A stretch of 64,000 nt of DNA, taken from contig NZ_FNOG01000001.1 of the NCBI RefSeq assembly GCF_900106525.1, positions 891,634 to 955,633 on the forward strand, in the 5' to 3' direction. Every line of letters starts with the position of its first letter. Position 1 is the stretch's first letter. Below are positions 1 through 64,000 of the stretch, piece after piece. This DNA is from Lysobacter enzymogenes (lineage in GTDB: Bacteria; Pseudomonadota; Gammaproteobacteria; Xanthomonadales; Xanthomonadaceae). The position numbers and the translations under genes were made by a program. Below the pieces are notes generated by a model. It made no database searches. It worked only from the letters and a program-made list of their open reading frames with translations, and was not told where the DNA came from.

Positions 1-193
1 AGCGTCGGGGCTGAAGCCCCTCCCACAAGAGCGAGGGCGCGGGCGCTGCATTGCTTGGCTTTTTGTGGGAGGGGGCTTTAGCCCCGATGCTTTCCGATCC
101 GCTCGCGACGGAGATTCCGGCGACTTGAGCCAACAGCCTCGGGGCTGAAGCCCCTCTCACAAGAGCGAACGCGCCGACGCGGCTCGGCCGGGC
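1..193. repeat. Palindromic GGGGCTGAAGCCCC-type repeats downstream of the TPR gene
   Basis: Two inverted copies (about 4-28 and 62-87) of a repeat with the core CGGGGCTGAAGCCCCTCCC face each other, and a third copy lies at about 138-166. The paired arms could fold in RNA and end transcription of the minus-strand gene that stops at 194. The same repeat family reappears, with core variations, near 24.3 kb and in the 141-bp tandem array near 60 kb. No gene is seen here. Confidence 0.75.
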
Positions 194-2065
194 TCAGGCC
201 GTCGCGCGGCAGGCTTCGGCGCGGTCCAGGTCGTGGCGGTAGAGCTCCTCGCGCCGCATGGACTTGTGGATCTCGGCGCGGTTCTCGTAGTGCTCGGGAT
301 TGTCCGGGTCCAGCGCGATCGCCCGGTCCATGTCGGCCAGCGCGCGTGCGTAGTCGCCGCGGCCGTAGTGCAGCACGGCGCGGTTGACCCGCGCGGCGAC
401 CGAGTCGGCGGCCAGGGCGATGGCGGCGTCGTAGTCGGCCAGGGCGGCGTCGGCGTCGCCAGATTGCTCGTGGATCTCGGCGCGGATCTGATGGATCTCC
501 GGCTGCTGCGGGTTGAGTTCCAGGCTCAGCGCGAAGCTGTCCAGCGCCGCCTCCCAGTCGCCGGTCTGCGACTGGCACACGCCGCGGTTGAAATGCACTT
601 CCGGATACGGCGCGCTGTAGCGCACCGCCAGTTCGTACAAGGCCAGCGCCTCCTCGAACCGGCCCTGGCGCTGCAGCAGGTTGCCGCTCTCGTTGTAGTA
701 CTCGGAGTAGTACGGATCCATCTCCATCGACTTGCGGTAGTACGCCAGCGCGTCCTCGGCGCGGTCGAGCATCACGTAGACCTGCGCGGTGTTGTACTGC
801 AGCACCGAGCGGTGCAAGGCGTGGCGCTCGTCGCCGAGCTCGCGGGTGAGCAGGGCGTAACCTTCCTGGCACAGCGCCAGCGCCTCGCGCGGCCGGCCCT
901 GGCGCACGCGCAGGAACGCCAGCCCGTTGTCGATGAACACCCGCAGGAAGGTCTGGTCGGCGTCTTGGATGGCGCCGCGCGCGGCGGCGATGTCCTGCGC
1001 GGCGAGCAGGATGTAGTGCTCGGCCAGGGCGAGGTCGGGCGTGCGCGCGTAGCGCAGGTGGATCATCGACAGCAGGTAGTTCATCTTCGCGCGCAGCTCG
1101 CGGCGGCGCAGGTGCGGTTCGGCGCGGGTCAGGATCAGCTCCAGCGCCAACTCCTGGCGGCCGGCGCTGACCAAACCCTGGAAGATATTGCCGATGTAGT
1201 TCCAGCGCGCGTCCTCGTCGTCGCCGACCATGTCCTCGAAGTGCGCCAGCACCGTATCGGCGAAGCTGGCCGACTCGTGGTAGTAGCCGTAGTGGTTGCT
1301 CAGGCACAGCGCGCGCAGGGCCGCGCGCGCGGCCAGCGCGTCTTCGCCGCGGCCGCGGTGGTAGACGATCAGGGCCGGCGCGTGGATCTCCCAGGCCAGC
1401 GGCTCGCCGCGTTCGAGCCGCGGCTGCAGCGCGGCGTAAGCGGCGTCGTCGAGCGCGGCCGGCGCCGGCGGCGCTGCGCCGGCGTCGCTCGCGGCCTGCG
1501 CGTGCAGGCCCGGCGCGCGCTGCGCCAGCGCCTGGGTGTCGAGCGCGCTGTACACGATCACTTCGATGCCGTGGGCGGCGCCGCGCCGCGCCAGTTCGGC
1601 GAAGAAGCGCGCGGCCAGGTGCTGAGCGTGGTCGTAGCCGAACGCGACCACCTGCCAGCGCTGCTGCGGCGCGAGCGCGCGCTTCCAGTCCAGCATCAGC
1701 CCGACCAGCCCGTGGACCAGGCGATAGGCGCGGTCGAGCGGGAAATTGCGGGTGCGCTCGGCGTCGTGCGCGGTTTCGGTCAGGCAGGCGTACTTGAGCG
1801 CGATGCGCTCGCGATGGCGCGCCAGGGCCATGTGCAGTTCGGGGTTGTGCGCGTCGATGAGATCGTCGCGGCCGCGCTCGCCGAGCTCGCGCCAGGCCAG
1901 TTCGGCCAGATCGGCGACGCCGGCCCAGGTGCCGCCGCGGTGGAAATCGGCGTCGATGGCGAGGCGGCGATCGGGCGCGCCGTCGGGCGCGGCGCCGTCG
2001 GCGCCGGCCGGGCGCAGGCGCAGCGTTGCGGCGGTGGGCACAGTGACGTCGGCGGCGAGGTTCAT
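194..2065 (-). CDS. TPR-repeat protein of the peptide/M50 unit
   Basis: A 623-residue protein with no signal peptide or membrane segment. Residues about 1-330 match no family I recognise; they contain a long helical region rich in Leu, Ala and Arg. From about residue 330 to the end there are several tetratricopeptide repeats, with phrases such as AEDALAYYRKSMEMDPYYSE, FEEALALYELAVRYSAPYPE and YARALADMDRAIALDPDNPE. TPR arrays bind peptides or proteins. The gene lies 40 bp downstream of the M50 protease gene on the same strand, so the two are probably co-transcribed with the small peptide gene upstream. No helix-turn-helix is visible. Its role as a receptor or scaffold for the peptide is inference. 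Confidence 0.8.
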   Translation of the reverse strand: MNLAADVTVPTAATLRLRPAGADGAAPDGAPDRRLAIDADFHRGGTWAGVADLAELAWRELGERGRDDLIDAHNPELHMALARHRERIALKYACLTETAHDAERTRNFPLDRAYRLVHGLVGLMLDWKRALAPQQRWQVVAFGYDHAQHLAARFFAELARRGAAHGIEVIVYSALDTQALAQRAPGLHAQAASDAGAAPPAPAALDDAAYAALQPRLERGEPLAWEIHAPALIVYHRGRGEDALAARAALRALCLSNHYGYYHESASFADTVLAHFEDMVGDDEDARWNYIGNIFQGLVSAGRQELALELILTRAEPHLRRRELRAKMNYLLSMIHLRYARTPDLALAEHYILLAAQDIAAARGAIQDADQTFLRVFIDNGLAFLRVRQGRPREALALCQEGYALLTRELGDERHALHRSVLQYNTAQVYVMLDRAEDALAYYRKSMEMDPYYSEYYNESGNLLQRQGRFEEALALYELAVRYSAPYPEVHFNRGVCQSQTGDWEAALDSFALSLELNPQQPEIHQIRAEIHEQSGDADAALADYDAAIALAADSVAARVNRAVLHYGRGDYARALADMDRAIALDPDNPEHYENRAEIHKSMRREELYRHDLDRAEACRATA

Positions 2066-2105
2066 CGCAATCTCCTTATGCGTGGAAAGCCGGATCGATG
2101 GAAAG

Positions 2106-3368
2106 TCAGCGCCGCCGCAGCCACAGGTACATGCCGGTGGCGAACAGGGCGACGGAAATGGCGGCGAACGCGGTCGCGTCCAGGGCCGCGGCGCGGGTCG
2201 CGGCCGGGCTGGCGAAGATGTCGTAGGCGCGCACGATGTAGCGCGTGAGGGTGGGAATCAGCACGAACGCCAGCAGCGCCAGCGCCGAGATCCGCCCGAC
2301 CACCCACAGCAGCGAGAACGCGCGCAGCACGCCCAGATTGCGCGGCACCAGCGCGCCGGGCGCGGCGGCCGCGCCGATGCGCCCGCCGCTGAAGCGGTGC
2401 AGGCGATCGCGCAGGTACAGCCGCGCCTGCTGGTCCAGGTCGGGATGGCCGAAGTAATTGCACGCCACGTAATAGAAATCGGTGCGCAGGAAGATGTTGA
2501 ACTGCCACGACAAGGTGATCAGCAACTGCAGCACCAGCGCCTGCAGCAACTGCACCAAGAACACATTGCCGCCGCGGTCGAGCAACCAGCCCACGGTCAG
2601 GCTCAGCAGGGCGATGTTGAGCACGTCGACCATCATCCCCGCCAGCAGCGGCAGGTAGCGCTGGCGCCGCGGCAGCGACAGGATGCCGGTGAGGTCGGCT
2701 TCGGCGACCAGGTCCCACAGGCGGTTGCCGATGCCCAGGCGCGAACTGACGCCGTAGCGGGCGGCGGCCAGCATGTGGCCTAGCTCGTGCAGCATGATGG
2801 TGACGAAGTACAGGCCCAGCAGCGCGACCAGGGTCAGGGTCAGGTGCTGTTCCAGATAGAAGGCTTCCAGGTTCGGGCGCAGGCGCGGGTCGAGCCAGGC
2901 GCTGTAGCCGGCATAGGCCAGCACGCCCAGGTACAGCGCCAGCGTCGCCGGCGAGAACAGCGCGCGCGCCAGCGCGGTGTTGGCGCGGAACGACAGGCGG
3001 CGGTCGCCGGCGGCGGATTCGTCCACGCGGCGCTGGTAGGCGTCGCGTTCGTGCGGCGGCAGGATGAAGCCGATCTCGCGCAGCTGGACGAGGAAATCGT
3101 CGATGTCGACGGTTTCCGCGGCGGCCGAGTCGGCGCCGGTCTCGCCGTTCGCGTTGTCCGTATTCGTGGCGTCGGCCGCGCGCGCAGCGAGCGCGCGCTT
3201 GATCGCGCCGACGCTGTCGCCGGCCTGCAGCCGTTCGACGATGCGCAGCCCGTCCTCGGGAAATTCGTAGAACTCCCCCAGCTCGGCGTTGCCGATGTAA
3301 TAGGCCTCGCCTTCGCGCTGCACCGACAGCGGAATCACGTAGTAAGTCTGGTCGTCGCTGTTCGCCAT
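2106..3368 (-). CDS. Membrane M50-type zinc metalloprotease with PqqD-like N-terminal domain
   Basis: A 420-residue protein. Residues about 10-105 resemble the PqqD/RiPP-recognition fold, including a closing segment FLVQLREIGFIL. A hydrophobic region follows, with the zinc motif HELGH at 194-198 inside a membrane segment, as in site-2 protease (M50) and 'putative peptide zinc metalloprotease' proteins. At least four further membrane segments lie towards the C-terminus. Proteins of this type process or export small peptides, and a PqqD-like domain would bind a leader peptide. The neighbours fit this: a 32-residue peptide gene upstream and a TPR gene downstream. A third zinc ligand could not be assigned by eye. 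The assignment to M50-like is fairly sure; the peptide-processing role is inferred from context. Confidence 0.8.
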   Translation of the reverse strand: MANSDDQTYYVIPLSVQREGEAYYIGNAELGEFYEFPEDGLRIVERLQAGDSVGAIKRALAARAADATNTDNANGETGADSAAAETVDIDDFLVQLREIGFILPPHERDAYQRRVDESAAGDRRLSFRANTALARALFSPATLALYLGVLAYAGYSAWLDPRLRPNLEAFYLEQHLTLTLVALLGLYFVTIMLHELGHMLAAARYGVSSRLGIGNRLWDLVAEADLTGILSLPRRQRYLPLLAGMMVDVLNIALLSLTVGWLLDRGGNVFLVQLLQALVLQLLITLSWQFNIFLRTDFYYVACNYFGHPDLDQQARLYLRDRLHRFSGGRIGAAAAPGALVPRNLGVLRAFSLLWVVGRISALALLAFVLIPTLTRYIVRAYDIFASPAATRAAALDATAFAAISVALFATGMYLWLRRR

Positions 3369-3397
3369 CGCGGGGCCGTCGGGTTGCGGTGTGGAGC

Positions 3398-3429
3398 AAG
3401 CGGGCCGGCGATCGCTCGCCGGCCCGCTT
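3398..3429 (-). terminator. Strong hairpin between peptide gene and M50 gene (attenuator-like)
   Basis: A perfect 14-bp inverted repeat (3398-3411 with 3416-3429, 4-nt loop) lies between the peptide gene stop and the M50 gene start. No T-tract follows it on the minus strand. It would therefore act as a partial terminator or as an mRNA-stabilising stem, letting the precursor be made in excess over the downstream enzymes. That arrangement is common for ribosomally made peptides. Confidence 0.6.
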
Positions 3430-3602
3430 CCTCACTTCGCGTATGAAGCGGGCGCACCATGACGTCGCTGCGCGCGCCGCTTGCGCGGACGCGGCAACTT
3501 CGCCGGAATGGTGGAAGATCCGCCAATCCTTGGCGGCGCCCGATCATGCGCACGCCGACGCTGCGGCCGCACGGACGCGGCCGTTCGCCGACGCGGCTCA
3601 AA

Positions 3603-3701
3603 TCACAGCTGCGGCCACCAGGGCAGGCACAGCCAGATCGGGTACGCGGCGACCGAGGTGGTCTTCAGCTTCTGCACTTTCAGGATCGAAATCTTCTTCA
3701 T
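3603..3701 (-). CDS. Small Lys-rich/Trp-rich peptide, candidate RiPP precursor or signal peptide
   Basis: A 32-codon ORF starting with ATG, preceded by AGGAAG seven bases upstream. The N-terminal half (MKKISILKVQKLKTTSV) is basic and resembles a leader. The C-terminal half contains Tyr, Pro, one Cys and three Trp and ends LPWWPQL. It is the first gene upstream of a PqqD-like/M50 protease and a TPR protein on the same strand, and the stretch upstream is AT-richer, as expected for a promoter. There is no radical SAM, lanthipeptide, YcaO or cyclase gene nearby. It could be a RiPP precursor whose only visible maturase is the M50 protein. It could instead be a secreted signalling peptide, or a leader peptide for attenuation. 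Confidence 0.6.
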   Translation of the reverse strand: MKKISILKVQKLKTTSVAAYPIWLCLPWWPQL

Positions 3702-4092
3702 GTTGAGACTTCCTGGTTGAGTTGAAAGCGGCGCCCGCTTGCGCGGACGGAGCATGCCGGCGCAGCATCGGCGGTGAAACCGGCGTTGCGATGCGACATC
3801 CTCGGTGCCTTGGCTATCACGGTTTTTTTTGCTCTTGCAAGACGAGTTTTCGATGCATTTTCGATAGCCAAACCGACCGCTTGGATCAGTGACGAGGCGG
3901 AAGTTTTTTGTTCAAATCTGCGACTGGGTCGACGGGCCGATCTGACGGTTTTCGACGGTATTTTGTTCGGGAGCCGGCTATGGAGCGCGGAACTGTGTTT
4001 TTTTGTTGCGGTGCGACATGGGTCTGCGACGGAATCGGAACGAAAAATCGGGCCGCTGCCGCATTCGCGCACGGCACTGAACGGGGCGCGGC
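3702..4092. promoter_or_regulatory. Divergent intergenic region, peptide unit / prmC
   Basis: This gap is about 390 bp and clearly more AT-rich than its surroundings, with T-runs near 3828, 3903, 3960 and 4008. It should carry the promoter of the minus-strand peptide unit and that of prmC on the plus strand. No reliable -35/-10 pair could be assigned by eye, and the ORFs that cross it look like chance. Confidence 0.45.
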
Positions 4093-4929
4093 GTGAACGC
4101 CGCCGCGTTGCCGGTCGGCGAACTGCTCAAGCGCGCGCGCGGCCGGGTCGACCCGGCCGAGGCCGAATTGCTGCTGGCCGCGGCGCTGCAACGCCCGCGC
4201 GCCTGGCTGTTCGCCCACGACGACCACGTGCCCGACGATGCGGCGCTAGCCCGCTTCCAGGACTGGCTGGCGCGGCGCGAGGCCGGCGAGCCGGTGGCCT
4301 ACCTGCTCGGCCGGCGCGGCTTCTGGCGCTTCGATCTGCAAGTCGGCCCGGCCACCTTGATCCCGCGTCCGGAGACCGAGCGCCTGGTCGAGCTGGCGCT
4401 GGACCGCCTGCCGGCCCAGGCCGAGGCGCGCGTCGCCGACCTGGGCACCGGCAGCGGCGCGATCGCCCTGGCGCTGGCGGCCGAGCGGCCGCGCGCGCAG
4501 GTGCTGGCGGTGGACCTCAGCGCGCAGGCGCTGGCGGTGGCGCGCGCCAACGCCGACGAACTGCGGCTGCGCAACCTGGAGTTCCGCCTCGGCGACTGGT
4601 TCGCGCCGCTGCAGGGCGAGCGCTTCGATCTGATCGCCAGCAACCCGCCGTACATCGAAGCCGCCGACCCACACCTGCGCCAGGGCGACCTGCGTTTCGA
4701 ACCGCTGACCGCGCTGGCCTCCGGCGCCGACGGGCTGGACGCGATCCGCACCATCGCAGCCCAAGCGCCGGCGCACCTGCGCCCCGGCGGCTGGCTGCTG
4801 ATCGAGCACGGCTGGGACCAGGGCCCGGCGGTGCGCGCGCTGCTGCTCGCGGCAGGGCTGGCCGAAGTCGCGACCGAACAGGATTGGGAGCAACGCGACC
4901 GCGTCAGCCTCGGCCGCTGGCCCGGCTGA
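4093..4929 (+). CDS. prmC: Peptide chain release factor N5-glutamine methyltransferase
   Basis: PrmC (HemK) methylates the Gln of the GGQ loop of release factors RF1 and RF2 using S-adenosylmethionine, in the cytoplasm. The 278-residue protein has the family layout: an N-terminal helical domain (about 1-75), the SAM-binding motif DLGTGSG at 116-122, and the substrate-glutamine motif NPPY at 184-187. The length is normal for the family. The gene stands alone between the peptide unit and the iminopeptidase gene. Confidence 0.95.
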
Positions 4930-5087
4930 GCGGCCGCGGCCGGCTCGCCGGCCCGAGTTCCGGCCCGGCCTCGCCCCGACGCATGGCCCGAAGCGCGGTC
5001 CACCGCTGCGACCGAACCGCCGGACCGGGCACCGATCGCCCCGGCCCGGCCGGCTAAACTGCGGGCATCCCGACTGCGAGGCCCGCG

Positions 5088-6029
5088 ATGCGCACGCTCT
5101 ATCCCGAACTCGAACCTTTCGACACCGGCACGATCCAGGTCGACGACCGCCACAGCCTGTATTACGAGCAGTGCGGCAATCCCGACGGCAAGCCGGTGGT
5201 GCTGCTGCACGGCGGGCCCGGCGGCGGCTGCAGCGCCAAGATGCGCCGCTTCCACGACCCGGCCAAGTACCGCATCGTCCTGTTCGACCAGCGCGGCAGC
5301 GGGCGCTCGACGCCGCACGCGGACCTGGTCGACAACACCACCTGGGACCTAGTCGCCGATATCGAGAAGCTGCGGGTCAAGCTCGGCGTGGAGCGCTGGC
5401 AGGTGTTCGGCGGCTCGTGGGGCTCGACCCTGGCGCTGGCGTATGCGCAAACCCACCCGCAGCGCGTGACCGAGCTGGTCCTGCGCGGCATCTTCATGCT
5501 GCGCCGCTGGGAGCTGGAGTGGTTCTACCAGGAAGGCGCCTCGCGCCTGTTCCCGGACGCCTGGGAGCACTACTTCAACGCGATTCCGGCGGTCGAGCGC
5601 CACGACCTGATCAGCGCCTATCACCGCCGCCTGACCAGCGACGACGAGAAGACCCGCCTGGACGCCGCGCGCGCCTGGAGCGTGTGGGAAGGCGCGACCA
5701 GCTTCCTGCACGTCGACGCGGATTTCGTCAGCGGCCACGAGGATGCCCAATTCGCCCTGGCCTTCGCCCGCATCGAGAACCACTACTTCGTCAACGGCGG
5801 CTTCTTCGAAGTCGAAGACCAGTTGCTGCGCGACGCGCACAAGATCGCCGACATCCCCGGCGCGATCGTGCACGGCCGCTACGACGTGGTCTGCCCGGTG
5901 CAGAACGCCTGGGAACTGAAGAAGGCCTGGCCGAAAGCCGAGCTGGAGATCACCCCGGCCTCGGGCCATTCGGCGTTCGAGGTCGAGAACATCGACGCGC
6001 TGGTGCGCGCGACCGACCGCTTCGCCTGA
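5088..6029 (+). CDS. pip: Proline iminopeptidase (S33 alpha/beta hydrolase)
   Basis: A 313-residue cytoplasmic aminopeptidase that releases N-terminal proline from peptides. Family marks are the oxyanion loop HGGPGGG at 41-47, DQRGSGRS at 67-74, and the nucleophile elbow GGSWGS at 108-113 with Ser110. The Asp (GRYDVVCP) and His (SGHSAF) of the triad are near the C-terminus. The length matches the classical Xanthomonas-type enzyme. It is a single gene with no obvious partner. Confidence 0.95.
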   Translation: MRTLYPELEPFDTGTIQVDDRHSLYYEQCGNPDGKPVVLLHGGPGGGCSAKMRRFHDPAKYRIVLFDQRGSGRSTPHADLVDNTTWDLVADIEKLRVKLGVERWQVFGGSWGSTLALAYAQTHPQRVTELVLRGIFMLRRWELEWFYQEGASRLFPDAWEHYFNAIPAVERHDLISAYHRRLTSDDEKTRLDAARAWSVWEGATSFLHVDADFVSGHEDAQFALAFARIENHYFVNGGFFEVEDQLLRDAHKIADIPGAIVHGRYDVVCPVQNAWELKKAWPKAELEITPASGHSAFEVENIDALVRATDRFA

Positions 6030-6547
6030 GCGCAGGCGCGGCGCGGACGGCGAGGCCGTCTGCGCCGCGCGATTGCGGCGCGCCTGGGTGGCGCGCTTTG
6101 GCGCGGTAAATAGTTCTATGCAGTGACATTGCGGTGCCTGCTCGGGATCTGAGCATCACCGTCGCGGCACCGATCGGCTCGCGCGACGGCCGCGAGCGAA
6201 AGCGAACGGCTTGGCGATTCTTGCGCAGTTGCGCGAATCGGCGAGCGAACGCTACATCACCGCTAGCCTCGCAAGACATCGAAAGCGAGTTTTTGCCACT
6301 CAGTTAATGTCACCGGAAATGTGCAACGCATTTCCGCCAGGCCGATTGCGATCAACGGCTTGCGTGTTTCGTGCATCCGAATTCTGCGGAATTCGGCGAA
6401 ATTTTCCCGCTTGACTGACTTTTCCCATCGGCGCTGCAATCGCCCGCCGATCAGGTCCGGCGTCGTCGTCGACGCACGCCGCGCGACCGGATCGGGCGAC
6501 GACGAAGCATGCGCGGGCGCTTGGAAGGCGCCGCACGACGAGGGGAA
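6030..6547. promoter_or_regulatory. Upstream region of the polysaccharide operon with an 8-bp inverted repeat
   Basis: About 500 bp without a convincing gene. It contains the perfect inverted repeat CCGAATTC-TGCG-GAATTCGG (6377-6396), followed by AT-rich sequence. As the only sizeable gap before eight overlapping genes, it is the likely operon promoter region. The palindrome could be an operator or an RNA hairpin in the leader. Confidence 0.4.
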
Positions 6548-8920
6548 ATGTTCGCAACCAGGACTTATGCGCTCAACGCGCAACTGCGGCTGACGCCGAT
6601 CCATCAACTGCGCTCGCTGCCCGCGCGCGCGCCGACCGGCTATGTGGCGCAAGGCGAAGATCCGCAGTTCGAGGTCGGCAGCGCGCAGGGCGAATTGCCG
6701 CCGCCGGGATGGTACGTGTTGGACCTGCGCTTCGAGCTGGAGGAGGGCCGCATCCTCGCGCCCTGCCTGTATCCCGATTTCGGCGCCGGCGTGTCCGAAG
6801 CCTTGCGCATCGGCCTGGCCGAGCCGGGCGACGACGGGCGCTCGCGCAGCGTGGTGTTGATCGGCTCGCGCCTGCATCGGCTGCGCTTCGACCCCAGCGA
6901 GCATCTGGCGCAGTTCGCCGTGCGCGAGTTCCGCTTGCGCCGGGTGTCGCGGATGCGCGCGGTGTGGGAACTGCTGTGCGGGATCCAGCGCGCGCGCCGC
7001 GAGGTGCTGTGCGAAGAGGCGGTCGGCGCCGGCCTGCGCTTCCTGCGCGCGGCGCTGCGCGGGCGCATCGGCGAGGGCGGCAAGACGCTGCTGCAGCATT
7101 ACCGCCGCGCGCTGCGCCAGGGCGCGCATTCCTATCAGCATTGGCTGGCGCGCTACGACCGCGCGGCGGCGGCAGAATCGGCGGCGGCGAAGTCGCCCGC
7201 CGCCGAACGCGCGCCGAGCGAGCCAGCGCTCCCTGAGCCTGTCGCCAGCGCATCCGTGCCGACGATTTCGATCGTGCTGCCGGTGCGCGACCCGCCCTTG
7301 CCGTGGCTGCGGCGCTGCCTGGACAGCGTGCTGGCGCAGACCTGGCCGCACTGGCAGCTGTGCATCGCAGACGACGCCTCGCGCTCGGGCGCGGTGCGGC
7401 GCCTGCTGCGCGAGTACGCCGCGCGCGACCCGCGCATCGCCCTGTGCCTGCGCGACAACCACGGCCATATCTGCGAAGCCAGCAACAGCGCGATCGAACT
7501 GGCCCAAGGCAGCCACCTGGCCTTCCTCGACCACGACGACGAACTGGCGCCGCAGGCCCTGGCCGAAGTCGCGCGCGCGATCGCCGAGCATCCGCGCGCG
7601 CGCCTGTTCTACAGCGACGAGGACAAGATCGACGAAAGCGGCCGGCGCTTCGAACCCAACTTCAAGCCGGCCTGGAACCCCGACCTGCTGCGCGCGCAGA
7701 ACTACATCTGCCATTTCGTCGCCATCGACGCGGCGCTGGTGCGCGAACTCGGCGGCCTGCGCCCCGGCTACGAAGGCGCGCAGGACCACGACCTGCTGCT
7801 GCGCTGCGCCGAACGCCTGGACGACGCGCAGATCGTGCACATCCCGCGGGTGCTGTACCACTGGCGGGTGCTGCCCGAATCCACCGCGCTGTCCGGCGGC
7901 GCCAAGCCCTACGCGCTGGAAGCCGGCCGCCGCGCGATCGAGGAACACTACGGCCGCACCGGCGTGCGCGCCCGCGTCGAGGTCACCGAACACGGCTACT
8001 ACCGCAGCGTGCGCGGCCTGTCCGAGCGCCCGCTGGCCTCGCTGATCGTGCCCACCCGCGACCGCGTCGGCCTGCTGCGCACCTGCGTGGAGAGCGTGCT
8101 GCAGCGCACCGCCTACCGGCCGCTGGAACTGCTGGTGGTCGACAACGGCTCCAGCGAGCCCGAGACGCTGCGCTACCTGGACGAACTGCGCCAGCGCGAA
8201 CACGTGCGGGTGCTGACCTGGCCGCACCCGTTCAATTTCTCCGCCATCGTCAACTTTGCTGCCGCGCAGGCGCGCGGCGAAGTGCTGTGCCTGCTCAACA
8301 ACGACACCGAAGTGATCGCCTCGGACTGGCTCGACGAACTGGTCTCGCACGCGGTGCGCGAGGACGTCGGCGCAGTCGGCGGCATGCTCTATTACCCCAA
8401 CGACACCATCCAGCACGCCGGCGTGATCCTCGGCATCGGCGGCGTCGCCGGCCACGCCCACGGCCACCTGCGCCGCGCCAGCAACGGCTACCTCGGCCGC
8501 GCCGGCGTGGTCCAGAACCTCAGCGCCGTCACCGGCGCCTGCCTGGCCCTGCGCCGCACGCTGTTCGCCGAAATCGGCGGCATGGACGAAACCCTCGCAG
8601 TGGCCTTCAACGACGTCGACCTGTGCCTGCGCCTGCACGCGCGCGGCTACCGCAACGTGTGGACGCCGCATGCGGAGCTGTATCACCACGAGTCGGCTTC
8701 GCGTGGGCCGGAGGATACCCCGGAGAAACGCGAGCGCTTCCTGGCCGAGTCGGCGGCGATGCAGCGCCGCTGGGGCGACCTGCTGGCCAACGACCCGGCC
8801 TACAACCCGAATCTTTCGCTCGAAAGCCTGCATTTCGACCTGGCGTTTCCGCCGCGGTCGCGGGCGAGTCGGGCCCTGGGTGCCATCCTCCCTCCGAACG
8901 CGATTCCGGTGAATGCATGA
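6548..8920 (+). CDS. Bifunctional family 2 glycosyltransferase (two GT2 domains)
   Basis: A 790-residue cytoplasmic protein, probably building a surface polysaccharide repeat. Residues about 30-150 form a non-catalytic beta-rich domain. The first GT2 domain starts near residue 239 (ISIVLPVRDPP) with the metal/nucleotide motif DHDDE near 327. The second starts near 498 (ASLIVPTRDR) with NNDTE near 582. The ATG at 6548 follows AGGGG closely; a longer in-frame version could begin at 6509 without a clear ribosome site. Its stop overlaps the start of the ABC permease gene (ATGA), which shows translational coupling. The sugars transferred cannot be told from sequence. Confidence 0.9.
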   Translation: MFATRTYALNAQLRLTPIHQLRSLPARAPTGYVAQGEDPQFEVGSAQGELPPPGWYVLDLRFELEEGRILAPCLYPDFGAGVSEALRIGLAEPGDDGRSRSVVLIGSRLHRLRFDPSEHLAQFAVREFRLRRVSRMRAVWELLCGIQRARREVLCEEAVGAGLRFLRAALRGRIGEGGKTLLQHYRRALRQGAHSYQHWLARYDRAAAAESAAAKSPAAERAPSEPALPEPVASASVPTISIVLPVRDPPLPWLRRCLDSVLAQTWPHWQLCIADDASRSGAVRRLLREYAARDPRIALCLRDNHGHICEASNSAIELAQGSHLAFLDHDDELAPQALAEVARAIAEHPRARLFYSDEDKIDESGRRFEPNFKPAWNPDLLRAQNYICHFVAIDAALVRELGGLRPGYEGAQDHDLLLRCAERLDDAQIVHIPRVLYHWRVLPESTALSGGAKPYALEAGRRAIEEHYGRTGVRARVEVTEHGYYRSVRGLSERPLASLIVPTRDRVGLLRTCVESVLQRTAYRPLELLVVDNGSSEPETLRYLDELRQREHVRVLTWPHPFNFSAIVNFAAAQARGEVLCLLNNDTEVIASDWLDELVSHAVREDVGAVGGMLYYPNDTIQHAGVILGIGGVAGHAHGHLRRASNGYLGRAGVVQNLSAVTGACLALRRTLFAEIGGMDETLAVAFNDVDLCLRLHARGYRNVWTPHAELYHHESASRGPEDTPEKRERFLAESAAMQRRWGDLLANDPAYNPNLSLESLHFDLAFPPRSRASRALGAILPPNAIPVNA

Positions 8921-9708
8921 CTACTTTGTTTTCGCACCTGCGCCAGAGCCTGCGCAGGCCCGATCATTGGCTCTACGGCAGTTGGTTGGACACGGTGATC
9001 AAGCATCGCCGTACCCGACTCGGCCTGGCGTGGCTGCTCATTCCGACCGCGATCTACATCTGGGGCATCGGCGGCTTCCTCGCAGCGATGCAGCCTGGCA
9101 TGGACCGCGCTCGGTACTTCGCACACGTCGGTCTGGGCTTCGCCTTGTTCCGGCTGCTCACAACGGTATTGGCCGATTCAGCGACTGCGTTCTCGATCCA
9201 TCAGAGTTATATCCTCGACGGTCAACTGCGCTTGACCGACTACGTGCTGCGCGCGTTGGCGCGATCCTTCTACTATTTCGTCTTCACCTTGCCTCTGGTG
9301 ATCGCGGTGACGGTCGTCTCGCCGAGCTTCGAGCCGTCGGGGATCGGGCTGTCGCTGTTGGGCATGGCGGCATTGCTGGTGAACACGTTTCTGATCGCGG
9401 TGGTGGTGGCGATCGCCGGAGCGCGCTTCCCCGATCTGGCCGAAATGGTCGGAAGCATCATCATGGCGTCGTTTCTGATCACCCCGGTGGTCTGGTATCC
9501 CGAGGCGGCTCCGGCCGGCAGCGTCACCGGCGACTTCATGCGCGCCAATCCGTTTCACCACATGCTGGCGGCGGTGCGCGGGCCGGTACTCGGCGAGCAG
9601 GTCGAGCCGATGACGTGGTGGTATCTGGCGGCAATGGCGGGGATCGGAACGGCGGCGTCCGCATTGGTTTATCGAAGCTGCGCGCGGCGCGTGCCGCTTT
9701 GGCTGTGA
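8917..9708 (+). CDS. ABC-2 type polysaccharide exporter permease (Wzm-like)
   Basis: A 263-residue integral membrane protein with about six transmembrane segments, of normal length for the permease of ABC-dependent O-antigen or teichoic-acid type exporters. Translation starts at the ATGA overlap with the GT gene, not further upstream. The ATPase gene follows after 11 bp. Together they should flip a lipid-linked glycan made by the surrounding transferases across the inner membrane. Confidence 0.88.
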   Translation: MTTLFSHLRQSLRRPDHWLYGSWLDTVIKHRRTRLGLAWLLIPTAIYIWGIGGFLAAMQPGMDRARYFAHVGLGFALFRLLTTVLADSATAFSIHQSYILDGQLRLTDYVLRALARSFYYFVFTLPLVIAVTVVSPSFEPSGIGLSLLGMAALLVNTFLIAVVVAIAGARFPDLAEMVGSIIMASFLITPVVWYPEAAPAGSVTGDFMRANPFHHMLAAVRGPVLGEQVEPMTWWYLAAMAGIGTAASALVYRSCARRVPLWL

Positions 9709-9719
9709 GGGGCGGATCG

Positions 9720-10850
9720 ATGAGTATCTATCTCAAGGCCAGCGAAGTCGCGCTGGAACTTCCGTTGGACACACAGCGTGTGGACGGAATCGAGTCGGTG
9801 GGGCTGCGCGCCTCGCTCAGCGGCAGTACTCGTCGTTATGTGACAGTGCTTTCGGGAATATCGCTGAATGCTGTTGCAGGTACGCGCATCGCCCTGTTGG
9901 GGCTCAACGGTGCGGGCAAGACGACTTTGTTGAGGGTGCTCAATGGCGTCTATCCGCCGACCCGCGGCAGCGTCGCGCACAGCGGCACCTTGCAATCGCT
10001 CCTCAATTCCACCCTAGGCTTCGCCGAACACGCCAGCTTGATCGAGAACGTATTGCTGCGCGGCACCGCGATGGGACTGAGCCGGCGCGAACTGCGGAGC
10101 GCGATGGGCGATATCCTCGAGTTCGCCGGATTGCGCGACCGCGTCGCCAACAGGCTGGGCAGCCTGTCGGCGGGGCAGCGCATGCGGCTTGGGTTCGCGA
10201 TCTCCACATGTGCCCAGCCCGATATCCTGCTGATGGACGAGTGGATCGCCACAGGTGATGCAGCGTTCTTGCAGCGTGCACAGGAGCGCATGCTTGGCCG
10301 CGTCGAAGGCGCTCGCATCGTGGTTCTTGCGAGCCATAACTCTGAGCTGTTGCGACGCGTGTGCGACACCGCGTTGGTGCTCGATCGGGGGCGTATGCGC
10401 TACTTCGGCTCCATAGAGGAGGGCTTGTCGGTCTATCGCGAACTGGTCTCCGCCGCTCAACCGGATCTGCGCCAGTGTGCGCTCGCGCAAGATCCGTTGC
10501 TGTTCGGCGATGTGCGCGGATATATAGAGCGCATCCGCCTGCAGGAGCGGTCGATCGAAGTCGAAGGCTGGGCCATCGGCGAGCGCGAGCGCGAGGCCGA
10601 GAATCTGTGGGTGGAGCTAGATGGGCGCCATTCCAAGCTCGATGCGTTCGAAAGGGTGATGCGCGAGGATGTAGTCAGGGCAACCGCGCGCCGCAGCGGG
10701 CGCTTCGGTTTTCGATTCCGCTTGCCGGCGCAATGGCCGCAAGACCCTTCCGACATCGCTGTGCGGTTGCGTGTATCGGTCGGCAACGCTCGCCATCCCA
10801 TCGGCCACCCTCTGCACATGGCGACCGGAAGCGTGGTGGAGGCAGCATGA
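9720..10850 (+). CDS. ABC polysaccharide exporter ATPase with C-terminal accessory domain (Wzt-like)
   Basis: A 376-residue protein. The nucleotide-binding domain (about 1-245) has Walker A GLNGAGKTT, the signature LSAGQRMRL and Walker B ILLMDEW. About 130 further residues form a separate beta-rich module (from roughly DPLLFGDVRGYIERIRLQ) that includes GWAIGE and ends in FGFRFRLP. In Wzt proteins a C-terminal domain recognises the finished glycan. Here the module resembles two copies found at the N-terminus of the next glycosyltransferase. The stop overlaps a 24-codon ORF. Confidence 0.88.
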   Translation: MSIYLKASEVALELPLDTQRVDGIESVGLRASLSGSTRRYVTVLSGISLNAVAGTRIALLGLNGAGKTTLLRVLNGVYPPTRGSVAHSGTLQSLLNSTLGFAEHASLIENVLLRGTAMGLSRRELRSAMGDILEFAGLRDRVANRLGSLSAGQRMRLGFAISTCAQPDILLMDEWIATGDAAFLQRAQERMLGRVEGARIVVLASHNSELLRRVCDTALVLDRGRMRYFGSIEEGLSVYRELVSAAQPDLRQCALAQDPLLFGDVRGYIERIRLQERSIEVEGWAIGEREREAENLWVELDGRHSKLDAFERVMREDVVRATARRSGRFGFRFRLPAQWPQDPSDIAVRLRVSVGNARHPIGHPLHMATGSVVEAA

Positions 10851-10921
10851 TGATCGACGCGTCGTTGCCTCGGCGTGTGGCCGCCTTCGTACGCGTTGCG
10901 ACGCGGGAGGGCATACGATGA
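10847..10921 (+). CDS. 24-residue mini-ORF bridging the ATPase and GT genes
   Basis: The ORF begins MMIDASLPRRV and ends at a stop that overlaps the next start. It overlaps the ATPase gene by ATGA (10847-10850) and the downstream glycosyltransferase gene by another ATGA (10918-10921), so ribosomes could pass through all three genes without leaving the message. It has no recognisable domain. It may be a real small protein, a coupling ORF, or the remnant of a longer gene. Confidence 0.4.
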   Translation: MMIDASLPRRVAAFVRVATREGIR

Positions 10922-12744
10922 AGTTTCCTTTATTTGGATCGCGCTCTGCGCTCGGGGTGGCGCAATCGCCGACGGAAACTGCCGACGGTCCTGTCGTCAC
11001 AGCCTCCGGCGCAGCGAGGATAATGGTCGACGATTATTTCGGCTTATCCGGCATGCTGGTCGTATCGGGATGGCGGATCGGGGAGATGGCGATCGAGTTG
11101 GAGTCGGCGCGCGGAAGATTACGCAGCCGTTGCTTCGGTATCGAGCGCCCGGACGTGGCTGCGCACTTTCCAGGCCACCGCGATGCGCTAGGCTTCGTGC
11201 TGATAGCAGAGCCGGAGGAGTCTGGGGCGGACCAGGAAGCATGGCTGAGCTGGCGGGCTGGAAGTGAGAGCGGCCGGATAGGCTTGAACGTCGCAGACGC
11301 CAACGCCGTCGCAGCGGTGCCGGCGTCCGTACCGGGCCCGGCACGCGCCGTACTGTTGCGCCAGGTGGAATTCGGCAGCAGGGACTGGAGGCTGCTGGCG
11401 GCCTATAGCTGCCAGGCCGATCCGGCTGAAGCCCGCGGTTACCTGGAAAGTGCCCTAACGCCTGCCGCGACCGGCCACGCGGTGATCTGCGGTTGGGCCG
11501 TGGGCGGGCTCGGCACGCGGTTCTGGTTGGAGGACGACTGCGGGCGACTCCACAGCCTAGAATCCGCTTCCTGGCGCACGCGGCGCGATGTGCTCGACAG
11601 CGTTGGCGCCACTTTCGGTCCGCGTGCGCTCGGATCCGGTTTTGTGTTGCATCTGGACGATGTCGCTGGCGTGCGTAGCTTCAGTCTGTGCGCGTTGACC
11701 GACGCAGGCGTGCATGTGTTGCACAGGGTTGAATGCGATCAGATCGGCGCCGACCCGGTGAGCGTGAGCCGTTGGCTGTTCGGGGTGCAGGTTGCCGACG
11801 CCGAATTGGAGCGACATCACGAACGAGTCGAACTGCCGCTGCTCAGCGCGCTGATCCAACGGGCCCAGCGGACCTGGGTCGAGGCCCAGATAAGCGGGCG
11901 ACAACTGGGCGAAGCCGTGGCCGATCCGCAATTGAGCGTGATCGTGCCGTTGTACGGACGTTACGACTTTGTCGAGAGTCAGATGCTGGAATGGGTACGC
12001 GACGGCGACCTGCGTGCGCGTGCCGAACTGATCTATGTCGTCGACGACCCGGCGCTGATGCCCGCGTTCGCCTCGCACATGGAGGAGTTGCATCGACTCT
12101 ACCGAGTGCCGGTGCGTTGGGTATTCGGCGCGATCAACCGGGGATTTTCCGGCGCGAACAATCTCGGTGCGGCGCAGGCGCGGGCTCCATACTTGCTTTT
12201 CCTCAATAGCGATGTGTTTCCGCAGTCGTCGGGCTGGATGGAATCGATGCTGGAGGTGTTGCAAAGCCGCGCCGAGATCGGCGCGCTCGGGCCGCGATTG
12301 GTGTTCGCCGAAGGCGGCATTCAGCACGTCGGTATGCGATTCGAGCGTTTGGAGGAATTCGGGGTGTGGATCAACCGCCATCCGTGGCTCGGTTTGGATC
12401 CGCAACTGGATCCGCATCGTGGTCTGACTCAGGTGCCGGCTGTCACCGGCGCCTGCATGATGGTTCGCAGGAGCGATTTCGATGCAGTCGGCGGCTGGGA
12501 CGCCGGCTATCTGATCGGCGACTTCGAGGACTCCGACTTGTGCTTGAAACTGTGGGAAATAGGCCTGTCGTCGGCTTATCTGCCCAGCGTACAGATGGTG
12601 CACCTGGAGCGGCAGTCGCTGGTGGCACTGGGGGACGGCGGCTTCCGTGCGCGGGTGACGCTATGGAACGCGCTGCGCCATCAACGGCGCTGGCGCGGGC
12701 TGATCGAATCGATAGTGGCGCAAGAGCGGGGAACGCCGGTATGA
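10918..12744 (+). CDS. Family 2 glycosyltransferase with two N-terminal accessory modules
   Basis: A 608-residue protein. Residues about 35-130 and 160-290 are two copies of a beta-rich module, each with a GW(R/A)xG turn (SGWRIGE, CGWAVGG) and a closing GFV segment. The GT2 domain starts near residue 340 (LSVIVPLYGRYDF) with a late acceptor-side segment NSDVFPQ near 430. The C-terminal part contains GDFEDSDLCLKLWE, typical of rhamnosyl/galactosyl-type GT2 enzymes. It overlaps the neighbouring genes by ATGA at both ends, so it is part of the operon. Confidence 0.88.
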   Translation: MKFPLFGSRSALGVAQSPTETADGPVVTASGAARIMVDDYFGLSGMLVVSGWRIGEMAIELESARGRLRSRCFGIERPDVAAHFPGHRDALGFVLIAEPEESGADQEAWLSWRAGSESGRIGLNVADANAVAAVPASVPGPARAVLLRQVEFGSRDWRLLAAYSCQADPAEARGYLESALTPAATGHAVICGWAVGGLGTRFWLEDDCGRLHSLESASWRTRRDVLDSVGATFGPRALGSGFVLHLDDVAGVRSFSLCALTDAGVHVLHRVECDQIGADPVSVSRWLFGVQVADAELERHHERVELPLLSALIQRAQRTWVEAQISGRQLGEAVADPQLSVIVPLYGRYDFVESQMLEWVRDGDLRARAELIYVVDDPALMPAFASHMEELHRLYRVPVRWVFGAINRGFSGANNLGAAQARAPYLLFLNSDVFPQSSGWMESMLEVLQSRAEIGALGPRLVFAEGGIQHVGMRFERLEEFGVWINRHPWLGLDPQLDPHRGLTQVPAVTGACMMVRRSDFDAVGGWDAGYLIGDFEDSDLCLKLWEIGLSSAYLPSVQMVHLERQSLVALGDGGFRARVTLWNALRHQRRWRGLIESIVAQERGTPV

Positions 12745-14015
12745 GTGCGGTCGCACACACGGATGTCGCCGGGCAACGGATCCTGGTGATGTCCCATCGG
12801 CATCCGGATTTCAGTCTCGGTGGCGGCGAAATCGCGGCCTATCAGCTCTATCGGGCCTATCGCGAAGCGCCCGGCGTGGATCGAGCCTGGTTTCTGGCCA
12901 GTTGCGACCGCGGAAGGGGCGCGTCGGGCGCGATCGTTCCGAGGCGGAAGGACGAATATCTGTGGGAGCAGGGGATCCACGACTGGACCATGCTCAAAGC
13001 GGCGCAGCGCCGCAGCGTGACTGAATCCTTCGCCGAGTTGCTCAGCGCGTTGCGCCCGACGATCGTGCATGCGCACCACTACGCGCACCTAGGTATGGAA
13101 TTCCTGCGCGTGGTCAAGGACATTCTGCCTTCGGCCACATTGTGCTTGACCCTGCACGAGTACATGGCGATCTGCCACAACCAGGGACAGATGATACGCG
13201 TCGACGGAAGCCTATGCAGCCGTGAGTCGTTCGACGACTGCCGCGGCTGCTTTCCGCAACTCAGCGTGCCAGATTTATGGCGACGCAAGCATTTCATTCA
13301 GCGTCATTTCGATTACGTCGATCATTTCGTTTCGCCGTCGAAGTTCTTGCGCCAGCGCTACATCGATTGGGGATTGCCGGCCGAGAAGATCAGCGTGATC
13401 GAGAACGGACAGGGCGACGGCGAAGCGTTGCCCCCGCGTCCTGCAGCCGACGGCGAGCTCCGGGCGAGATTCGGCTACTTCGGCCAAATCAATCCATACA
13501 AAGGCCTGCATGTGCTGCTCAAGGCGCTGCGCGAACTGCCCAAGGCGCAACGGAGCCGGCTGGTGTTGGAAGTGCATGGGGCGAACCTGGACGCGCAGTC
13601 GGACGAGTTCCGCAATTCGATTCGAGAGCTGGCGCAGCCTCTGATCGACAAGGGCGTGGTGCAGTGGATCGGACCATATCGTCCGCACGAACTGCGCGAG
13701 CGCATGGCCGGCGTGGACTGGGTGGTGGTGCCGTCGGTCTGGTGGGAGAACTCGCCGATGGTCATACAGGAAGCCTTCGTCTGCGGTCGCCCTTTGTTGG
13801 TATCCGATATCGGCGGCATGGCGGAGAAAGTTCGCGATGGCGTTGACGGGCTGCATGTCGGTGTCGGCAATGCGCGTCGCTGGGGCGATGCTTTGCTGCG
13901 CGCGTGCGATCCCGACCTGTGGCGGCAGATGGCTTCCGGGATTCGTCGCCCGGACTCGCATGCGGTTTGCGCGCGAAAGCACCTGGAGGTCGCGCAATGC
14001 GTTCGGACGAACTGA
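12741..14015 (+). CDS. Family 4 glycosyltransferase
   Basis: A 424-residue GT-B fold transferase. The N-terminal half has a glycine-rich acceptor loop (FSLGGGEIAAYQLYRA). The C-terminal half has FGQINPYKGLHVLLKAL and WENSPMVIQEAFVCGRPLL, the EX7E region that binds nucleotide sugar in GT4 enzymes. The start is the ATGA overlap with the preceding gene. It should add one sugar to the exported glycan. Confidence 0.9.
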   Translation: MSAVAHTDVAGQRILVMSHRHPDFSLGGGEIAAYQLYRAYREAPGVDRAWFLASCDRGRGASGAIVPRRKDEYLWEQGIHDWTMLKAAQRRSVTESFAELLSALRPTIVHAHHYAHLGMEFLRVVKDILPSATLCLTLHEYMAICHNQGQMIRVDGSLCSRESFDDCRGCFPQLSVPDLWRRKHFIQRHFDYVDHFVSPSKFLRQRYIDWGLPAEKISVIENGQGDGEALPPRPAADGELRARFGYFGQINPYKGLHVLLKALRELPKAQRSRLVLEVHGANLDAQSDEFRNSIRELAQPLIDKGVVQWIGPYRPHELRERMAGVDWVVVPSVWWENSPMVIQEAFVCGRPLLVSDIGGMAEKVRDGVDGLHVGVGNARRWGDALLRACDPDLWRQMASGIRRPDSHAVCARKHLEVAQCVRTN

Positions 14016-15208
14016 ATCCTAATCCGCAGGCGTTCCTGTACGGTATCGCTGCATCGGTGCGCGACAGCGCGTTGCTGGACACGGCGCAGTGCTTTCGCCG
14101 GGTCGGCGAGAACACCGGCAATCTGGCGTTCCACTATGCGATTCGGCGCCAGCTCGGATTGCGCCGGAGGGTCGGGTGGGGCGCGTGCGCGGCGCGTGTC
14201 GACGCGGCAGGCAAAGTGGCGGTGCTGCCATGCGCGAACCAAGTGGGCGACCATATCGACATGGCGGCGATAGCCGAGAGGATGGCCGCGACCCGCCCGG
14301 CCATCGTTGCACTGGGGCTGGGGGTTCAGGCAGGCGCCGAGATGGGCATGCCGGAGGTACCGGCCGGCACGCTGACCTGGTTGCGGCTGTTGGCCGATCG
14401 CGCACCTGGTTCTGCGCCGAACATATCGGTACGCGGGGAGTTCTCGCGGCGCGTTCTGGAGTCGTTGGGGTTCGGCGATCGGGTCGTGACGCTGGGCTGC
14501 CCGAGCCTGTTCCTAAACCCGGATCGGCAACTAGGCCGGGCGATCGAATTGCGCTACGTCGAACCCAAGCGGATATGCGTGGTATCCGGCCATTATCAGT
14601 GGACCGGGCTAAGCAGGATCGAGGCGTCTCTGGCGGCGATCGCGGCGCAGACCGGCGGTAGCTGCGTCATGCAAAGTCCGCTTGAAATGGTCGCGTTGGG
14701 CCGCGGCGACGCCGGATCTGTACCTGAATCTGAACTCGCAGCTTGCCGCGATTTCTGTGCGCCGCATCTGGATATCGAGCAGTTCCGCGAATGGTGTTCG
14801 CGCCACGCGCTCAGCTTCTTCGACGTGTGCGCCTGGATGGAGCATTTTCGCCGCTACGATCTGGTGATCGGCACCCGCATTCACGGCGTCATGCTGGCTT
14901 TGCAGGCAGGCATTCCGGCCATCTGCATCCCTCATGACTCGCGCACGCTAGAGTTATGCGAAGTCATGCGTGTTCCTTATGTGCCGGCCGACCAGATCAT
15001 CGATGGCGTGTCGCGAACGCAGTTGTCGTCGCTATGGCGTTTCGATGGCGCCATGTTCGATCGCAATCGCGCCGAGTTGGCGCAGCGCTATCGCGATTTC
15101 CTTCACGGTAATGGGTTGTCGGATCTGGGCTTGCTCCGCCAGGAAGGCGGCCGAGGGGAGCTCGGCGTTGCCGGCCTTGGTAAGTCGGGATCGGAGCCGG
15201 CGGAATGA
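13997..15208 (+). CDS. Polysaccharide pyruvyl transferase family protein
   Basis: A 403-residue protein of the CsaB/WcaK type, which transfers pyruvate from phosphoenolpyruvate to a sugar as a ketal. Supporting segments are VRDSALLDTAQCFRRVGENTGN near the start, ALGLGVQAG in the middle, and the conserved DLVIGTRIHGVMLALQAGIP near residue 290. The chosen ATG overlaps the end of the GT4 gene by 19 bp; its own stop overlaps the next start (ATGA). Some family members are not pyruvyl transferases, so the reaction is probable rather than certain. Confidence 0.85.
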   Translation: MRSDELNPNPQAFLYGIAASVRDSALLDTAQCFRRVGENTGNLAFHYAIRRQLGLRRRVGWGACAARVDAAGKVAVLPCANQVGDHIDMAAIAERMAATRPAIVALGLGVQAGAEMGMPEVPAGTLTWLRLLADRAPGSAPNISVRGEFSRRVLESLGFGDRVVTLGCPSLFLNPDRQLGRAIELRYVEPKRICVVSGHYQWTGLSRIEASLAAIAAQTGGSCVMQSPLEMVALGRGDAGSVPESELAACRDFCAPHLDIEQFREWCSRHALSFFDVCAWMEHFRRYDLVIGTRIHGVMLALQAGIPAICIPHDSRTLELCEVMRVPYVPADQIIDGVSRTQLSSLWRFDGAMFDRNRAELAQRYRDFLHGNGLSDLGLLRQEGGRGELGVAGLGKSGSEPAE

Positions 15209-16302
15209 GCGGCGCTCCGCAGTTGTTGCCCGATCCCCGTCGTGAATCGCGCGAATGGACCTGTCTTCAAGCATTCAGCGGCGAGGTTCTTTGCGGACAG
15301 GACTTGGCTTTCGACGATGATCCGTTCGATCGTGGTCGGCGCATTCCGCGGTTACCGGAACGGATCGGATTCGAGTCCTTCCTGTTGCGTCTGGGGCCAG
15401 AGGTTGCGCTGGACGGCCTGCGCAATATCGTGGGAGAAGATTTTTGGTTCTGCGACCGCGTTTTGGCGCCGCACGAGCGCGCCAGCGACGTGTTGCGCGG
15501 CGATCTGCGTAGCGGCTTGCGCCCCGAAAACGCCGATGGGCAAGGGTTCCGCGCCAATCCATCGCGACAGTTGGGGGAAGATATCGCTCTGGCGGTATCG
15601 GATGAGCCTTCGAACTGGGGCAGTTATTTATGCCGGATACTGCCGAAACTGATCCGCTTCAAGGAACTCGGCGCCGAACGTATTTTGGCCTATTGCGCCG
15701 GCCGCGAGCGTCTGGAACTACTCGACCTGATCGGCTTGGCGCGCGATCGGGTATTGCCGCACGATTCGGGCCTCCACTATCGCTTCCGGTCCGCGCTGTA
15801 TCTGTCCGAGCCGACCAACGCGTTGTACCTGGAGCCCCAGGCGCGCTCCGATCTGCGCCGCTTAGGCGATCGCTTTCGCACCGCGCCGATCCGGCGCTTG
15901 TACGTTTCGCGTTCTTCCGGCCTAGCTACGCGAAGCGGACGGCGCTGCCTCAACGAGGGAGAGCTGGAAGCGGCGTTGTCCGGATTGGGGATGGAGGTCG
16001 TGCATCCCGATCTGCTCAGTGTGCGTGAGCAGATCGCCTTGTTCTCCAATGCCGAGCTGATCGTCGGGTGTTCCGGTGCGGGCATGTTCAACGCGGTGTT
16101 CGCGCCGGGACATGCGCGGGTGATTGAGATCGAGTCATCTTCCGCCTGGAGCTATGCTCACACTGGCTTGTTTTCCTCGCTGGGTTTGCGTCACGGCTTC
16201 GTCTGGGGCCTGGCACAGGACGAGGGCGACGTCGGCGGGCCTCATCGGCCGTTTAGCGTCGATGTCGCTGCGGTGTGTGCAAGAGTCGTGCAGTGGTTGT
16301 AA
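15205..16302 (+). CDS. Family 61 glycosyltransferase (DUF563)
   Basis: A 365-residue protein whose C-terminal third carries the GT61 pattern: a LYVSRSS(G) strand, a segment GMEVVHPDLLSVREQIALFS, and SNAELIVGCSGAGMFNAVFA followed by VIEIES. GT61 enzymes transfer xylose or other sugars. It is the last gene of the operon and meets the convergent methyltransferase gene with only 8 bp between the stops. Confidence 0.85.
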   Translation: MSGAPQLLPDPRRESREWTCLQAFSGEVLCGQDLAFDDDPFDRGRRIPRLPERIGFESFLLRLGPEVALDGLRNIVGEDFWFCDRVLAPHERASDVLRGDLRSGLRPENADGQGFRANPSRQLGEDIALAVSDEPSNWGSYLCRILPKLIRFKELGAERILAYCAGRERLELLDLIGLARDRVLPHDSGLHYRFRSALYLSEPTNALYLEPQARSDLRRLGDRFRTAPIRRLYVSRSSGLATRSGRRCLNEGELEAALSGLGMEVVHPDLLSVREQIALFSNAELIVGCSGAGMFNAVFAPGHARVIEIESSSAWSYAHTGLFSSLGLRHGFVWGLAQDEGDVGGPHRPFSVDVAAVCARVVQWL

Positions 16303-16310
16303 CGGCGGCT

Positions 16311-17054
16311 TCAGGTCTCGCGTCTTAGTTGGTGGCGCAGTACGCAGACTGACTGCCCCAGGCTGCCCAGGCCCGACATCTCGCGGCCGTCGTCCCAGAC
16401 TACGCTTCGATCCAGTGGAATATGCGCCAAGTCGCCGTCTTGCAAGGTAACGATTACAAGGTTCAGACTGCGTGCGAACGCGCCGATCAGGTCGCGATCG
16501 AGAAACTGGTTGAGCACCTTTTCTTCGCGTTCGTCGTTTACCGACGACTCGAATACCGCCCAGTGCGATGGCACCCGGAACTCCAGGAACGAGAACACCA
16601 GCGTGCCGCCGGGCCGCAGCACGCGTGCTGCGTCGCGCAGGTAGCGATAGGTCTCCTCGTGGTGAAGATGAGTAAACACTGAGAAAAACACGATGAAGTC
16701 GGCGGAGGCGTCGGGCTCGCCAATGTGGGTTCCGGGCGCCAGGCGGAACGTCCAATCCTCACGCGCGCACACGCGACGTGCGTAGTCGAGCAGCTCCGGC
16801 ACCACATCCAGTCCCAAGTATCCGCTTTGCAGATAACTGGCCAGCTGCGCGGCCAGGCGACCGCTGCCGCAGCCCACATCGATCAGTCGGTGCCCCGGGC
16901 GCAGACCCCATTGCTTGAGCAGGCAGAACTCCACCACGCCCACCGCTTCGAAATCGCCGCCGACCGCGAGAGACATGGCTCGGGTTTCGTCGTGGGCCTG
17001 CAGCAGTTCGCGGCTTTGCTTGAGGTAGCTGGAAAGGAAATGGGGAAGTTTCAT
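16311..17054 (-). CDS. Class I SAM-dependent methyltransferase
   Basis: A 247-residue soluble protein with the SAM motif LIDVGCGSGRLAAQL near residue 57 and the post-motif strand GYLGLDVVPELLD. No membrane segment is present. It sits 8 bp upstream of the galE stop region in the same direction as galE and convergent with the polysaccharide operon, so it may methylate a sugar of the same glycan. That link is inferred from position only. Confidence 0.85.
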   Translation of the reverse strand: MKLPHFLSSYLKQSRELLQAHDETRAMSLAVGGDFEAVGVVEFCLLKQWGLRPGHRLIDVGCGSGRLAAQLASYLQSGYLGLDVVPELLDYARRVCAREDWTFRLAPGTHIGEPDASADFIVFFSVFTHLHHEETYRYLRDAARVLRPGGTLVFSFLEFRVPSHWAVFESSVNDEREEKVLNQFLDRDLIGAFARSLNLVIVTLQDGDLAHIPLDRSVVWDDGREMSGLGSLGQSVCVLRHQLRRET

Positions 17055-17062
17055 CGATTCGT

Positions 17063-18040
17063 TCAGTAGGCTGCGTCGCAGTGCCAGCGCCAGGCCGAGG
17101 CGACGATGTCGTCGAGCCGTTCGAATCGCGGGCGCCAGCCCAGTTGATCCAGGGCGCGCTGGCTAGCAGCGACCAGGACGGCCGGGTCGCCGGCTCGACG
17201 CGGTGCGAACTCGAAGGCAATGGGGCGATTGCTGATGCGTCGAGCGGACTCGATCACTTCGAGGACACTGAAGCCCGAGCCGTTGCCGAGGTTGAAAGTC
17301 CGCGCGCAGGCGGATGGTGCTGCATCCATCGCGGTCAGGGCTCGCAGATGCGCATCGGCCAGATCGAGCACGTGCACGTAGTCGCGTATGCAGGTGCCGT
17401 CCGTAGTGGAGTAGTCGTCGCCATATACCCGTAGCGGCGGGCCGACACCCAGCGCGGCGCGTAGAACGTTCGGAATCAGATGGGTCTCCGGCGCATGCGA
17501 TTCGCCGATCCCCGCTTCAGCGGCGGCCCCGGCGGCGTTGAAATAGCGCAGCGACACCGAGCGCAGGCCATAGGCGCCGGCGGCGTCGGCGAGCATGCGT
17601 TCGACCATGAGTTTGCTGGCGCCGTAGGGATTGATCGGTGTTTTGGGGTGATCTTCGTCGATGCGCGAGCTGTGCGGGTGGCCGAAAATCGCGGCGGTCG
17701 AGGAGAACACCAGCCGGTCCACGCCATGCCGGCGCATCGCGCGCAACAAGTGCAAGGTGCCGACGACGTTATGATCATAGTAATCGTAGGGCTGCGCCAC
17801 CGATTCGGCGACCAGCGAACGCGCGCAGAAGTGCATGACCGCATCGACCGGCTGCTGGAATGCGGCGTCGAGCGAGTGCGGATGCAGCAGATCGGCTTCG
17901 ATCAGCCGGCCCCAGCGCACCGCCTCGCGATGGCCGCTGCTGAGGTTGTCGAGCACGCTGACTTCATGTCCCGCCAGGGCCAATGCGTAGGCCGTATGCG
18001 AACCCACGTAGCCGGCTCCGCCGCATACCAGAACATGCAT
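17063..18040 (-). CDS. galE: UDP-glucose 4-epimerase
   Basis: GalE interconverts UDP-glucose and UDP-galactose in the cytoplasm and would feed the neighbouring transferases. The 325-residue protein has the NAD-binding motif GGAGYVGS at 7-14, the active-site strand FSSTAAIFG (112-120) and the catalytic pair Tyr139/Lys143 in NPYGASK. The length is close to the usual 338. It is followed 8 bp later by the methyltransferase gene. Confidence 0.94.
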   Translation of the reverse strand: MHVLVCGGAGYVGSHTAYALALAGHEVSVLDNLSSGHREAVRWGRLIEADLLHPHSLDAAFQQPVDAVMHFCARSLVAESVAQPYDYYDHNVVGTLHLLRAMRRHGVDRLVFSSTAAIFGHPHSSRIDEDHPKTPINPYGASKLMVERMLADAAGAYGLRSVSLRYFNAAGAAAEAGIGESHAPETHLIPNVLRAALGVGPPLRVYGDDYSTTDGTCIRDYVHVLDLADAHLRALTAMDAAPSACARTFNLGNGSGFSVLEVIESARRISNRPIAFEFAPRRAGDPAVLVAASQRALDQLGWRPRFERLDDIVASAWRWHCDAAY

Positions 18041-18102
18041 TGCCTTCGCTGCCTGCTCGAAAACCGGCAGGCAGCTTAGAGCTGGGATGCGAAGCGGGAT
18101 AG

Positions 18103-18137
18103 TTCGAAAAAAAGCGCAATTTCTGTGTTTTTTCGAA
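18103..18137. promoter_or_regulatory. AT-rich inverted repeat upstream of galE
   Basis: TTCGAAAAAA (18103-18112) is mirrored exactly by TTTTTTCGAA (18128-18137) with a 15-bp spacer. It lies in the only AT-rich patch between the Nudix gene and galE, both on the minus strand. It may be an operator or promoter element for galE, or a terminator for the Nudix transcript. Confidence 0.45.
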
Positions 18138-18206
18138 TTCTATGTAAATGCTGTGCAGGTGGGCACTTACGCAGTGTTTTCCCTGCGCCTTACGCGCGTC
18201 ACGGGC

Positions 18207-18797
18207 TCAGCGATCCGGGGCGCGGTCGCCGCCCACCACCGACCCATCCGGATTCCGCTCGATCATCCAAAGCCCCGCCCACAGCTTCAAATCCAGCTCG
18301 TAACCCTCGGCCTGCCGAGCCATCAACCACGCCGGCGCCTGCGCACGCGGCACTTCGTGGACCACGATGTCCTCGCCGGCGACGCCGCCGCCGGGGCCGA
18401 TGCGGTGCAGGTCGGTGGCGCGGACGAAGGCGATGCGTTCGCTGCTCATGCCGGCCGAGGTCGGGCCGGTCAGCAGGACTTCGACCTTTCGCGGTTCCCA
18501 GCCGGTTTCTTCGATCAGTTCGCGCGCGGCGGCCGATTCCAGGGTGTCGTGGGCGTGGTCGTCGCCGACCAGGCCGGCCGGCATTTCGATGGTGCGCGCG
18601 TTGAGCGGCACGCGGAATTGCTCGACGAACAGCACGTTGTCGTCCGGGGTCACCGCGACGATGATCACCGCCATGCCCTTGCCGTGGGTGCGTTCGGCGT
18701 ATTCCCAGTGGCCGCGCCGCATCATCCGCAGCCATTGGCCGTTGTAGATGGTTTCCACGGGTTCGTGCTGGGCTGCGTGATCTGCGGGTGCGGTCAT
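18207..18797 (-). CDS. nudE: Nudix hydrolase, NudE-like
   Basis: A 196-residue cytoplasmic pyrophosphatase expected to cleave ADP-ribose, NADH or related compounds. The Nudix box is present around AARELIEETGW. The first conserved Glu of the box appears to be Asp, if the box is aligned as G-x5-D-x7-RELIEETG. The preceding AGLVG segment and the WLMARQAEGYELD tail resemble NudE. The ATG at 18797 was chosen because the upstream extension is Arg/Pro-rich and lacks a ribosome site. Confidence 0.85.
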   Translation of the reverse strand: MTAPADHAAQHEPVETIYNGQWLRMMRRGHWEYAERTHGKGMAVIIVAVTPDDNVLFVEQFRVPLNARTIEMPAGLVGDDHAHDTLESAAARELIEETGWEPRKVEVLLTGPTSAGMSSERIAFVRATDLHRIGPGGGVAGEDIVVHEVPRAQAPAWLMARQAEGYELDLKLWAGLWMIERNPDGSVVGGDRAPDR

Positions 18798-18930
18798 AGC
18801 GGTCCTCGCCGGTGGCCCGCGCGGCGGCGGCGGGCGGTGTGATGGGATGCGGTGCTGCGGCGCCGGGCGCGCTGCGCGCCGGTGCGCGGGCGCCAGGCGC
18901 AACGCGCGCTGGCGCGGGAAGGCCAGGATG

Positions 18931-19872
18931 CTACGACGGAACCTGTGACGCAGCGAAGTCGAGCCCGACCGCGGTGTACAGCCGGCGCCGGGTCATCGGG
19001 CCGAAGCGCAAACGGTCGCACAGGGCTTGCAGGGTGTCGGCGTCGGCGCGGCCGCGGCGGTAGTGATCGTCGTCTTCGGCCAGCGGCGCGTCGAGCGCGA
19101 TCGTGGTCAGTTGCCGGCACAGCAGCGCCTGGGCGCGGTGCTCGCGCAGCCGGGCCGCGGCGCTGGCGGCGCCGCGCAGGCGCAGGAACGGGACTTCTTC
19201 GACCCGCGCCAGCAATGCATCGAGGCTGCCGAAGTGGCCGAGCAGCGCGGCCGCGGTCTTGGCGCCGATGCCGGGCACGCCGGGGATGTTGTCGACCGCG
19301 TCGCCGCACAACGCCAGGTAGTCGGCGATCTGGGTCGCCTGCACGCCGTGGCGCTCGGGCACGCCGGCGGCGGTCCAGCGCAGGCCGCGGGCGAAGTCCC
19401 ATTGCTCGTCGGCGGCGTGCAGCAACTGCGAGAGGTCTTTGTCGGCCGAAACGATCACGCCGCGGTAGCCGTGCCCGCGCATGCGCATCAGCGCGCTGCC
19501 GATCAGGTCGTCGGCCTCGTACTGCACGTCGGCCAGCACGCTCAGGCCCAGCGCTGAGCACAGCGCCTTGCAATGGCCGAACTGGCGCTTGAGCGCGTCC
19601 GGCGCCGGGTCGCGGTTGGCCTTGTAGGCCGGGTACAGCGCGTTGCGGAAGCACGAATCCAGCGCCTCGTCGAAGGCGACGGCGATGTGTTGCGGGCGCT
19701 CGCGCTCGATCAGCTCCAGCAGGAAGCGGGCGAAGCCGTGCACGGCGTTGCTCGGCCAGCCTTCGGCGTCCTGGAAGTCGTCGGGGATCGAATGCCAGGC
19801 GCGGAACACGTACAGGCTGGCATCGACCAGATAGACCGGCGTCTGCGCCGCGGCGGGTGGGGTCGAGGTCAT
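18931..19872 (-). CDS. 5'-3' exonuclease (PolI N-terminal-like / Xni-like)
   Basis: A 313-residue flap-type nuclease. It starts with VYLVDASLYVFRA, has acidic metal sites in AFDEALDS, YEADDLIGSAL and VSADKDLSQLL, and carries the helix-hairpin-helix DNIPGVPGIGAKTAAALL. These are the marks of the exonuclease domain found alone as ExoIX or fused to DNA polymerase I. The start at 19872 gives the natural N-terminus; an upstream in-frame ATG adds 19 residues of low quality. Confidence 0.9.
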   Translation of the reverse strand: MTSTPPAAAQTPVYLVDASLYVFRAWHSIPDDFQDAEGWPSNAVHGFARFLLELIERERPQHIAVAFDEALDSCFRNALYPAYKANRDPAPDALKRQFGHCKALCSALGLSVLADVQYEADDLIGSALMRMRGHGYRGVIVSADKDLSQLLHAADEQWDFARGLRWTAAGVPERHGVQATQIADYLALCGDAVDNIPGVPGIGAKTAAALLGHFGSLDALLARVEEVPFLRLRGAASAAARLREHRAQALLCRQLTTIALDAPLAEDDDHYRRGRADADTLQALCDRLRFGPMTRRRLYTAVGLDFAASQVPS

Positions 19873-19933
19873 GCGCTCATTCCAGCACGCGCGGCGCCGC
19901 GCCGATACCGGGACGGCAGAAGACAGCAAACCG

Positions 19934-20515
19934 TCACGGCGACCAGGCCTGGGTCAGCGCGACCGGATCCGGGCGCTCGCGTTCGGGCGCTTCGAGCTTG
20001 GCGGTGCCGATGTGGATGAAGCCGACGATGCGCTCGTGCGCCTGCACGCCGAGCCAGCGCTCGACCTGTTCGTCGTAGGCCGGCCAGCCGGTCAGCCACA
20101 CCGCGCCGTAACCCAGCGCCTGCGCGGCCTGGAGCAGGGCGAAGCAGACGCAGCCGGCGGTGAGGGTGCGCTCGAGCTCGGGGATCTTCTCGTCCGGGCC
20201 GAGCTGGGCGATCACGGTGACGATCAGCGGCGCGTGCGAGAAGCGGCCGCGGTCTTTTTCCACCGCCGCCGGGCCGGCGTCGGGGAAGCGCTCGATGCCG
20301 CGCGCGGCGATGCGCTCGCCGAGCGTGTGGCGGGCATCGCCCTGGATGGTGAGGAAACGGAACGGCACGCGCTTGCCGTGGTCGGGCACGCGCACGGCCG
20401 CGGCGAGCATACGCTGCAGGGCGGATTCGTCCGGTCCGGGCTCGGACAGCTGCTTGGCGGGCACCGAGCGGCGCTGGTCGAGGGCGGCGAGAAGGTCGGG
20501 GGCAGGGGTAGGCAT
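19934..20515 (-). CDS. Nitroreductase family protein (YdjA-like)
   Basis: A 193-residue FMN-dependent reductase. The N-terminal RRSVPAKQL carries the FMN phosphate-binding Arg cluster of the family, followed by VPDHGKRVPFRFLTIQG. The later YGAVWLTGW also fits the short YdjA branch. Substrate unknown. It is the third of three minus-strand genes in a row, with short gaps. Confidence 0.88.
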   Translation of the reverse strand: MPTPAPDLLAALDQRRSVPAKQLSEPGPDESALQRMLAAAVRVPDHGKRVPFRFLTIQGDARHTLGERIAARGIERFPDAGPAAVEKDRGRFSHAPLIVTVIAQLGPDEKIPELERTLTAGCVCFALLQAAQALGYGAVWLTGWPAYDEQVERWLGVQAHERIVGFIHIGTAKLEAPERERPDPVALTQAWSP

Positions 20516-20635
20516 TTAAGGAATCTGAATCTCGGTCACAAAAATGAACGGCGACACATGAATGGTCGCATCTAGGCACTATCCTGACGTTCGCGGTCGT
20601 AAAAAGACGTGCCGCATCCACCAGGGGGATTGCGA

Positions 20636-22927
20636 GTGTCTGGTCACTTGCACGGTGTCGTCAGCAACACGCGAGCGGATCCCGCGCGCGTGCTCGAAGA
20701 ACTCAAACGACAGACGCTCGAGCAACTCGGGGGGCTGCCCGGTTCCCTGTACGGACCGATCGAGGATGCCCTCAAGGCCGATTCGCTCAAAGGCGACGGC
20801 CGCAACCACCAGTTCGAAGACCAGGCCGCATTGTGGGTCCTGCGCCAGCAACAGGCCAGCCATGTCATGGCCTTCCGCCAGCAGATCGCGCAAGGCTTCG
20901 AAGCCTATCGCGCGTCCGCCGCGGCGGTGGGCGGCGTCGGCGGCTCGCCGCTGCAACTGGTCGGCGAACAGCAGCTGGCCTTCGACCTCGACGGCGAGCG
21001 CCTGATCGAACTGCTCGAATCGCGCTACCAGCGTCCGCTGGAAATGGTGCGCGCGCGGCTGCAGATGCTGGCCCAGGCGCTGGGCGCGCCGGACGGCGTC
21101 AACCCGATCGGGCCGTACCGGCTGGTGCGCGCCTTCACCTCGGTCTACACCGAGGCCCAGGTCACCGAAAGCCTGCGCGTGCGCCTGTTCCGCCAGTACG
21201 AGCACGAACTGGCGCGGCTGCTGGGCGACATGTACGCGCGCATCAACCAATTGCTCGCCACCGCCGGTTACGGCATGGCCACCGGCGCGCCACCGGCCGG
21301 TCCGGCGCGCGCGGCGGCGGAAGAGCGCCGCGACCGCAACACGCTCGACGGCGTGTTCGACACCGTTCCGCATCGCGAGGCCGCAGCGTCCGTGCCGCAC
21401 GACTATCAACAAGGATCGTTCCCGCCCGCGCCCGGCCAGGGCGCTGGCGCCGGCTATGCCGCGCAGGGGGCGCCGGTGTCGCAGGTCGAAGTGGCCGCGA
21501 TGGCGGCCGAACTGGCCGAACTGCGCACCCAACTGCACGCCTGGCGCGAGGGCCTGGTCAAGACCGGCGGCCTGCCGCCGGGCCATCAGCCGCAACGCAC
21601 CATGGCCCAGCGCCGCGAACTGCGCGTGGACGAAGTGGTCGGCATGGCCTCGCTGCTGCAGCCCGAGCCGCCGGACGCGTTCGCGCGCGCGCTGGCGGTG
21701 TCCGGGCGCCTGGGCGAGACCATCCGCGACCAGCTCTACGACGGCGCGCGCCGGCTTGGCTTCAACCCGGACCAGACCTGCTTCAGCCCGGAAGAGGACG
21801 ACGCGATCGATCTGGTCGCGCTGCTGTTCGACTCGCTGTTCCGCAACCACGCCCTGCAGGACCGCGCCCGCCGCGTGTACGCACGGTTGGTCATGCCCTA
21901 CGTCAAGGTCGCGCTGACCGACAACGAAGTGTTCGTCAAACGCGAACACCCGGCGCGGCGCCTGCTCGATGCGATCACCGAAGCCTGCGAAGGCAACGAC
22001 GGCGAGACGCCGCAGGACCGCGACCTGCTCGAGCGCGCCTCGGAAATCTCCCAGCGCATCGTCTCGGACTACAACGAAGACCTGGCCGTATTCGAGCTGG
22101 CGCATGCCGAACTCGACGCGATGCTGTCCCAGCACCGCCGCCGCATCGAACTGCAGGAACAGCGCGCGGCCAAGGCCACCTACGGCCGCGAGCGCCTCGG
22201 CGCTGCGCGCAGCCAGGCCGACCAGGCGGTGCGCGATCGCATCGGCGACGGCAAGCTGACCTCGGCGGTGGCCGATTTCATCGCCACGCCCTGGCGCCAT
22301 CACCTGGTGCAGGTGCTGCTGCGCGAGAACGAAGACCCCAAGCGTCGCGCCCAGGCGATGGCGCTGGGCGACGCGCTGGTGATGGCCGACAAGCTCGCCG
22401 CCGAGAACCGCGGCCGCGAACTGGCCGACCAGTTGCTGGCATTGCAGCCGATCATCATCCAGTGCCTGTCGTCGTCGGGCCTGGACGAAAGCGCCGCCCA
22501 GCACGCGATGGCGGGACTGGTGCGGGCGCTGGCGACGCCGGACAAGGAACGCAGCGACCACCCGCAGCCCAGCGCCGCCGAAGTCGAAGAGGACGTGGCC
22601 GAAGAACGCCGCCGCTACCTCGACGACGCCGCCGCGCAGGGCGGGCACGACCCGCTGCTGGCCGAACGCATGCGCCAGCTCGAACCCGGCGACTGGCTGC
22701 GCCTGACCAGCCTGCAAGGCGAAACCATCGCGGTGAAGGTCGCCTGGCTGAGCCCGCTGACCTCGCGCCTGCTGCTGGTCAACCGCCGCGGCGTGCGCGC
22801 CCTGGTCGCCTCGGCCGAGGAGCTGGCGGTGCTGGCCTCCAACGGCCGGCTGGTGGTCGGCGCCGAGCGCACCGCGTTCGACGAGGCGATGCGGCAGGTG
22901 CGGCGGCATCTGGATCGGGTGATTTGA
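20636..22927 (+). CDS. DUF1631 family protein
   Basis: A large cytoplasmic protein of about 763 residues from the GTG at 20636, which follows AGGGGG by seven bases. The GTG at 20609 has no ribosome site. Recognisable family segments include FEDQAALWVLRQQQ near the start, LLFDSLFRNHALQDRARRVY in the middle and the C-terminal PilZ-like stretch LEPGDWLRLTSLQG. DUF1631 proteins are common in gamma-proteobacteria; their function is not established. Single gene. Confidence 0.85.
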   Translation: MSGHLHGVVSNTRADPARVLEELKRQTLEQLGGLPGSLYGPIEDALKADSLKGDGRNHQFEDQAALWVLRQQQASHVMAFRQQIAQGFEAYRASAAAVGGVGGSPLQLVGEQQLAFDLDGERLIELLESRYQRPLEMVRARLQMLAQALGAPDGVNPIGPYRLVRAFTSVYTEAQVTESLRVRLFRQYEHELARLLGDMYARINQLLATAGYGMATGAPPAGPARAAAEERRDRNTLDGVFDTVPHREAAASVPHDYQQGSFPPAPGQGAGAGYAAQGAPVSQVEVAAMAAELAELRTQLHAWREGLVKTGGLPPGHQPQRTMAQRRELRVDEVVGMASLLQPEPPDAFARALAVSGRLGETIRDQLYDGARRLGFNPDQTCFSPEEDDAIDLVALLFDSLFRNHALQDRARRVYARLVMPYVKVALTDNEVFVKREHPARRLLDAITEACEGNDGETPQDRDLLERASEISQRIVSDYNEDLAVFELAHAELDAMLSQHRRRIELQEQRAAKATYGRERLGAARSQADQAVRDRIGDGKLTSAVADFIATPWRHHLVQVLLRENEDPKRRAQAMALGDALVMADKLAAENRGRELADQLLALQPIIIQCLSSSGLDESAAQHAMAGLVRALATPDKERSDHPQPSAAEVEEDVAEERRRYLDDAAAQGGHDPLLAERMRQLEPGDWLRLTSLQGETIAVKVAWLSPLTSRLLLVNRRGVRALVASAEELAVLASNGRLVVGAERTAFDEAMRQVRRHLDRVI

Positions 22928-23134
22928 GGCCCGAAGCCGATCGGGAACGAGTGAAGAGGTAAGAGGAACAGGCAAAAGCAGTCGCGAACGCGGCGTTTGC
23001 TCGTTCCTCTGCGCTCGTTTCCAGCGCCCGCCGACCGTAACCGACGTCCCGCTGCGCACCGCCGCCCATCTGCCGGGATCGCGCTTGCCCCTGCGCATCC
23101 GCTACGATCAGCCGAACCGGGCACGGAGCAGAGC

Positions 23135-24253
23135 ATGTCGGGCATCACGATAGGCGTTGCCAGCGAAACCGCTGCCGGCGAGAAGCGCGTAGCGCTGACG
23201 CCGGAAACCTGCAAGAAACTGATCGCCCGCGGCGCGCGCGTGCGCGTCCAGCGCGGCGCCGGGCGCAGCGCCGGCTTCACCGACGAGGCCTATGTCCAGG
23301 CCGGCGCGGAACTGGCCGACGACGCCGCCGGCGCCACCGCCCAGGCCGAGGTGGTGCTGTGCGTGCAGGCGCCCGACGGCGAACGCCTGAACCTGCTGCG
23401 CGAAGGCACGGCCCTGGTCGGCCTGTTGCAGCCGCAGGCCGACGCCGCGCGCGGCGAGGCCATCGTCGCGCGCAAGCTGCTGGCCTTCCCGCTCGAACGC
23501 CTGCCGCGCACCACCCGCGCCCAGGCCATGGACGTGCTCAGCTCGCAGGCCGGCATGGCCGGCTACAAGGCGGTGCTGATCGCCGGCCAGCTGGCGCCGC
23601 GCTTCTTCCCGATGCTGACCACCGCCGCCGGCACCATCCGGCCTTCGCGCGTGCTCATCGTCGGCGCCGGCGTGGCCGGCCTGCAGGCCATCGCCACGGC
23701 CAAGCGCCTGGGCGCGCAGGTCGAAGGCTTCGACGTGCGGCCGGAGACGCGCGAGCAGATCGAATCGCTGGGCGGCAAGTTCCTCGACCTGGGCGTCAGC
23801 GCCGCGGGCGAGGGCGGCTACGCGCGCCAGCTCACCGACGAGGAGCGCGCCGAGCAGCAGCGCCGGCTCGGCGAGCACCTGAAGAACATCGACGTGATCG
23901 TCTGCACCGCCGCGGTGCCGGGGCGGCCGGCGCCGAAGATCATCAGCGCGGCGATGATCGCCGGGATGAAGCCCGGCAGCGTGCTGGTCGACCTGGCCGC
24001 CGAAACCGGCGGCAACTGCGAGCTGACCCGTCCGGGCGAAACCCTGGATATCGACGGCGTCACCGTCGCCGGCCCGCTCAACCTCGCCAGCAGCGGCGCG
24101 GTCCACGCCAGCGAGATGTTCGCGCGCAACGCGTTCAACTTCGTCAGCCTGTTCGTCGACGGCGGCGAGCTCAAGTACGACTGGAACGACGAGCTGCTGG
24201 CCAAGACCGTGTGGCCGGAGCGCAAGGACGAGGCGCACAGCGCGGCGGCGTAA
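23135..24253 (+). CDS. pntAA: NAD(P) transhydrogenase, alpha subunit part 1
   Basis: A 372-residue soluble NAD(H)-binding subunit. It starts IGVASETAAGEKRVALTPE, has the substrate segment TRAQAMDVLSSQAGMAGY and the Rossmann motif VLIVGAGVAGLQAI. Unlike the E. coli fused PntA, this form lacks the membrane part, which is encoded separately at 26.6 kb. The partner genes pntAB and pntB lie 2.4 kb further on, beyond a minus-strand operon and inverted repeats, so pntAA is probably transcribed on its own. The ATG is preceded by ACGGAG. Confidence 0.92.
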   Translation: MSGITIGVASETAAGEKRVALTPETCKKLIARGARVRVQRGAGRSAGFTDEAYVQAGAELADDAAGATAQAEVVLCVQAPDGERLNLLREGTALVGLLQPQADAARGEAIVARKLLAFPLERLPRTTRAQAMDVLSSQAGMAGYKAVLIAGQLAPRFFPMLTTAAGTIRPSRVLIVGAGVAGLQAIATAKRLGAQVEGFDVRPETREQIESLGGKFLDLGVSAAGEGGYARQLTDEERAEQQRRLGEHLKNIDVIVCTAAVPGRPAPKIISAAMIAGMKPGSVLVDLAAETGGNCELTRPGETLDIDGVTVAGPLNLASSGAVHASEMFARNAFNFVSLFVDGGELKYDWNDELLAKTVWPERKDEAHSAAA

Positions 24254-24652
24254 GCCGGTCGAGTGTGGTCGGGCTTGTCCAAGCCTGTCTGGGTCTGCCT
24301 GGGCCTTCCTGTGGGAGGGCCTTCAGGCCCGAGGCTCTTTTCTCAGGTCGCTGCGATCTGGAACAACAGCGTCGGGCCTGAAGGCCCTCCTACAACAGCC
24401 AAGCGCTGAAGAACCGGCGAACGCGGAGATCCGGACGCTGCCCAGGTCCTGCCCCGTGAGCGTCGGATCTCCGCGTTCGCGCGGAGGCGTAAGTTCGGCG
24501 CGCCGGCGCAGGTTCGGGTGCTCCCTGTAGGAGCGGCGCGAGCCGCGACCGCGACACTGCGATAACGACGCAGGTCACCGTAGTTGCGGCGTAAATGTGA
24601 TGTCGCGGTCGCGGCTCGCGCCGCTCCTACAAAGGGCGGGCGCGGCTTTCGT
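24254..24652. repeat. Cluster of three different inverted repeats between pntAA and the DUF3106 gene
   Basis: First pair: GTGGGAGGGCCTTCAGGCCC (from about 24310) mirrored at 24371-24397. Second pair: a perfect 17-bp repeat, 24417-24433 with 24464-24480 (core GCGGAGATCCG). Third pair: GTAGGAGCGGCGCGAGCCGC near 24526, mirrored at 24601-24632. No gene is seen. The repeats can end transcription from both converging sides. Confidence 0.8.
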
Positions 24653-25162
24653 TCAATTGCGCGGAGGCGGCGGCGGAGGGAACGGCGGTTCGCCGCGACC
24701 ACCGTGGTCGCCATGATCGCCGCGCGGCTTGGGCGGCGGCGGGTTGGCCTGGACCCAGGCGCGGCGCTGCTCGGGCGTCATCGCCCGCCACTTTTCCATC
24801 AGCGCGCGTTTGCCGTTCTCGTCCAGGCCGCGCATCTTGCCGAACAGCGCGCGCATCTGCCCGCGCTCTTCCGGGTCCAGCGCTTCCCAGCGCTTCATGC
24901 CGTTGCGCGCCTCGCGGCGTTCGTCGGGGGTCATCTGCTGCCAGCGGCGGGCGCGTTCGAGCATGCGCTGGCGTTCGTCGGGCTGGCTGTTCCAGCGGTC
25001 GCGCATCGGCGCGATCAACTGTTCGCGCTGGGCCTGGCTGAGCTGGTCCCAGGCCGGCAGGGCGGCGGCGCCGGCGGCGGCCGGCGGCGCGGCCAGCGCG
25101 GGCGCGACGAGCGCGGCCAGGGCGATGGCCAGGCCGGCGCGGGCGAAAAAGGTACGGCGCAT
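24653..25162 (-). CDS. DUF3106 domain secreted/periplasmic protein
   Basis: A 169-residue protein with a signal peptide of about 24 residues (ending ALAAP). The body has repeats of the type W-x-x-M-T-P-E-E/Q-R-R (RWQQMTPDERREARNGMKRW, KWRAMTPEQRRAWV), the mark of DUF3106. It ends in a Pro/Gly/His-rich tail. It is the third gene of a sigma/anti-sigma operon, 5 bp after the anti-sigma gene. The repeats resemble those of CpxP/ZraP-type periplasmic sensors, so a role in envelope-stress sensing is possible but unproven. Confidence 0.85.
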   Translation of the reverse strand: MRRTFFARAGLAIALAALVAPALAAPPAAAGAAALPAWDQLSQAQREQLIAPMRDRWNSQPDERQRMLERARRWQQMTPDERREARNGMKRWEALDPEERGQMRALFGKMRGLDENGKRALMEKWRAMTPEQRRAWVQANPPPPKPRGDHGDHGGRGEPPFPPPPPPRN

Positions 25163-25167
25163 GGCGG

Positions 25168-25644
25168 TCACTCCACGTGGGTGCGCGGCAGGGCGTCGGA
25201 ATTGGACGCCAGCCACAGGTACAGGTCGGGATTTTCGTCGAGCGCGGCGACCGCGGTGTCCGGGTCGTAGCCGGTCTCCACCGTCACCGGCGCGGCCGCG
25301 GCCTCGCTGGCGGGAGCGATGGCGACGGCGAGCGGCGCGGGCGCGGGGCCCGGCGCGGGCGCGCCGGTGCCGACGAACTGCAGTCCCAGCGCCAGCGCCA
25401 CCGCGGCCACGCCGGAACTGGCCAGGGCCCAGCCGAGGAGGCCGCCGCGGCCCCGCTGGGGCTGCGCGGCGGCCTCGCTGCGGATCGTGCGCAGCCGCTG
25501 GCGGACCTGCGGGCTCACGCGTTCGAGCGCCTGCGCGTGCAGATCGCGCAGGGCCGCGTCGAAACGCGCGTCCGCTTCGGCCGCCGGGCTTGCGCGGTGC
25601 GGCGCCGGGGTGCGGCCGTCGGCGCTGCGCGGGTCGGTGTTCAT
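25168..25644 (-). CDS. Putative anti-sigma factor (single-pass membrane protein)
   Basis: A 158-residue protein with a soluble N-terminal part, one transmembrane segment (about 70-92, LLGWALASSGVAAVALALGL) and an acidic periplasmic tail. It starts at an ATGA overlap with the sigma-factor stop, which is typical of sigma/anti-sigma pairs. It shows no ZAS-type zinc motif. The role is inferred from gene order. Confidence 0.7.
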   Translation of the reverse strand: MNTDPRSADGRTPAPHRASPAAEADARFDAALRDLHAQALERVSPQVRQRLRTIRSEAAAQPQRGRGGLLGWALASSGVAAVALALGLQFVGTGAPAPGPAPAPLAVAIAPASEAAAAPVTVETGYDPDTAVAALDENPDLYLWLASNSDALPRTHVE

Positions 25645-26219
25645 CGCCATTCCTCCAATTGCCGCTGCAGCGCTTCGCGCGCCCGCGACAGATGCGTCTT
25701 CACCGCGCCTTCGCTGCAGCCCATCGCCCGCGCGGTCGTGGCGACGTCGAGTTCTTCCAATACCCGCAGCGAGAACGCTTCGCGTTGCCGCCGCGGCAGT
25801 TTTTGCAGCGCCTGGGCCAGGCGGCCGTAAGCTTCGCGGCCGTCGTGGGTGCGCTGCGGGTCGGGGCCGTCGTCGGCCCAGTCGGCCGGCGCGTCGTCGT
25901 CGCCGCGCGCCGCCGGCAGCAGCCAGCGCAGGCGGAACGCCCGGCGCCGCTGCACATCGACGATGCGGCTGCGCAGGATGCTCCAGAACAGCGGCGTCCA
26001 TTCCTGCGGCGGACGTTCGCGGTAGCCGAGCATCTTCATCATCGCGTCCTGCACCGCGTCCAGCGCGTCCTCGCGGTGGCGCAGGCCGAGTTCGGCGAAG
26101 CGGAACGCACGCGTGCCCAGGCCGGCGAGGAACTCCTCCAGGCTGGCCGGCAGCCGCGCCGGGGCCGGGTCGGGCTCCGGCAGCGACGCCAGCGCGTCGT
26201 CGCGCGGATCCTCGTCCAT
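25641..26219 (-). CDS. ECF-type RNA polymerase sigma factor
   Basis: A 192-residue protein from the ATG at 26219. Region 2 includes RFAELGLRHREDALDAVQDAMMKM and a DVQRRRAFRLRWL helix. Region 4 has ALQKLPRRQREAFSLRVLE followed by the helix-turn-helix ATTARAMGCSEGAVKTHLSR. A GTG at 26381 (very close GGAGG) and an ATG at 26522 are in frame but add low-complexity Pro/Arg-rich sequence; the true start is uncertain. It should direct transcription of its own operon and an envelope-related regulon, held in check by the next gene. Confidence 0.85.
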   Translation of the reverse strand: MDEDPRDDALASLPEPDPAPARLPASLEEFLAGLGTRAFRFAELGLRHREDALDAVQDAMMKMLGYRERPPQEWTPLFWSILRSRIVDVQRRRAFRLRWLLPAARGDDDAPADWADDGPDPQRTHDGREAYGRLAQALQKLPRRQREAFSLRVLEELDVATTARAMGCSEGAVKTHLSRAREALQRQLEEWR

Positions 26220-26620
26220 GCGCTCGTCCGTGCGCTCGGCCGCGTCGGCGCGCCAGCGCTGCGTCTGCTCGGCCGGCGCATCGGCTTCGCCGGCGGACGG
26301 TCGCGCGCGCTCGGGCCGGCGGGCGTCGTAGCGATGCTCCAGCGGGTCGTTCGGCGGCAGCGGGTCGGGTTCGACGCTCACGGCCTCCAGGATACGGGCG
26401 GCGGGCGGTTGCAGCACGGCGCGGTCCTTCAGCCGGGCGCGGCCGGCCCGCGGGGGCGGCGGCGGAGTCGGAGGGTGTCGGGCATGCGGGGCGGTCCCTG
26501 CGCCGGAATGTGCGGCGCTCATGCAATCCGGGAACGCCCGCGGCCCGGATCGGTTGACAACGCTGGCGCTGCATTCACGGCCGGTTATGATGGCCCGGAC
26601 AACGCATGGGGACGAGACGG

Positions 26621-26926
26621 ATGAGCGACGGGTTCGTGGCGCTGTACATCTTCATGTTGGCCGCGATCGCCGGCCACGTAATCATCTCGCGGGTGCCGGT
26701 GATCCTGCACACCCCGCTGATGTCGGGTTCCAACTTCATCCACGGCATCGTGCTGATCGGCGCGATCATCGTCCTCGGCCACGCCGACACCTTGCTGGAA
26801 AAAGCCATCGGCTTCGTCGCGGTGCTGCTCGGCGCGGGCAACGCCGCCGGCGGCTACGTGGTGACCGAGCGCATGCTGGAGATGTTCAAGTCCAGCAAAA
26901 AGCCCGCCGGCAAGGCGGGCGGCTGA
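26621..26926 (+). CDS. pntAB: NAD(P) transhydrogenase, alpha subunit part 2 (membrane)
   Basis: A 101-residue membrane subunit with about three transmembrane segments. It contains HTPLMSGSNFIHGI and LLGAGNAAGGYVVTERML, the standard C-terminal part of PntA in species with split subunits. The pntB gene follows directly. The promoter must lie in the roughly 240-400 bp shared with the divergent sigma operon. Confidence 0.92.
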   Translation: MSDGFVALYIFMLAAIAGHVIISRVPVILHTPLMSGSNFIHGIVLIGAIIVLGHADTLLEKAIGFVAVLLGAGNAAGGYVVTERMLEMFKSSKKPAGKAGG

Positions 26927-27057
26927 ATGCGCCGCTGCTGCGGTACCTCGCGGCGGCCGCAGCCGCCGTCGTCGGCGCGGCCCTGCTCGCCGGTCCTTCC
27001 TTTCTCGGCTGGGTCCTGCCCGTCGGGCAGCTATCGTTCTATGGAGCGCGCGCGCTG

Positions 27058-28491
27058 ATGGACGTTCTTTCCACTGTGGTGAAGTTGAGCTACCTGGTCG
27101 CCGCGACCCTGTTCCTGCTGGGCCTGCAGCGCATGGCCTCGCCGGTGACCGCGCGCAGCGGCATCCGCTGGGCCGGCGCGGGCATGATCATCGCCACGGT
27201 GGCGACGTTCTTCCTGCCGGGCCTGCACAACCTGGGCCTGATCGCGACCGCGGTGCTGCTGGGCACCGCGGCGGCGTGGATCTCGGGCAAGAAGGTCGCC
27301 ATCACCGACATGCCGCAGATGGTCGCGCTGTACAACGGCATGGGCGGCGGCTCGGCGGCGGCGATCGGCGCGGTCGAACTGCTGCGGCTGTCCGCGCAGA
27401 TGCCGTCCGACCCGCTGCAGGCGCAGCTCGAACGCGGCGTCATCGCGATGCACACGCCGACCGTGGCGCTGGTGCTGGCGGTGGTCGGCGCGGCGATCGG
27501 CGCGGTGTCGCTGTCGGGTTCGGTGATCGCCTGGGCCAAGCTCGACGGGCGCCTGGACAAGCGCGTGGTGTTCCCCGGCCAGCAGGCGTTCAACGCGCTG
27601 GTCGCGCTGGCGGTGGTAGCGCTCGGCATCGCCGCGTTCATGACCCTCAACGTCGGCGTCATCGTCGCCTTCTTCATCGCCGCGCTGGCGCTGGGCGTGC
27701 TGATGACCCTGCCGATCGGCGGCGCCGACATGCCGGTGGTGATTTCGCTGTACAACGCCTTCACTGGCCTTGCGGTGGCGTTCGAAGGCTATGTGCTGGG
27801 CAACGAGGCGCTGATCATCGCCGGCACCATGGTCGGCGCGGCCGGCATGCTGCTCACGCGCCTGATGGCCAAGGCGATGAACCGGCCGATCAGCGGCGTG
27901 CTGTTCTCCAACTTCGGCGGCGGCGGGCAGGCGCAGGAAATCGCCGGCACGCAAAAGCCGATCGAAGCCGGCGACGTCGCGGCGATGATGGCCTTCGCCG
28001 AACGCGTGGTGATCGTGCCCGGCTACGGCCTGGCGGTGGCGCAGGCGCAGCACAAGATCTGGGAGCTGACCCAGAAGCTGACCGAACGCGGGGTCAAGGT
28101 GAAGTTCGCGATCCACCCGGTGGCCGGGCGCATGCCGGGCCACATGAACGTGCTGCTGGCCGAAGCCGGCGTGCCGTACGACCTGATCGCCGACATGGAC
28201 GACATCAACCCCGAGTTCGCCAACACCGACGTGTCGCTGGTGATCGGCGCCAACGACGTGGTCAACCCGGTCGCCAAGACCGACCCGGCCTCGCCGATCT
28301 ACGGCATGCCGATCCTGGACGTGATCAATTCCAAGAACACCATCGTGATCAAGCGCGGCAAGGGCACGGGCTTCGCCGGCATCGAAAACGCGCTGTTCTA
28401 CGCCGACAACACCCGCATGCTGTACGGCGACGGCGCGGAGATGGCGAGCGCGCTGGTGTCCGAACTCAAGGCGCTCGACGGCGGGCATTGA
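27058..28491 (+). CDS. pntB: NAD(P) transhydrogenase beta subunit
   Basis: PntB carries the NADP(H)-binding domain and most of the proton channel in the inner membrane. The 477-residue protein has eight or nine membrane segments followed by a soluble domain with IVPGYGLAVAQAQ, GRMPGHMNVLLAEA and GANDVVNP. The ATG at 27058 matches the family N-terminus. The same frame stays open upstream and encodes a further hydrophobic segment (26926-27057) with no standard start codon. In another frame a 43-codon ORF (26927-27058) ends in TGATG overlapping this start. Confidence 0.92.
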   Translation: MDVLSTVVKLSYLVAATLFLLGLQRMASPVTARSGIRWAGAGMIIATVATFFLPGLHNLGLIATAVLLGTAAAWISGKKVAITDMPQMVALYNGMGGGSAAAIGAVELLRLSAQMPSDPLQAQLERGVIAMHTPTVALVLAVVGAAIGAVSLSGSVIAWAKLDGRLDKRVVFPGQQAFNALVALAVVALGIAAFMTLNVGVIVAFFIAALALGVLMTLPIGGADMPVVISLYNAFTGLAVAFEGYVLGNEALIIAGTMVGAAGMLLTRLMAKAMNRPISGVLFSNFGGGGQAQEIAGTQKPIEAGDVAAMMAFAERVVIVPGYGLAVAQAQHKIWELTQKLTERGVKVKFAIHPVAGRMPGHMNVLLAEAGVPYDLIADMDDINPEFANTDVSLVIGANDVVNPVAKTDPASPIYGMPILDVINSKNTIVIKRGKGTGFAGIENALFYADNTRMLYGDGAEMASALVSELKALDGGH

Positions 28492-28631
28492 TTCGCCGCG
28501 GCCTCGCGCGAGGCGGGCAATGCGTCCGCGAAGCATGGCTCAGCCAGCGCTAGTCGCTGGCCGGGCCGCAGCCATCGGCCATGCGGTCGCGCGCGATACG
28601 TGCGCGCGCCTCGCCGCGATCGCGCGGCCGC

Positions 28632-29105
28632 TTACTTTTCGCCGCGAATCCGCAAGGTCAGGCCCTTGAGGAAATTGCGCAGCATCTGGTCGCCGCAGGG
28701 ACGGTAGTTCTTGTGGTCGCTCTGGCGGAACAGCGCGCTCAGTTCCGGCTTGGAGACCGGGAAACCGGCGTCGGCGAAGGCCTGGTGCATGTCCAGGTCC
28801 TTGAGCTCGAAGGCGACGCGCAGCTTCTTCAGCACCAGGTTGTTGGTGACGCGCGTTTCCAGCGGGCGCGGCGGCATGCTTTCGTCGCGGCCGCGGAAGT
28901 GGAACACCAGCCCGTCGAGAAAACGCGCGAGCACCGCGTCGTCGCATTGCGCGTAGTCGGCGTCCTCGTCTTTCTTGAGGAAAGCCTGCACCTGGGTTTT
29001 TTCCAGCGCGAACGCGGGATCGGCGAGATGGACGATCTCCACGACCTTGTGGTCGCTCAGATCGAGCATGTAGCGAATGCTGCGCAATACATCGTTGTTG
29101 ATCAT
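28632..29105 (-). CDS. DUF1456 family protein (YehS-like)
   Basis: A 157-residue cytoplasmic protein with two copies of a unit of about 70 residues: NNDVLRSIRYMLDLSD at the start and NNLVLKKLRVAFELKD near residue 87. This tandem arrangement defines DUF1456/YehS. Function unknown. Single gene convergent with pntB. Confidence 0.9.
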   Translation of the reverse strand: MINNDVLRSIRYMLDLSDHKVVEIVHLADPAFALEKTQVQAFLKKDEDADYAQCDDAVLARFLDGLVFHFRGRDESMPPRPLETRVTNNLVLKKLRVAFELKDLDMHQAFADAGFPVSKPELSALFRQSDHKNYRPCGDQMLRNFLKGLTLRIRGEK

Positions 29106-29336
29106 GGTCGGTCCTGCCGTTGGAGCCGCGCGGCCGCGCGCTGGAGCAGGGCGGGCCGGTGCGTTGCGAATGCCGTCCCGGCGCCCAGCTGAGCCGCCGG
29201 ACGGGAATCGGGAGTGGTGTGAGCGCGGATTCTCGCATGCCGGGCGCGTCCGGCTGGGCGGTACGGCTCGATGGCGGGCTCGGCGGCGGCCGGGTCCGCG
29301 CCGGCAGGGGGCGGACCCGGCCGGGACGGGCCGTGG

Positions 29337-29954
29337 TCAGGAGTTCGGCGCGCCGTCCTCGTCGCGGTTCTGCCATTGGCTGAAGACGTGGCCGTGCTGC
29401 GCGCGGCTGGCGTGGCAGGCCGCGCAGCCGTCGCGGTCGGCGGGTGTGAGGCGGTCGCTGCGTTGCCCGGCGGCGAATTCGGCGTAGCCCCAGCCGCCGG
29501 TGGCGGCGAAGCGGCGGCTGTCCTTGACCATCACGTCGATGTGCCGGCGCGGGCCCTGGTCGATCAGGCCGTCGCCGCTGTCGCGGGTTTCGAACAGGTC
29601 GTAGACCAGCACCGCGCCGTCGGCGTAGCGGCCGTCGCGGTTGCCTTCCAGCGCGGCGGGGTTGGCGTAGATGTGGTGCAGGCCGCCGAAGCGCGCGAAT
29701 GCGGGATGGCCGGCGGCGATGAGGCCGCTCTTGAGGTGGGTCCAGCGCGGGTAGCCGCTCGGGTAGGCCACGGCGGGGGCGACGTTTTCGCTCTCGTGGC
29801 CCGGCTGTGCGGTGGGCTTGTCGGCGGCGCGGGCGAAGCCGTGCAGGACCAGGGCGGCGGCCAGGGTCGCGGCGAGCGCGGCCGCCGCGGTGCGGCCCGG
29901 GCCGAAGCTCGCGAGCGCGGCGCGCAGGCCGCGCCCGCTGCGTGCGCGGCGCAT
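29337..29954 (-). CDS. Cytochrome P460 family protein
   Basis: A 205-residue exported c-type heme protein. An N-terminal hydrophobic segment (about 20-42, ending ARAAD) is the export signal. The heme-binding motif CAACH lies near residue 182, and the segment VLVYDLFE is typical of P460-type folds. Family members oxidise hydroxylamine or act as cytochrome c'-beta. It overlaps the upstream membrane-protein gene by TGATG, so the two are co-translated. Confidence 0.8.
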   Translation of the reverse strand: MRRARSGRGLRAALASFGPGRTAAAALAATLAAALVLHGFARAADKPTAQPGHESENVAPAVAYPSGYPRWTHLKSGLIAAGHPAFARFGGLHHIYANPAALEGNRDGRYADGAVLVYDLFETRDSGDGLIDQGPRRHIDVMVKDSRRFAATGGWGYAEFAAGQRSDRLTPADRDGCAACHASRAQHGHVFSQWQNRDEDGAPNS

Positions 29955-30448
29955 CAGCGCAGCCCCGTGCGGTTGCCGCCGAGCGCGCGGTTCACCGCCC
30001 AGGCGATCGGCCAGGCCACGAACACGACATGGACGGCGATGCTCAGCGCGATCCACACCGGGTCCGGCGGCAGGCCCTTCATGCCGGCGCGCGAGAGCGG
30101 GACGACGATGAAGTTCATCGCCACGAACAGCCACAGGCCGTACAAGGTCGCCGCCAGCCACGGACGCCGGCGCATCCACGCCAGACGGCTGGCGCCGATC
30201 GCGTAGGCCGCGGCCATCAGCACGGCGATGAAATAGTGCAGGAACAGGCCCAGCGCGGCGGTGCCGGCGCCGCCGGCCAGCGCGGCCTCGCGGCCGATCA
30301 GGCCGGAGGCGACGCTGTGCAGCACGCGCGTGGCCGCGACGCCTTTGGTGATGCCCCAATAGCTGATGGCGTAGCCGATATCGAGGGTGGCGGCGATCAG
30401 CCCGCCGGCGAGGGTCCACAGCGGCAGGGAGCGGGCGGCGACGGTCAT
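29954..30448 (-). CDS. Four-helix membrane protein of unknown function
   Basis: A 164-residue protein with four predicted membrane segments (GGLIAATLDIGYAISY, LGLFLHYFIAVLMAAAYAIG, ATLYGLWLFVAMNFIVVPLS, ALSIAVHVVFVAWPIAWAVN). It resembles small inner-membrane proteins of the YagU type, without certainty. It is coupled to the downstream P460 gene and lies 133 bp after the AraC-type regulator gene, which may control both. Confidence 0.65.
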   Translation of the reverse strand: MTVAARSLPLWTLAGGLIAATLDIGYAISYWGITKGVAATRVLHSVASGLIGREAALAGGAGTAALGLFLHYFIAVLMAAAYAIGASRLAWMRRRPWLAATLYGLWLFVAMNFIVVPLSRAGMKGLPPDPVWIALSIAVHVVFVAWPIAWAVNRALGGNRTGLR

Positions 30449-30581
30449 GGCGGACTCGCGATGGATGGGCGGTGGATGGGCATTGGAATGGCGACGGGTA
30501 GCTCGGCGATGCGAGGGCGCCACGGCGCAACGAGGGCGATACGTCGGTGCGGTGCGGCCGGATGCGGAACGGCCGCGGCGT

Positions 30582-31469
30582 TCAAGCCGCGCGGCCGCGC
30601 GCGGCTTCGGCGCGCCGCGCCTGAGTCGCGGTGACGCCGAAGGAGTTCTTGAACGCGCGGCAGAACGCGCTCTGGCTTTCGAAGCCGAGCGCCTCGGTGA
30701 TCTCGCACACCGGCATGCGGGTGTCGCGGACCATGCGCCAGGCGCGGTCCGAGCGCAGCCGTGCGGCGTATTCGCTCGGGGTTTCGTCGAACACCTCGCG
30801 GTAGATCCGGATCAGGTGGCAGGGCGAGTAGTTGGCGCTGCGCGCGAGCCGGCCCAGGTCCAGGCGCACCTCGGGATGGCGGCGGATCAGGTGCTGCACG
30901 CGCAGCAGCCGCAGCAGGGTCTGCTGGCGCCGACGCAGGGTGCGGCCGCTGCAGCGCGGCAGGCGTTCGAGCAGCTCGCGCTGTTCCTCGCGCAGCAGCG
31001 CGCCGAGGGTGCGCAGCAGGGCCGGGCCGTTGGCGCTGAGCGGCTCGGCGCGGCCGTCGAGCCGGCCCAGCCGCACCAGCAGGCGGCGGGCATCGCGCGG
31101 CGCCGCGCCTTCCCACGGGAACAGGTCGCTGCCCTGCGGTTGCGCCGCCTCGTCGTCCAGGTGCGGCTTCCACGCCGACTCCGGGCCGCACAGGCACAGC
31201 CACCAGCACGGGCCGCGCGCGCTGCTGCGCACCCGGCTGTCGCGCCAGACCTGGAGGTGGCCGGGGGCGAGGTCCCAGGCGCTGTCGGCGGCCTCCAGCC
31301 GCAGCGGGCCGCGCAGCGGCAGCCACAACGACAGCCAGTTCGGCGGCAGGTCGAGCTGGACGGCGCGGCCGCTGGCGCGGACCAGGTGCAGGCCGGCGCC
31401 GGCCGCGGCCGGCAGCGCGCCCAGGTCCAGGCGTTCGGCGAAATGGATACGGTGGTGTTGCACGCTCAT
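30582..31469 (-). CDS. AraC family transcriptional regulator
   Basis: A 295-residue regulator. The N-terminal part is a cupin-like sensor region. The C-terminal 100 residues carry two helix-turn-helix motifs (LGRLARSANYSPCHLIRIYREV and VCEITEALGFESQSAFCRAF), the AraC hallmark. It is divergent from the MocR-type gene across about 300 bp. Ligand unknown. Confidence 0.9.
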   Translation of the reverse strand: MSVQHHRIHFAERLDLGALPAAAGAGLHLVRASGRAVQLDLPPNWLSLWLPLRGPLRLEAADSAWDLAPGHLQVWRDSRVRSSARGPCWWLCLCGPESAWKPHLDDEAAQPQGSDLFPWEGAAPRDARRLLVRLGRLDGRAEPLSANGPALLRTLGALLREEQRELLERLPRCSGRTLRRRQQTLLRLLRVQHLIRRHPEVRLDLGRLARSANYSPCHLIRIYREVFDETPSEYAARLRSDRAWRMVRDTRMPVCEITEALGFESQSAFCRAFKNSFGVTATQARRAEAARGRAA

Positions 31470-31770
31470 GAGGGCCTCAGCGGCGTCCAGGCTTGCGGTT
31501 GGCTCCTAAGCTAGCCAGCTGCGGCCGTCATCTGGAGGGCCAATAAGGCGAGCAGCGATGGAGCCAATCCGTCGCCGCGGGCGCGCCGCCGTCGATTCGG
31601 GCACCCACGCCGCCGCCGCCGACCCGCCGCGATTGCGCCGGCCTCGCGCAGTCGATGTGCCGGGACCGGCAAACCGGGCGCGGCCCCGCTGCGGTGCCTC
31701 GCCAGTCGCGGATCGGCTTGGCACACTCGCCCTGGAACGGCCCGCGACGGGGCCAATCGGGAGTCCGCCC
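31470..31770. promoter_or_regulatory. Divergent promoter region, AraC-type / MocR-type regulators
   Basis: About 300 bp between two divergent regulator genes. No hairpin or clear operator was recognised. The plus-strand frame is open through it, but the chosen MocR start at 31771 has a GGGAG ribosome site. Confidence 0.4.
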
Positions 31771-33231
31771 ATGTACCTGCCGCTGGACGGCCGCGGCCCG
31801 CTGCACGGCCAATTGGTCCGCTCGCTCAAGGATGCGGTGCTGGCCGGCCGGCTGCCGGCCGGGATGCGCTTCCCGCCGACCCGGCTGCTGGCGCAGCAGC
31901 TGAGCCTGTCGCGCAATACCGTGCTGGCGGCGTACGAGCAACTGCGCGCGGAAGGCTTCATGCAGGCGCGGGTGGGCTCGGGCAGCTTCGTGGTGCTGCC
32001 CGGCGCACCGGCGCAGCCGCCCAGCGAGCCGCCGTCGCGGCTACCGGCGCAGAGCGCCTACGCCCAACGCCTGCGCCGCTATCACGACCACGCCAACATC
32101 CCCGGCCGGCGCCTGCCCGGCACCGTGCACAGCTTCCAGTACGGCGTGCCGTTCACCAATCCGCTGCTGACCTCGGCCTGGGCGCGCGCGCTGTCGCACG
32201 CGGCCGCCTACACCCCGCCGAACTACCCGACTTCGCAGGGCCTGCCGGCCTTGCGCGCGGCGGTCTGCGATTACCTGTCGCTGCGCCGCGGCGTGCGCGC
32301 CGTGCCCGAGGACGTGGTGATCGTCGCCGGCACCCAGCAGGCGATCGCGCTGACCGCGCGGGTGCTGCTCGACGAAGGCGACGAGGCGGCGATCGAAGAC
32401 CCGCATTACTTCGCCGTGCGCGAATCGCTGCAGATCCACGGCGCGCGGCTGCGGCCGATCCCGGTCGACGGCGAGGGCCTGCGCACCGACCTGCTGCCCG
32501 AGCGCCCGCCGCGGCTGATCTGCACCACGCCCTCGCACCAGTTCCCGACCGGCGCGCTGATGTCGCTGCCGCGCCGGCGCGCGCTGCTGGACTACGCGCG
32601 CCGCCACGAGTGCTGGATCTTCGAGGACGACTACGACGGCGAATTCCGCTTCGACGCGCAGCCGCACGCGGCGCTGTACGGGCTCGACGACGCGCGCCGC
32701 ACGATCTACGTCGGCACCTTCTCCAAGGTGCTGTTCCCGTCGCTGCGGATGGGCTACATGGTGGTGCCGCCGGGGCTGCGCGAGGACTTCGTCTCGGCCA
32801 AATGGGCCGACGACTTCGGCTCGCCCGGGATCGAGCAGGCCGCGCTGGCCCAGTTCCTCGCCGACGGCGGCTTCGAGCGGCACCTGCGCCGCACCGCCAA
32901 GACCCTGCGCCAGCGCCGCGACGCGCTGCTGGCGGCGCTGCGCCGGCTGGCCGGCGACGCGCTGGAGATCCAGGACTCGCGCGCCGGCATGCACCTGCTG
33001 GTGTGGCTGCGCGGGCGCAGCCCGGCCGAGGGAGAGGCCTTCCTCGCCCACGCCCAGGCGCGCGGGCTGGGGCTGTACTCGGTGGCGCCGTGCTACATCG
33101 ACCCGCCGCAGCGCGCCGGCCTGCTGTTCGGCTACGGCGCGCTGTCGGTGGCGGAAATCGAAGAGGCGGCGCGGCTGTTCGCCGCCTGCCTGCACGAGAC
33201 CGGCTTGGCCGCCGCGCCCGCGGCCGCCTGA
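31771..33231 (+). CDS. MocR/PdxR-type GntR-aminotransferase transcriptional regulator
   Basis: A 486-residue fusion. Residues about 1-75 form a GntR winged helix (PPTRLLAQQLSLSRNTVLAA). Residues about 120-486 are a fold-type I aminotransferase-like domain with the PLP site FEDDYDGEFR and the PLP-binding lysine in YVGTFSKVLFPSLRMGY. Such proteins sense PLP or an amino acid adduct and often control pyridoxal or amino-acid genes, usually a divergent neighbour, here the AraC-type gene. Confidence 0.9.
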   Translation: MYLPLDGRGPLHGQLVRSLKDAVLAGRLPAGMRFPPTRLLAQQLSLSRNTVLAAYEQLRAEGFMQARVGSGSFVVLPGAPAQPPSEPPSRLPAQSAYAQRLRRYHDHANIPGRRLPGTVHSFQYGVPFTNPLLTSAWARALSHAAAYTPPNYPTSQGLPALRAAVCDYLSLRRGVRAVPEDVVIVAGTQQAIALTARVLLDEGDEAAIEDPHYFAVRESLQIHGARLRPIPVDGEGLRTDLLPERPPRLICTTPSHQFPTGALMSLPRRRALLDYARRHECWIFEDDYDGEFRFDAQPHAALYGLDDARRTIYVGTFSKVLFPSLRMGYMVVPPGLREDFVSAKWADDFGSPGIEQAALAQFLADGGFERHLRRTAKTLRQRRDALLAALRRLAGDALEIQDSRAGMHLLVWLRGRSPAEGEAFLAHAQARGLGLYSVAPCYIDPPQRAGLLFGYGALSVAEIEEAARLFAACLHETGLAAAPAAA

Positions 33232-33248
33232 GCGGACTGGCCTGGGCT

Positions 33249-33351
33249 ACCTGTAGGAGCGGCGCGAGCCGCGACCGCGGCAACGCAACTACGCCGCAAG
33301 CCTCGCGGTAGCTGCGTTGTCGCAGTCGCGGCTCGCGCCGCTCCTACAGGG
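33249..33351. repeat. GTAGGAGCGGC-type palindromic repeat pair
   Basis: The repeat GTAGGAGCGGCGCGAGCCGC (from about 33251) is mirrored at about 33320-33348. It lies between the convergent MocR and membrane-protein genes and can act as a two-way terminator. Confidence 0.85.
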
Positions 33352-33378
33352 GGATACGCAACCGCGAAGCGGGCGGGT

Positions 33379-33843
33379 TCAGCGCGAAGCCAGCGCCGCA
33401 ATCACCAGCGCCGCGGCCATGAACACCAGATCCAGCCCGGAGCTGGCGAGCTGGAACAAGGTCCAGAACAGGTTCGGGCCGAGCTTGCCGGCCGAGGACA
33501 GCAGGTCCAGCCCGAACGGGCCGCTGAGCTGGCCGGCGACGATGCCCCAGTTGGCGACCGCCAGGATCAGCACGGTCGCCGCGGTGCCGGCGATGGCGCG
33601 CGCCCAGCCCGGGCGCCAGCCGCCCAGGCGCAGCATCCAGGCGATGTCGAGCGCGCCCAGCACCGCCATCCAGCCCAACTGGCGGTCGAAGGCGAGCGCG
33701 GCCAGCACCCAGAATGCGGCGAATCCGAACGTGCCCAGGCCGATCAACAGCCACGAATACAGGCTCAGGCGGGCGCGCGGGGCGTCCGGGCTCGGACCGG
33801 CGGCGCTGCGCGGGGCGGGGCGGTCGGGCGGGGCGACGGTCAT
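33379..33843 (-). CDS. Membrane protein of unknown function
   Basis: A 154-residue protein. After a Pro/Arg-rich N-terminus of about 27 residues there are four predicted membrane segments (SWLLIGLGTFGFAAFWVLA, QLGWMAVLGALDIAWML, AGTAATVLILAVANWGIVAG, SSGLDLVFMAAALVIAAL). No family was recognised. It is divergent from sufT. Confidence 0.65.
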   Translation of the reverse strand: MTVAPPDRPAPRSAAGPSPDAPRARLSLYSWLLIGLGTFGFAAFWVLAALAFDRQLGWMAVLGALDIAWMLRLGGWRPGWARAIAGTAATVLILAVANWGIVAGQLSGPFGLDLLSSAGKLGPNLFWTLFQLASSGLDLVFMAAALVIAALASR

Positions 33844-33946
33844 CGGCGGAACACTGTGGGCGGGGGCAAGCCCTACAGCATAGCCGTCCGCGGCCGGTAG
33901 AATGACGGATCTTGTGCCGCGGCCCGGCACCCCCCATCTTTCCGGC

Positions 33947-34498
33947 ATGTATTCCCGCAGCAGCGAACCCGTCCGTTTCGAGCGCGATTGCGCCGTCGTC
34001 ATGGTGCCCCAAGGCGAGCAGGTCACCCTGCCCGCGGGCAGCGTGGGCTATATCACCCAGGCGCTCGGCGGCAGCTACACCGTCTTCGTCGAAGGCAACC
34101 TGTTCCGCATCCACGGCCGCGACGCCGACGCCATCGGCAAGGAGCCGCCGGAGCCGCTGGAGCTGCCCGAGGGCGCCGACGACGAGGCGGTCGAGCGGCT
34201 GGTGTGGCAACAGCTGCGCACCTGCTTCGACCCGGAGATCCCGATCAACGTGGTCGAGCTGGGCCTGGTGTACGAAGCCGCGGTCAAGCACCGCGACGAC
34301 GGCCAGCGCACGGTCGAGGTGCGCATGACCCTGACCGCGCCGGCCTGCGGCATGGGCGACATCCTCGTCGACGACGTGCGCAGCAAGTTGGAAATGATCC
34401 CGACCGTGGCCGAGGCCGACGTCGAGCTGGTGTTCGACCCGCCGTGGAACCGCAACATGATGTCCGAGGCGGCGCGGCTCGAGACCGGGATGCTGTAA
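33947..34498 (+). CDS. sufT: Iron-sulfur assembly factor SufT (MIP18/DUF59 family)
   Basis: A 183-residue cytoplasmic protein. An N-terminal part (VPQGEQVTLPAGSVGYITQ) precedes a DUF59 domain with NVVELGLVYE and the conserved TLTAPACGMGD holding the reactive Cys, ending PPWNRNMMSE. SufT helps mature Fe-S proteins. An ATG at 33902 is also in frame; neither start has a good ribosome site. The gene is alone here, not in a suf operon. Confidence 0.88.
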   Translation: MYSRSSEPVRFERDCAVVMVPQGEQVTLPAGSVGYITQALGGSYTVFVEGNLFRIHGRDADAIGKEPPEPLELPEGADDEAVERLVWQQLRTCFDPEIPINVVELGLVYEAAVKHRDDGQRTVEVRMTLTAPACGMGDILVDDVRSKLEMIPTVAEADVELVFDPPWNRNMMSEAARLETGML

Positions 34499-35118
34499 GG
34501 CGCGCCCGGCGCCGGCTGCGGCCGGCGAGGGGGCGGTCGTCGTGTACGCCGGGCGGTGCGCCGGGCGGTACTTCTTGGCGATCCGCGTCCGGCGACGCGA
34601 CACCCCGCGATGCGTATCCCGGGCTGCCTGGCGCCGATGCCGGCCGGGATGGGCCGGCTCGTCGAGTGTTCCTGTTTGCGCGCTCGGCGATTCGCTGCGC
34701 GAGATCCCGCTCGGCGAGCGCGGGCTCACGATTCTTGTCGACGATTCGCGATCCAGCGATTGCGGCTGGCGATCTTCTGCGGGCGATCCGCATCCAGCAC
34801 CCGCACGCGACGATCCGTACCCGCCGATCCGCATGCGCCGATCCGCGCTAGCCGGTTCGTACCCGCCGATCTAGGACGCGTCCTAAAAAGCGCAAACCCA
34901 CGTACCAACGCACAAGAACGGACGTGACCGCGTTCGCGTTCGGCGGACGAGCGCGCGCGCCGGGACGCCAAGCTGCTTCCCGCGCCGCCCACCCGCGGCG
35001 TGCACGCCGCGTCGCCGGTCGCGCCCGCCTCGCCATGCCGTTCGCCGGCAGCGCCGCGGCGGCAGCCGCGCGCCGCACTCGCCGCGCCTTGCGGCCACTC
35101 GTTCGAAAGGAAAGTCCG
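34499..35118. promoter_or_regulatory. Upstream region of the first subtilase gene with reiterated GATCCGC motifs
   Basis: No gene seen. From about 34680 to 34870 short GATCCGC/GATTCGC units recur many times. Just after them is the perfect 12-bp palindrome AGGACGCGTCCT (about 34873-34884) followed by AAAAA. Upstream of the subtilase gene at 42661 a related CGTCCTAAAAAA occurs (about 42438). These are candidate shared control sites. Confidence 0.4.
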
Positions 35119-37119
35119 ATGCCCCGTCATGCTTCGCGTCCTCTGCGCTTGCGCACGCTTTCGGTCGCCACCGCCTTCGCCGTTTCCTCGCTGTTCGCCG
35201 CGTCCGCCTTCGCGGCCGGCCCGATCCAGTACCTGCGCGTCAACACCAGCGCGCTGGCGTCGGGCCAGTCGACCGACCGCTTCATCGTCAAGTACCGCAG
35301 CGACAGCGTCGAGCGGCGCGACGCGAGCGAACTGCAGCGCTCGCTGAGCGCGGCGGCCAACAGCGCCGGCCGGCTGATCGGGCTCAACAGCCGCAGCGGC
35401 GCCAAGGCGCCGCCGGCGATCGGCCTGCGCCGCGCCCAGGCGCTGGCGCTGGGCGCGGACCTGGTGACCGCCAACCGCAAGCTCGCCCCGGCCGAGGCCG
35501 AGGCGCTGATGCGCCAGATCGCCGAGAACCCGAACGTCGAGTACGTCGAAGTGGATCGCGAAATGGTGCTGTACGTGGCGCCGAACGATCCCGAGTACCC
35601 GCGTCAGTTCGGCTTCGGCAACGGCCCCGGCGGCATCCGCGCCGAACAGGCCTGGGAGCGCAACACCGGCGCCGGCGCGGTGGTCGGCGTGATCGACTCC
35701 GGCGTCAACCGCCATGCCGACCTCGCCGCGAACATGCTGCCGGGCTGGGACTTCGCCCAGAACGACAACGACCCCAGCGACCCGACCAATTCCGCCGGCT
35801 TTCACGGCACCCACGTCGCCGGCACGGTGGCGGCGGTGACCAACAACGGCGTCGGCGTCGCCGGCACCGCGCCCCACGCCAAGATCCTGCCGGTACGCGT
35901 ATTCGACGGCCCGCGCGGCAGCACCGCGGCGATCATCAACGGCATCACCTGGGCGGTCGGCGGCTCGGTGCCGGGCGTTCCGGCCAACGCCAATCCCGCC
36001 GATGTGATCAACCTGAGCCTGGGCAGCCAGAACCCGGCTACTTGCGACAACGGCACCCGCGATGCGCTCAACTTCGCCATCAGCCGCGGCACCATCGTGG
36101 TGGTCGCCGCCGGCAACAGCAACGCCGACGCCAATGGCTATACGCTCAACAACTGCACCTCGGTGATCTCGGTCGGCTCGGTCACCAACACCGGCGCGCG
36201 TTCGTCGTTCTCCAACTTCGGCGCGCGCGTGGACGTCGCCGCGCCGGGTTCGGCCATCATCTCGACGGTCAACGGCTTCAACGGCGCCAACAACCAGTAC
36301 GGCTCGCTGAGCGGCACCTCGATGGCTGCGCCGCACGTGGCCGGCGTCGCCGCGCTGGTGCAGTCGGCCGCGTCGACGCCGCTGACCCAGGCGCAGATGG
36401 CGACCTTGCTCAAGAACACCGCGCGCGCGTTCCCGTCCGCGCCGGATCGCCCGATCGGCGCCGGTATCGTCGACGCCAACGCCGCGGTCGCGGCGGTGGC
36501 CGGCGGCACGCCGGGCAACCAGGCGCCGGTGGCGAACTTCGCCTCCTCGGCCAACGGCCTGACGGTGAGCTTCACCGACAGCTCGAGCGACAGCGACGGC
36601 TCCATCGCTTCGCGCAGCTGGGACTTCGGCGATGGCACCACCTCCACCGCGACCAGCCCGAGCAAGACCTACAGCGCGGCCGGGACGTACACGGTCAAGC
36701 TGACCGTCGTCGACAACGCCGGCGCCAGCAACACCAAGACCGCGACCGTGACCGTCGGCAGCAGCGGCGGCGTGCAGACCTACAGCAACGGCACCGACGC
36801 CAACATCCCGGACAACAACGCCACCGGCGTCACCAGCTCGATCGCGGTGTCGGGCCGCACCGGCAACGCACCCAGCGACGCCCAGGTGTCGGTCAACATC
36901 GTCCACACCTACCAGGGCGATCTGATCGTCGACCTGATCGCGCCGGACGGCTCGGTCTACAACCTGCACAACCGCACCGGCAACGGCACCGATAACATCA
37001 ACCGCACTTACACGGTGAACCTGTCGAGCGAAGCCTTGAACGGCACCTGGCGGCTGCGCGCTGCCGACCGCGCCTCGGTCGACACCGGCCGCATCGACAG
37101 CTGGAGCCTGAGTTTCTAA
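35119..37119 (+). CDS. Secreted subtilase (S8) with PKD and P domains
   Basis: A 666-residue secreted serine protease. It has a signal peptide (1-32), an I9-type prodomain (FIVKY at about 55, to about 145), an S8 catalytic domain with triad Asp193 (VIDSG), His229 (HGTHVAG) and Ser401 (GTSMAAP), a PKD domain (about 466-550, SWDFGDG) and a P domain (about 552-666). The P domain is of the IPDNNATG type but ends DTGRID, a feature of the other P-domain type in this island. AAGGAAAG precedes the ATG. A strong terminator follows at 37146. Confidence 0.93.
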   Translation: MPRHASRPLRLRTLSVATAFAVSSLFAASAFAAGPIQYLRVNTSALASGQSTDRFIVKYRSDSVERRDASELQRSLSAAANSAGRLIGLNSRSGAKAPPAIGLRRAQALALGADLVTANRKLAPAEAEALMRQIAENPNVEYVEVDREMVLYVAPNDPEYPRQFGFGNGPGGIRAEQAWERNTGAGAVVGVIDSGVNRHADLAANMLPGWDFAQNDNDPSDPTNSAGFHGTHVAGTVAAVTNNGVGVAGTAPHAKILPVRVFDGPRGSTAAIINGITWAVGGSVPGVPANANPADVINLSLGSQNPATCDNGTRDALNFAISRGTIVVVAAGNSNADANGYTLNNCTSVISVGSVTNTGARSSFSNFGARVDVAAPGSAIISTVNGFNGANNQYGSLSGTSMAAPHVAGVAALVQSAASTPLTQAQMATLLKNTARAFPSAPDRPIGAGIVDANAAVAAVAGGTPGNQAPVANFASSANGLTVSFTDSSSDSDGSIASRSWDFGDGTTSTATSPSKTYSAAGTYTVKLTVVDNAGASNTKTATVTVGSSGGVQTYSNGTDANIPDNNATGVTSSIAVSGRTGNAPSDAQVSVNIVHTYQGDLIVDLIAPDGSVYNLHNRTGNGTDNINRTYTVNLSSEALNGTWRLRAADRASVDTGRIDSWSLSF

Positions 37120-37145
37120 GCCTCCGGCTTGCGATGCGCGTCACG

Positions 37146-37173
37146 AAAAACCCCGGCTTCGGCCGGGGTTTTT
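37146..37173 (+). terminator. Intrinsic terminator after subtilase 1
   Basis: Stem CCCCGGC / GCCGGGG with a TTCG loop, flanked by AAAAA and TTTTT. It is symmetric enough to work on both strands. Confidence 0.92.
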
Positions 37174-37485
37174 CTTTGCCTGCGGGCCGGCTCACACCCG
37201 AGCTGTGAAATGCGCCCGGCGGGACGCAGTGAGGCCGCGCTTCCACCCGCCGCGTAGCGACCGAAATCCAAATGTGTGATGCGTATCGCGGGTCCGGCGC
37301 GCGATGTGGGTTCTATCCATCTTGTTGGTGCTTCTGTTGCATACGTAGCGTGTTAAGGCGGGCCGGGACAACACCGAGTCCGTACACAAACAGCGTGGGC
37401 GCTGGCGTAAGCCGACACGGACGTGGCCGCCCGAACACCGCGCGTTGAACGCCGCATTGCGGCACTTCGTTTTGGGGGTTCCACC
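37174..37485. promoter_or_regulatory. Upstream region of subtilase 2
   Basis: About 310 bp with AT-richer patches (37262-37350) and no gene or repeat seen. It is the likely promoter region of the next gene. Confidence 0.35.
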
Positions 37486-39264
37486 ATGTCCTATCGTTCC
37501 AACGGCGCGCTGCGCCAGCATGCGCTCGCCGCCGCCACCGTGGCTGCGCTGTCGTGCATCGCGCTGTCGGCCTCGGCCGCCGACCGCATCAACCTCGCCG
37601 CGCTGGCCAACGCCGACCAGAACAACCAGTTCATCGTGAAATACGCCGCCGGCACCGCCGAGCGCAGCAACGCCGCCAGCCTCAACCGCGCGCTCGACAA
37701 CGCGGCCACCAGCTTCTCCGGCAAGGGCGCCAAGCTCGGCCTCAAGCACCTGCGCCGCATCGGCACCGGCGCCGACGTGGTCCAGGCCGGCCGCCGCCTC
37801 GACCCGGCCGAAGCCGAGTCGCTGATGCGCCAGATCGCCGCCGACCCGAACGTGGAATACGTGGAAAAGAACGCGCCGATGACCGCGTTCTTCACCCCCA
37901 ACGACACCCGCTTCGGCGAGCAGTGGGGCTACGGCGCGTCCGGCATCAACACCGCGCAGGCCTGGGACGTGAGCACCGGCACCGGCGTAGTGGTGGCGGT
38001 GATCGACACCGGCATCACCAACCACAGCGACCTCAACGCCAACATCCTGCCCGGCTACGACTTCATCAGCGATTCGACCGCCGCGCGCGACAGCAACGGC
38101 CGCGATTCGGATCCGGCCGACCAGGGCGACTGGTTCACCGCCGGCGAGTGCGGCGTGACCTACAGCAGCAACTCCAGCTGGCACGGCACCCACGTCGCCG
38201 GCACCGTTGCGGCGGTGACCAACAACGCCAAGGGCGTGGCCGGCACCGCGTACAACGCCAAGGTCGTGCCGGTGCGCGTGCTCGGCAAGTGCGGCGGCAC
38301 CCTGGCCGACATCGCCGACGCGATCACCTGGGCCTCGGGCGGTAGCGTGTCGGGCATCCCGGCCAATCCGAACCCGGCCGAAGTCATCAACATGTCGCTC
38401 GGCGGCAGCGGCGCCTGCGGTTCGACCTACCAGGCGGCGATCGACGGCGCGGTGGGGCGCGGCGTGACCGTGGTGGTCGCGGCCGGCAACAGCAACGTCA
38501 ACGCCTCCAACGCGCGTCCGGCCAACTGCAACAACGTGGTCGCGGTCGGCGCGGTCGACAGCGCCGGCAAGCGTTCGGTGTGGAGCAGCACGCAGAAGTC
38601 CAACTACGGCGCCGTGGTCGATGTGGCCGCGCCGGGTTCGAACATCCTGTCGACGCTCAACTCGGGCACCACCACGCCGGGTTCGGAGAGCTACGCCTCC
38701 TACGGCGGCACCTCGATGGCGACGCCGCACGTGGCCGGCGTGGTCGCGCTGCTGCAGGCCAAGGCGACGACGCCGAAGACCCCGGCCGAGATCGAGACCA
38801 TCCTCAAGACCACCGCGCGCGCGTTCCCGCAGACCCCGGACCAGGCCATCGGCACCGGCATCGTCGACGCCAAGGCGGCGCTGGATTCGCTCGGCGGCGG
38901 CAACCCGAACCCGGGCACGCAGACCTACAGCAACGCTGCGGACTTCAACATCCCGGACAACAACGCCACTGGCGTGACCAGCTCGATCGTGGTGTCCGGC
39001 CGCACCGGCAACGCGCCGAGCAATGCGCAGGTGTCGATCAACATCGTCCACACCTACCAGGGCGACCTGATCGTCGACCTGATCGCGCCGGACGGTTCGG
39101 TCTACAACCTGCACAACCGCAGCGGCGCCGGCACCGACAACATCGTCAAGACCTACACGGTGAACCTGTCGAGCGAAGCCTTGAACGGCACCTGGAAGCT
39201 GCGCGCGGCCGATCGCGCGTCGGTGGACACCGGCTACATCAACAGCTGGAGCGTCACGTTCTGA
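37486..39264 (+). CDS. Secreted subtilase (S8) with P domain
   Basis: A 592-residue secreted protease. It has a signal peptide (about 1-32), a prodomain from FIVKY (about 49) to about 140, catalytic Asp174 (VIDTG), His233 (WHGTHVAG) and Ser410 (GGTSMATP), then directly a P domain (about 478-592) without a PKD domain. Several cysteines suggest disulfides. The ATG follows a GGGGG run. It is more distant from the other subtilases of the island in its catalytic domain than in its P domain. Confidence 0.93.
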   Translation: MSYRSNGALRQHALAAATVAALSCIALSASAADRINLAALANADQNNQFIVKYAAGTAERSNAASLNRALDNAATSFSGKGAKLGLKHLRRIGTGADVVQAGRRLDPAEAESLMRQIAADPNVEYVEKNAPMTAFFTPNDTRFGEQWGYGASGINTAQAWDVSTGTGVVVAVIDTGITNHSDLNANILPGYDFISDSTAARDSNGRDSDPADQGDWFTAGECGVTYSSNSSWHGTHVAGTVAAVTNNAKGVAGTAYNAKVVPVRVLGKCGGTLADIADAITWASGGSVSGIPANPNPAEVINMSLGGSGACGSTYQAAIDGAVGRGVTVVVAAGNSNVNASNARPANCNNVVAVGAVDSAGKRSVWSSTQKSNYGAVVDVAAPGSNILSTLNSGTTTPGSESYASYGGTSMATPHVAGVVALLQAKATTPKTPAEIETILKTTARAFPQTPDQAIGTGIVDAKAALDSLGGGNPNPGTQTYSNAADFNIPDNNATGVTSSIVVSGRTGNAPSNAQVSINIVHTYQGDLIVDLIAPDGSVYNLHNRSGAGTDNIVKTYTVNLSSEALNGTWKLRAADRASVDTGYINSWSVTF

Positions 39265-39309
39265 TCCTTGCCGCGCGGCCGCAATGGCTGCGTTGAGCGA
39301 TGCGATTGC

Positions 39310-39335
39310 AGCCCCGGCTTCGGCCGGGGCTTTTT
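39310..39335 (+). terminator. Intrinsic terminator after subtilase 2
   Basis: GCCCCGGC / GCCGGGGC stem with TTCG loop and TTTTT tail, the same design as the other terminators of the island. Confidence 0.92.
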
Positions 39336-39390
39336 CGTTCAGAGAGTTGCGGTTTTTTCGCGCGCCCGTGGTGGTTTCGACGCAAGCGCG

Positions 39391-39805
39391 GTTGCGCGGT
39401 CGCGGCTTGCGCCGCTCCTACAGGGAGATCGCGTGGCGGACGGAGCGGCCTTAGGAGCTGCGCGAGCTGCGACCGCGCCAATGCGGCTACGGCGAGGGTT
39501 TCGGTGCGAGCGGGTGGTTGCGCGGTCGCGGCTTGCGCCGCTCCTACAGGGAGATCGCGTGGCGGCCGGAGCGGCTGTAGGAGCTGCGCGAGCTGCGACC
39601 GCGACAAGGCGGCTACGGCGCGGGTTTCGGTGCGAGCGGGTGGCTGCGCGGTCGCGGCTTGCGCCGCTCCTACAGGTAGATCGCGTGGCGGCCGGAGCGG
39701 CTGTAGGAGCTGCGCGAGCTGCGACCGCGCCAATGCGGCTGCGGCGAGGGTTTCGGCGCGAGCGGGTGGTTTCGCGGTCGCGGCTCGCGCCGCTGCTACA
39801 AGTAG
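39391..39805. repeat. 126-bp tandem array made of GTAGGAGC-type palindromes
   Basis: The unit start GTTGCGCGGT recurs, with small changes, at 39391, 39517, 39643 and 39769: a period of exactly 126 bp, three full units and a partial fourth. Each unit holds CGCGGCTTGCGCCGCTCCTACAG and, in the other direction, TAGGAGCTGCGCGAGCTGCG. Units differ by a few bases. A preceding stretch (about 39370) looks like a decayed edge. No gene is likely. Confidence 0.9.
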
Positions 39806-40113
39806 CCGGTCGGATATCTCGGTGTTTTTGAGGTGCGTTAAAAGCGTAAAAACTATGCGCGTGCGACTGTCAAAAGCATGCTTGCGCGCCTCGCTTTCAT
39901 TACCAATGCGCGTACTGTGATCGACATCGATTACTCGCGGACAAACCGGGCCCAACGCATCTATCCGCGCCTTTATTGCACAGATAGCGTGTGCCCCGGA
40001 CGCGATCCCCCACGCGCGCCCTTCGCAGCGATTCCCGCCGCCGCAGCCGCCACGACGGCGCGCCGGAACGTTCTTTTCGCCGCCTCGCGGCGCTTACTTT
40101 GAGGGGTTACACC
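39806..40113. promoter_or_regulatory. Upstream region of subtilase 3
   Basis: An AT-richer stretch (39806-39970, with TTAAAAGCGTAAAAACTATG) follows the tandem array and probably contains the promoter. No gene seen. Confidence 0.4.
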
Positions 40114-42171
40114 ATGTCGTTCCGTTCCGTTCGCCGCCACCGTACGCACCTGCTCGCTGCGGCCACCGCGCTCGCGCTGTCCGCGCTGGCCGCGCCTTCC
40201 TTCGCCGGCGACGCCCACCTGGGCGCGCTCAAGGCCGGCGGCAGCTACAGCCGCTTCATCGTCAAGTACAAGACCGACAGCGCCGCTGCCAGCGGCGGCG
40301 TCGCGTTGAGCCGCTCGCTCGACGCCGCCGCGGCCAAGCTGACGCTGCCGGCCGCCTCGAAGGGCGCGCGCGTGGGCCTGCACCAGGTGCGCCGCATGCT
40401 GGTGCCCGGCGCCAGCGTGATCGCCTCCGACCGCGCGCTCGGCCGCGACGAAGCCGCCGCGCTGATGCGCCAGATCGCCGCCGACCCGAGCGTGCAGTTC
40501 GTCCAGATCGACGGCATCCGCCGCGCGCTGGCGACGCCGAACGATCCCAGCTTCAGCAAGCAATGGCATTACGCCGACAGCGCCGTCGGCATCCGCGCGC
40601 CGACCGCGTGGAACACCAGCACCGGCACCGGCATCGTGGTCGCGGTGGTCGACAGCGGCATCCTGTCGCACACCGACCTCAGCGCCAACATCCTGCCGGG
40701 CTACGACATGATCTCGTCGACCACCGGCTTCTCCGACGCCGAATGCCGCGACGCCGGCGCCTCGCCGGGTTGCGGCAAGTCCGACGACGGCGACGGCCGC
40801 GACGCCAATCCCAACGACTCGTCGAACATCGTCCACGGCACCCACGTGGCCGGCACCATCGCGGCGGTGACCAACAACGGCGCCGGCGGCGCGGGCGTGG
40901 CGTACAACGCCAAGGTCGTGCCGGTGCGCGCGCTCGGCAACCAGGGCTTCGGCTCGGATTCGGACATCGCCGACGCGGTGGTGTGGGCTTCCGGCGGCAC
41001 CGTGCCGGGCGTTCCGGCCAACGCCAATCCGGCCGAGATCATCAATCTCTCGCTCGGCGGCCCGGCCCCGTGCAGCGACACGCCGGCGTGGCAGGCGGCG
41101 ATCGACGCCGCGATCGCCAACGGCTCGACCGTGGTGGTCGCCGCCGGCAACGACAACGTCGATGTCGCCGGCTTCACCCCGGCCAGCTGCAACGGCGTGA
41201 TCCGCGTGGCCGCCAGCAACAAGGCCGGTTCGCGCGCCTCGTACTCCAACTACGGCGCCACCATCCACGTCACCGCGCCGGGCGGCGAGAACGGCATCTT
41301 CGGGCCGAGCTCGACCGAGGGCATCATCTCCACCGTCAGCGGCAACGCGTACGGCCCGATGGCCGGCACCTCGATGGCGGCGCCGCACGTGGCCGGCATC
41401 GCCGCGCTGATCCAGGCTGCTGCGGCGAGCCCGCGCACGCCGGCGCAGATCCTGCAGATCCTGCAGAGCACCGCGCGGCCGATCGCCGCCAACAAGTGCT
41501 CCGGCGGCTGCGGTTCGGGCCTGGTCGACGCGGCAGCGGCGGTGGCCGCGGCCGGCGGCACCCCGGGCAACCAGGCGCCGGTGGCGAACTTCAGCTCGTC
41601 GGCCAACGCGCTGACGGTGAGCTTCACCGACACCTCGACCGACAGCGACGGCTCCATCGCCTCGCGCAGCTGGGACTTCGGCGACGGCACCAGCTCCACT
41701 GCGGCCAACCCGAGCAAGACCTACAGCGCGGCCGGCACCTACACCGTCAAGCTGACCGTCGTCGACAACGGCGGCGCGAGCAACACCAAGACCGCGACCG
41801 TTACCGTCGGCGCCAGCAGCGGGCCGCAGACCTACACCAATGGCGCCGACGTCAACATTCCCGACAACAACGCCACCGGCGTGACCAGCTCCATCAGCGT
41901 CACCGGCCGCACCGGCAACGCGCCGAGCAATGCGCAGGTCGCGGTCGACATCGTCCACACCTACCAGGGCGACCTCATCGTCGACCTGATCGCGCCGGAC
42001 GGCTCGGTCTACAACCTGCACAACCGCACCGGTTCGGGCACCGACAACATCAAGAAGACCTACACGGTGAACCTGTCGAGCGAAGCGCTCAACGGCACCT
42101 GGAAGCTGCGCGCGGCCGACCGTGCGGCGGTGGACACCGGCTACATCAATAGCTGGAGCGTTACCTTCTGA
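40114..42171 (+). CDS. Secreted subtilase (S8) with PKD and P domains
   Basis: A 685-residue secreted protease. It has a signal peptide (about 1-31), a prodomain from FIVKY (about 48) to about 140, catalytic Asp180 (VVDSG), His241 (VHGTHVAG) and Ser420 (GTSMAAP), a PKD domain (about 485-570, SWDFGDG) and a P domain (about 571-685, IPDNNATG type). The catalytic domain is very close to subtilases 4 and 5 of the island, sharing QWHYADSA and DGDGRDANP. GAGGGG precedes the ATG. Confidence 0.94.
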   Translation: MSFRSVRRHRTHLLAAATALALSALAAPSFAGDAHLGALKAGGSYSRFIVKYKTDSAAASGGVALSRSLDAAAAKLTLPAASKGARVGLHQVRRMLVPGASVIASDRALGRDEAAALMRQIAADPSVQFVQIDGIRRALATPNDPSFSKQWHYADSAVGIRAPTAWNTSTGTGIVVAVVDSGILSHTDLSANILPGYDMISSTTGFSDAECRDAGASPGCGKSDDGDGRDANPNDSSNIVHGTHVAGTIAAVTNNGAGGAGVAYNAKVVPVRALGNQGFGSDSDIADAVVWASGGTVPGVPANANPAEIINLSLGGPAPCSDTPAWQAAIDAAIANGSTVVVAAGNDNVDVAGFTPASCNGVIRVAASNKAGSRASYSNYGATIHVTAPGGENGIFGPSSTEGIISTVSGNAYGPMAGTSMAAPHVAGIAALIQAAAASPRTPAQILQILQSTARPIAANKCSGGCGSGLVDAAAAVAAAGGTPGNQAPVANFSSSANALTVSFTDTSTDSDGSIASRSWDFGDGTSSTAANPSKTYSAAGTYTVKLTVVDNGGASNTKTATVTVGASSGPQTYTNGADVNIPDNNATGVTSSISVTGRTGNAPSNAQVAVDIVHTYQGDLIVDLIAPDGSVYNLHNRTGSGTDNIKKTYTVNLSSEALNGTWKLRAADRAAVDTGYINSWSVTF

Positions 42172-42200
42172 GTAAAGCGGCATTCGCCGATGCGATACCA

Positions 42201-42226
42201 AGCCCCGGCTCCGGCCGGGGCTTTTT
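42201..42226 (+). terminator. Intrinsic terminator after subtilase 3
   Basis: AGCCCCGGC / GCCGGGGCT stem with TCCG loop and a T-run. Confidence 0.92.
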
Positions 42227-42660
42227 CGTTGCGTGTTCGTCGCTCTCGCCGGCGATGCGTGCGCGGTCGCGGACCCGCGGGCCGTGGTCTTGCGGTGCTT
42301 TGTCTATCGTGCGGTGGACTTGAGCCGATGTCCCGCGGTAGCTCGAAGGCGGGGCCTGGAGCGCGCGCCGAGCGGCGCAACCGTGCAGTCCCACGTTCGT
42401 CGCTCGCGGAAAGCGGCGAGTCGCGGCGCTTCTAAGACTCGTCCTAAAAAATGCCAGACGTGAGCGAGCGCTCGTTTCTCTCGCTTCAGCGAAACGCCGA
42501 GGGCGGCGTCGCCCGCGCGCTTGCTCCTAGATTGAAACGCAACCGAGATCGCGCGACAGCGATCCGGCCGGCTCGGCGCCGTGGCCGCGCGCCCGCAGCT
42601 TGATCCGCTCGCGCGCCTCACGATCGTCTCTTCATTCTTCCGCTTGGGGGTAGAAACACG
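42227..42660. promoter_or_regulatory. Upstream region of subtilase 4
   Basis: About 430 bp without a gene. It contains ACTCGTCCTAAAAAATG (about 42435-42451), similar to a site upstream of subtilase 1. Confidence 0.35.
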
Positions 42661-44442
42661 ATGCAAGTCCGTTCCGTTCGCTTCAACGCGCTCGCCGCCG
42701 CGCTCGCGCTCGCGGCCCTGTCCGCGCCGGCCTTCGCCGGCCAGGTCTATCTGGGCAATCTGCAGGATCAGGGCAATAGCCGCTTCATCGTCAAGTTCCG
42801 CAGCGGCAGCGCGCCGGCCGGCGATGCCAAGTCGCTCAGCGGCGCCCTCAACCGTGCCGCCGAGCGCGTGGCGTCGCCGGGCGCGGCCACGGGCCCGCGC
42901 CTGCGCACCGTGCGCGCGATGATCATGCCCGGCGCCCGCGTCGTGGCGTCCGATCGCGCGCTCGACCGCGCCCAGGCCACCGCGCTGATGCGTCAGATCG
43001 CCGCGGACGAGAACGTCGAATTCGTCCAGCTCGACGGCATCAGCCGGATGATGATGACTCCGAACGATCCGAGCTTCGCGCAGCAGTGGCATTACGCCGA
43101 CAGCGCCGCCGGCATCCGCCTGCCGACCGCCTGGAACGCCAGCACCGGCGCCGGCGTGGTGGTGGCGGTGATCGACAGCGGCATCGCTTCGCACACCGAT
43201 CTCAACGCCAACGTTCTTCCGGGCTACGACTTCGTCAGCTCGTCCACCGGTTTCTCCGAAGCCGAATGCCGCCCTGCCGGCGCGACGGCGGGCTGCGGCC
43301 GGTCCGACGATGGCGATGGCCGCGACGCCAATCCCGCCGACGTCTCCGACGTCATGCACGGCACCCATGTCGCCGGGACGATCGCGGCGGTGACCAACAA
43401 CAACCTCGGCGTGGCCGGCGTGGCGTTCAATGCCAAGATCGTGCCGCTGCGCGTACTCGGCAAAGACGGCGTCGGCAGCGATTCCGATATCGCCGACGCG
43501 ATCGTCTGGGCCTCCGGCGGCAGCGTCTCGGGCGTGCCGGCCAACGCCAATCCGGCCGAGGTGATCAATCTTTCGCTCGGCGGCGGGGCTCCGTGCAGCC
43601 AGACGCCGGCCTATCAGGCGGCGATCAACGCCGCAGTCGGCAACGGCTCGACCGTGATCGTCGCCGCCGGCAACAACAACACCGACGTCGCCAACTTCAC
43701 CCCCGCCAGCTGCAACAACGCGGTGTCGGTGGCGGCGAGCAACCGCAACGGCGCGCGCTCGTACTACTCCAATTTCGGCGCGAGCATGGACATCACCGCG
43801 CCGGGCGGCGCGCAGTCGGCGGCCAACGACGCCAACGGCATCCTCTCGACCTATCGCAACAACGGCTACCGTTACGAGCAAGGTACCTCGATGGCGGCGC
43901 CCCATGCCGCCGGCGTGGCGGCGCTGATCCTGTCGGCGGCGCCGAGCAAGACGCCGGCCCAGGTCGAACAGATCCTCAAGAGCACCGCCCGGCCGATCTC
44001 GGCCAGCAATTGCTCGGGCGGTTGCGGCGCGGGCCTGATCGACGCGGCTGCGGCAGTCGCCGCCGCGGGCGGCTCGACCGGCCCCGGCCCCGGCACCGGG
44101 ACGCAGACCTACAGCAACGGCAACGACGTGGCGATCGGCGACAACACCACGGTGGAAAGCACCATCGCGGTGGCCGGCCGCAGCGGCAACGCGCCGGCCA
44201 ACGCCTCGGTCTCGTTCAACATCGTCCATACCTACCGCGGCGATCTGAAGGTCGACCTGGTCGCGCCGGACGGCAGCCTCTACAACCTGCACAACCGCAC
44301 CGGCGGCGGCGCCGACAACCTCAGCGGCACCTTCTCGCTGAATCTGTCGAGCGAGGCGCTCAACGGCAACTGGAAGCTGCGGGTCAACGACAACGCCAAC
44401 GGCGACACCGGCCGCATCGATACCTGGAGCATCACGTTCTAA
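42661..44442 (+). CDS. Secreted subtilase (S8) with P domain
   Basis: A 593-residue secreted protease. It has a signal peptide (about 1-25, ending AFA), a prodomain from FIVKF (about 42) to about 130, catalytic Asp172, His233 (MHGTHVAG) and Ser410 (GTSMAAPH), a short Gly/Pro linker, and a P domain (about 481-593) of the second type (DNTTVEST, LRVNDNA, DTGRID). It has no PKD domain. The close paralogue at 40114 carries the other P-domain type. Confidence 0.93.
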   Translation: MQVRSVRFNALAAALALAALSAPAFAGQVYLGNLQDQGNSRFIVKFRSGSAPAGDAKSLSGALNRAAERVASPGAATGPRLRTVRAMIMPGARVVASDRALDRAQATALMRQIAADENVEFVQLDGISRMMMTPNDPSFAQQWHYADSAAGIRLPTAWNASTGAGVVVAVIDSGIASHTDLNANVLPGYDFVSSSTGFSEAECRPAGATAGCGRSDDGDGRDANPADVSDVMHGTHVAGTIAAVTNNNLGVAGVAFNAKIVPLRVLGKDGVGSDSDIADAIVWASGGSVSGVPANANPAEVINLSLGGGAPCSQTPAYQAAINAAVGNGSTVIVAAGNNNTDVANFTPASCNNAVSVAASNRNGARSYYSNFGASMDITAPGGAQSAANDANGILSTYRNNGYRYEQGTSMAAPHAAGVAALILSAAPSKTPAQVEQILKSTARPISASNCSGGCGAGLIDAAAAVAAAGGSTGPGPGTGTQTYSNGNDVAIGDNTTVESTIAVAGRSGNAPANASVSFNIVHTYRGDLKVDLVAPDGSLYNLHNRTGGGADNLSGTFSLNLSSEALNGNWKLRVNDNANGDTGRIDTWSITF

Positions 44443-44466
44443 GCGGCACGCGCCGCAGCTTCGACG

Positions 44467-44497
44467 AAAACCCCGGCCTGTGCCGGGGTTTTCTTTT
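44467..44497 (+). terminator. Intrinsic terminator after subtilase 4
   Basis: CCCCGGC / GCCGGGG stem with a CTGT loop, then TTTTCTTTTTT. Confidence 0.92.
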
Positions 44498-44815
44498 TTC
44501 GATCCGCATCTCTCCACATCCTGCGCCGATGCGATGAGCAACGGCGAAACCACGGCCGCGCGCCGTACCTCGCACCTGCGGCGTGCGCACCCGCAGACGC
44601 GCGAGCGCGGCTCGGACCGATCCGAATTCCCTCAGGCTGCGATGGCGTTCGCTGTTTTCCTTGGGATTTGAGCGCATCGCCGCTGCGCGCGCGTCGGCGC
44701 CGGGCCGATGATCGAACCAGGATGCGTTTCGGATCCGCATCCGCGGGCGGTAGACGGCCGTAGCGCCGCCATCATCTGGATCCGTCATGAAGACGAACCC
44801 GTCATGAGGACGACC
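44498..44815. promoter_or_regulatory. Upstream region of subtilase 5
   Basis: About 320 bp with no recognisable gene or repeat. Short GATCCG motifs occur here as upstream of subtilase 1. Confidence 0.3.
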
Positions 44816-46198
<1,383 letters not shown>

Positions 46199-46596
46199 TC
46201 GCGCGAACGCTACGCGCATCGGTGTCGCGGCGGCGCGGTGTCGCGGCGATCCGACGGCTCGCGCGGTCGAGGCCGCAGCGGGCGCGGCAGTTTGTTGGCT
46301 GGGCGCTGCTGCGGCCGTACTGCCGCATCCTGAATCGGAAGCGGGCGTGTTGCTCCGCACCATGATCCACCACGCTGCCTCGGCCTCGGTCGGGGCAGCG
46401 TTTTCTTCCGCATCGTTGCTGCGCGTTCGCGTTCGTGCTCGCGGGCGCGGATAGCCTCGCGGGCGCGGACAGCGATGCGAGGGCAGGGCGCGTCCGCCGC
46501 GGTTTCAGGCTCGGTTGTGCGCGCGAACCGCTACTATCGACCCCGTTGCGCGCCCCGGCGCGTTGCAGACCATTCCTCACCGAAGGAGTCGCCCGC
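46199..46596. promoter_or_regulatory. Intergenic region with terminator, upstream of the prodomain lipoprotein
   Basis: No gene seen. The first part carries the terminator described at 46373. The rest (about 190 bp) leads to the lipoprotein gene and probably holds its promoter. Confidence 0.4.
46373..46405 (+). terminator. Terminator after subtilase 5
   Basis: CGCTGCC (46373-46379) pairs with GGCAGCG (46394-46400), followed by TTTTCTT. Its sequence differs from the CCCCGGC family used by the other genes. Confidence 0.75.
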
Positions 46597-47157
46597 ATGT
46601 CGCCCCTGTCCCGCCGCCTCGTCCCCGCGGCCATCGCCGTCTCGCTGTGCCTGGCGGTCGGCGCCTGCATGGCCTCCGGCAACGCCTCGTCCGACGCCGC
46701 CAAGCCGCCCGCGCCGAAGGCCGCACCGAACCTGCCGAGCGAAGCCTCGGTCGATGCCGTCCCCACACCGGAGCCCCAGCCCATGCCCTCCGATCGCGCC
46801 GCCGCCGATCCGAACAAACCCAAGGCCCAGGTCGGCGAACCCGTCGGCGCCGGGCCGTTCGGCCAGTTCATCGTCAAGTACCGCGACGATACCCAGCCGC
46901 TCAAGCAGGTCGGCGCGGTGCAGCCGCGGCTGGACCGCACCGCCGCGCAGTTCGGCAAGCGCGGGCTCGCCTTGACCTGGAAGCACCGCATGGGCATCAA
47001 CGCCGATGTCTTCAGCGTCAGCCCGGCGCTCGACCGCGGCGAGGCGGTGGCGTTGATGAACGCCTTCGCCGCCGATCCGGACGTGCAGTTCATCGAGCCG
47101 GACAACCACATCTCGCTCGGCCCGATCATTCGCCAGCCGGCGACGGTCGACAAGTAA
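46597..47157 (+). CDS. Lipoprotein consisting of a free-standing subtilase-type (I9-like) prodomain
   Basis: A 186-residue lipoprotein. The lipobox LAVGAC places the modified Cys at 24 (next residue Met, favouring the outer membrane). A Pro/Ala-rich linker covers about 25-85. Residues about 88-170 are unmistakably like the prodomains of the neighbouring subtilases: FIVKYRDD at the start, a middle helix LDRGEAVALMNAFAADPDVQ matching their ALMRQIAADPNVE, and FIEPDN at the end. The protein stops where a protease would begin. AAGGAG precedes the ATG and a terminator follows. Prodomains inhibit and fold their cognate enzymes, so this may be a cell-bound inhibitor or chaperone. A gene remnant is less likely, given the lipoprotein signal. 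Confidence 0.85.
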   Translation: MSPLSRRLVPAAIAVSLCLAVGACMASGNASSDAAKPPAPKAAPNLPSEASVDAVPTPEPQPMPSDRAAADPNKPKAQVGEPVGAGPFGQFIVKYRDDTQPLKQVGAVQPRLDRTAAQFGKRGLALTWKHRMGINADVFSVSPALDRGEAVALMNAFAADPDVQFIEPDNHISLGPIIRQPATVDK

Positions 47158-47222
47158 GCGCCGGCGCTCGCCGCGATGTACCGGCTGCGACCGACCCTGC
47201 GGACCACCGGCCGAATGCAACG

Positions 47223-47250
47223 AAAAACCCCGGCTTCGGCCGGGGTTTTT
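47223..47250 (+). terminator. Intrinsic terminator after the prodomain lipoprotein
   Basis: AAAAA-CCCCGGC-TTCG-GCCGGGG-TTTTT, nearly the same sequence as the terminator at 37146. Confidence 0.92.
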
Positions 47251-47401
47251 CGTTGTCGCCGTGGGCCGTGCCGCAGAAGCTGGCCAGTGCGCCCAGGACG
47301 AGGGCGAGCGTATGCAGCGGGGGCGCCCGGCGCGCTGACCGCGCGGGCCCGGTGGCGACGCTGCGGGTAGACTGGCCCGATCTGGCCGAAGGAGACGTGC
47401 C

Positions 47402-47902
47402 TTGAAGCTCCGCCCCGTCGCAGCCTTGCTGATCCTGACCTGCTGTGCGCTCTGGGGCTGTCGCACCGTCCCCAGCGGCGACCGTCTGCTGCAAAGCCTG
47501 CAGGCGCAGCTGACGCCAGAACGTTCGGATGGTGCCGCCGCGACGCCGCCAGAGGAGCCGGCGCAGGCGGCGATGGCGCAGTGGCTGGAGCACAGGCTCA
47601 GGGGCGAGTACCGTGTGCTGCAGCGACGCTTCACTGCGACCGAGCCGGGGTCGCCCAAGTGGTCCGGCCTGGGGGGTCTGGCGAATCGATACGTTGAGCA
47701 GACCTGGGGCGGCACGTTGCAGGTCGACGGCTGGCAGGACGACGAGCATTACGCATTGCTGTTGTGGAAGCTCGACGAGGGTCGCCCGCGCTACCTGGCC
47801 TTGGTGCGCGGACGCGATGGCCTGCCGGGCCCGGGCGATCGCCGTCTGCTTGGCTACTTCGAACTGGCGCCTGCTTCGCGATCGCAGCCTTCGCAACGCT
47901 GA
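47402..47902 (+). CDS. Lipoprotein, candidate immunity protein for the downstream XVIPCD effector
   Basis: A 166-residue protein starting at TTG (47402), supported by AAGGAG seven to eight bases upstream. A signal peptide is followed by CALWGC, giving a lipobox Cys20 (the Trp before Gly is unusual). The mature part has no family I recognise; it contains a region like WGGTLQVDGWQDDEHYALLLWKL. It lies 125 bp upstream of a T4SS-effector-like gene on the same strand. In Xanthomonadales, cognate immunity proteins are often periplasmic lipoproteins encoded next to the effector. That role is inferred from this arrangement. Confidence 0.65.
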   Translation: MKLRPVAALLILTCCALWGCRTVPSGDRLLQSLQAQLTPERSDGAAATPPEEPAQAAMAQWLEHRLRGEYRVLQRRFTATEPGSPKWSGLGGLANRYVEQTWGGTLQVDGWQDDEHYALLLWKLDEGRPRYLALVRGRDGLPGPGDRRLLGYFELAPASRSQPSQR

Positions 47903-48027
47903 TCTGCGCAATTCTGCTTTTCCAGGCAACGATCTTCCAATCAACGATCTTCGCACCGCCGCTGTTCGAGACCTTCGACCTCAAGACTCCGATCTTCCAG
48001 ACACCGCCCAAGGCAAGGACCAGCGAG

Positions 48028-49581
48028 ATGGCCGGACAAGCACGTCAGTACACGGCAGCGGATCTGTATGGCGCGGACGGTCGTCCGCACTGGGACGATA
48101 TCCGCCAGGACGAAGTCTACGACTGCTATTTTCTCGCCCCGCTGGGCGCCTTGGGCGAGCGCCAGCCCGACCGCATCCGCGATGCCATCGCCTTCGATCC
48201 GCGCACCCAGGAGTTTACGGTCACGCTGTACCGCCCGCCCAACGAGCAAGAGCGCGGGCAGGGACGCAGCGAGCCGATCCGCGAGTCGGTGGTGGTTTCG
48301 CAAGACGACATCCGCAACAACCTGCGCCGCGACGGCGGCGGCGTCGCCGACAACAACCGTGACGGCGCCGGGCCGTTATGGCCGACGGTGATGGAGGCCG
48401 GATTCGCCGAACTCTACGGCCGCAACGAGCGCGGTCAGACCGATCTGGGCCGCGGCTACCGCACCATCGGCGCGGTGACCGGCGGCGGCGCGCTGGCCGA
48501 CGGCATCTACGCGGTGACCGGCGAACCCGGCCGCAATGTGCGGATTGCCGATCCCGACGCGCCGGCGGTACGGCCCACCGGGCCCAACCACGTGGCGCGC
48601 TCGGAGCCGCCGCCGTTCCACGCGCCGGCGACCAACCACCGGACGGAGCTGGATACGGCCTACAACCAAGTGGAGCAGGCGTTGGCGGCGGGTCGGCCGG
48701 TCACGCTGGCGACCCAGGGCCGCGAGGTCAACGATGGCCTCGAAGAAAGCCACGCTTACATGGTGGTGGACGTCAAGCGCGATCCGGCCACCAACGAAGC
48801 CCGGATCACCCTGCGCAATCCCTACGGCAACAATCAGCGCGCGCAGGAAGGCAATCACAACATCGGCGGGAGCTGGAACGCGAACGATCCGGTCATCACC
48901 GTCGCCCTCAAGGACCTGACCCGCGCAGGCAGTCTGGCCGAGTTCAACATCGGCCCGGCGCCGCGCGTGCAGTCGCAGCAGCCGGCTGCGGTGACGTCGG
49001 GCGCGCCGACGCAACCCGGAACGGAGCAAGCGGCGCCTGCGGGCACCGCGCCGCCTGCGCCCGTACAACCCGCGCCGACGCCGCCCGGGGCCAGCCCCGC
49101 TGCGCGCAACCCGGCTGCGACGACGCCTGCGCCTGCCGGCGCGCCCGACATCACTCGCGCCGATCATCCCGGCCACGAACGCTTCCAGCAGGCGGTGACG
49201 GCGATCGAGCGTTCGCCGAACATTCCGCCGGGCACCTTCACCGGCGAGCGCCTGCAACAGGCCGGCGCCAATCTGGCCTATGCCAGCCTGGCCGGCGCGC
49301 CGCGGCCGCAGGGCGGCCAGAACGAACACCTGGACCGCATCGACTTCGCGGTGTTCAACAACGACCGCAGCGGCCTGATCGCCGGGCAGGGCGCGATCGG
49401 CGACAGCGCCGTCAAGCTGGCGTTCCTGCCGTCCGCGCAAGACCATGCCACCCCGCTGGTCCAGGCCTCGCAGCAAGTCCAGGCGGCCTTGGCGCAACGG
49501 CAGGCGCAAACGCAGGGCGCCGAGCACGCTGCGCCAGCGGCGACGCTGGACGAGCCCACGCCCAAGGCGCCGAGGCTGTAA
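48028..49581 (+). CDS. Calpain-like cysteine protease with C-terminal XVIPCD (candidate type IV secretion effector)
   Basis: A 517-residue protein without a signal peptide. Residues about 1-300 form a calpain (C2-type) core: Cys33 in YDCYFLAPLGAL, His242 in ESHAYMVVDV and Asn264 in LRNPYG, the order and spacing of the calpain triad. A Pro/Ala/Thr-rich linker covers about 320-375. The C-terminus (about 378-495) matches the XVIPCD secretion domain: HPGHERFQQAVTAI, GERLQQAGANLAYASLAG, EHLDRIDFAVFN, then AGQGAIGDSAVK and TPLVQASQQV. XVIPCD proteins are delivered into rival bacteria by the Xanthomonadales T4SS. A lipoprotein gene precedes it. The same frame is open upstream through a hydrophobic stretch without a start codon, so 48028 is preferred. 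Confidence 0.85.
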   Translation: MAGQARQYTAADLYGADGRPHWDDIRQDEVYDCYFLAPLGALGERQPDRIRDAIAFDPRTQEFTVTLYRPPNEQERGQGRSEPIRESVVVSQDDIRNNLRRDGGGVADNNRDGAGPLWPTVMEAGFAELYGRNERGQTDLGRGYRTIGAVTGGGALADGIYAVTGEPGRNVRIADPDAPAVRPTGPNHVARSEPPPFHAPATNHRTELDTAYNQVEQALAAGRPVTLATQGREVNDGLEESHAYMVVDVKRDPATNEARITLRNPYGNNQRAQEGNHNIGGSWNANDPVITVALKDLTRAGSLAEFNIGPAPRVQSQQPAAVTSGAPTQPGTEQAAPAGTAPPAPVQPAPTPPGASPAARNPAATTPAPAGAPDITRADHPGHERFQQAVTAIERSPNIPPGTFTGERLQQAGANLAYASLAGAPRPQGGQNEHLDRIDFAVFNNDRSGLIAGQGAIGDSAVKLAFLPSAQDHATPLVQASQQVQAALAQRQAQTQGAEHAAPAATLDEPTPKAPRL

Positions 49582-49655
49582 GCGGCCGCCGCGGTGGTGG
49601 CGGCGAAGAAACCGTAGCGCCGGCCGCGCGCGCCCGGCCGCGAACGCGTTCGATC

Positions 49656-49681
49656 AACCCCGGCTTCGGTCGGGGTTTTTC
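49656..49681 (+). terminator. Intrinsic terminator after the effector gene
   Basis: CCCCGGC-TTCG-GTCGGGG stem (one G-T pair) with a TTTTT tail. Confidence 0.9.
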
Positions 49682-50043
49682 ATTGCCCGCGTCGCATGTG
49701 TCGAGACGCTGGAAATCTCATTTTCGAGGCAGTTTTCCGATGCATGACAGGCATCACGAAGGCAGCCGCTGCAAGCGCTCGTCAAGCATTGCCGGTGCCT
49801 GGGCGATGCCGTTAGCGTCGTCATGCGGTCCGGCCGACGATCCGGCTCCGCACCACGACCGGCTGTGCGCGCATTGCAGATTCCACGCGCGACGCAGCGG
49901 CGCTGGTCGCACCTCGGTCAGGCGCTTCATCCACCCGCTGCGCACGCCCGACCGCCGACACGCAACGCTCCTGACAAGCACAGTTGCAAACAACGCACTT
50001 CATTCGGCCGCACTGCGGCCTTCGAACTCGGGGATTGAACAAT
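49682..50043. promoter_or_regulatory. Upstream region of the metalloprotease gene
   Basis: About 360 bp, AT-richer at 49700-49740. No gene or repeat seen. It probably contains the promoter. Confidence 0.35.
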
Positions 50044-51981
50044 ATGCGTACCACCTCACGCCTGCGCGCGCGCCACGCCGCGCGTGCCGCCGTACTGTTG
50101 TCCGGATTCGCCGTGTTGCCGGTCTTCGCCGCGCAACCGCTGTTCGTCGGCGACGCGCCCGCGGCGCGTACCGGCGTCGCCGCCGCGTCGTCGGTGCAAT
50201 CGGCCGCCGCGGGCGAAGCCCGGCGCCTGGCCGCGGCGCCCGCCACCGCCTCGCTGCAACTCAAGCGCGCCGACGCCGCGCTCGTGTCCAAAGCCACGCG
50301 CGAGATCGAACTGCGCCTGGGCGCCAACCTCGTCAACGCCGTGCTCGACAGCGCGCGTGACACCGGCGACGGCGGCACGGTGTGGCTGGGCCATCTCAAG
50401 GAGAACCCGCGCAAGGCCGCGCACGACGGGCGCGAAGTGCGCCGCGACGAGCGCAACTCGGTCGCGCTGGTGCGGCGCGGCGACGGCGTCACCGGCAACG
50501 TGCGCATCGACGGCCGGCTGTACCGCATCCGTCCGCTCGCCGACGGCAGCCACGCCGTGGTCGAAGTCGACGAAAGCCGCATGCCGCCGGATCATCCGGT
50601 CGGTTATCGCGATTCGGACCTGCCGCAGATCGACATGCGCGCGGCGAGCCGTGCCGCGCTCGCCGCGGTCGGCCCCGCTGCGGTGGATCCCGGCGCGACC
50701 GCGACCATCCGCGTGCAGGTGGTCGCCACCAACCAGGCGGTGACCGCTTACGGCGGCGACATGCGCGCGCTGGTCGACCTGGCCATCGCCGAAAGCAACC
50801 AGGGCTATACGAACTCCAACGTCGGCATCCAGCTGGAGCTGGCCAACTACCGCACCGTCGAATACACCTCGGCCGGCGACGGCCACTTCACCGACGAGGA
50901 GCGCTTCGCCGATCCCAGCGACGGCTACATGGACGACATCCACGCCAGCCGCGACGCCAACGCCGCCGACGTCAGCGTGCTGATCATCGACGACGCCGGC
51001 AACTGCGGCCTCGCGCACTCCATCGGCTCGACCGCGGCGACCGCGTTCGCGACCGTGCATTACGACTGCGCCACCGGCTACTACAGCTTCGCCCACGAGA
51101 TCGGCCACCTGCTGTCGGCGCGCCACGACCCGGCCGCCGACCCGACCAACACGCCCTACGCCTACGGCCACGGCTACCGCTACGAGCCGGCCACCGGCAG
51201 CAAGTGGCGCACGATCATGGCCTACAACTGCACCGGCGGCTGCCCGCGCCTGAACTACTGGTCGAACCCGGACGTGACCTACAACGGCGTGGCGATGGGC
51301 ACGGCCGACCGCAACCACAACCAGCGCGTGCTGGTGCAGACCAAGGCGGCGGTGGCGGCGTTCCGCGGCGCGCCGGGCGGCAACACCGCGCCGGTGGCGA
51401 ACTTCAGCTCCTCGGCCAGCGGTTTGACGGTGAGCTTCACCGACAGCTCGACCGACAGCGACGGCACCATCGCCTCGCGCAGCTGGGACTTCGGCGACGG
51501 CACCACTTCGACCGCGACCAATCCGAGCAAGACCTACAGCGCGGCGGGTACGTACACGGTGAAGCTCACAGTCACCGACAACGGCGGCGCCACCCACAGC
51601 AAGACCGCGACCGTCACCGTCAACGCCAGCGGCGTGCAGACCTACAGCAACGCCACCGACGTCAACATTCCCGACAACAACGTCACCGGCGTGAGCAGCT
51701 CGATCGCGGTGTCGGGACGTACCGGCAACGCGCCGAGCAACGCGCAGGTCGCGGTCGACATCGTCCACACCTACCAGGGCGACCTGATCGTCGATCTGGT
51801 CGCGCCGGACGGCAGCGTCTACAACCTGCACAACCGCACCGGCGGCAGCGCCGACAACATCAAGAAGACCTACACGGTGAACCTGTCGAGCGAAGCGCTC
51901 AACGGCAGCTGGAAGCTGCGCGTCGCCGACCGCGCCGCCGCCGACACCGGCTACATCAACGCTTGGAGCGTCACGTTCTGA
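50044..51981 (+). CDS. Secreted metzincin metalloprotease with PKD and P domains
   Basis: A 645-residue secreted zinc protease. It has a signal peptide (about 1-30), a long propeptide (to about 210), and a catalytic domain with HEIGHLLSARH, giving zinc ligands His351, His355 and His361 and catalytic Glu352. A Met-turn IMAYNC follows. This is the reprolysin-like (M12) layout. Then come a PKD domain (about 447-528, SWDFGDG) and a P domain (about 531-645). The P domain is of the IPDNN type but contains VAPDG and LRVADRA, mixing features of both types. No T-tailed terminator was found after it. Confidence 0.9.
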   Translation: MRTTSRLRARHAARAAVLLSGFAVLPVFAAQPLFVGDAPAARTGVAAASSVQSAAAGEARRLAAAPATASLQLKRADAALVSKATREIELRLGANLVNAVLDSARDTGDGGTVWLGHLKENPRKAAHDGREVRRDERNSVALVRRGDGVTGNVRIDGRLYRIRPLADGSHAVVEVDESRMPPDHPVGYRDSDLPQIDMRAASRAALAAVGPAAVDPGATATIRVQVVATNQAVTAYGGDMRALVDLAIAESNQGYTNSNVGIQLELANYRTVEYTSAGDGHFTDEERFADPSDGYMDDIHASRDANAADVSVLIIDDAGNCGLAHSIGSTAATAFATVHYDCATGYYSFAHEIGHLLSARHDPAADPTNTPYAYGHGYRYEPATGSKWRTIMAYNCTGGCPRLNYWSNPDVTYNGVAMGTADRNHNQRVLVQTKAAVAAFRGAPGGNTAPVANFSSSASGLTVSFTDSSTDSDGTIASRSWDFGDGTTSTATNPSKTYSAAGTYTVKLTVTDNGGATHSKTATVTVNASGVQTYSNATDVNIPDNNVTGVSSSIAVSGRTGNAPSNAQVAVDIVHTYQGDLIVDLVAPDGSVYNLHNRTGGSADNIKKTYTVNLSSEALNGSWKLRVADRAAADTGYINAWSVTF

Positions 51982-54469
<2,488 letters not shown>

Positions 54470-54512
54470 TCGCGATCGCGCAGCCGCGAGGCTGCGTTCT
54501 GCGATGCGACAC

Positions 54513-54540
54513 AGCCCCGGCTTCGGCCGGGGCTTTTTTT
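54513..54540 (+). terminator. Intrinsic terminator after lysyl endopeptidase 1
   Basis: AGCCCCGGC-TTCG-GCCGGGGCT followed by seven T. Confidence 0.93.
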
Positions 54541-54594
54541 GCGGCGCCGCATGGGTGCCGGGACCGCTGCTTCCCCGCGCAGGTTGTGGTCCCT

Positions 54595-54682
54595 CCCTGT
54601 AGGAGCGGCGCAAGCCGCGACCGCGAGATCGCGCCTGCGTCGAAACTGCAGTGTCGCGGTCGCGGCTTGCGCCGCTCCTGCA
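54595..54682. repeat. GTAGGAGCGGC-type palindromic repeat pair
   Basis: GTAGGAGCGGCGCAAGCCGC (from 54599) is mirrored as GCGGCTTGCGCCGCTCCTGC up to about 54680. Both arms continue into CGACCGCGA. Confidence 0.88.
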
Positions 54683-57201
<2,519 letters not shown>

Positions 57202-57225
57202 TGCCTACGGGTTGAACCGCACCAC

Positions 57226-57253
57226 GCCGCGGCCTTCGGGCCGCGGCTTTTTT
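57226..57253 (+). terminator. Intrinsic terminator after lysyl endopeptidase 2
   Basis: GCCGCGGCC-TTCG-GGCCGCGGC followed by six T. Confidence 0.92.
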
Positions 57254-57275
57254 CGGGGCCAGGAAGTTTCGTTTC

Positions 57276-57423
57276 TCCCTGTAGGAGCGGCGCGAGCCGC
57301 GACCACGACACCGCGCCTGCGTCGAAACCCGCTGCCATGCGCGAGGGTTGCCGTTGCCGCGGGCATCGGCCGGTTGCGTCGTCGCCGCCGATTCGCAGTC
57401 GCGGCTCGCGCCGCTCCTACAGG
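57276..57423. repeat. GTAGGAGCGGC-type palindromic repeat pair
   Basis: GTAGGAGCGGCGCGAGCCGC (from about 57281) and its mirror GCGGCTCGCGCCGCTCCTAC (ending about 57420) are separated by about 100 bp. The rest of the interval up to 57610 holds nothing I recognise. Confidence 0.85.
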
Positions 57424-57610
57424 GATGCTGCGCGACACCGCGGCGAAGTGTGCGCGAATGCGCACAGCGCCGTTCTGCTGACCTGCTTCACGAAAGCCCC
57501 GCACTCGCGCGCCGCACGGCGCTTGCCAGCGCACGCGGCGCATCCAAGCATGACTCCGGCACGCCATCGCGTCGCTGCCCACACCGCACCGGTCCATGGA
57601 GAGTCTCCCA

Positions 57611-59893
57611 ATGCGCTTCCAATCTGCCGCGCTGCCGCTGTTGCTGGCCCTGTCCGCCAGCGCCGCGGCCGCCGACGACCAGCCCGTGTTCGTCACCGCC
57701 CAGTATGAAAACCCCAAACAGCTGCAACGCATCGCCTCGCGCTTCCAGCATCTGATCGTCGACCGTCAAGCCAAGACGGTGAAGGTCGAGGCCATGCCCG
57801 AAGACCTGGCCGCCTTGCGCGCGGCTGGCTTCAAGTACGAGGTCGACCAGGCCGCCACCGCGCAGTTCCAGCGCCTGCAGAGCGCGCTGAAGTCTTCGCT
57901 CGACGGGACCAAGAGCATCCCCGGCTACACCTGCTTCCGCACGGTCGAAGAGACCTACCAGACCATGGATCAGCTGGCCGCGAGCAAGCCGAACCTGGCC
58001 AGCGTGCGCGTCATCGGCCCGAGCTGGCAGAAGACCCAGAACGCCGGCACCGGCTACGACCTGAAGGTGTTCAAGATCACCAACTCGGCCACCGACGCGG
58101 CGCTGCCGAACAAGCCCACGCTGGTGCTGTTCGGTTCGATCCACGCGCGCGAGTACGCGCCGGCCGAACTGGTCACCCGTTTCGCCGAAGGCCTGGTCAA
58201 CGGCTACGGCACCGACGCCGAAGCGACCTGGCTGCTCGACAACTTCGCCTTCCAGTTGGTGCTCAACGCCAACCCCGACGGGCGCAAGAAGGCCGAGGCC
58301 GGCTCGTCGTGGCGCAAGAACGTCAACAACAGCAACGGCGGCAGCTGCAGCGCCAGCAGCTTCGGCACCGACCTCAACCGCAACTTCCCGTATCACTGGA
58401 ACACCGTCTCCGGCGGCTCCAGCGGCAACCAGTGCGCGGAAACCTACCGCGGGCCGACGCCGACTTCGGACCCGGAAACCCAGGCCCTGATGCGCCTGGT
58501 CGCCGGCACCCGCGGCAGCAACGGCGTCTACACCGGCGGCATCTTCCCCGACCGCCGCAGCGACGACGTCTCCACGCCGGCGCCCGAGGACTACCAGGGC
58601 GTGTTCATCGACATCCACAGCGCCGCGGATCTGGTGCTGTGGTCGTGGGGCGATACCGTCAACCCGGCGCCGAACCGCAACGCGCTGCAGACCTTCGGCC
58701 GGCGCATGGCCTATTTCAACGGCTACCGGCCGCAGCAGTCCAACGAGCTGTACGGCACCGACGGCACCACCGACGACACCATGTACGGCCTGCTCGGCGT
58801 GCCGGGCTATACGATCGAGCTGGGCGGCAGCTTCTTCGAAAGCTGCAGCAGCTTCACCGGCACCACGCTGCCGAACAACCTCAAGACCCTGCGCTACGTC
58901 GCGCGCGCGCTGTGGGCGCCGTACACCCTGCCCAGCGGCCCGGACACCACCGCGGTGAGCCTGTCGGCGTCGTCGGTGCCGGCCGGAACCCCGGTGACGG
59001 TCACCGCCAACGTCAACGACGGCCTGTTCAACCAGAGCAACGGCACCGAGGCGGTGCAGAACATCGCCTCGGCGCGCGCCTACATCGACACGCCGCCGTG
59101 GGCGAGCGGGGCGGTGGCGATCGCGTTGAGCGCCAGCGACGGCAGCTTCAACAGCAGCAACGAGAACGTCACCGGTTCGATCTCCACCAGCGGCCTGGCC
59201 GCGGGCGTGCACACCGTATACGTGCAGGGCACCGACGCCTCCGGCAAGCCGGGCACGCCGAACGCGGCGCGCTTCACCGTGACCGGCGGCGGCCCCGGCA
59301 ACAACCCGCCGGTGGCGAACTTCACCAGCGCCGCCAGCGGGCTCAGCGTCAGCTTCACCGACACCTCCAGCGACAGCGACGGCACCATCGCTTCGCGCAG
59401 CTGGAACTTCGGCGACGGCACCACGTCCACCGCGACCAACCCGAGCAAGACCTACAGCGCGGCGGGCACCTACACCGTCACCCTGACCGTCACCGACAAC
59501 AGCGGCGCCACCAACACCAAGACCAGTTCGGTGACGGTCAGCAGCGGCGGGGCGCAGACCTACAGCAACGACGTCGATGTGGCGATCGGCGACAACGCGA
59601 CTGTGGAAAGCCCGATCACGGTGTCCGGTCGCAGCGGCAACGGCTCGGCCAGCACGCCGGTGCAGGTGACGATCTACCACACCTACAAGAGCGATCTGAA
59701 GGTCGACCTGGTCGCGCCGGACGGCACCGTCTACAACATCCACAACCGCACCGGCGGCAGCGCCGACAACGTCATCGGCACCTTCAACAAGGATCTGTCG
59801 AGCGAGCCGCTCAACGGCACCTGGAAGCTGCGCGTCAACGACAACGCCACCGGCGACACCGGGCGCATCGATGCCTGGAGCATCACCTTCTGA
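57611..59893 (+). CDS. Secreted M14 zinc carboxypeptidase with Ig-like, PKD and P domains
   Basis: A 760-residue secreted metallocarboxypeptidase. It has a signal peptide (1-20) and an N-terminal region (to about 120). The M14 domain has zinc ligands His178 and Glu181 (SIHAREYAPAE) and His336 (DIHSAADL), with catalytic Glu403 (YTIELGGSFFESC). An Ig-like domain (about 437-560), a PKD domain (about 564-646, SWNFGDG) and a P domain (about 648-760) of the DNATVESPI type follow. The ATG at 57611 was preferred over 57596, since GGAGAG lies just upstream of it. It would finish peptides made by the island's endopeptidases. Confidence 0.93.
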   Translation: MRFQSAALPLLLALSASAAAADDQPVFVTAQYENPKQLQRIASRFQHLIVDRQAKTVKVEAMPEDLAALRAAGFKYEVDQAATAQFQRLQSALKSSLDGTKSIPGYTCFRTVEETYQTMDQLAASKPNLASVRVIGPSWQKTQNAGTGYDLKVFKITNSATDAALPNKPTLVLFGSIHAREYAPAELVTRFAEGLVNGYGTDAEATWLLDNFAFQLVLNANPDGRKKAEAGSSWRKNVNNSNGGSCSASSFGTDLNRNFPYHWNTVSGGSSGNQCAETYRGPTPTSDPETQALMRLVAGTRGSNGVYTGGIFPDRRSDDVSTPAPEDYQGVFIDIHSAADLVLWSWGDTVNPAPNRNALQTFGRRMAYFNGYRPQQSNELYGTDGTTDDTMYGLLGVPGYTIELGGSFFESCSSFTGTTLPNNLKTLRYVARALWAPYTLPSGPDTTAVSLSASSVPAGTPVTVTANVNDGLFNQSNGTEAVQNIASARAYIDTPPWASGAVAIALSASDGSFNSSNENVTGSISTSGLAAGVHTVYVQGTDASGKPGTPNAARFTVTGGGPGNNPPVANFTSAASGLSVSFTDTSSDSDGTIASRSWNFGDGTTSTATNPSKTYSAAGTYTVTLTVTDNSGATNTKTSSVTVSSGGAQTYSNDVDVAIGDNATVESPITVSGRSGNGSASTPVQVTIYHTYKSDLKVDLVAPDGTVYNIHNRTGGSADNVIGTFNKDLSSEPLNGTWKLRVNDNATGDTGRIDAWSITF

Positions 59894-59938
59894 GCGAGCG
59901 ATGAAGCGCCGGTGCGCGCAGGTGGCGCACCGGCTTCG

Positions 59939-59972
59939 CGAAGCCCCGGCCCGACAGCCGGGGCTTCGTTTG
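59939..59972 (+). terminator. Terminator after the carboxypeptidase gene
   Basis: CGAAGCCCCGGC (59939-59950) pairs with GCCGGGGCTTCG (59957-59968), followed by TTTG. The stem is 12 bp with a 6-nt loop. Confidence 0.88.
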
Positions 59973-60026
59973 TTTGCGCGAGAGCTTTTGTAGGCGCGTT
60001 CAAGTGGCACGGCGGCCGTGACACAG

Positions 60027-60543
60027 CTTTTGTAGGAGGGACTTCAGTCCCGACGCTTTCCGCTCAGCCAGCTGCGTAGCCCCGGAACGAACAGCGTCGG
60101 GACTGAAGTCCCTCCCACAAGGCCGCCTTTGCTCGAGGTCTTTTGTGGTGGTTCTCATGTGGCCTGGCTTTTGTAGGAGGGACTTCAGTCCCGACGCTTT
60201 CCGCTCAGCCAGCTGCGTAGCCCCGGAGCGAACAGCGTCGGGACTGAAGTCCCTCCCACAAGGCCGCCTTTGCTCGAGGTCTTTTGTGGTGGTTCTCATG
60301 TGGCATGGCTTTTGTAGGAGGGACTTCAGTCCCGACGCTTTCCGCTCAGCCAGCCGCGTCGCCCCGGAGCGAACAGCATCGGGACTGAAGTCCCTCCCAC
60401 AAGGCCGCCTTTGCTCGAGGTCTTTTGTGGTGGTTCTCATGTGGCATGGCTTTTGTAGGAGGGACTTCAGTCCCGACGCTTTCCGCTCAGCCAGCCGCGT
60501 CGCCCCGGAGCGAACAGCATCAGGACTGAAGTCCCTCCCACAG
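60027..60543. repeat. 141-bp tandem array made of GGGACTTCAGTCCC-type palindromes
   Basis: The mark TGTAGGAGGGACTTCAGTCC starts at 60031, 60172, 60313 and 60454, a period of exactly 141 bp with almost no change between units. Each unit contains the palindrome and its inverted copy GGGACTGAAGTCCCTCCCAC about 60 bp later, plus a constant spacer (GCTCGAGGTCTTTTGTGG). The last unit is cut short at the inverted copy. Open frames across it are a result of the period being a multiple of three. Confidence 0.93.
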
Positions 60544-60917
60544 CCGCGCTAACGCTCGCATCGAATGCAGCCAGGGCATTCGCAGTGCAGACTGTTTCCA
60601 TAGTCGAAACCCTGAAAATCAAGGGATTTCGCAGTCGCCGAAACGCAATCGCGCGCGCAGTAAGCGTTTACTGCGCGGTTGCATGATCCCAGTCACGAAC
60701 GCGAATGTGCGTTCGCTTCGCTTGTCACTTGTCCGCCGCGCACCCCGCGCTTAGCGTCGAATCCCGGGCGCATCGGATCGTTCTCCCCCGTACGGCTCGA
60801 CCGCGCTTTCACGCGCAGCAAGTCCCGCGGCGCGCCACGCGCGCCGCTTCCGTCCACTGCGTGCGCGCGCCGATGCCGGAGCATCCGCCGCGCGCGCCCG
60901 ATCCAGGAGCGCTTTCC
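60544..60917. promoter_or_regulatory. Upstream region of the aminopeptidase gene with a 9-bp inverted repeat
   Basis: Contains GCGCAGTAA (from 60655) mirrored by TTACTGCGC (to 60676) with a 4-bp centre, an operator-like palindrome. AT-richer sequence precedes it. In-frame ATG codons upstream of 60918 (for example 60705 and 60873) give no signal peptide at the N-terminus and were not used. Confidence 0.45.
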
Positions 60918-62594
60918 GTGAATCCGCAATCCGCTTCCCCGCACGCCCGATTCCGTTCGCACCCGCTTGCCGCCGCCACGCTCGCGCTGGCGCTCGCCGC
61001 CGCGCTCGCGCCGGCTTATGCGCAGGCGCAAGCTCAGGCGCACACGCATGAGCTCGCCGCCGGCGAAGATCCGTTCAAGCCGGTCTACATCGTCACCTCG
61101 CGCGAGACTTTCGACGCCGGCGCGAAAACGCTGGCCAAGAACTCCACCGGCCTGAGCAACGCCGTCGGCAAGCCGCTGGTGATCGCCGAACTCAAGACCC
61201 ACCAGCTGCCCGACCTGATCCGCCACGTCCACGAAAACGAGAAGCGCTGCGGCGGCTACTTCGCCTTCGACAGCCGCCAGGAAGCCGAGGCCTTCGTCAA
61301 GGCCGACCGCAGCCGCGAGGCCATCGACACCAAGTTCGCGACCTACACCGTCGACAACCAGGCCACGGTCAATCCGTGGCTGAGCCAGGTCAGCGAGGCC
61401 AACATCCGCGGCACCATCAGCCATCTGTCGACGCAGTACCCGAACCGCTACTACTCCTCCAGCCACGGCCGCACCTCGGCGACCTGGATCAAGGACACCT
61501 GGCTGGCTCTGGGCAACGGCCGCAGCGACGTCAGCGCCGAACTGTTCACCGGTTGCAGCACCTGTTCGACGCAACCCTCGGCGATCCTCACCATCCAGGG
61601 TAGCGAGCTGCCCAACGAGGTGGTGGTGCTCGGCGCGCATCTGGACTCGATCTCCAGCAGCGGTAGCGGCGATGCGATGAACGCGCCGGGCGCCGACGAC
61701 GACGCTTCGGGCATCGCGACCCTGACCGAAGTGCTGCGCGTGGCCCTGGCCAGCGGTTACAAGCCCAAGCGCACGATCAAGTTCATGGGTTACGCCGCCG
61801 AGGAAGTGGGCCTGCGCGGCTCCAAGGCCATCGCCACCGACTTCCAGAACCGCGGCGTCAACGTGGTCGGCGTGCTGCAGCTGGACATGACCAACTACCG
61901 CAGCGGCGGCGCCAACCCGGTGCGTCTGGTCACCGATTACTCGAACTCGTCGCTGCAGCAGTTCCTGCGCGATCTGCATGCGACCTACCTGGGCGGCACG
62001 CTCGGCAGCTACACCTGCGGCTACGGCTGCTCCGACCATGCCTCGTGGACCTCGGCCGGTTTCCCGGCAGCGATCTACTTCGAGAGCGGCACCTCCAGCG
62101 GCGGCTACTCGCCGTACATCCACTCGCCCTCGGACACGCTGGCCAACATGGGCAACTCGGCGACCAACAGCGTGCCGTTCGCCAAACTCGGCCTGGCCTT
62201 CCTCGGCGAGCTGGGCAAGACCGCCGGCACCGGCCCCGGGCCGGGCCCGGGCACCCAGACCTACAGCAACGACACCGACTACGCGATCAACGACAACGCC
62301 ACGGTGGAAAGCCCGATCAGCGTGTCCGGCCGCACCGGCAACGCGCCGAGCAACGCGCAGGTGACGGTCAACATCCTGCACACCTATCGCGGCGATATTA
62401 AGGTCGACCTGGTCGCGCCGGACGGTTCGCTCTACAACCTCAGCAACTACGCCGGCGGCAGCGCCGACAACCTCACCGGCACCTTCACCTTCAACCTGTC
62501 GAGCGAGCCGCTCAACGGCACCTGGAAGCTGCGGGTCAACGACAACGCCACCAACGACACCGGCCGCATCGACAAGTGGAGCATCACCTTCTGA
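60918..62594 (+). CDS. Secreted M28 leucyl-type aminopeptidase with P domain
   Basis: A 558-residue secreted aminopeptidase like that of Vibrio proteolyticus. The start is GTG at 60918, eight bases after AGGAG. It has a signal peptide (about 1-36, ending AYAQ) and a propeptide (to about 135). Two-zinc site ligands are His241 (GAHLDS), Asp within 260-262 (GADDDASG), Glu296 next to catalytic Glu295 (AEEVG), Asp323 (QLDMTN) and His374 (CSDHASW). The P domain (about 448-558) is of the DNATVESPI type. The signal region contains a repeated AQAQAQAH tract. Confidence 0.92.
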   Translation: MNPQSASPHARFRSHPLAAATLALALAAALAPAYAQAQAQAHTHELAAGEDPFKPVYIVTSRETFDAGAKTLAKNSTGLSNAVGKPLVIAELKTHQLPDLIRHVHENEKRCGGYFAFDSRQEAEAFVKADRSREAIDTKFATYTVDNQATVNPWLSQVSEANIRGTISHLSTQYPNRYYSSSHGRTSATWIKDTWLALGNGRSDVSAELFTGCSTCSTQPSAILTIQGSELPNEVVVLGAHLDSISSSGSGDAMNAPGADDDASGIATLTEVLRVALASGYKPKRTIKFMGYAAEEVGLRGSKAIATDFQNRGVNVVGVLQLDMTNYRSGGANPVRLVTDYSNSSLQQFLRDLHATYLGGTLGSYTCGYGCSDHASWTSAGFPAAIYFESGTSSGGYSPYIHSPSDTLANMGNSATNSVPFAKLGLAFLGELGKTAGTGPGPGPGTQTYSNDTDYAINDNATVESPISVSGRTGNAPSNAQVTVNILHTYRGDIKVDLVAPDGSLYNLSNYAGGSADNLTGTFTFNLSSEPLNGTWKLRVNDNATNDTGRIDKWSITF

Positions 62595-62633
62595 TGCCTG
62601 AGTAACGCTTTCCGCCTTGGCGAAAACGTTCGC

Positions 62634-62661
62634 GCCCCGGCTTCGGCCGGGGTTTCTTTTT
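62634..62661 (+). terminator. Intrinsic terminator after the aminopeptidase gene
   Basis: CCCCGGC-TTCG-GCCGGGG followed by TTTCTTTTT. It lies between convergent genes. Confidence 0.9.
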
Positions 62662-62716
62662 GCGGCGCGGCGCGCGCGCCATCGGCCGGCGACGCGCGCC
62701 GGCGCGCAGGCCGCGC

Positions 62717-63397
62717 TCAGCGCGTGCAGCTTTCCTCGTGCGCCAGCGCGTTCTTGCGGGCGATGCGCCAGTTGGTGACGTTGCCCAGCGCGTCGGTCTC
62801 GAAGGTCAGCTGGGTGTCTTTGCCGTCGGGCGCGGGCACTTCCAGGAACGCGGCGCCTTCGAAGGTCGGGTTGGGCACCTGCTTGATCTTGCCGGCGTAG
62901 GCCTTGTTGATCTCGTCGATGCTCATGCCGACGCGGCCGCCGCCGGGCGCCTGCGCCTTGGGGTCGTAGACGTCGATGCCGGCCAAGCCGTCCTGGCCCA
63001 TCAGGAAGCTGTATTGGTGGGTGATCGCGCCGCGCACCGGATAGAGCAGGAAGCACTTGGCGTCGGGGCGCTGGCCGTTGTTGTCCTTCATTTCCCCGCC
63101 CCAGGCGCCGCGCACGCTGGCGACGTCGGCGCCGAAGCGCGCGGTGACCGGGCTGCCGGCGTCGGCGCCGCCGCTGAAGCCGTCGTAGCCGATCGCGTCG
63201 CTGCGCACCGGGCGTTCCGGCGGTTCCAGCGGATTGTCCGACGCGGCGCCGGCGGCGGGGGCCTTGCCGGTGTCGGCGGGCGCGGCGGCGCTGTGCGCGG
63301 CGGGGTCGGCGGGCTTCTGGCAACCGGCCAGGACCAACAACGCCAGTGCGGACGCCGCCAGGGCGGAAGCCGTCAGAGCCGGAACGGGTCGACGCAT
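62717..63397 (-). CDS. Lipoprotein of unknown function
   Basis: A 226-residue protein with a signal peptide and lipobox LAGC (Cys26). A Pro/Ala-rich linker is followed by a globular part containing YGYDG-like and GMSIDEINKAY segments; the latter resembles small periplasmic proteins with a PASTA/SmpA-like turn, without certainty. It has one gene-internal Cys pair (KCFLLYP and the C-terminal ESCTR). Single gene, convergent with the aminopeptidase gene. Confidence 0.7.
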   Translation of the reverse strand: MRRPVPALTASALAASALALLVLAGCQKPADPAAHSAAAPADTGKAPAAGAASDNPLEPPERPVRSDAIGYDGFSGGADAGSPVTARFGADVASVRGAWGGEMKDNNGQRPDAKCFLLYPVRGAITHQYSFLMGQDGLAGIDVYDPKAQAPGGGRVGMSIDEINKAYAGKIKQVPNPTFEGAAFLEVPAPDGKDTQLTFETDALGNVTNWRIARKNALAHEESCTR

Positions 63398-63730
63398 CTT
63401 GGATCACCGTTGCAATGGGACGAAGCGCCGATCCTAATCGATCGGGCGGCGCCGCAAAGGCGTTTTGCGCATCGGGTGCGGATCGAAAACCGGACCGCGT
63501 TAGCGAACCCGGTCACGCGGCGAGCGGGGCGGGGCGCACGTCGCGCGGGCGGCGAGGGCGGCTGGGCGCACTGGGGGTGCCGATTCGCGTGCTGCCGCTG
63601 CGGGCTCATGCGTGGCGATGCGGCGACGCGCGCGGACGAATACGCGGCCCGTAAAAGCGACGAAGCCCGATCCGCGCGCGGACCGGGCTTCATCAATGTT
63701 GCATTGCGGCGCAGTCGCCGCCGGCCGCGC
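63398..63730. terminator. Intergenic region with a terminator for the asparaginase gene
   Basis: About 330 bp without a gene. GAAGCCCGATCCGCGCGCGGACCGGGCTTC (about 63663-63692) forms an imperfect stem and is followed on the minus strand by a short T-run, so it should end the asparaginase transcript. Nothing else recognised. Confidence 0.6.
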
Positions 63731-64000
63731 TCAGATCGCTTCGAAGCGGTTGGCCTCGACGTTCTTGCGCACCTTGGCCGGATCCCAGATCCGCCCGTTC
63801 ATGGCGATGTACACGCCCGCCGGCAGCGACTGCACCGCGCCGACCGCGGTGCCGATGTTGAACTCGGCGTCGGAGCCGCGAAAGCGCGCCGGGTTCAGCG
63901 CGCCGGTCAGCACGATGGTCTTGTCGGCGATCGTCGCCAGCACCTTGGCGGTCTCGACCATGCTGTCGGTGCCGTGGGTGACCAGCACGTGGCGCGCGTC
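63731..64000 (-). CDS. L-asparaginase family protein, C-terminal part (cut by window edge)
   Basis: Only the last 89 codons are in the window. They contain THGTDSMVETA, the second active-site motif of bacterial asparaginases (usually HGTDTMEETA), and IVLTGA followed by SDAEFNIGTAV. The segment ends IWDPAKVRKNVEANRFEAI. The gene continues beyond 64000. Confidence 0.88.
   Translation of the reverse strand, partial: DARHVLVTHGTDSMVETAKVLATIADKTIVLTGALNPARFRGSDAEFNIGTAVGAVQSLPAGVYIAMNGRIWDPAKVRKNVEANRFEAI

Follow-up and report, generated by a model that had tools for sequence, protein, structure and literature searches.

The locus raises the question of whether a 32-codon open reading frame (ORF) upstream of an M50 protease gene and a TPR gene in Lysobacter enzymogenes specifies a peptide that these two proteins mature. 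Within the window, the whole stretch of 64,000 nucleotides that was analysed, the three genes form a cassette on the minus strand, apparently an uncharacterised minimal pathway for peptide maturation, which is rare and carried by unrelated bacteria. A search of the open-licence literature found no paper on this unit. Its features are as follows.

3603..3701, minus strand: precursor-like peptide gene, 32 aa plus stop, MKKISILKVQKLKTTSVAAYPIWLCLPWWPQL, present in 8/8 M50-TPR loci
3654..3701, minus strand: leader-like conserved region, residues 1-16 (K13-T-T-S16), with a putative border to the core, from the 8-peptide alignment
3606..3653, minus strand: core-like tail, residues 17-32, with YPIWLC as [YF]PxWxC and a variable end, from the 8-peptide alignment
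3400..3427, no strand assigned: palindromic stem-loop of 28 nt in the gap that separates the peptide gene from the protease gene, found once in the window, role conjectural
2106..3368, minus strand: RRE-M50 intramembrane metalloprotease, 420 aa, from sequence comparisons
3063..3338, minus strand: RRE (PqqD-like) domain, about residues 11-102 of the protease, from profile matches and a low-confidence model
2775..2789, minus strand: HELGH zinc motif, residues 194-198, both His and Glu invariant in 11/11 aligned relatives
2478..2480, minus strand: Asp297 of RTDFYY (residues 295-300), Thr296 and Asp297 invariant in 11/11 relatives
194..2065, minus strand: TPR protein, 623 aa, with many Pfam TPR matches
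1538..1966, minus strand: alpha/beta domain at the N-terminus of the TPR protein, with STAND-like domains in other TPR proteins as relatives (hhalign)
200..1270, minus strand: helical TPR array, from Pfam and a structure model with fold comparison

Neighbouring M50 and TPR genes were found at eight loci, of which three belong to the window's genus, three to a second family of its order, one to an alphaproteobacterial MAG and one to a Streptomyces plasmid. All eight hold the peptide ORF upstream, in the order peptide, M50, TPR. The observation that the sequence-only reading named as refuting, homologous loci with no conserved short ORF, was thus looked for and not made among loci with both genes. 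The ORF and ribosome site described in that reading were likewise confirmed, with AGGAAG 7 nt ahead of the ATG. Alignment of the peptides displayed K[TV]T[SA] from residue 13 in all of them, and the front is conserved whereas the tail differs in genomes G303 and G306 and in the MAG; across codons 1-23, the window, G303 and G306 show 2-4 synonymous and 0 non-synonymous nucleotide differences. The C-terminus changes in both length and residues among loci. The motif [YF]PxWxC, read off the alignment afterwards, is common to the seven proteobacterial peptides (7/8) and missing from that of Streptomyces, whose RefSeq ORF begins 29 residues before the Met used for comparison. Judged on these sequence data, the short ORF is a real gene. 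NCBIfam and Pfam searches with ten peptides returned sub-threshold matches only, and tblastn of the peptide against plasmids gave no match.

The unit is present or absent as a block. Within the genus, M50 and TPR genes occur together in the same 3 of 20 genomes; in six of the seven sister genomes read, prmC adjoins the gene beyond the TPR gene with no cassette between, and in the seventh the cassette is absent together with one further gene. Flanking genes differ among the four lineages with the unit. In the genus, the neighbours scanned with Pfam were PrmC, an alpha/beta hydrolase, a PKD/F5-F8 protein and AhpC, families unrelated to the unit (four neighbours were scanned in the genus, three in G291 and two in the MAG, and the remainder were read as ORFs). 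At the MAG locus, 766 nt and another ORF separate the peptide and M50 genes, and the Streptomyces unit lies among transposase genes on its plasmid. Within the MAG's order, the MAG itself is the sole carrier (1/246). The TPR profile matched at least 1/349 across the phylum and the M50 profile at least 1/369 in the class and at least 3/398 in the phylum, two of these being non-members, with no more than 4 or 5 candidates scored per genome; viral contigs and phages yielded no M50 relative.

Several candidates were set aside as non-members. G206 (L013) encodes a longer M50 protein (714-aa ORF) with neither leader motif nor TPR match, G748 and G704 (L014, L015), whose frames run to 716 and 599 aa, gave a partial M50-profile match and no TPR match, and the Nonomuraea loci L034 and L039 combine a TPR relative with a leader-like ORF (E 0.7 and 0.017, respectively) and gave no M50 match in the stretch.

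A blind test with a TPR N-domain profile built solely from systems without M50 found, in 233 genomes, G1451 and G1453 besides G291. Both hold an M50 gene and a peptide ORF upstream. In a set of 148 short ORFs, a model that included the G291 peptide scored their peptides at E 1.4e-15 and 6.7e-17, and both are close kin of G291 (M50 68-69% and TPR 70-72% identical). In the leave-one-out analysis, a genus-only peptide model applied to 3605 short ORFs recovered the MAG peptide at E 2e-18 and that of G291 at 0.0049; the Streptomyces peptide was weak (E 1.9, rank 12; 0.077 with the G291 model). As a control outside the unit, we scored 20 loci left out of peptide-model building, and by script the top short-ORF match lay beside the operon in 7 of 20, versus 1.4 expected. 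On inspection, L017 and L018, with an ORF that runs into the end of the M50 gene, and L039, where the TPR start is upstream of the span used, also qualify, giving 10/20, five of which are Streptomyces loci sharing one peptide; for the remaining 10, among them the RTTTPY loci described below, the top match lies elsewhere.

The membrane HELGH protease and TPR protein reported beside the ORF were verified, and the residues expected of an M50 protease are intact, including Asp297, which we take to be the probable third zinc ligand by M50 precedent. The claim of a PqqD-like N-terminus held for the family and fell short for the single protein. The window protease alone matches Pfam PqqD at a sub-threshold E of 0.15, and a whole-genome PqqD search at E 0.001 matched two other places, not the M50 gene. 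Three of 11 relatives, however, match Pfam PqqD at E up to 1 (best 7.6e-4), and a profile of the N-terminus, made from six sequences of M50-TPR loci and six of ThiF-M50 loci (12 in all), ranked TfuB1 (E 1.1e-4) and TbiB1 (E 0.014), both lasso RRE proteins, as the two best PDB sequences. Unrelated proteins follow from E 0.037, and the TbiB1 match is therefore near noise. A low-confidence structure model gives the N-terminal domain a strand-strand-strand-helix-helix-helix order; the M50 model was poor (pLDDT 48.7) and a fold search with it gave no match. At family level, the protease N-terminus resembles a RiPP recognition element (RRE).

The TPR protein carries an N-terminal domain that is shared with other TPR proteins (hhalign of TPR N-domain A8 versus A9: probability 96.3, E 2e-9). 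Its STAND label rests on the match of relative L025 to AAA_16 (E 6.6e-4, 20.7 bits), which is below the cut-off of 32.6, and a PDB search with the domain returned nothing below 0.081. By eye, in an alignment with L025-L027, the stretch of the Walker A P-loop is missing from the window protein. The fold search returned general TPR superhelices, and Pfam revealed neither an HTH nor another effector family, in agreement with the earlier remark that no DNA-binding domain is visible; the sole regulator-type name was BTAD (E 0.17), a TPR-like domain. Co-occurrence with the other two genes suggests that the protein may act as their partner.

We consider it probable that the cassette is a minimal RiPP-like unit, in which an RRE-guided protease frees a short core and the TPR protein serves as scaffold, chaperone or sensor, and the maturation unit with a PqqD-like domain proposed from the letters alone is supported to that extent. 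The first part of the 32-residue peptide, MKKISILKVQKLKTTS, is basic and beta-prone and would be the leader. The protease RRE would bind it and direct the C-terminal part to the zinc site within the membrane, where leader would be cut from core, leaving a short Trp/Pro/Cys peptide ([YF]PxWxC) at or across the membrane, possibly to be exported as an active product. The TPR protein, whose STAND-like N-domain is degenerate, would be a dedicated partner in this, whether as scaffold, chaperone or peptide sensor. We applied three criteria for a RiPP cluster. In 8/8 loci, a precursor ORF whose leader is conserved and whose core varies lies beside processing genes; a leader-recognition domain such as an RRE is found at profile level, the window protease alone being sub-threshold; and no recognised tailoring enzyme was found by Pfam/NCBIfam-type family matches among the three genes or by Pfam among the scanned neighbours. 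The peptide may accordingly be unmodified, and the strict term RiPP would then be inapplicable. The cassette offers a compact, testable orphan pathway of three genes, in which the precursor is defined, the leader-binding domain recognisable and the core motif conserved. If a product forms from these genes alone, it would show how small the machinery for leader-guided maturation can be and whether the missing component can be supplied by a TPR/pseudo-STAND protein.

The RRE-M50 fusion itself is already known from daptides. According to PMC10036551, the daptide peptidase MpaP joins an RRE at its N-terminus to a site-2 protease of the membrane and, in an RRE-dependent manner, takes the leader off a short precursor. 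With the M50 proteases EpeP, TglG and TmoG (PMC10885120), it serves as a precedent for our preferred reading. The unit protease shares this architecture, but its match (P0002) to daptide family NF041824 was weak (E 0.0048, 16.1 bits) and short of the cut-off of 300. Daptide loci, however, contain MpaB, MpaC, MpaD and MpaM, none of which occurs in the unit or its Pfam-scanned neighbours, and the unit has a TPR protein in place of these enzymes. Daptide precursors carry an ELExMEAP leader and a C-terminal Thr, whereas neither is present in any of the eight unit peptides.

Eep/RseP-type proteases release short hydrophobic pheromones, and Rgg/SHP systems with Eep combine a short hydrophobic peptide, M50-type processing and a TPR-type partner. 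An M50 protease, a TPR protein and a short hydrophobic tail with no tailoring enzyme would suit an unmodified peptide signal, freed as a pheromone by the protease and received by the TPR protein in the cytosol, and STAND-TPR architecture is typical of sensors. We nonetheless regard such a signal as rather unlikely, since the TPR protein has no effector family, unlike the HTH-TPR receptor of Rgg/SHP systems, and no P-loop by eye, and the scanned genus neighbours include no importer or regulator. The unit protease, set against Eep-dependent Rgg/SHP systems, also carries an RRE. The earlier comparison with streptococcal WW pheromones is not supported, given the lack of an HTH, the STAND-related TPR N-terminus and the WW dipeptide, which occurs in the window's peptide alone (1/8).

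Related M50 proteins, 28-38% identical to those of the unit, were found in ThiF-M50 loci of actinobacteria and Priestia. A ThiF adenylyltransferase is present in 11/11 of these loci and absent from 8/8 unit loci (tblastn with two ThiF proteins, 1e-4), whereas a TPR match, unlike in the unit, is absent from all 11. In 8/11, a short ORF beside the operon with an I-x-V-R-K-like front is the best match to the unit peptide model, each match being weak on its own (E 0.0098 to 0.42). No peptide was obtained from L035, and those of L022 and L037 were chosen by eye. For comparison, the enterofaecin precursor EnfA has a (V/I)RKA leader motif, according to a portion of PMC12250964, and IndA/IndF are a ThiF-type RiPP example, as outlined in part of PMC12150305. 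The adjoining ThiF genes, the [YF]PxWxC motif in 7/8 peptides and the PqqD domains at two other places of the window's genome would fit a scattered RiPP pathway, in which an unlinked tailoring enzyme modifies the Trp/Cys core prior to M50 cleavage. We think this unlikely, as the same three genes recur in four different neighbourhoods, which speaks against an obligatory unlinked partner.

The product might instead be antimicrobial, with a bacteriocin-like Trp/Pro/Cys core and with the TPR or M50 protein providing self-protection or export. This overlaps our preferred leader-guided unit and differs in the role of the product. The short Trp/Pro-rich tail with its variable end, the patchy presence in the genus (3/20) and the Streptomyces copy on a plasmid among transposase genes are consistent with it, and the M50 protease EpeP is a precedent (PMC10885120). 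No recognised immunity or ABC exporter gene occurs in the three-gene unit, however, and we hold an antimicrobial role to be improbable.

The whole gap between the peptide and protease genes folds with a z of -5.15, the stem of its stem-loop is kept in G303 and G306, and no sigma-70-type promoter match was found within 1-4200 of the window. That the short ORF is an attenuator controlling M50-TPR expression through this strong, conserved hairpin downstream of it is very improbable, given amino-acid conservation from Gammaproteobacteria to the alphaproteobacterial MAG, a C-terminus that varies in length and residues, an RRE on the adjoining protease and a hairpin with no terminator-like T-run.

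We extended the comparison to STAND-like TPR proteins with a related N-domain that lie beside RTTTPY-type ORFs in rhizobia, Agrobacterium, Microvirga, Vibrio and Streptomyces. A short ORF with RTTTPY or RTTTSY near its end lies directly upstream in 6/7 of these loci, which, unlike the unit, have no M50 match. Exporter genes follow downstream in 5/7 (MFS in L025, L026, L028 and L030; LysE in L038), with none listed in L027 and L029 left out. The conserved part of these ORFs is the C-terminal end, the unit peptide model does not find them, and their likeness to the window peptide was seen by eye. A further comparison is with FxSxx-COOH systems (NF040586), where a TPR protein likewise accompanies a RiPP; L027, a relative, matched this family weakly (E 0.0063, 15 bits, cut-off 300) and the window protein gave no match. 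FxSxx-COOH systems have a radical SAM partner, whereas the unit has none, and their FxSxx motif is in none of the unit's peptides. We tentatively raise the possibility that STAND-derived TPR proteins mark an undescribed leader-peptide superclass, in which a constant maturation partner, the TPR/pseudo-STAND protein, would bind a short leader with [KR]-T-T at its end and be joined by interchangeable modules for processing and export. Those modules would be RRE-M50 here and MFS, LysE or S9 peptidase elsewhere, and the window unit would be the smallest version complete in itself, yielding a [YF]PxWxC peptide with no conventional tailoring enzyme. As a separate observation, the survey uncovered three sets of mostly unannotated short ORFs, lying beside M50-TPR, ThiF-M50 and TPR-exporter genes, respectively.

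The unit lies on the minus strand of the window, which belongs to a 6.26-Mb genome assembly, and a PrmC-type methyltransferase gene runs in the opposite direction beside it.

Features of the unit and its surroundings in the window
3603–3701, minus strand: precursor-like peptide ORF, 32 codons, first in transcription order
3400–3427: palindromic stem-loop in the gap that separates the peptide gene from the protease gene, occurring once in the window
2106–3368, minus strand: HELGH protein, 420 aa, second in transcription order
194–2065, minus strand: TPR protein, 623 aa, third in transcription order
from 4093, opposite direction to the unit: PrmC-type methyltransferase gene

Judged from its sequence, the 32-codon ORF is a genuine gene. 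Of 20 genomes in the genus, three contain the unit: the window's own, G303, and G306. The latter two encode the peptides MKKISILKVQKLKTTSVAAYPIWFCLPWPRL and MKKISILKVQKLKTTSVAAYPIWVCLPFPWPRF, respectively. Across codons 1–23, the three genes showed 2 to 4 synonymous and 0 non-synonymous nucleotide differences; beyond codon 23, the peptides diverge in residues and length. The stem-loop has an identical stem in G303, and in G306 the stem is kept and the loop changed; this hairpin may set the precursor-to-enzyme ratio. Separately, a REP-like inverted repeat, TCGGGGCTGAAGCCCCTCCCACAAGA, is present twice shortly beyond the TPR gene (5–30 and 139–164), and copies with 3 mismatches lie at 24307–24332 and in a trio spaced by 141 bp (60097–60122, 60238–60263, and 60379–60404).

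Beyond the genus, an alphaproteobacterial MAG (L006) carries an M50 protein 51% identical to that of the window and the peptide MKKISVLKVQKLKTTSVAFYPIWECWPFPF, separated by a 766-nt gap holding an additional ORF (5235–5919, or about 5207–5923). G291, from another family of the same order, carries an M50 protein of 31% identity and the peptide MKKFVVREVETVKTTSAMYECRMCFPDWYCDIIEGPQVPGDGF. On a Streptomyces plasmid (L019, NZ_CP109482), the last part of a 57-aa ORF with a hypothetical annotation reads MRKISVRRTEPIKVTSAPFSHQPAIVPV, and M50 and TPR genes come after this ORF. We chose the Met of M[KR]K as the peptide start. An upstream peptide was found in all eight loci where M50 adjoins TPR. In the alignment, K[TV]T[SA] from residue 13 is shared by 8/8 peptides and YxxxxCxP by 7/8, and [YF]PxWxC, a motif derived post hoc from the same alignment, fits all seven proteobacterial peptides; WW is found in the window's peptide alone among the eight.

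For a blind test, we queried 233 genomes of the G291 family with a TPR N-domain profile (A9) built solely from TPR proteins of systems lacking M50, which returned three matches: G291, G1451, and G1453. Both newly found genomes carry an M50 gene (31–32% and 31% identity to the window's, respectively), with the upstream peptides MKKFVVREVETVKTTAAMYECRVCFPEWLCAIIEGPASN and MKKFQIREVETVKTTAAMYECRVCFPDWLCDIIEGPQD, which scored E 1.4e-15 and 6.7e-17 among 148 short ORFs under a six-peptide model that included the G291 peptide. This test probes gene content more than distance, because both genomes are close kin of G291 (M50 68–69%), its peptide was in the model, and the G1453 contig stops within the TPR gene. 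With a genus-only peptide model run against 3605 short ORFs, the MAG peptide scored E 2e-18, that of G291 0.0049, and that of L019 1.9 (rank 12); the G291 peptide alone as query gave 0.0014 for the window's peptide and 0.077 for that of L019. For the Streptomyces locus, membership is argued from gene order and position no less than from sequence.

The peptide-M50-TPR unit is a cassette. M50 and TPR co-occur in the identical 3 of 20 genus genomes. We inspected the prmC region in 7 of the 17 genus genomes lacking the unit, and none of the seven gave a match to the peptide, M50, or TPR there; in six, prmC adjoins the PKD/F5-F8 gene that in the window sits beyond the TPR gene, and in the seventh, G258, this gene is absent as well. 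The surroundings vary, with a malic enzyme upstream in G291, a Na/H exchanger and TetR in the MAG, and transposases on the Streptomyces plasmid. The unit is rare among the genomes sampled: the order yielded two carriers in 299 genomes (G291 and the genome of the window), and the class at least one in 369, the starting genome being the sole one among the matches listed; among 246 genomes of the MAG's order, the starting genome was the sole match. G206, a third match among the 299, is not a unit member.

Against Pfam, the window protease matched M50 (E 2.5e-4) and PqqD (0.15), both below cut-offs, and its gene was absent from the matches of a whole-genome PqqD search at 0.001. When matches up to E 1 were admitted, M50 was detected in nine of 11 relatives (best 2.2e-8) and PqqD in three (best 7.6e-4). 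H194, E195, H198, and D297 were invariant in 11/11 aligned relatives. When 12 N-termini were combined into a profile and compared with PDB sequences, TfuB1 (6jx3, 1.1e-4) ranked first and TbiB1 (5v1u, 0.014) second, both lasso-peptide RRE proteins, with unrelated proteins starting at 0.037. With the full-length profile, RseP aligned to the zinc motif (0.0035) and TfuB1 and TbiB1 to the N-terminus (0.012 and 0.082). The structure model was poor (pLDDT 48.7) and gave no match in a fold search; its N-terminal element order is compatible with an RRE.

The TPR protein was modelled at a mean pLDDT of 74, with the array mostly above 80 and resembling general TPR superhelices in a fold search. Its N-terminal alpha/beta domain aligned with the N-domain of TPR proteins from Mesorhizobium, Agrobacterium, Vibrio, and Streptomyces (probability 96.3, E 2e-9, 141 columns). 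We read the N-domains of these relatives as STAND-like; one of them matched AAA_16 at 6.6e-4, below cut-off, and by eye their P-loop stretch is absent from the window's protein in the alignment. The reverse search with A9 bore out this kinship in part, matching the unit TPR proteins of G291 (1.8e-11), G306 (1.1e-5), and the MAG (4.1e-4) and, at 0.001, leaving those of genomes G000 and G303 unmatched.

Discovery of the daptides went through a site-2 protease that carries an RRE fused to its N-terminus, and their leader-removing enzyme MpaP is described as an intramembrane peptidase that depends on the RRE (PMC10036551). By its anatomy, the window protease would act as MpaP does. The unit itself falls outside the daptides: its peptides lack a C-terminal Thr, and the enzymes of that class are absent from the unit and its scanned neighbours. 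A search of the RRE-Finder main text (PMC7470986) for M50, protease, and TPR gave none of these terms. In biphenomycin clusters, as described in two reports (PMC12707348, PMC12257519), a TPR-annotated gene proved to be an arginase, which cautions that a TPR protein can conceal an enzyme. Most likely, the RRE domain would bind the leader and the M50 site then cut the peptide, setting free a short Trp/Pro/Cys peptide whose export and function we infer, with the TPR protein most likely serving as a scaffold or sensor.

In all 11 loci checked on actinobacterial and Priestia plasmids, the M50 relative had an adjacent ThiF gene, and TPR was found in 0/11. In eight, the top short ORF by the unit peptide model adjoins the operon, MEIKVRKVEDVKATGLQV and MKSMKKIVVRKLATVTVPQLRPGT being examples, with individually weak matches (E 0.0098 to 0.42) and one peptide common to five loci. 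A conserved small ORF, MEIKVRKVEDVKATGLQV, follows the M50 gene on Streptomyces ThiF-M50 plasmids L017, L018, L020, L021, and L024; L017, L018, and L021 have an annotated BTAD regulator and lack this ORF in their tables, and L020 and L024 are unannotated. On a Priestia koreensis plasmid (L036, NZ_CP061869), three identical tandem 24-aa ORFs, MKSMKKIVVRKLATVTVPQLRPGT, lie at 1991–2276 upstream of ThiF, substrate-binding protein, M50, and MFS genes, and the locus resembles an orphan RiPP cluster of the ThiF-M50 type. The leader of enterofaecin EnfA contains a (V/I)RKA motif (PMC12250964).

Among seven loci with TPR relatives lacking M50 (L025–L030 and L038), six have an upstream ORF with RTTTPY/RTTTSY near its end, the Klebsiella locus having no such ORF, and five have exporter genes. 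The hosts of these six are rhizobia, Agrobacterium, Microvirga, Vibrio, and Streptomyces, and the ORFs lie directly upstream of the STAND-like TPR gene; they are missing from the feature tables inspected, and L029 is unannotated.

RTTTPY/RTTTSY ORFs by locus
L025: 4527–4592
L026/L067: spanning the record start
L027: 4617–4685
L028: 4484–4561
L029: to 4566
L038: 3875–3943

Two further TPR loci with leader-like ORFs, without M50, were found in Nonomuraea. In Vibrio coralliilyticus (L028, CP020455), the TPR gene is recorded as two overlapping frames (4622–6891), possibly a frameshift.
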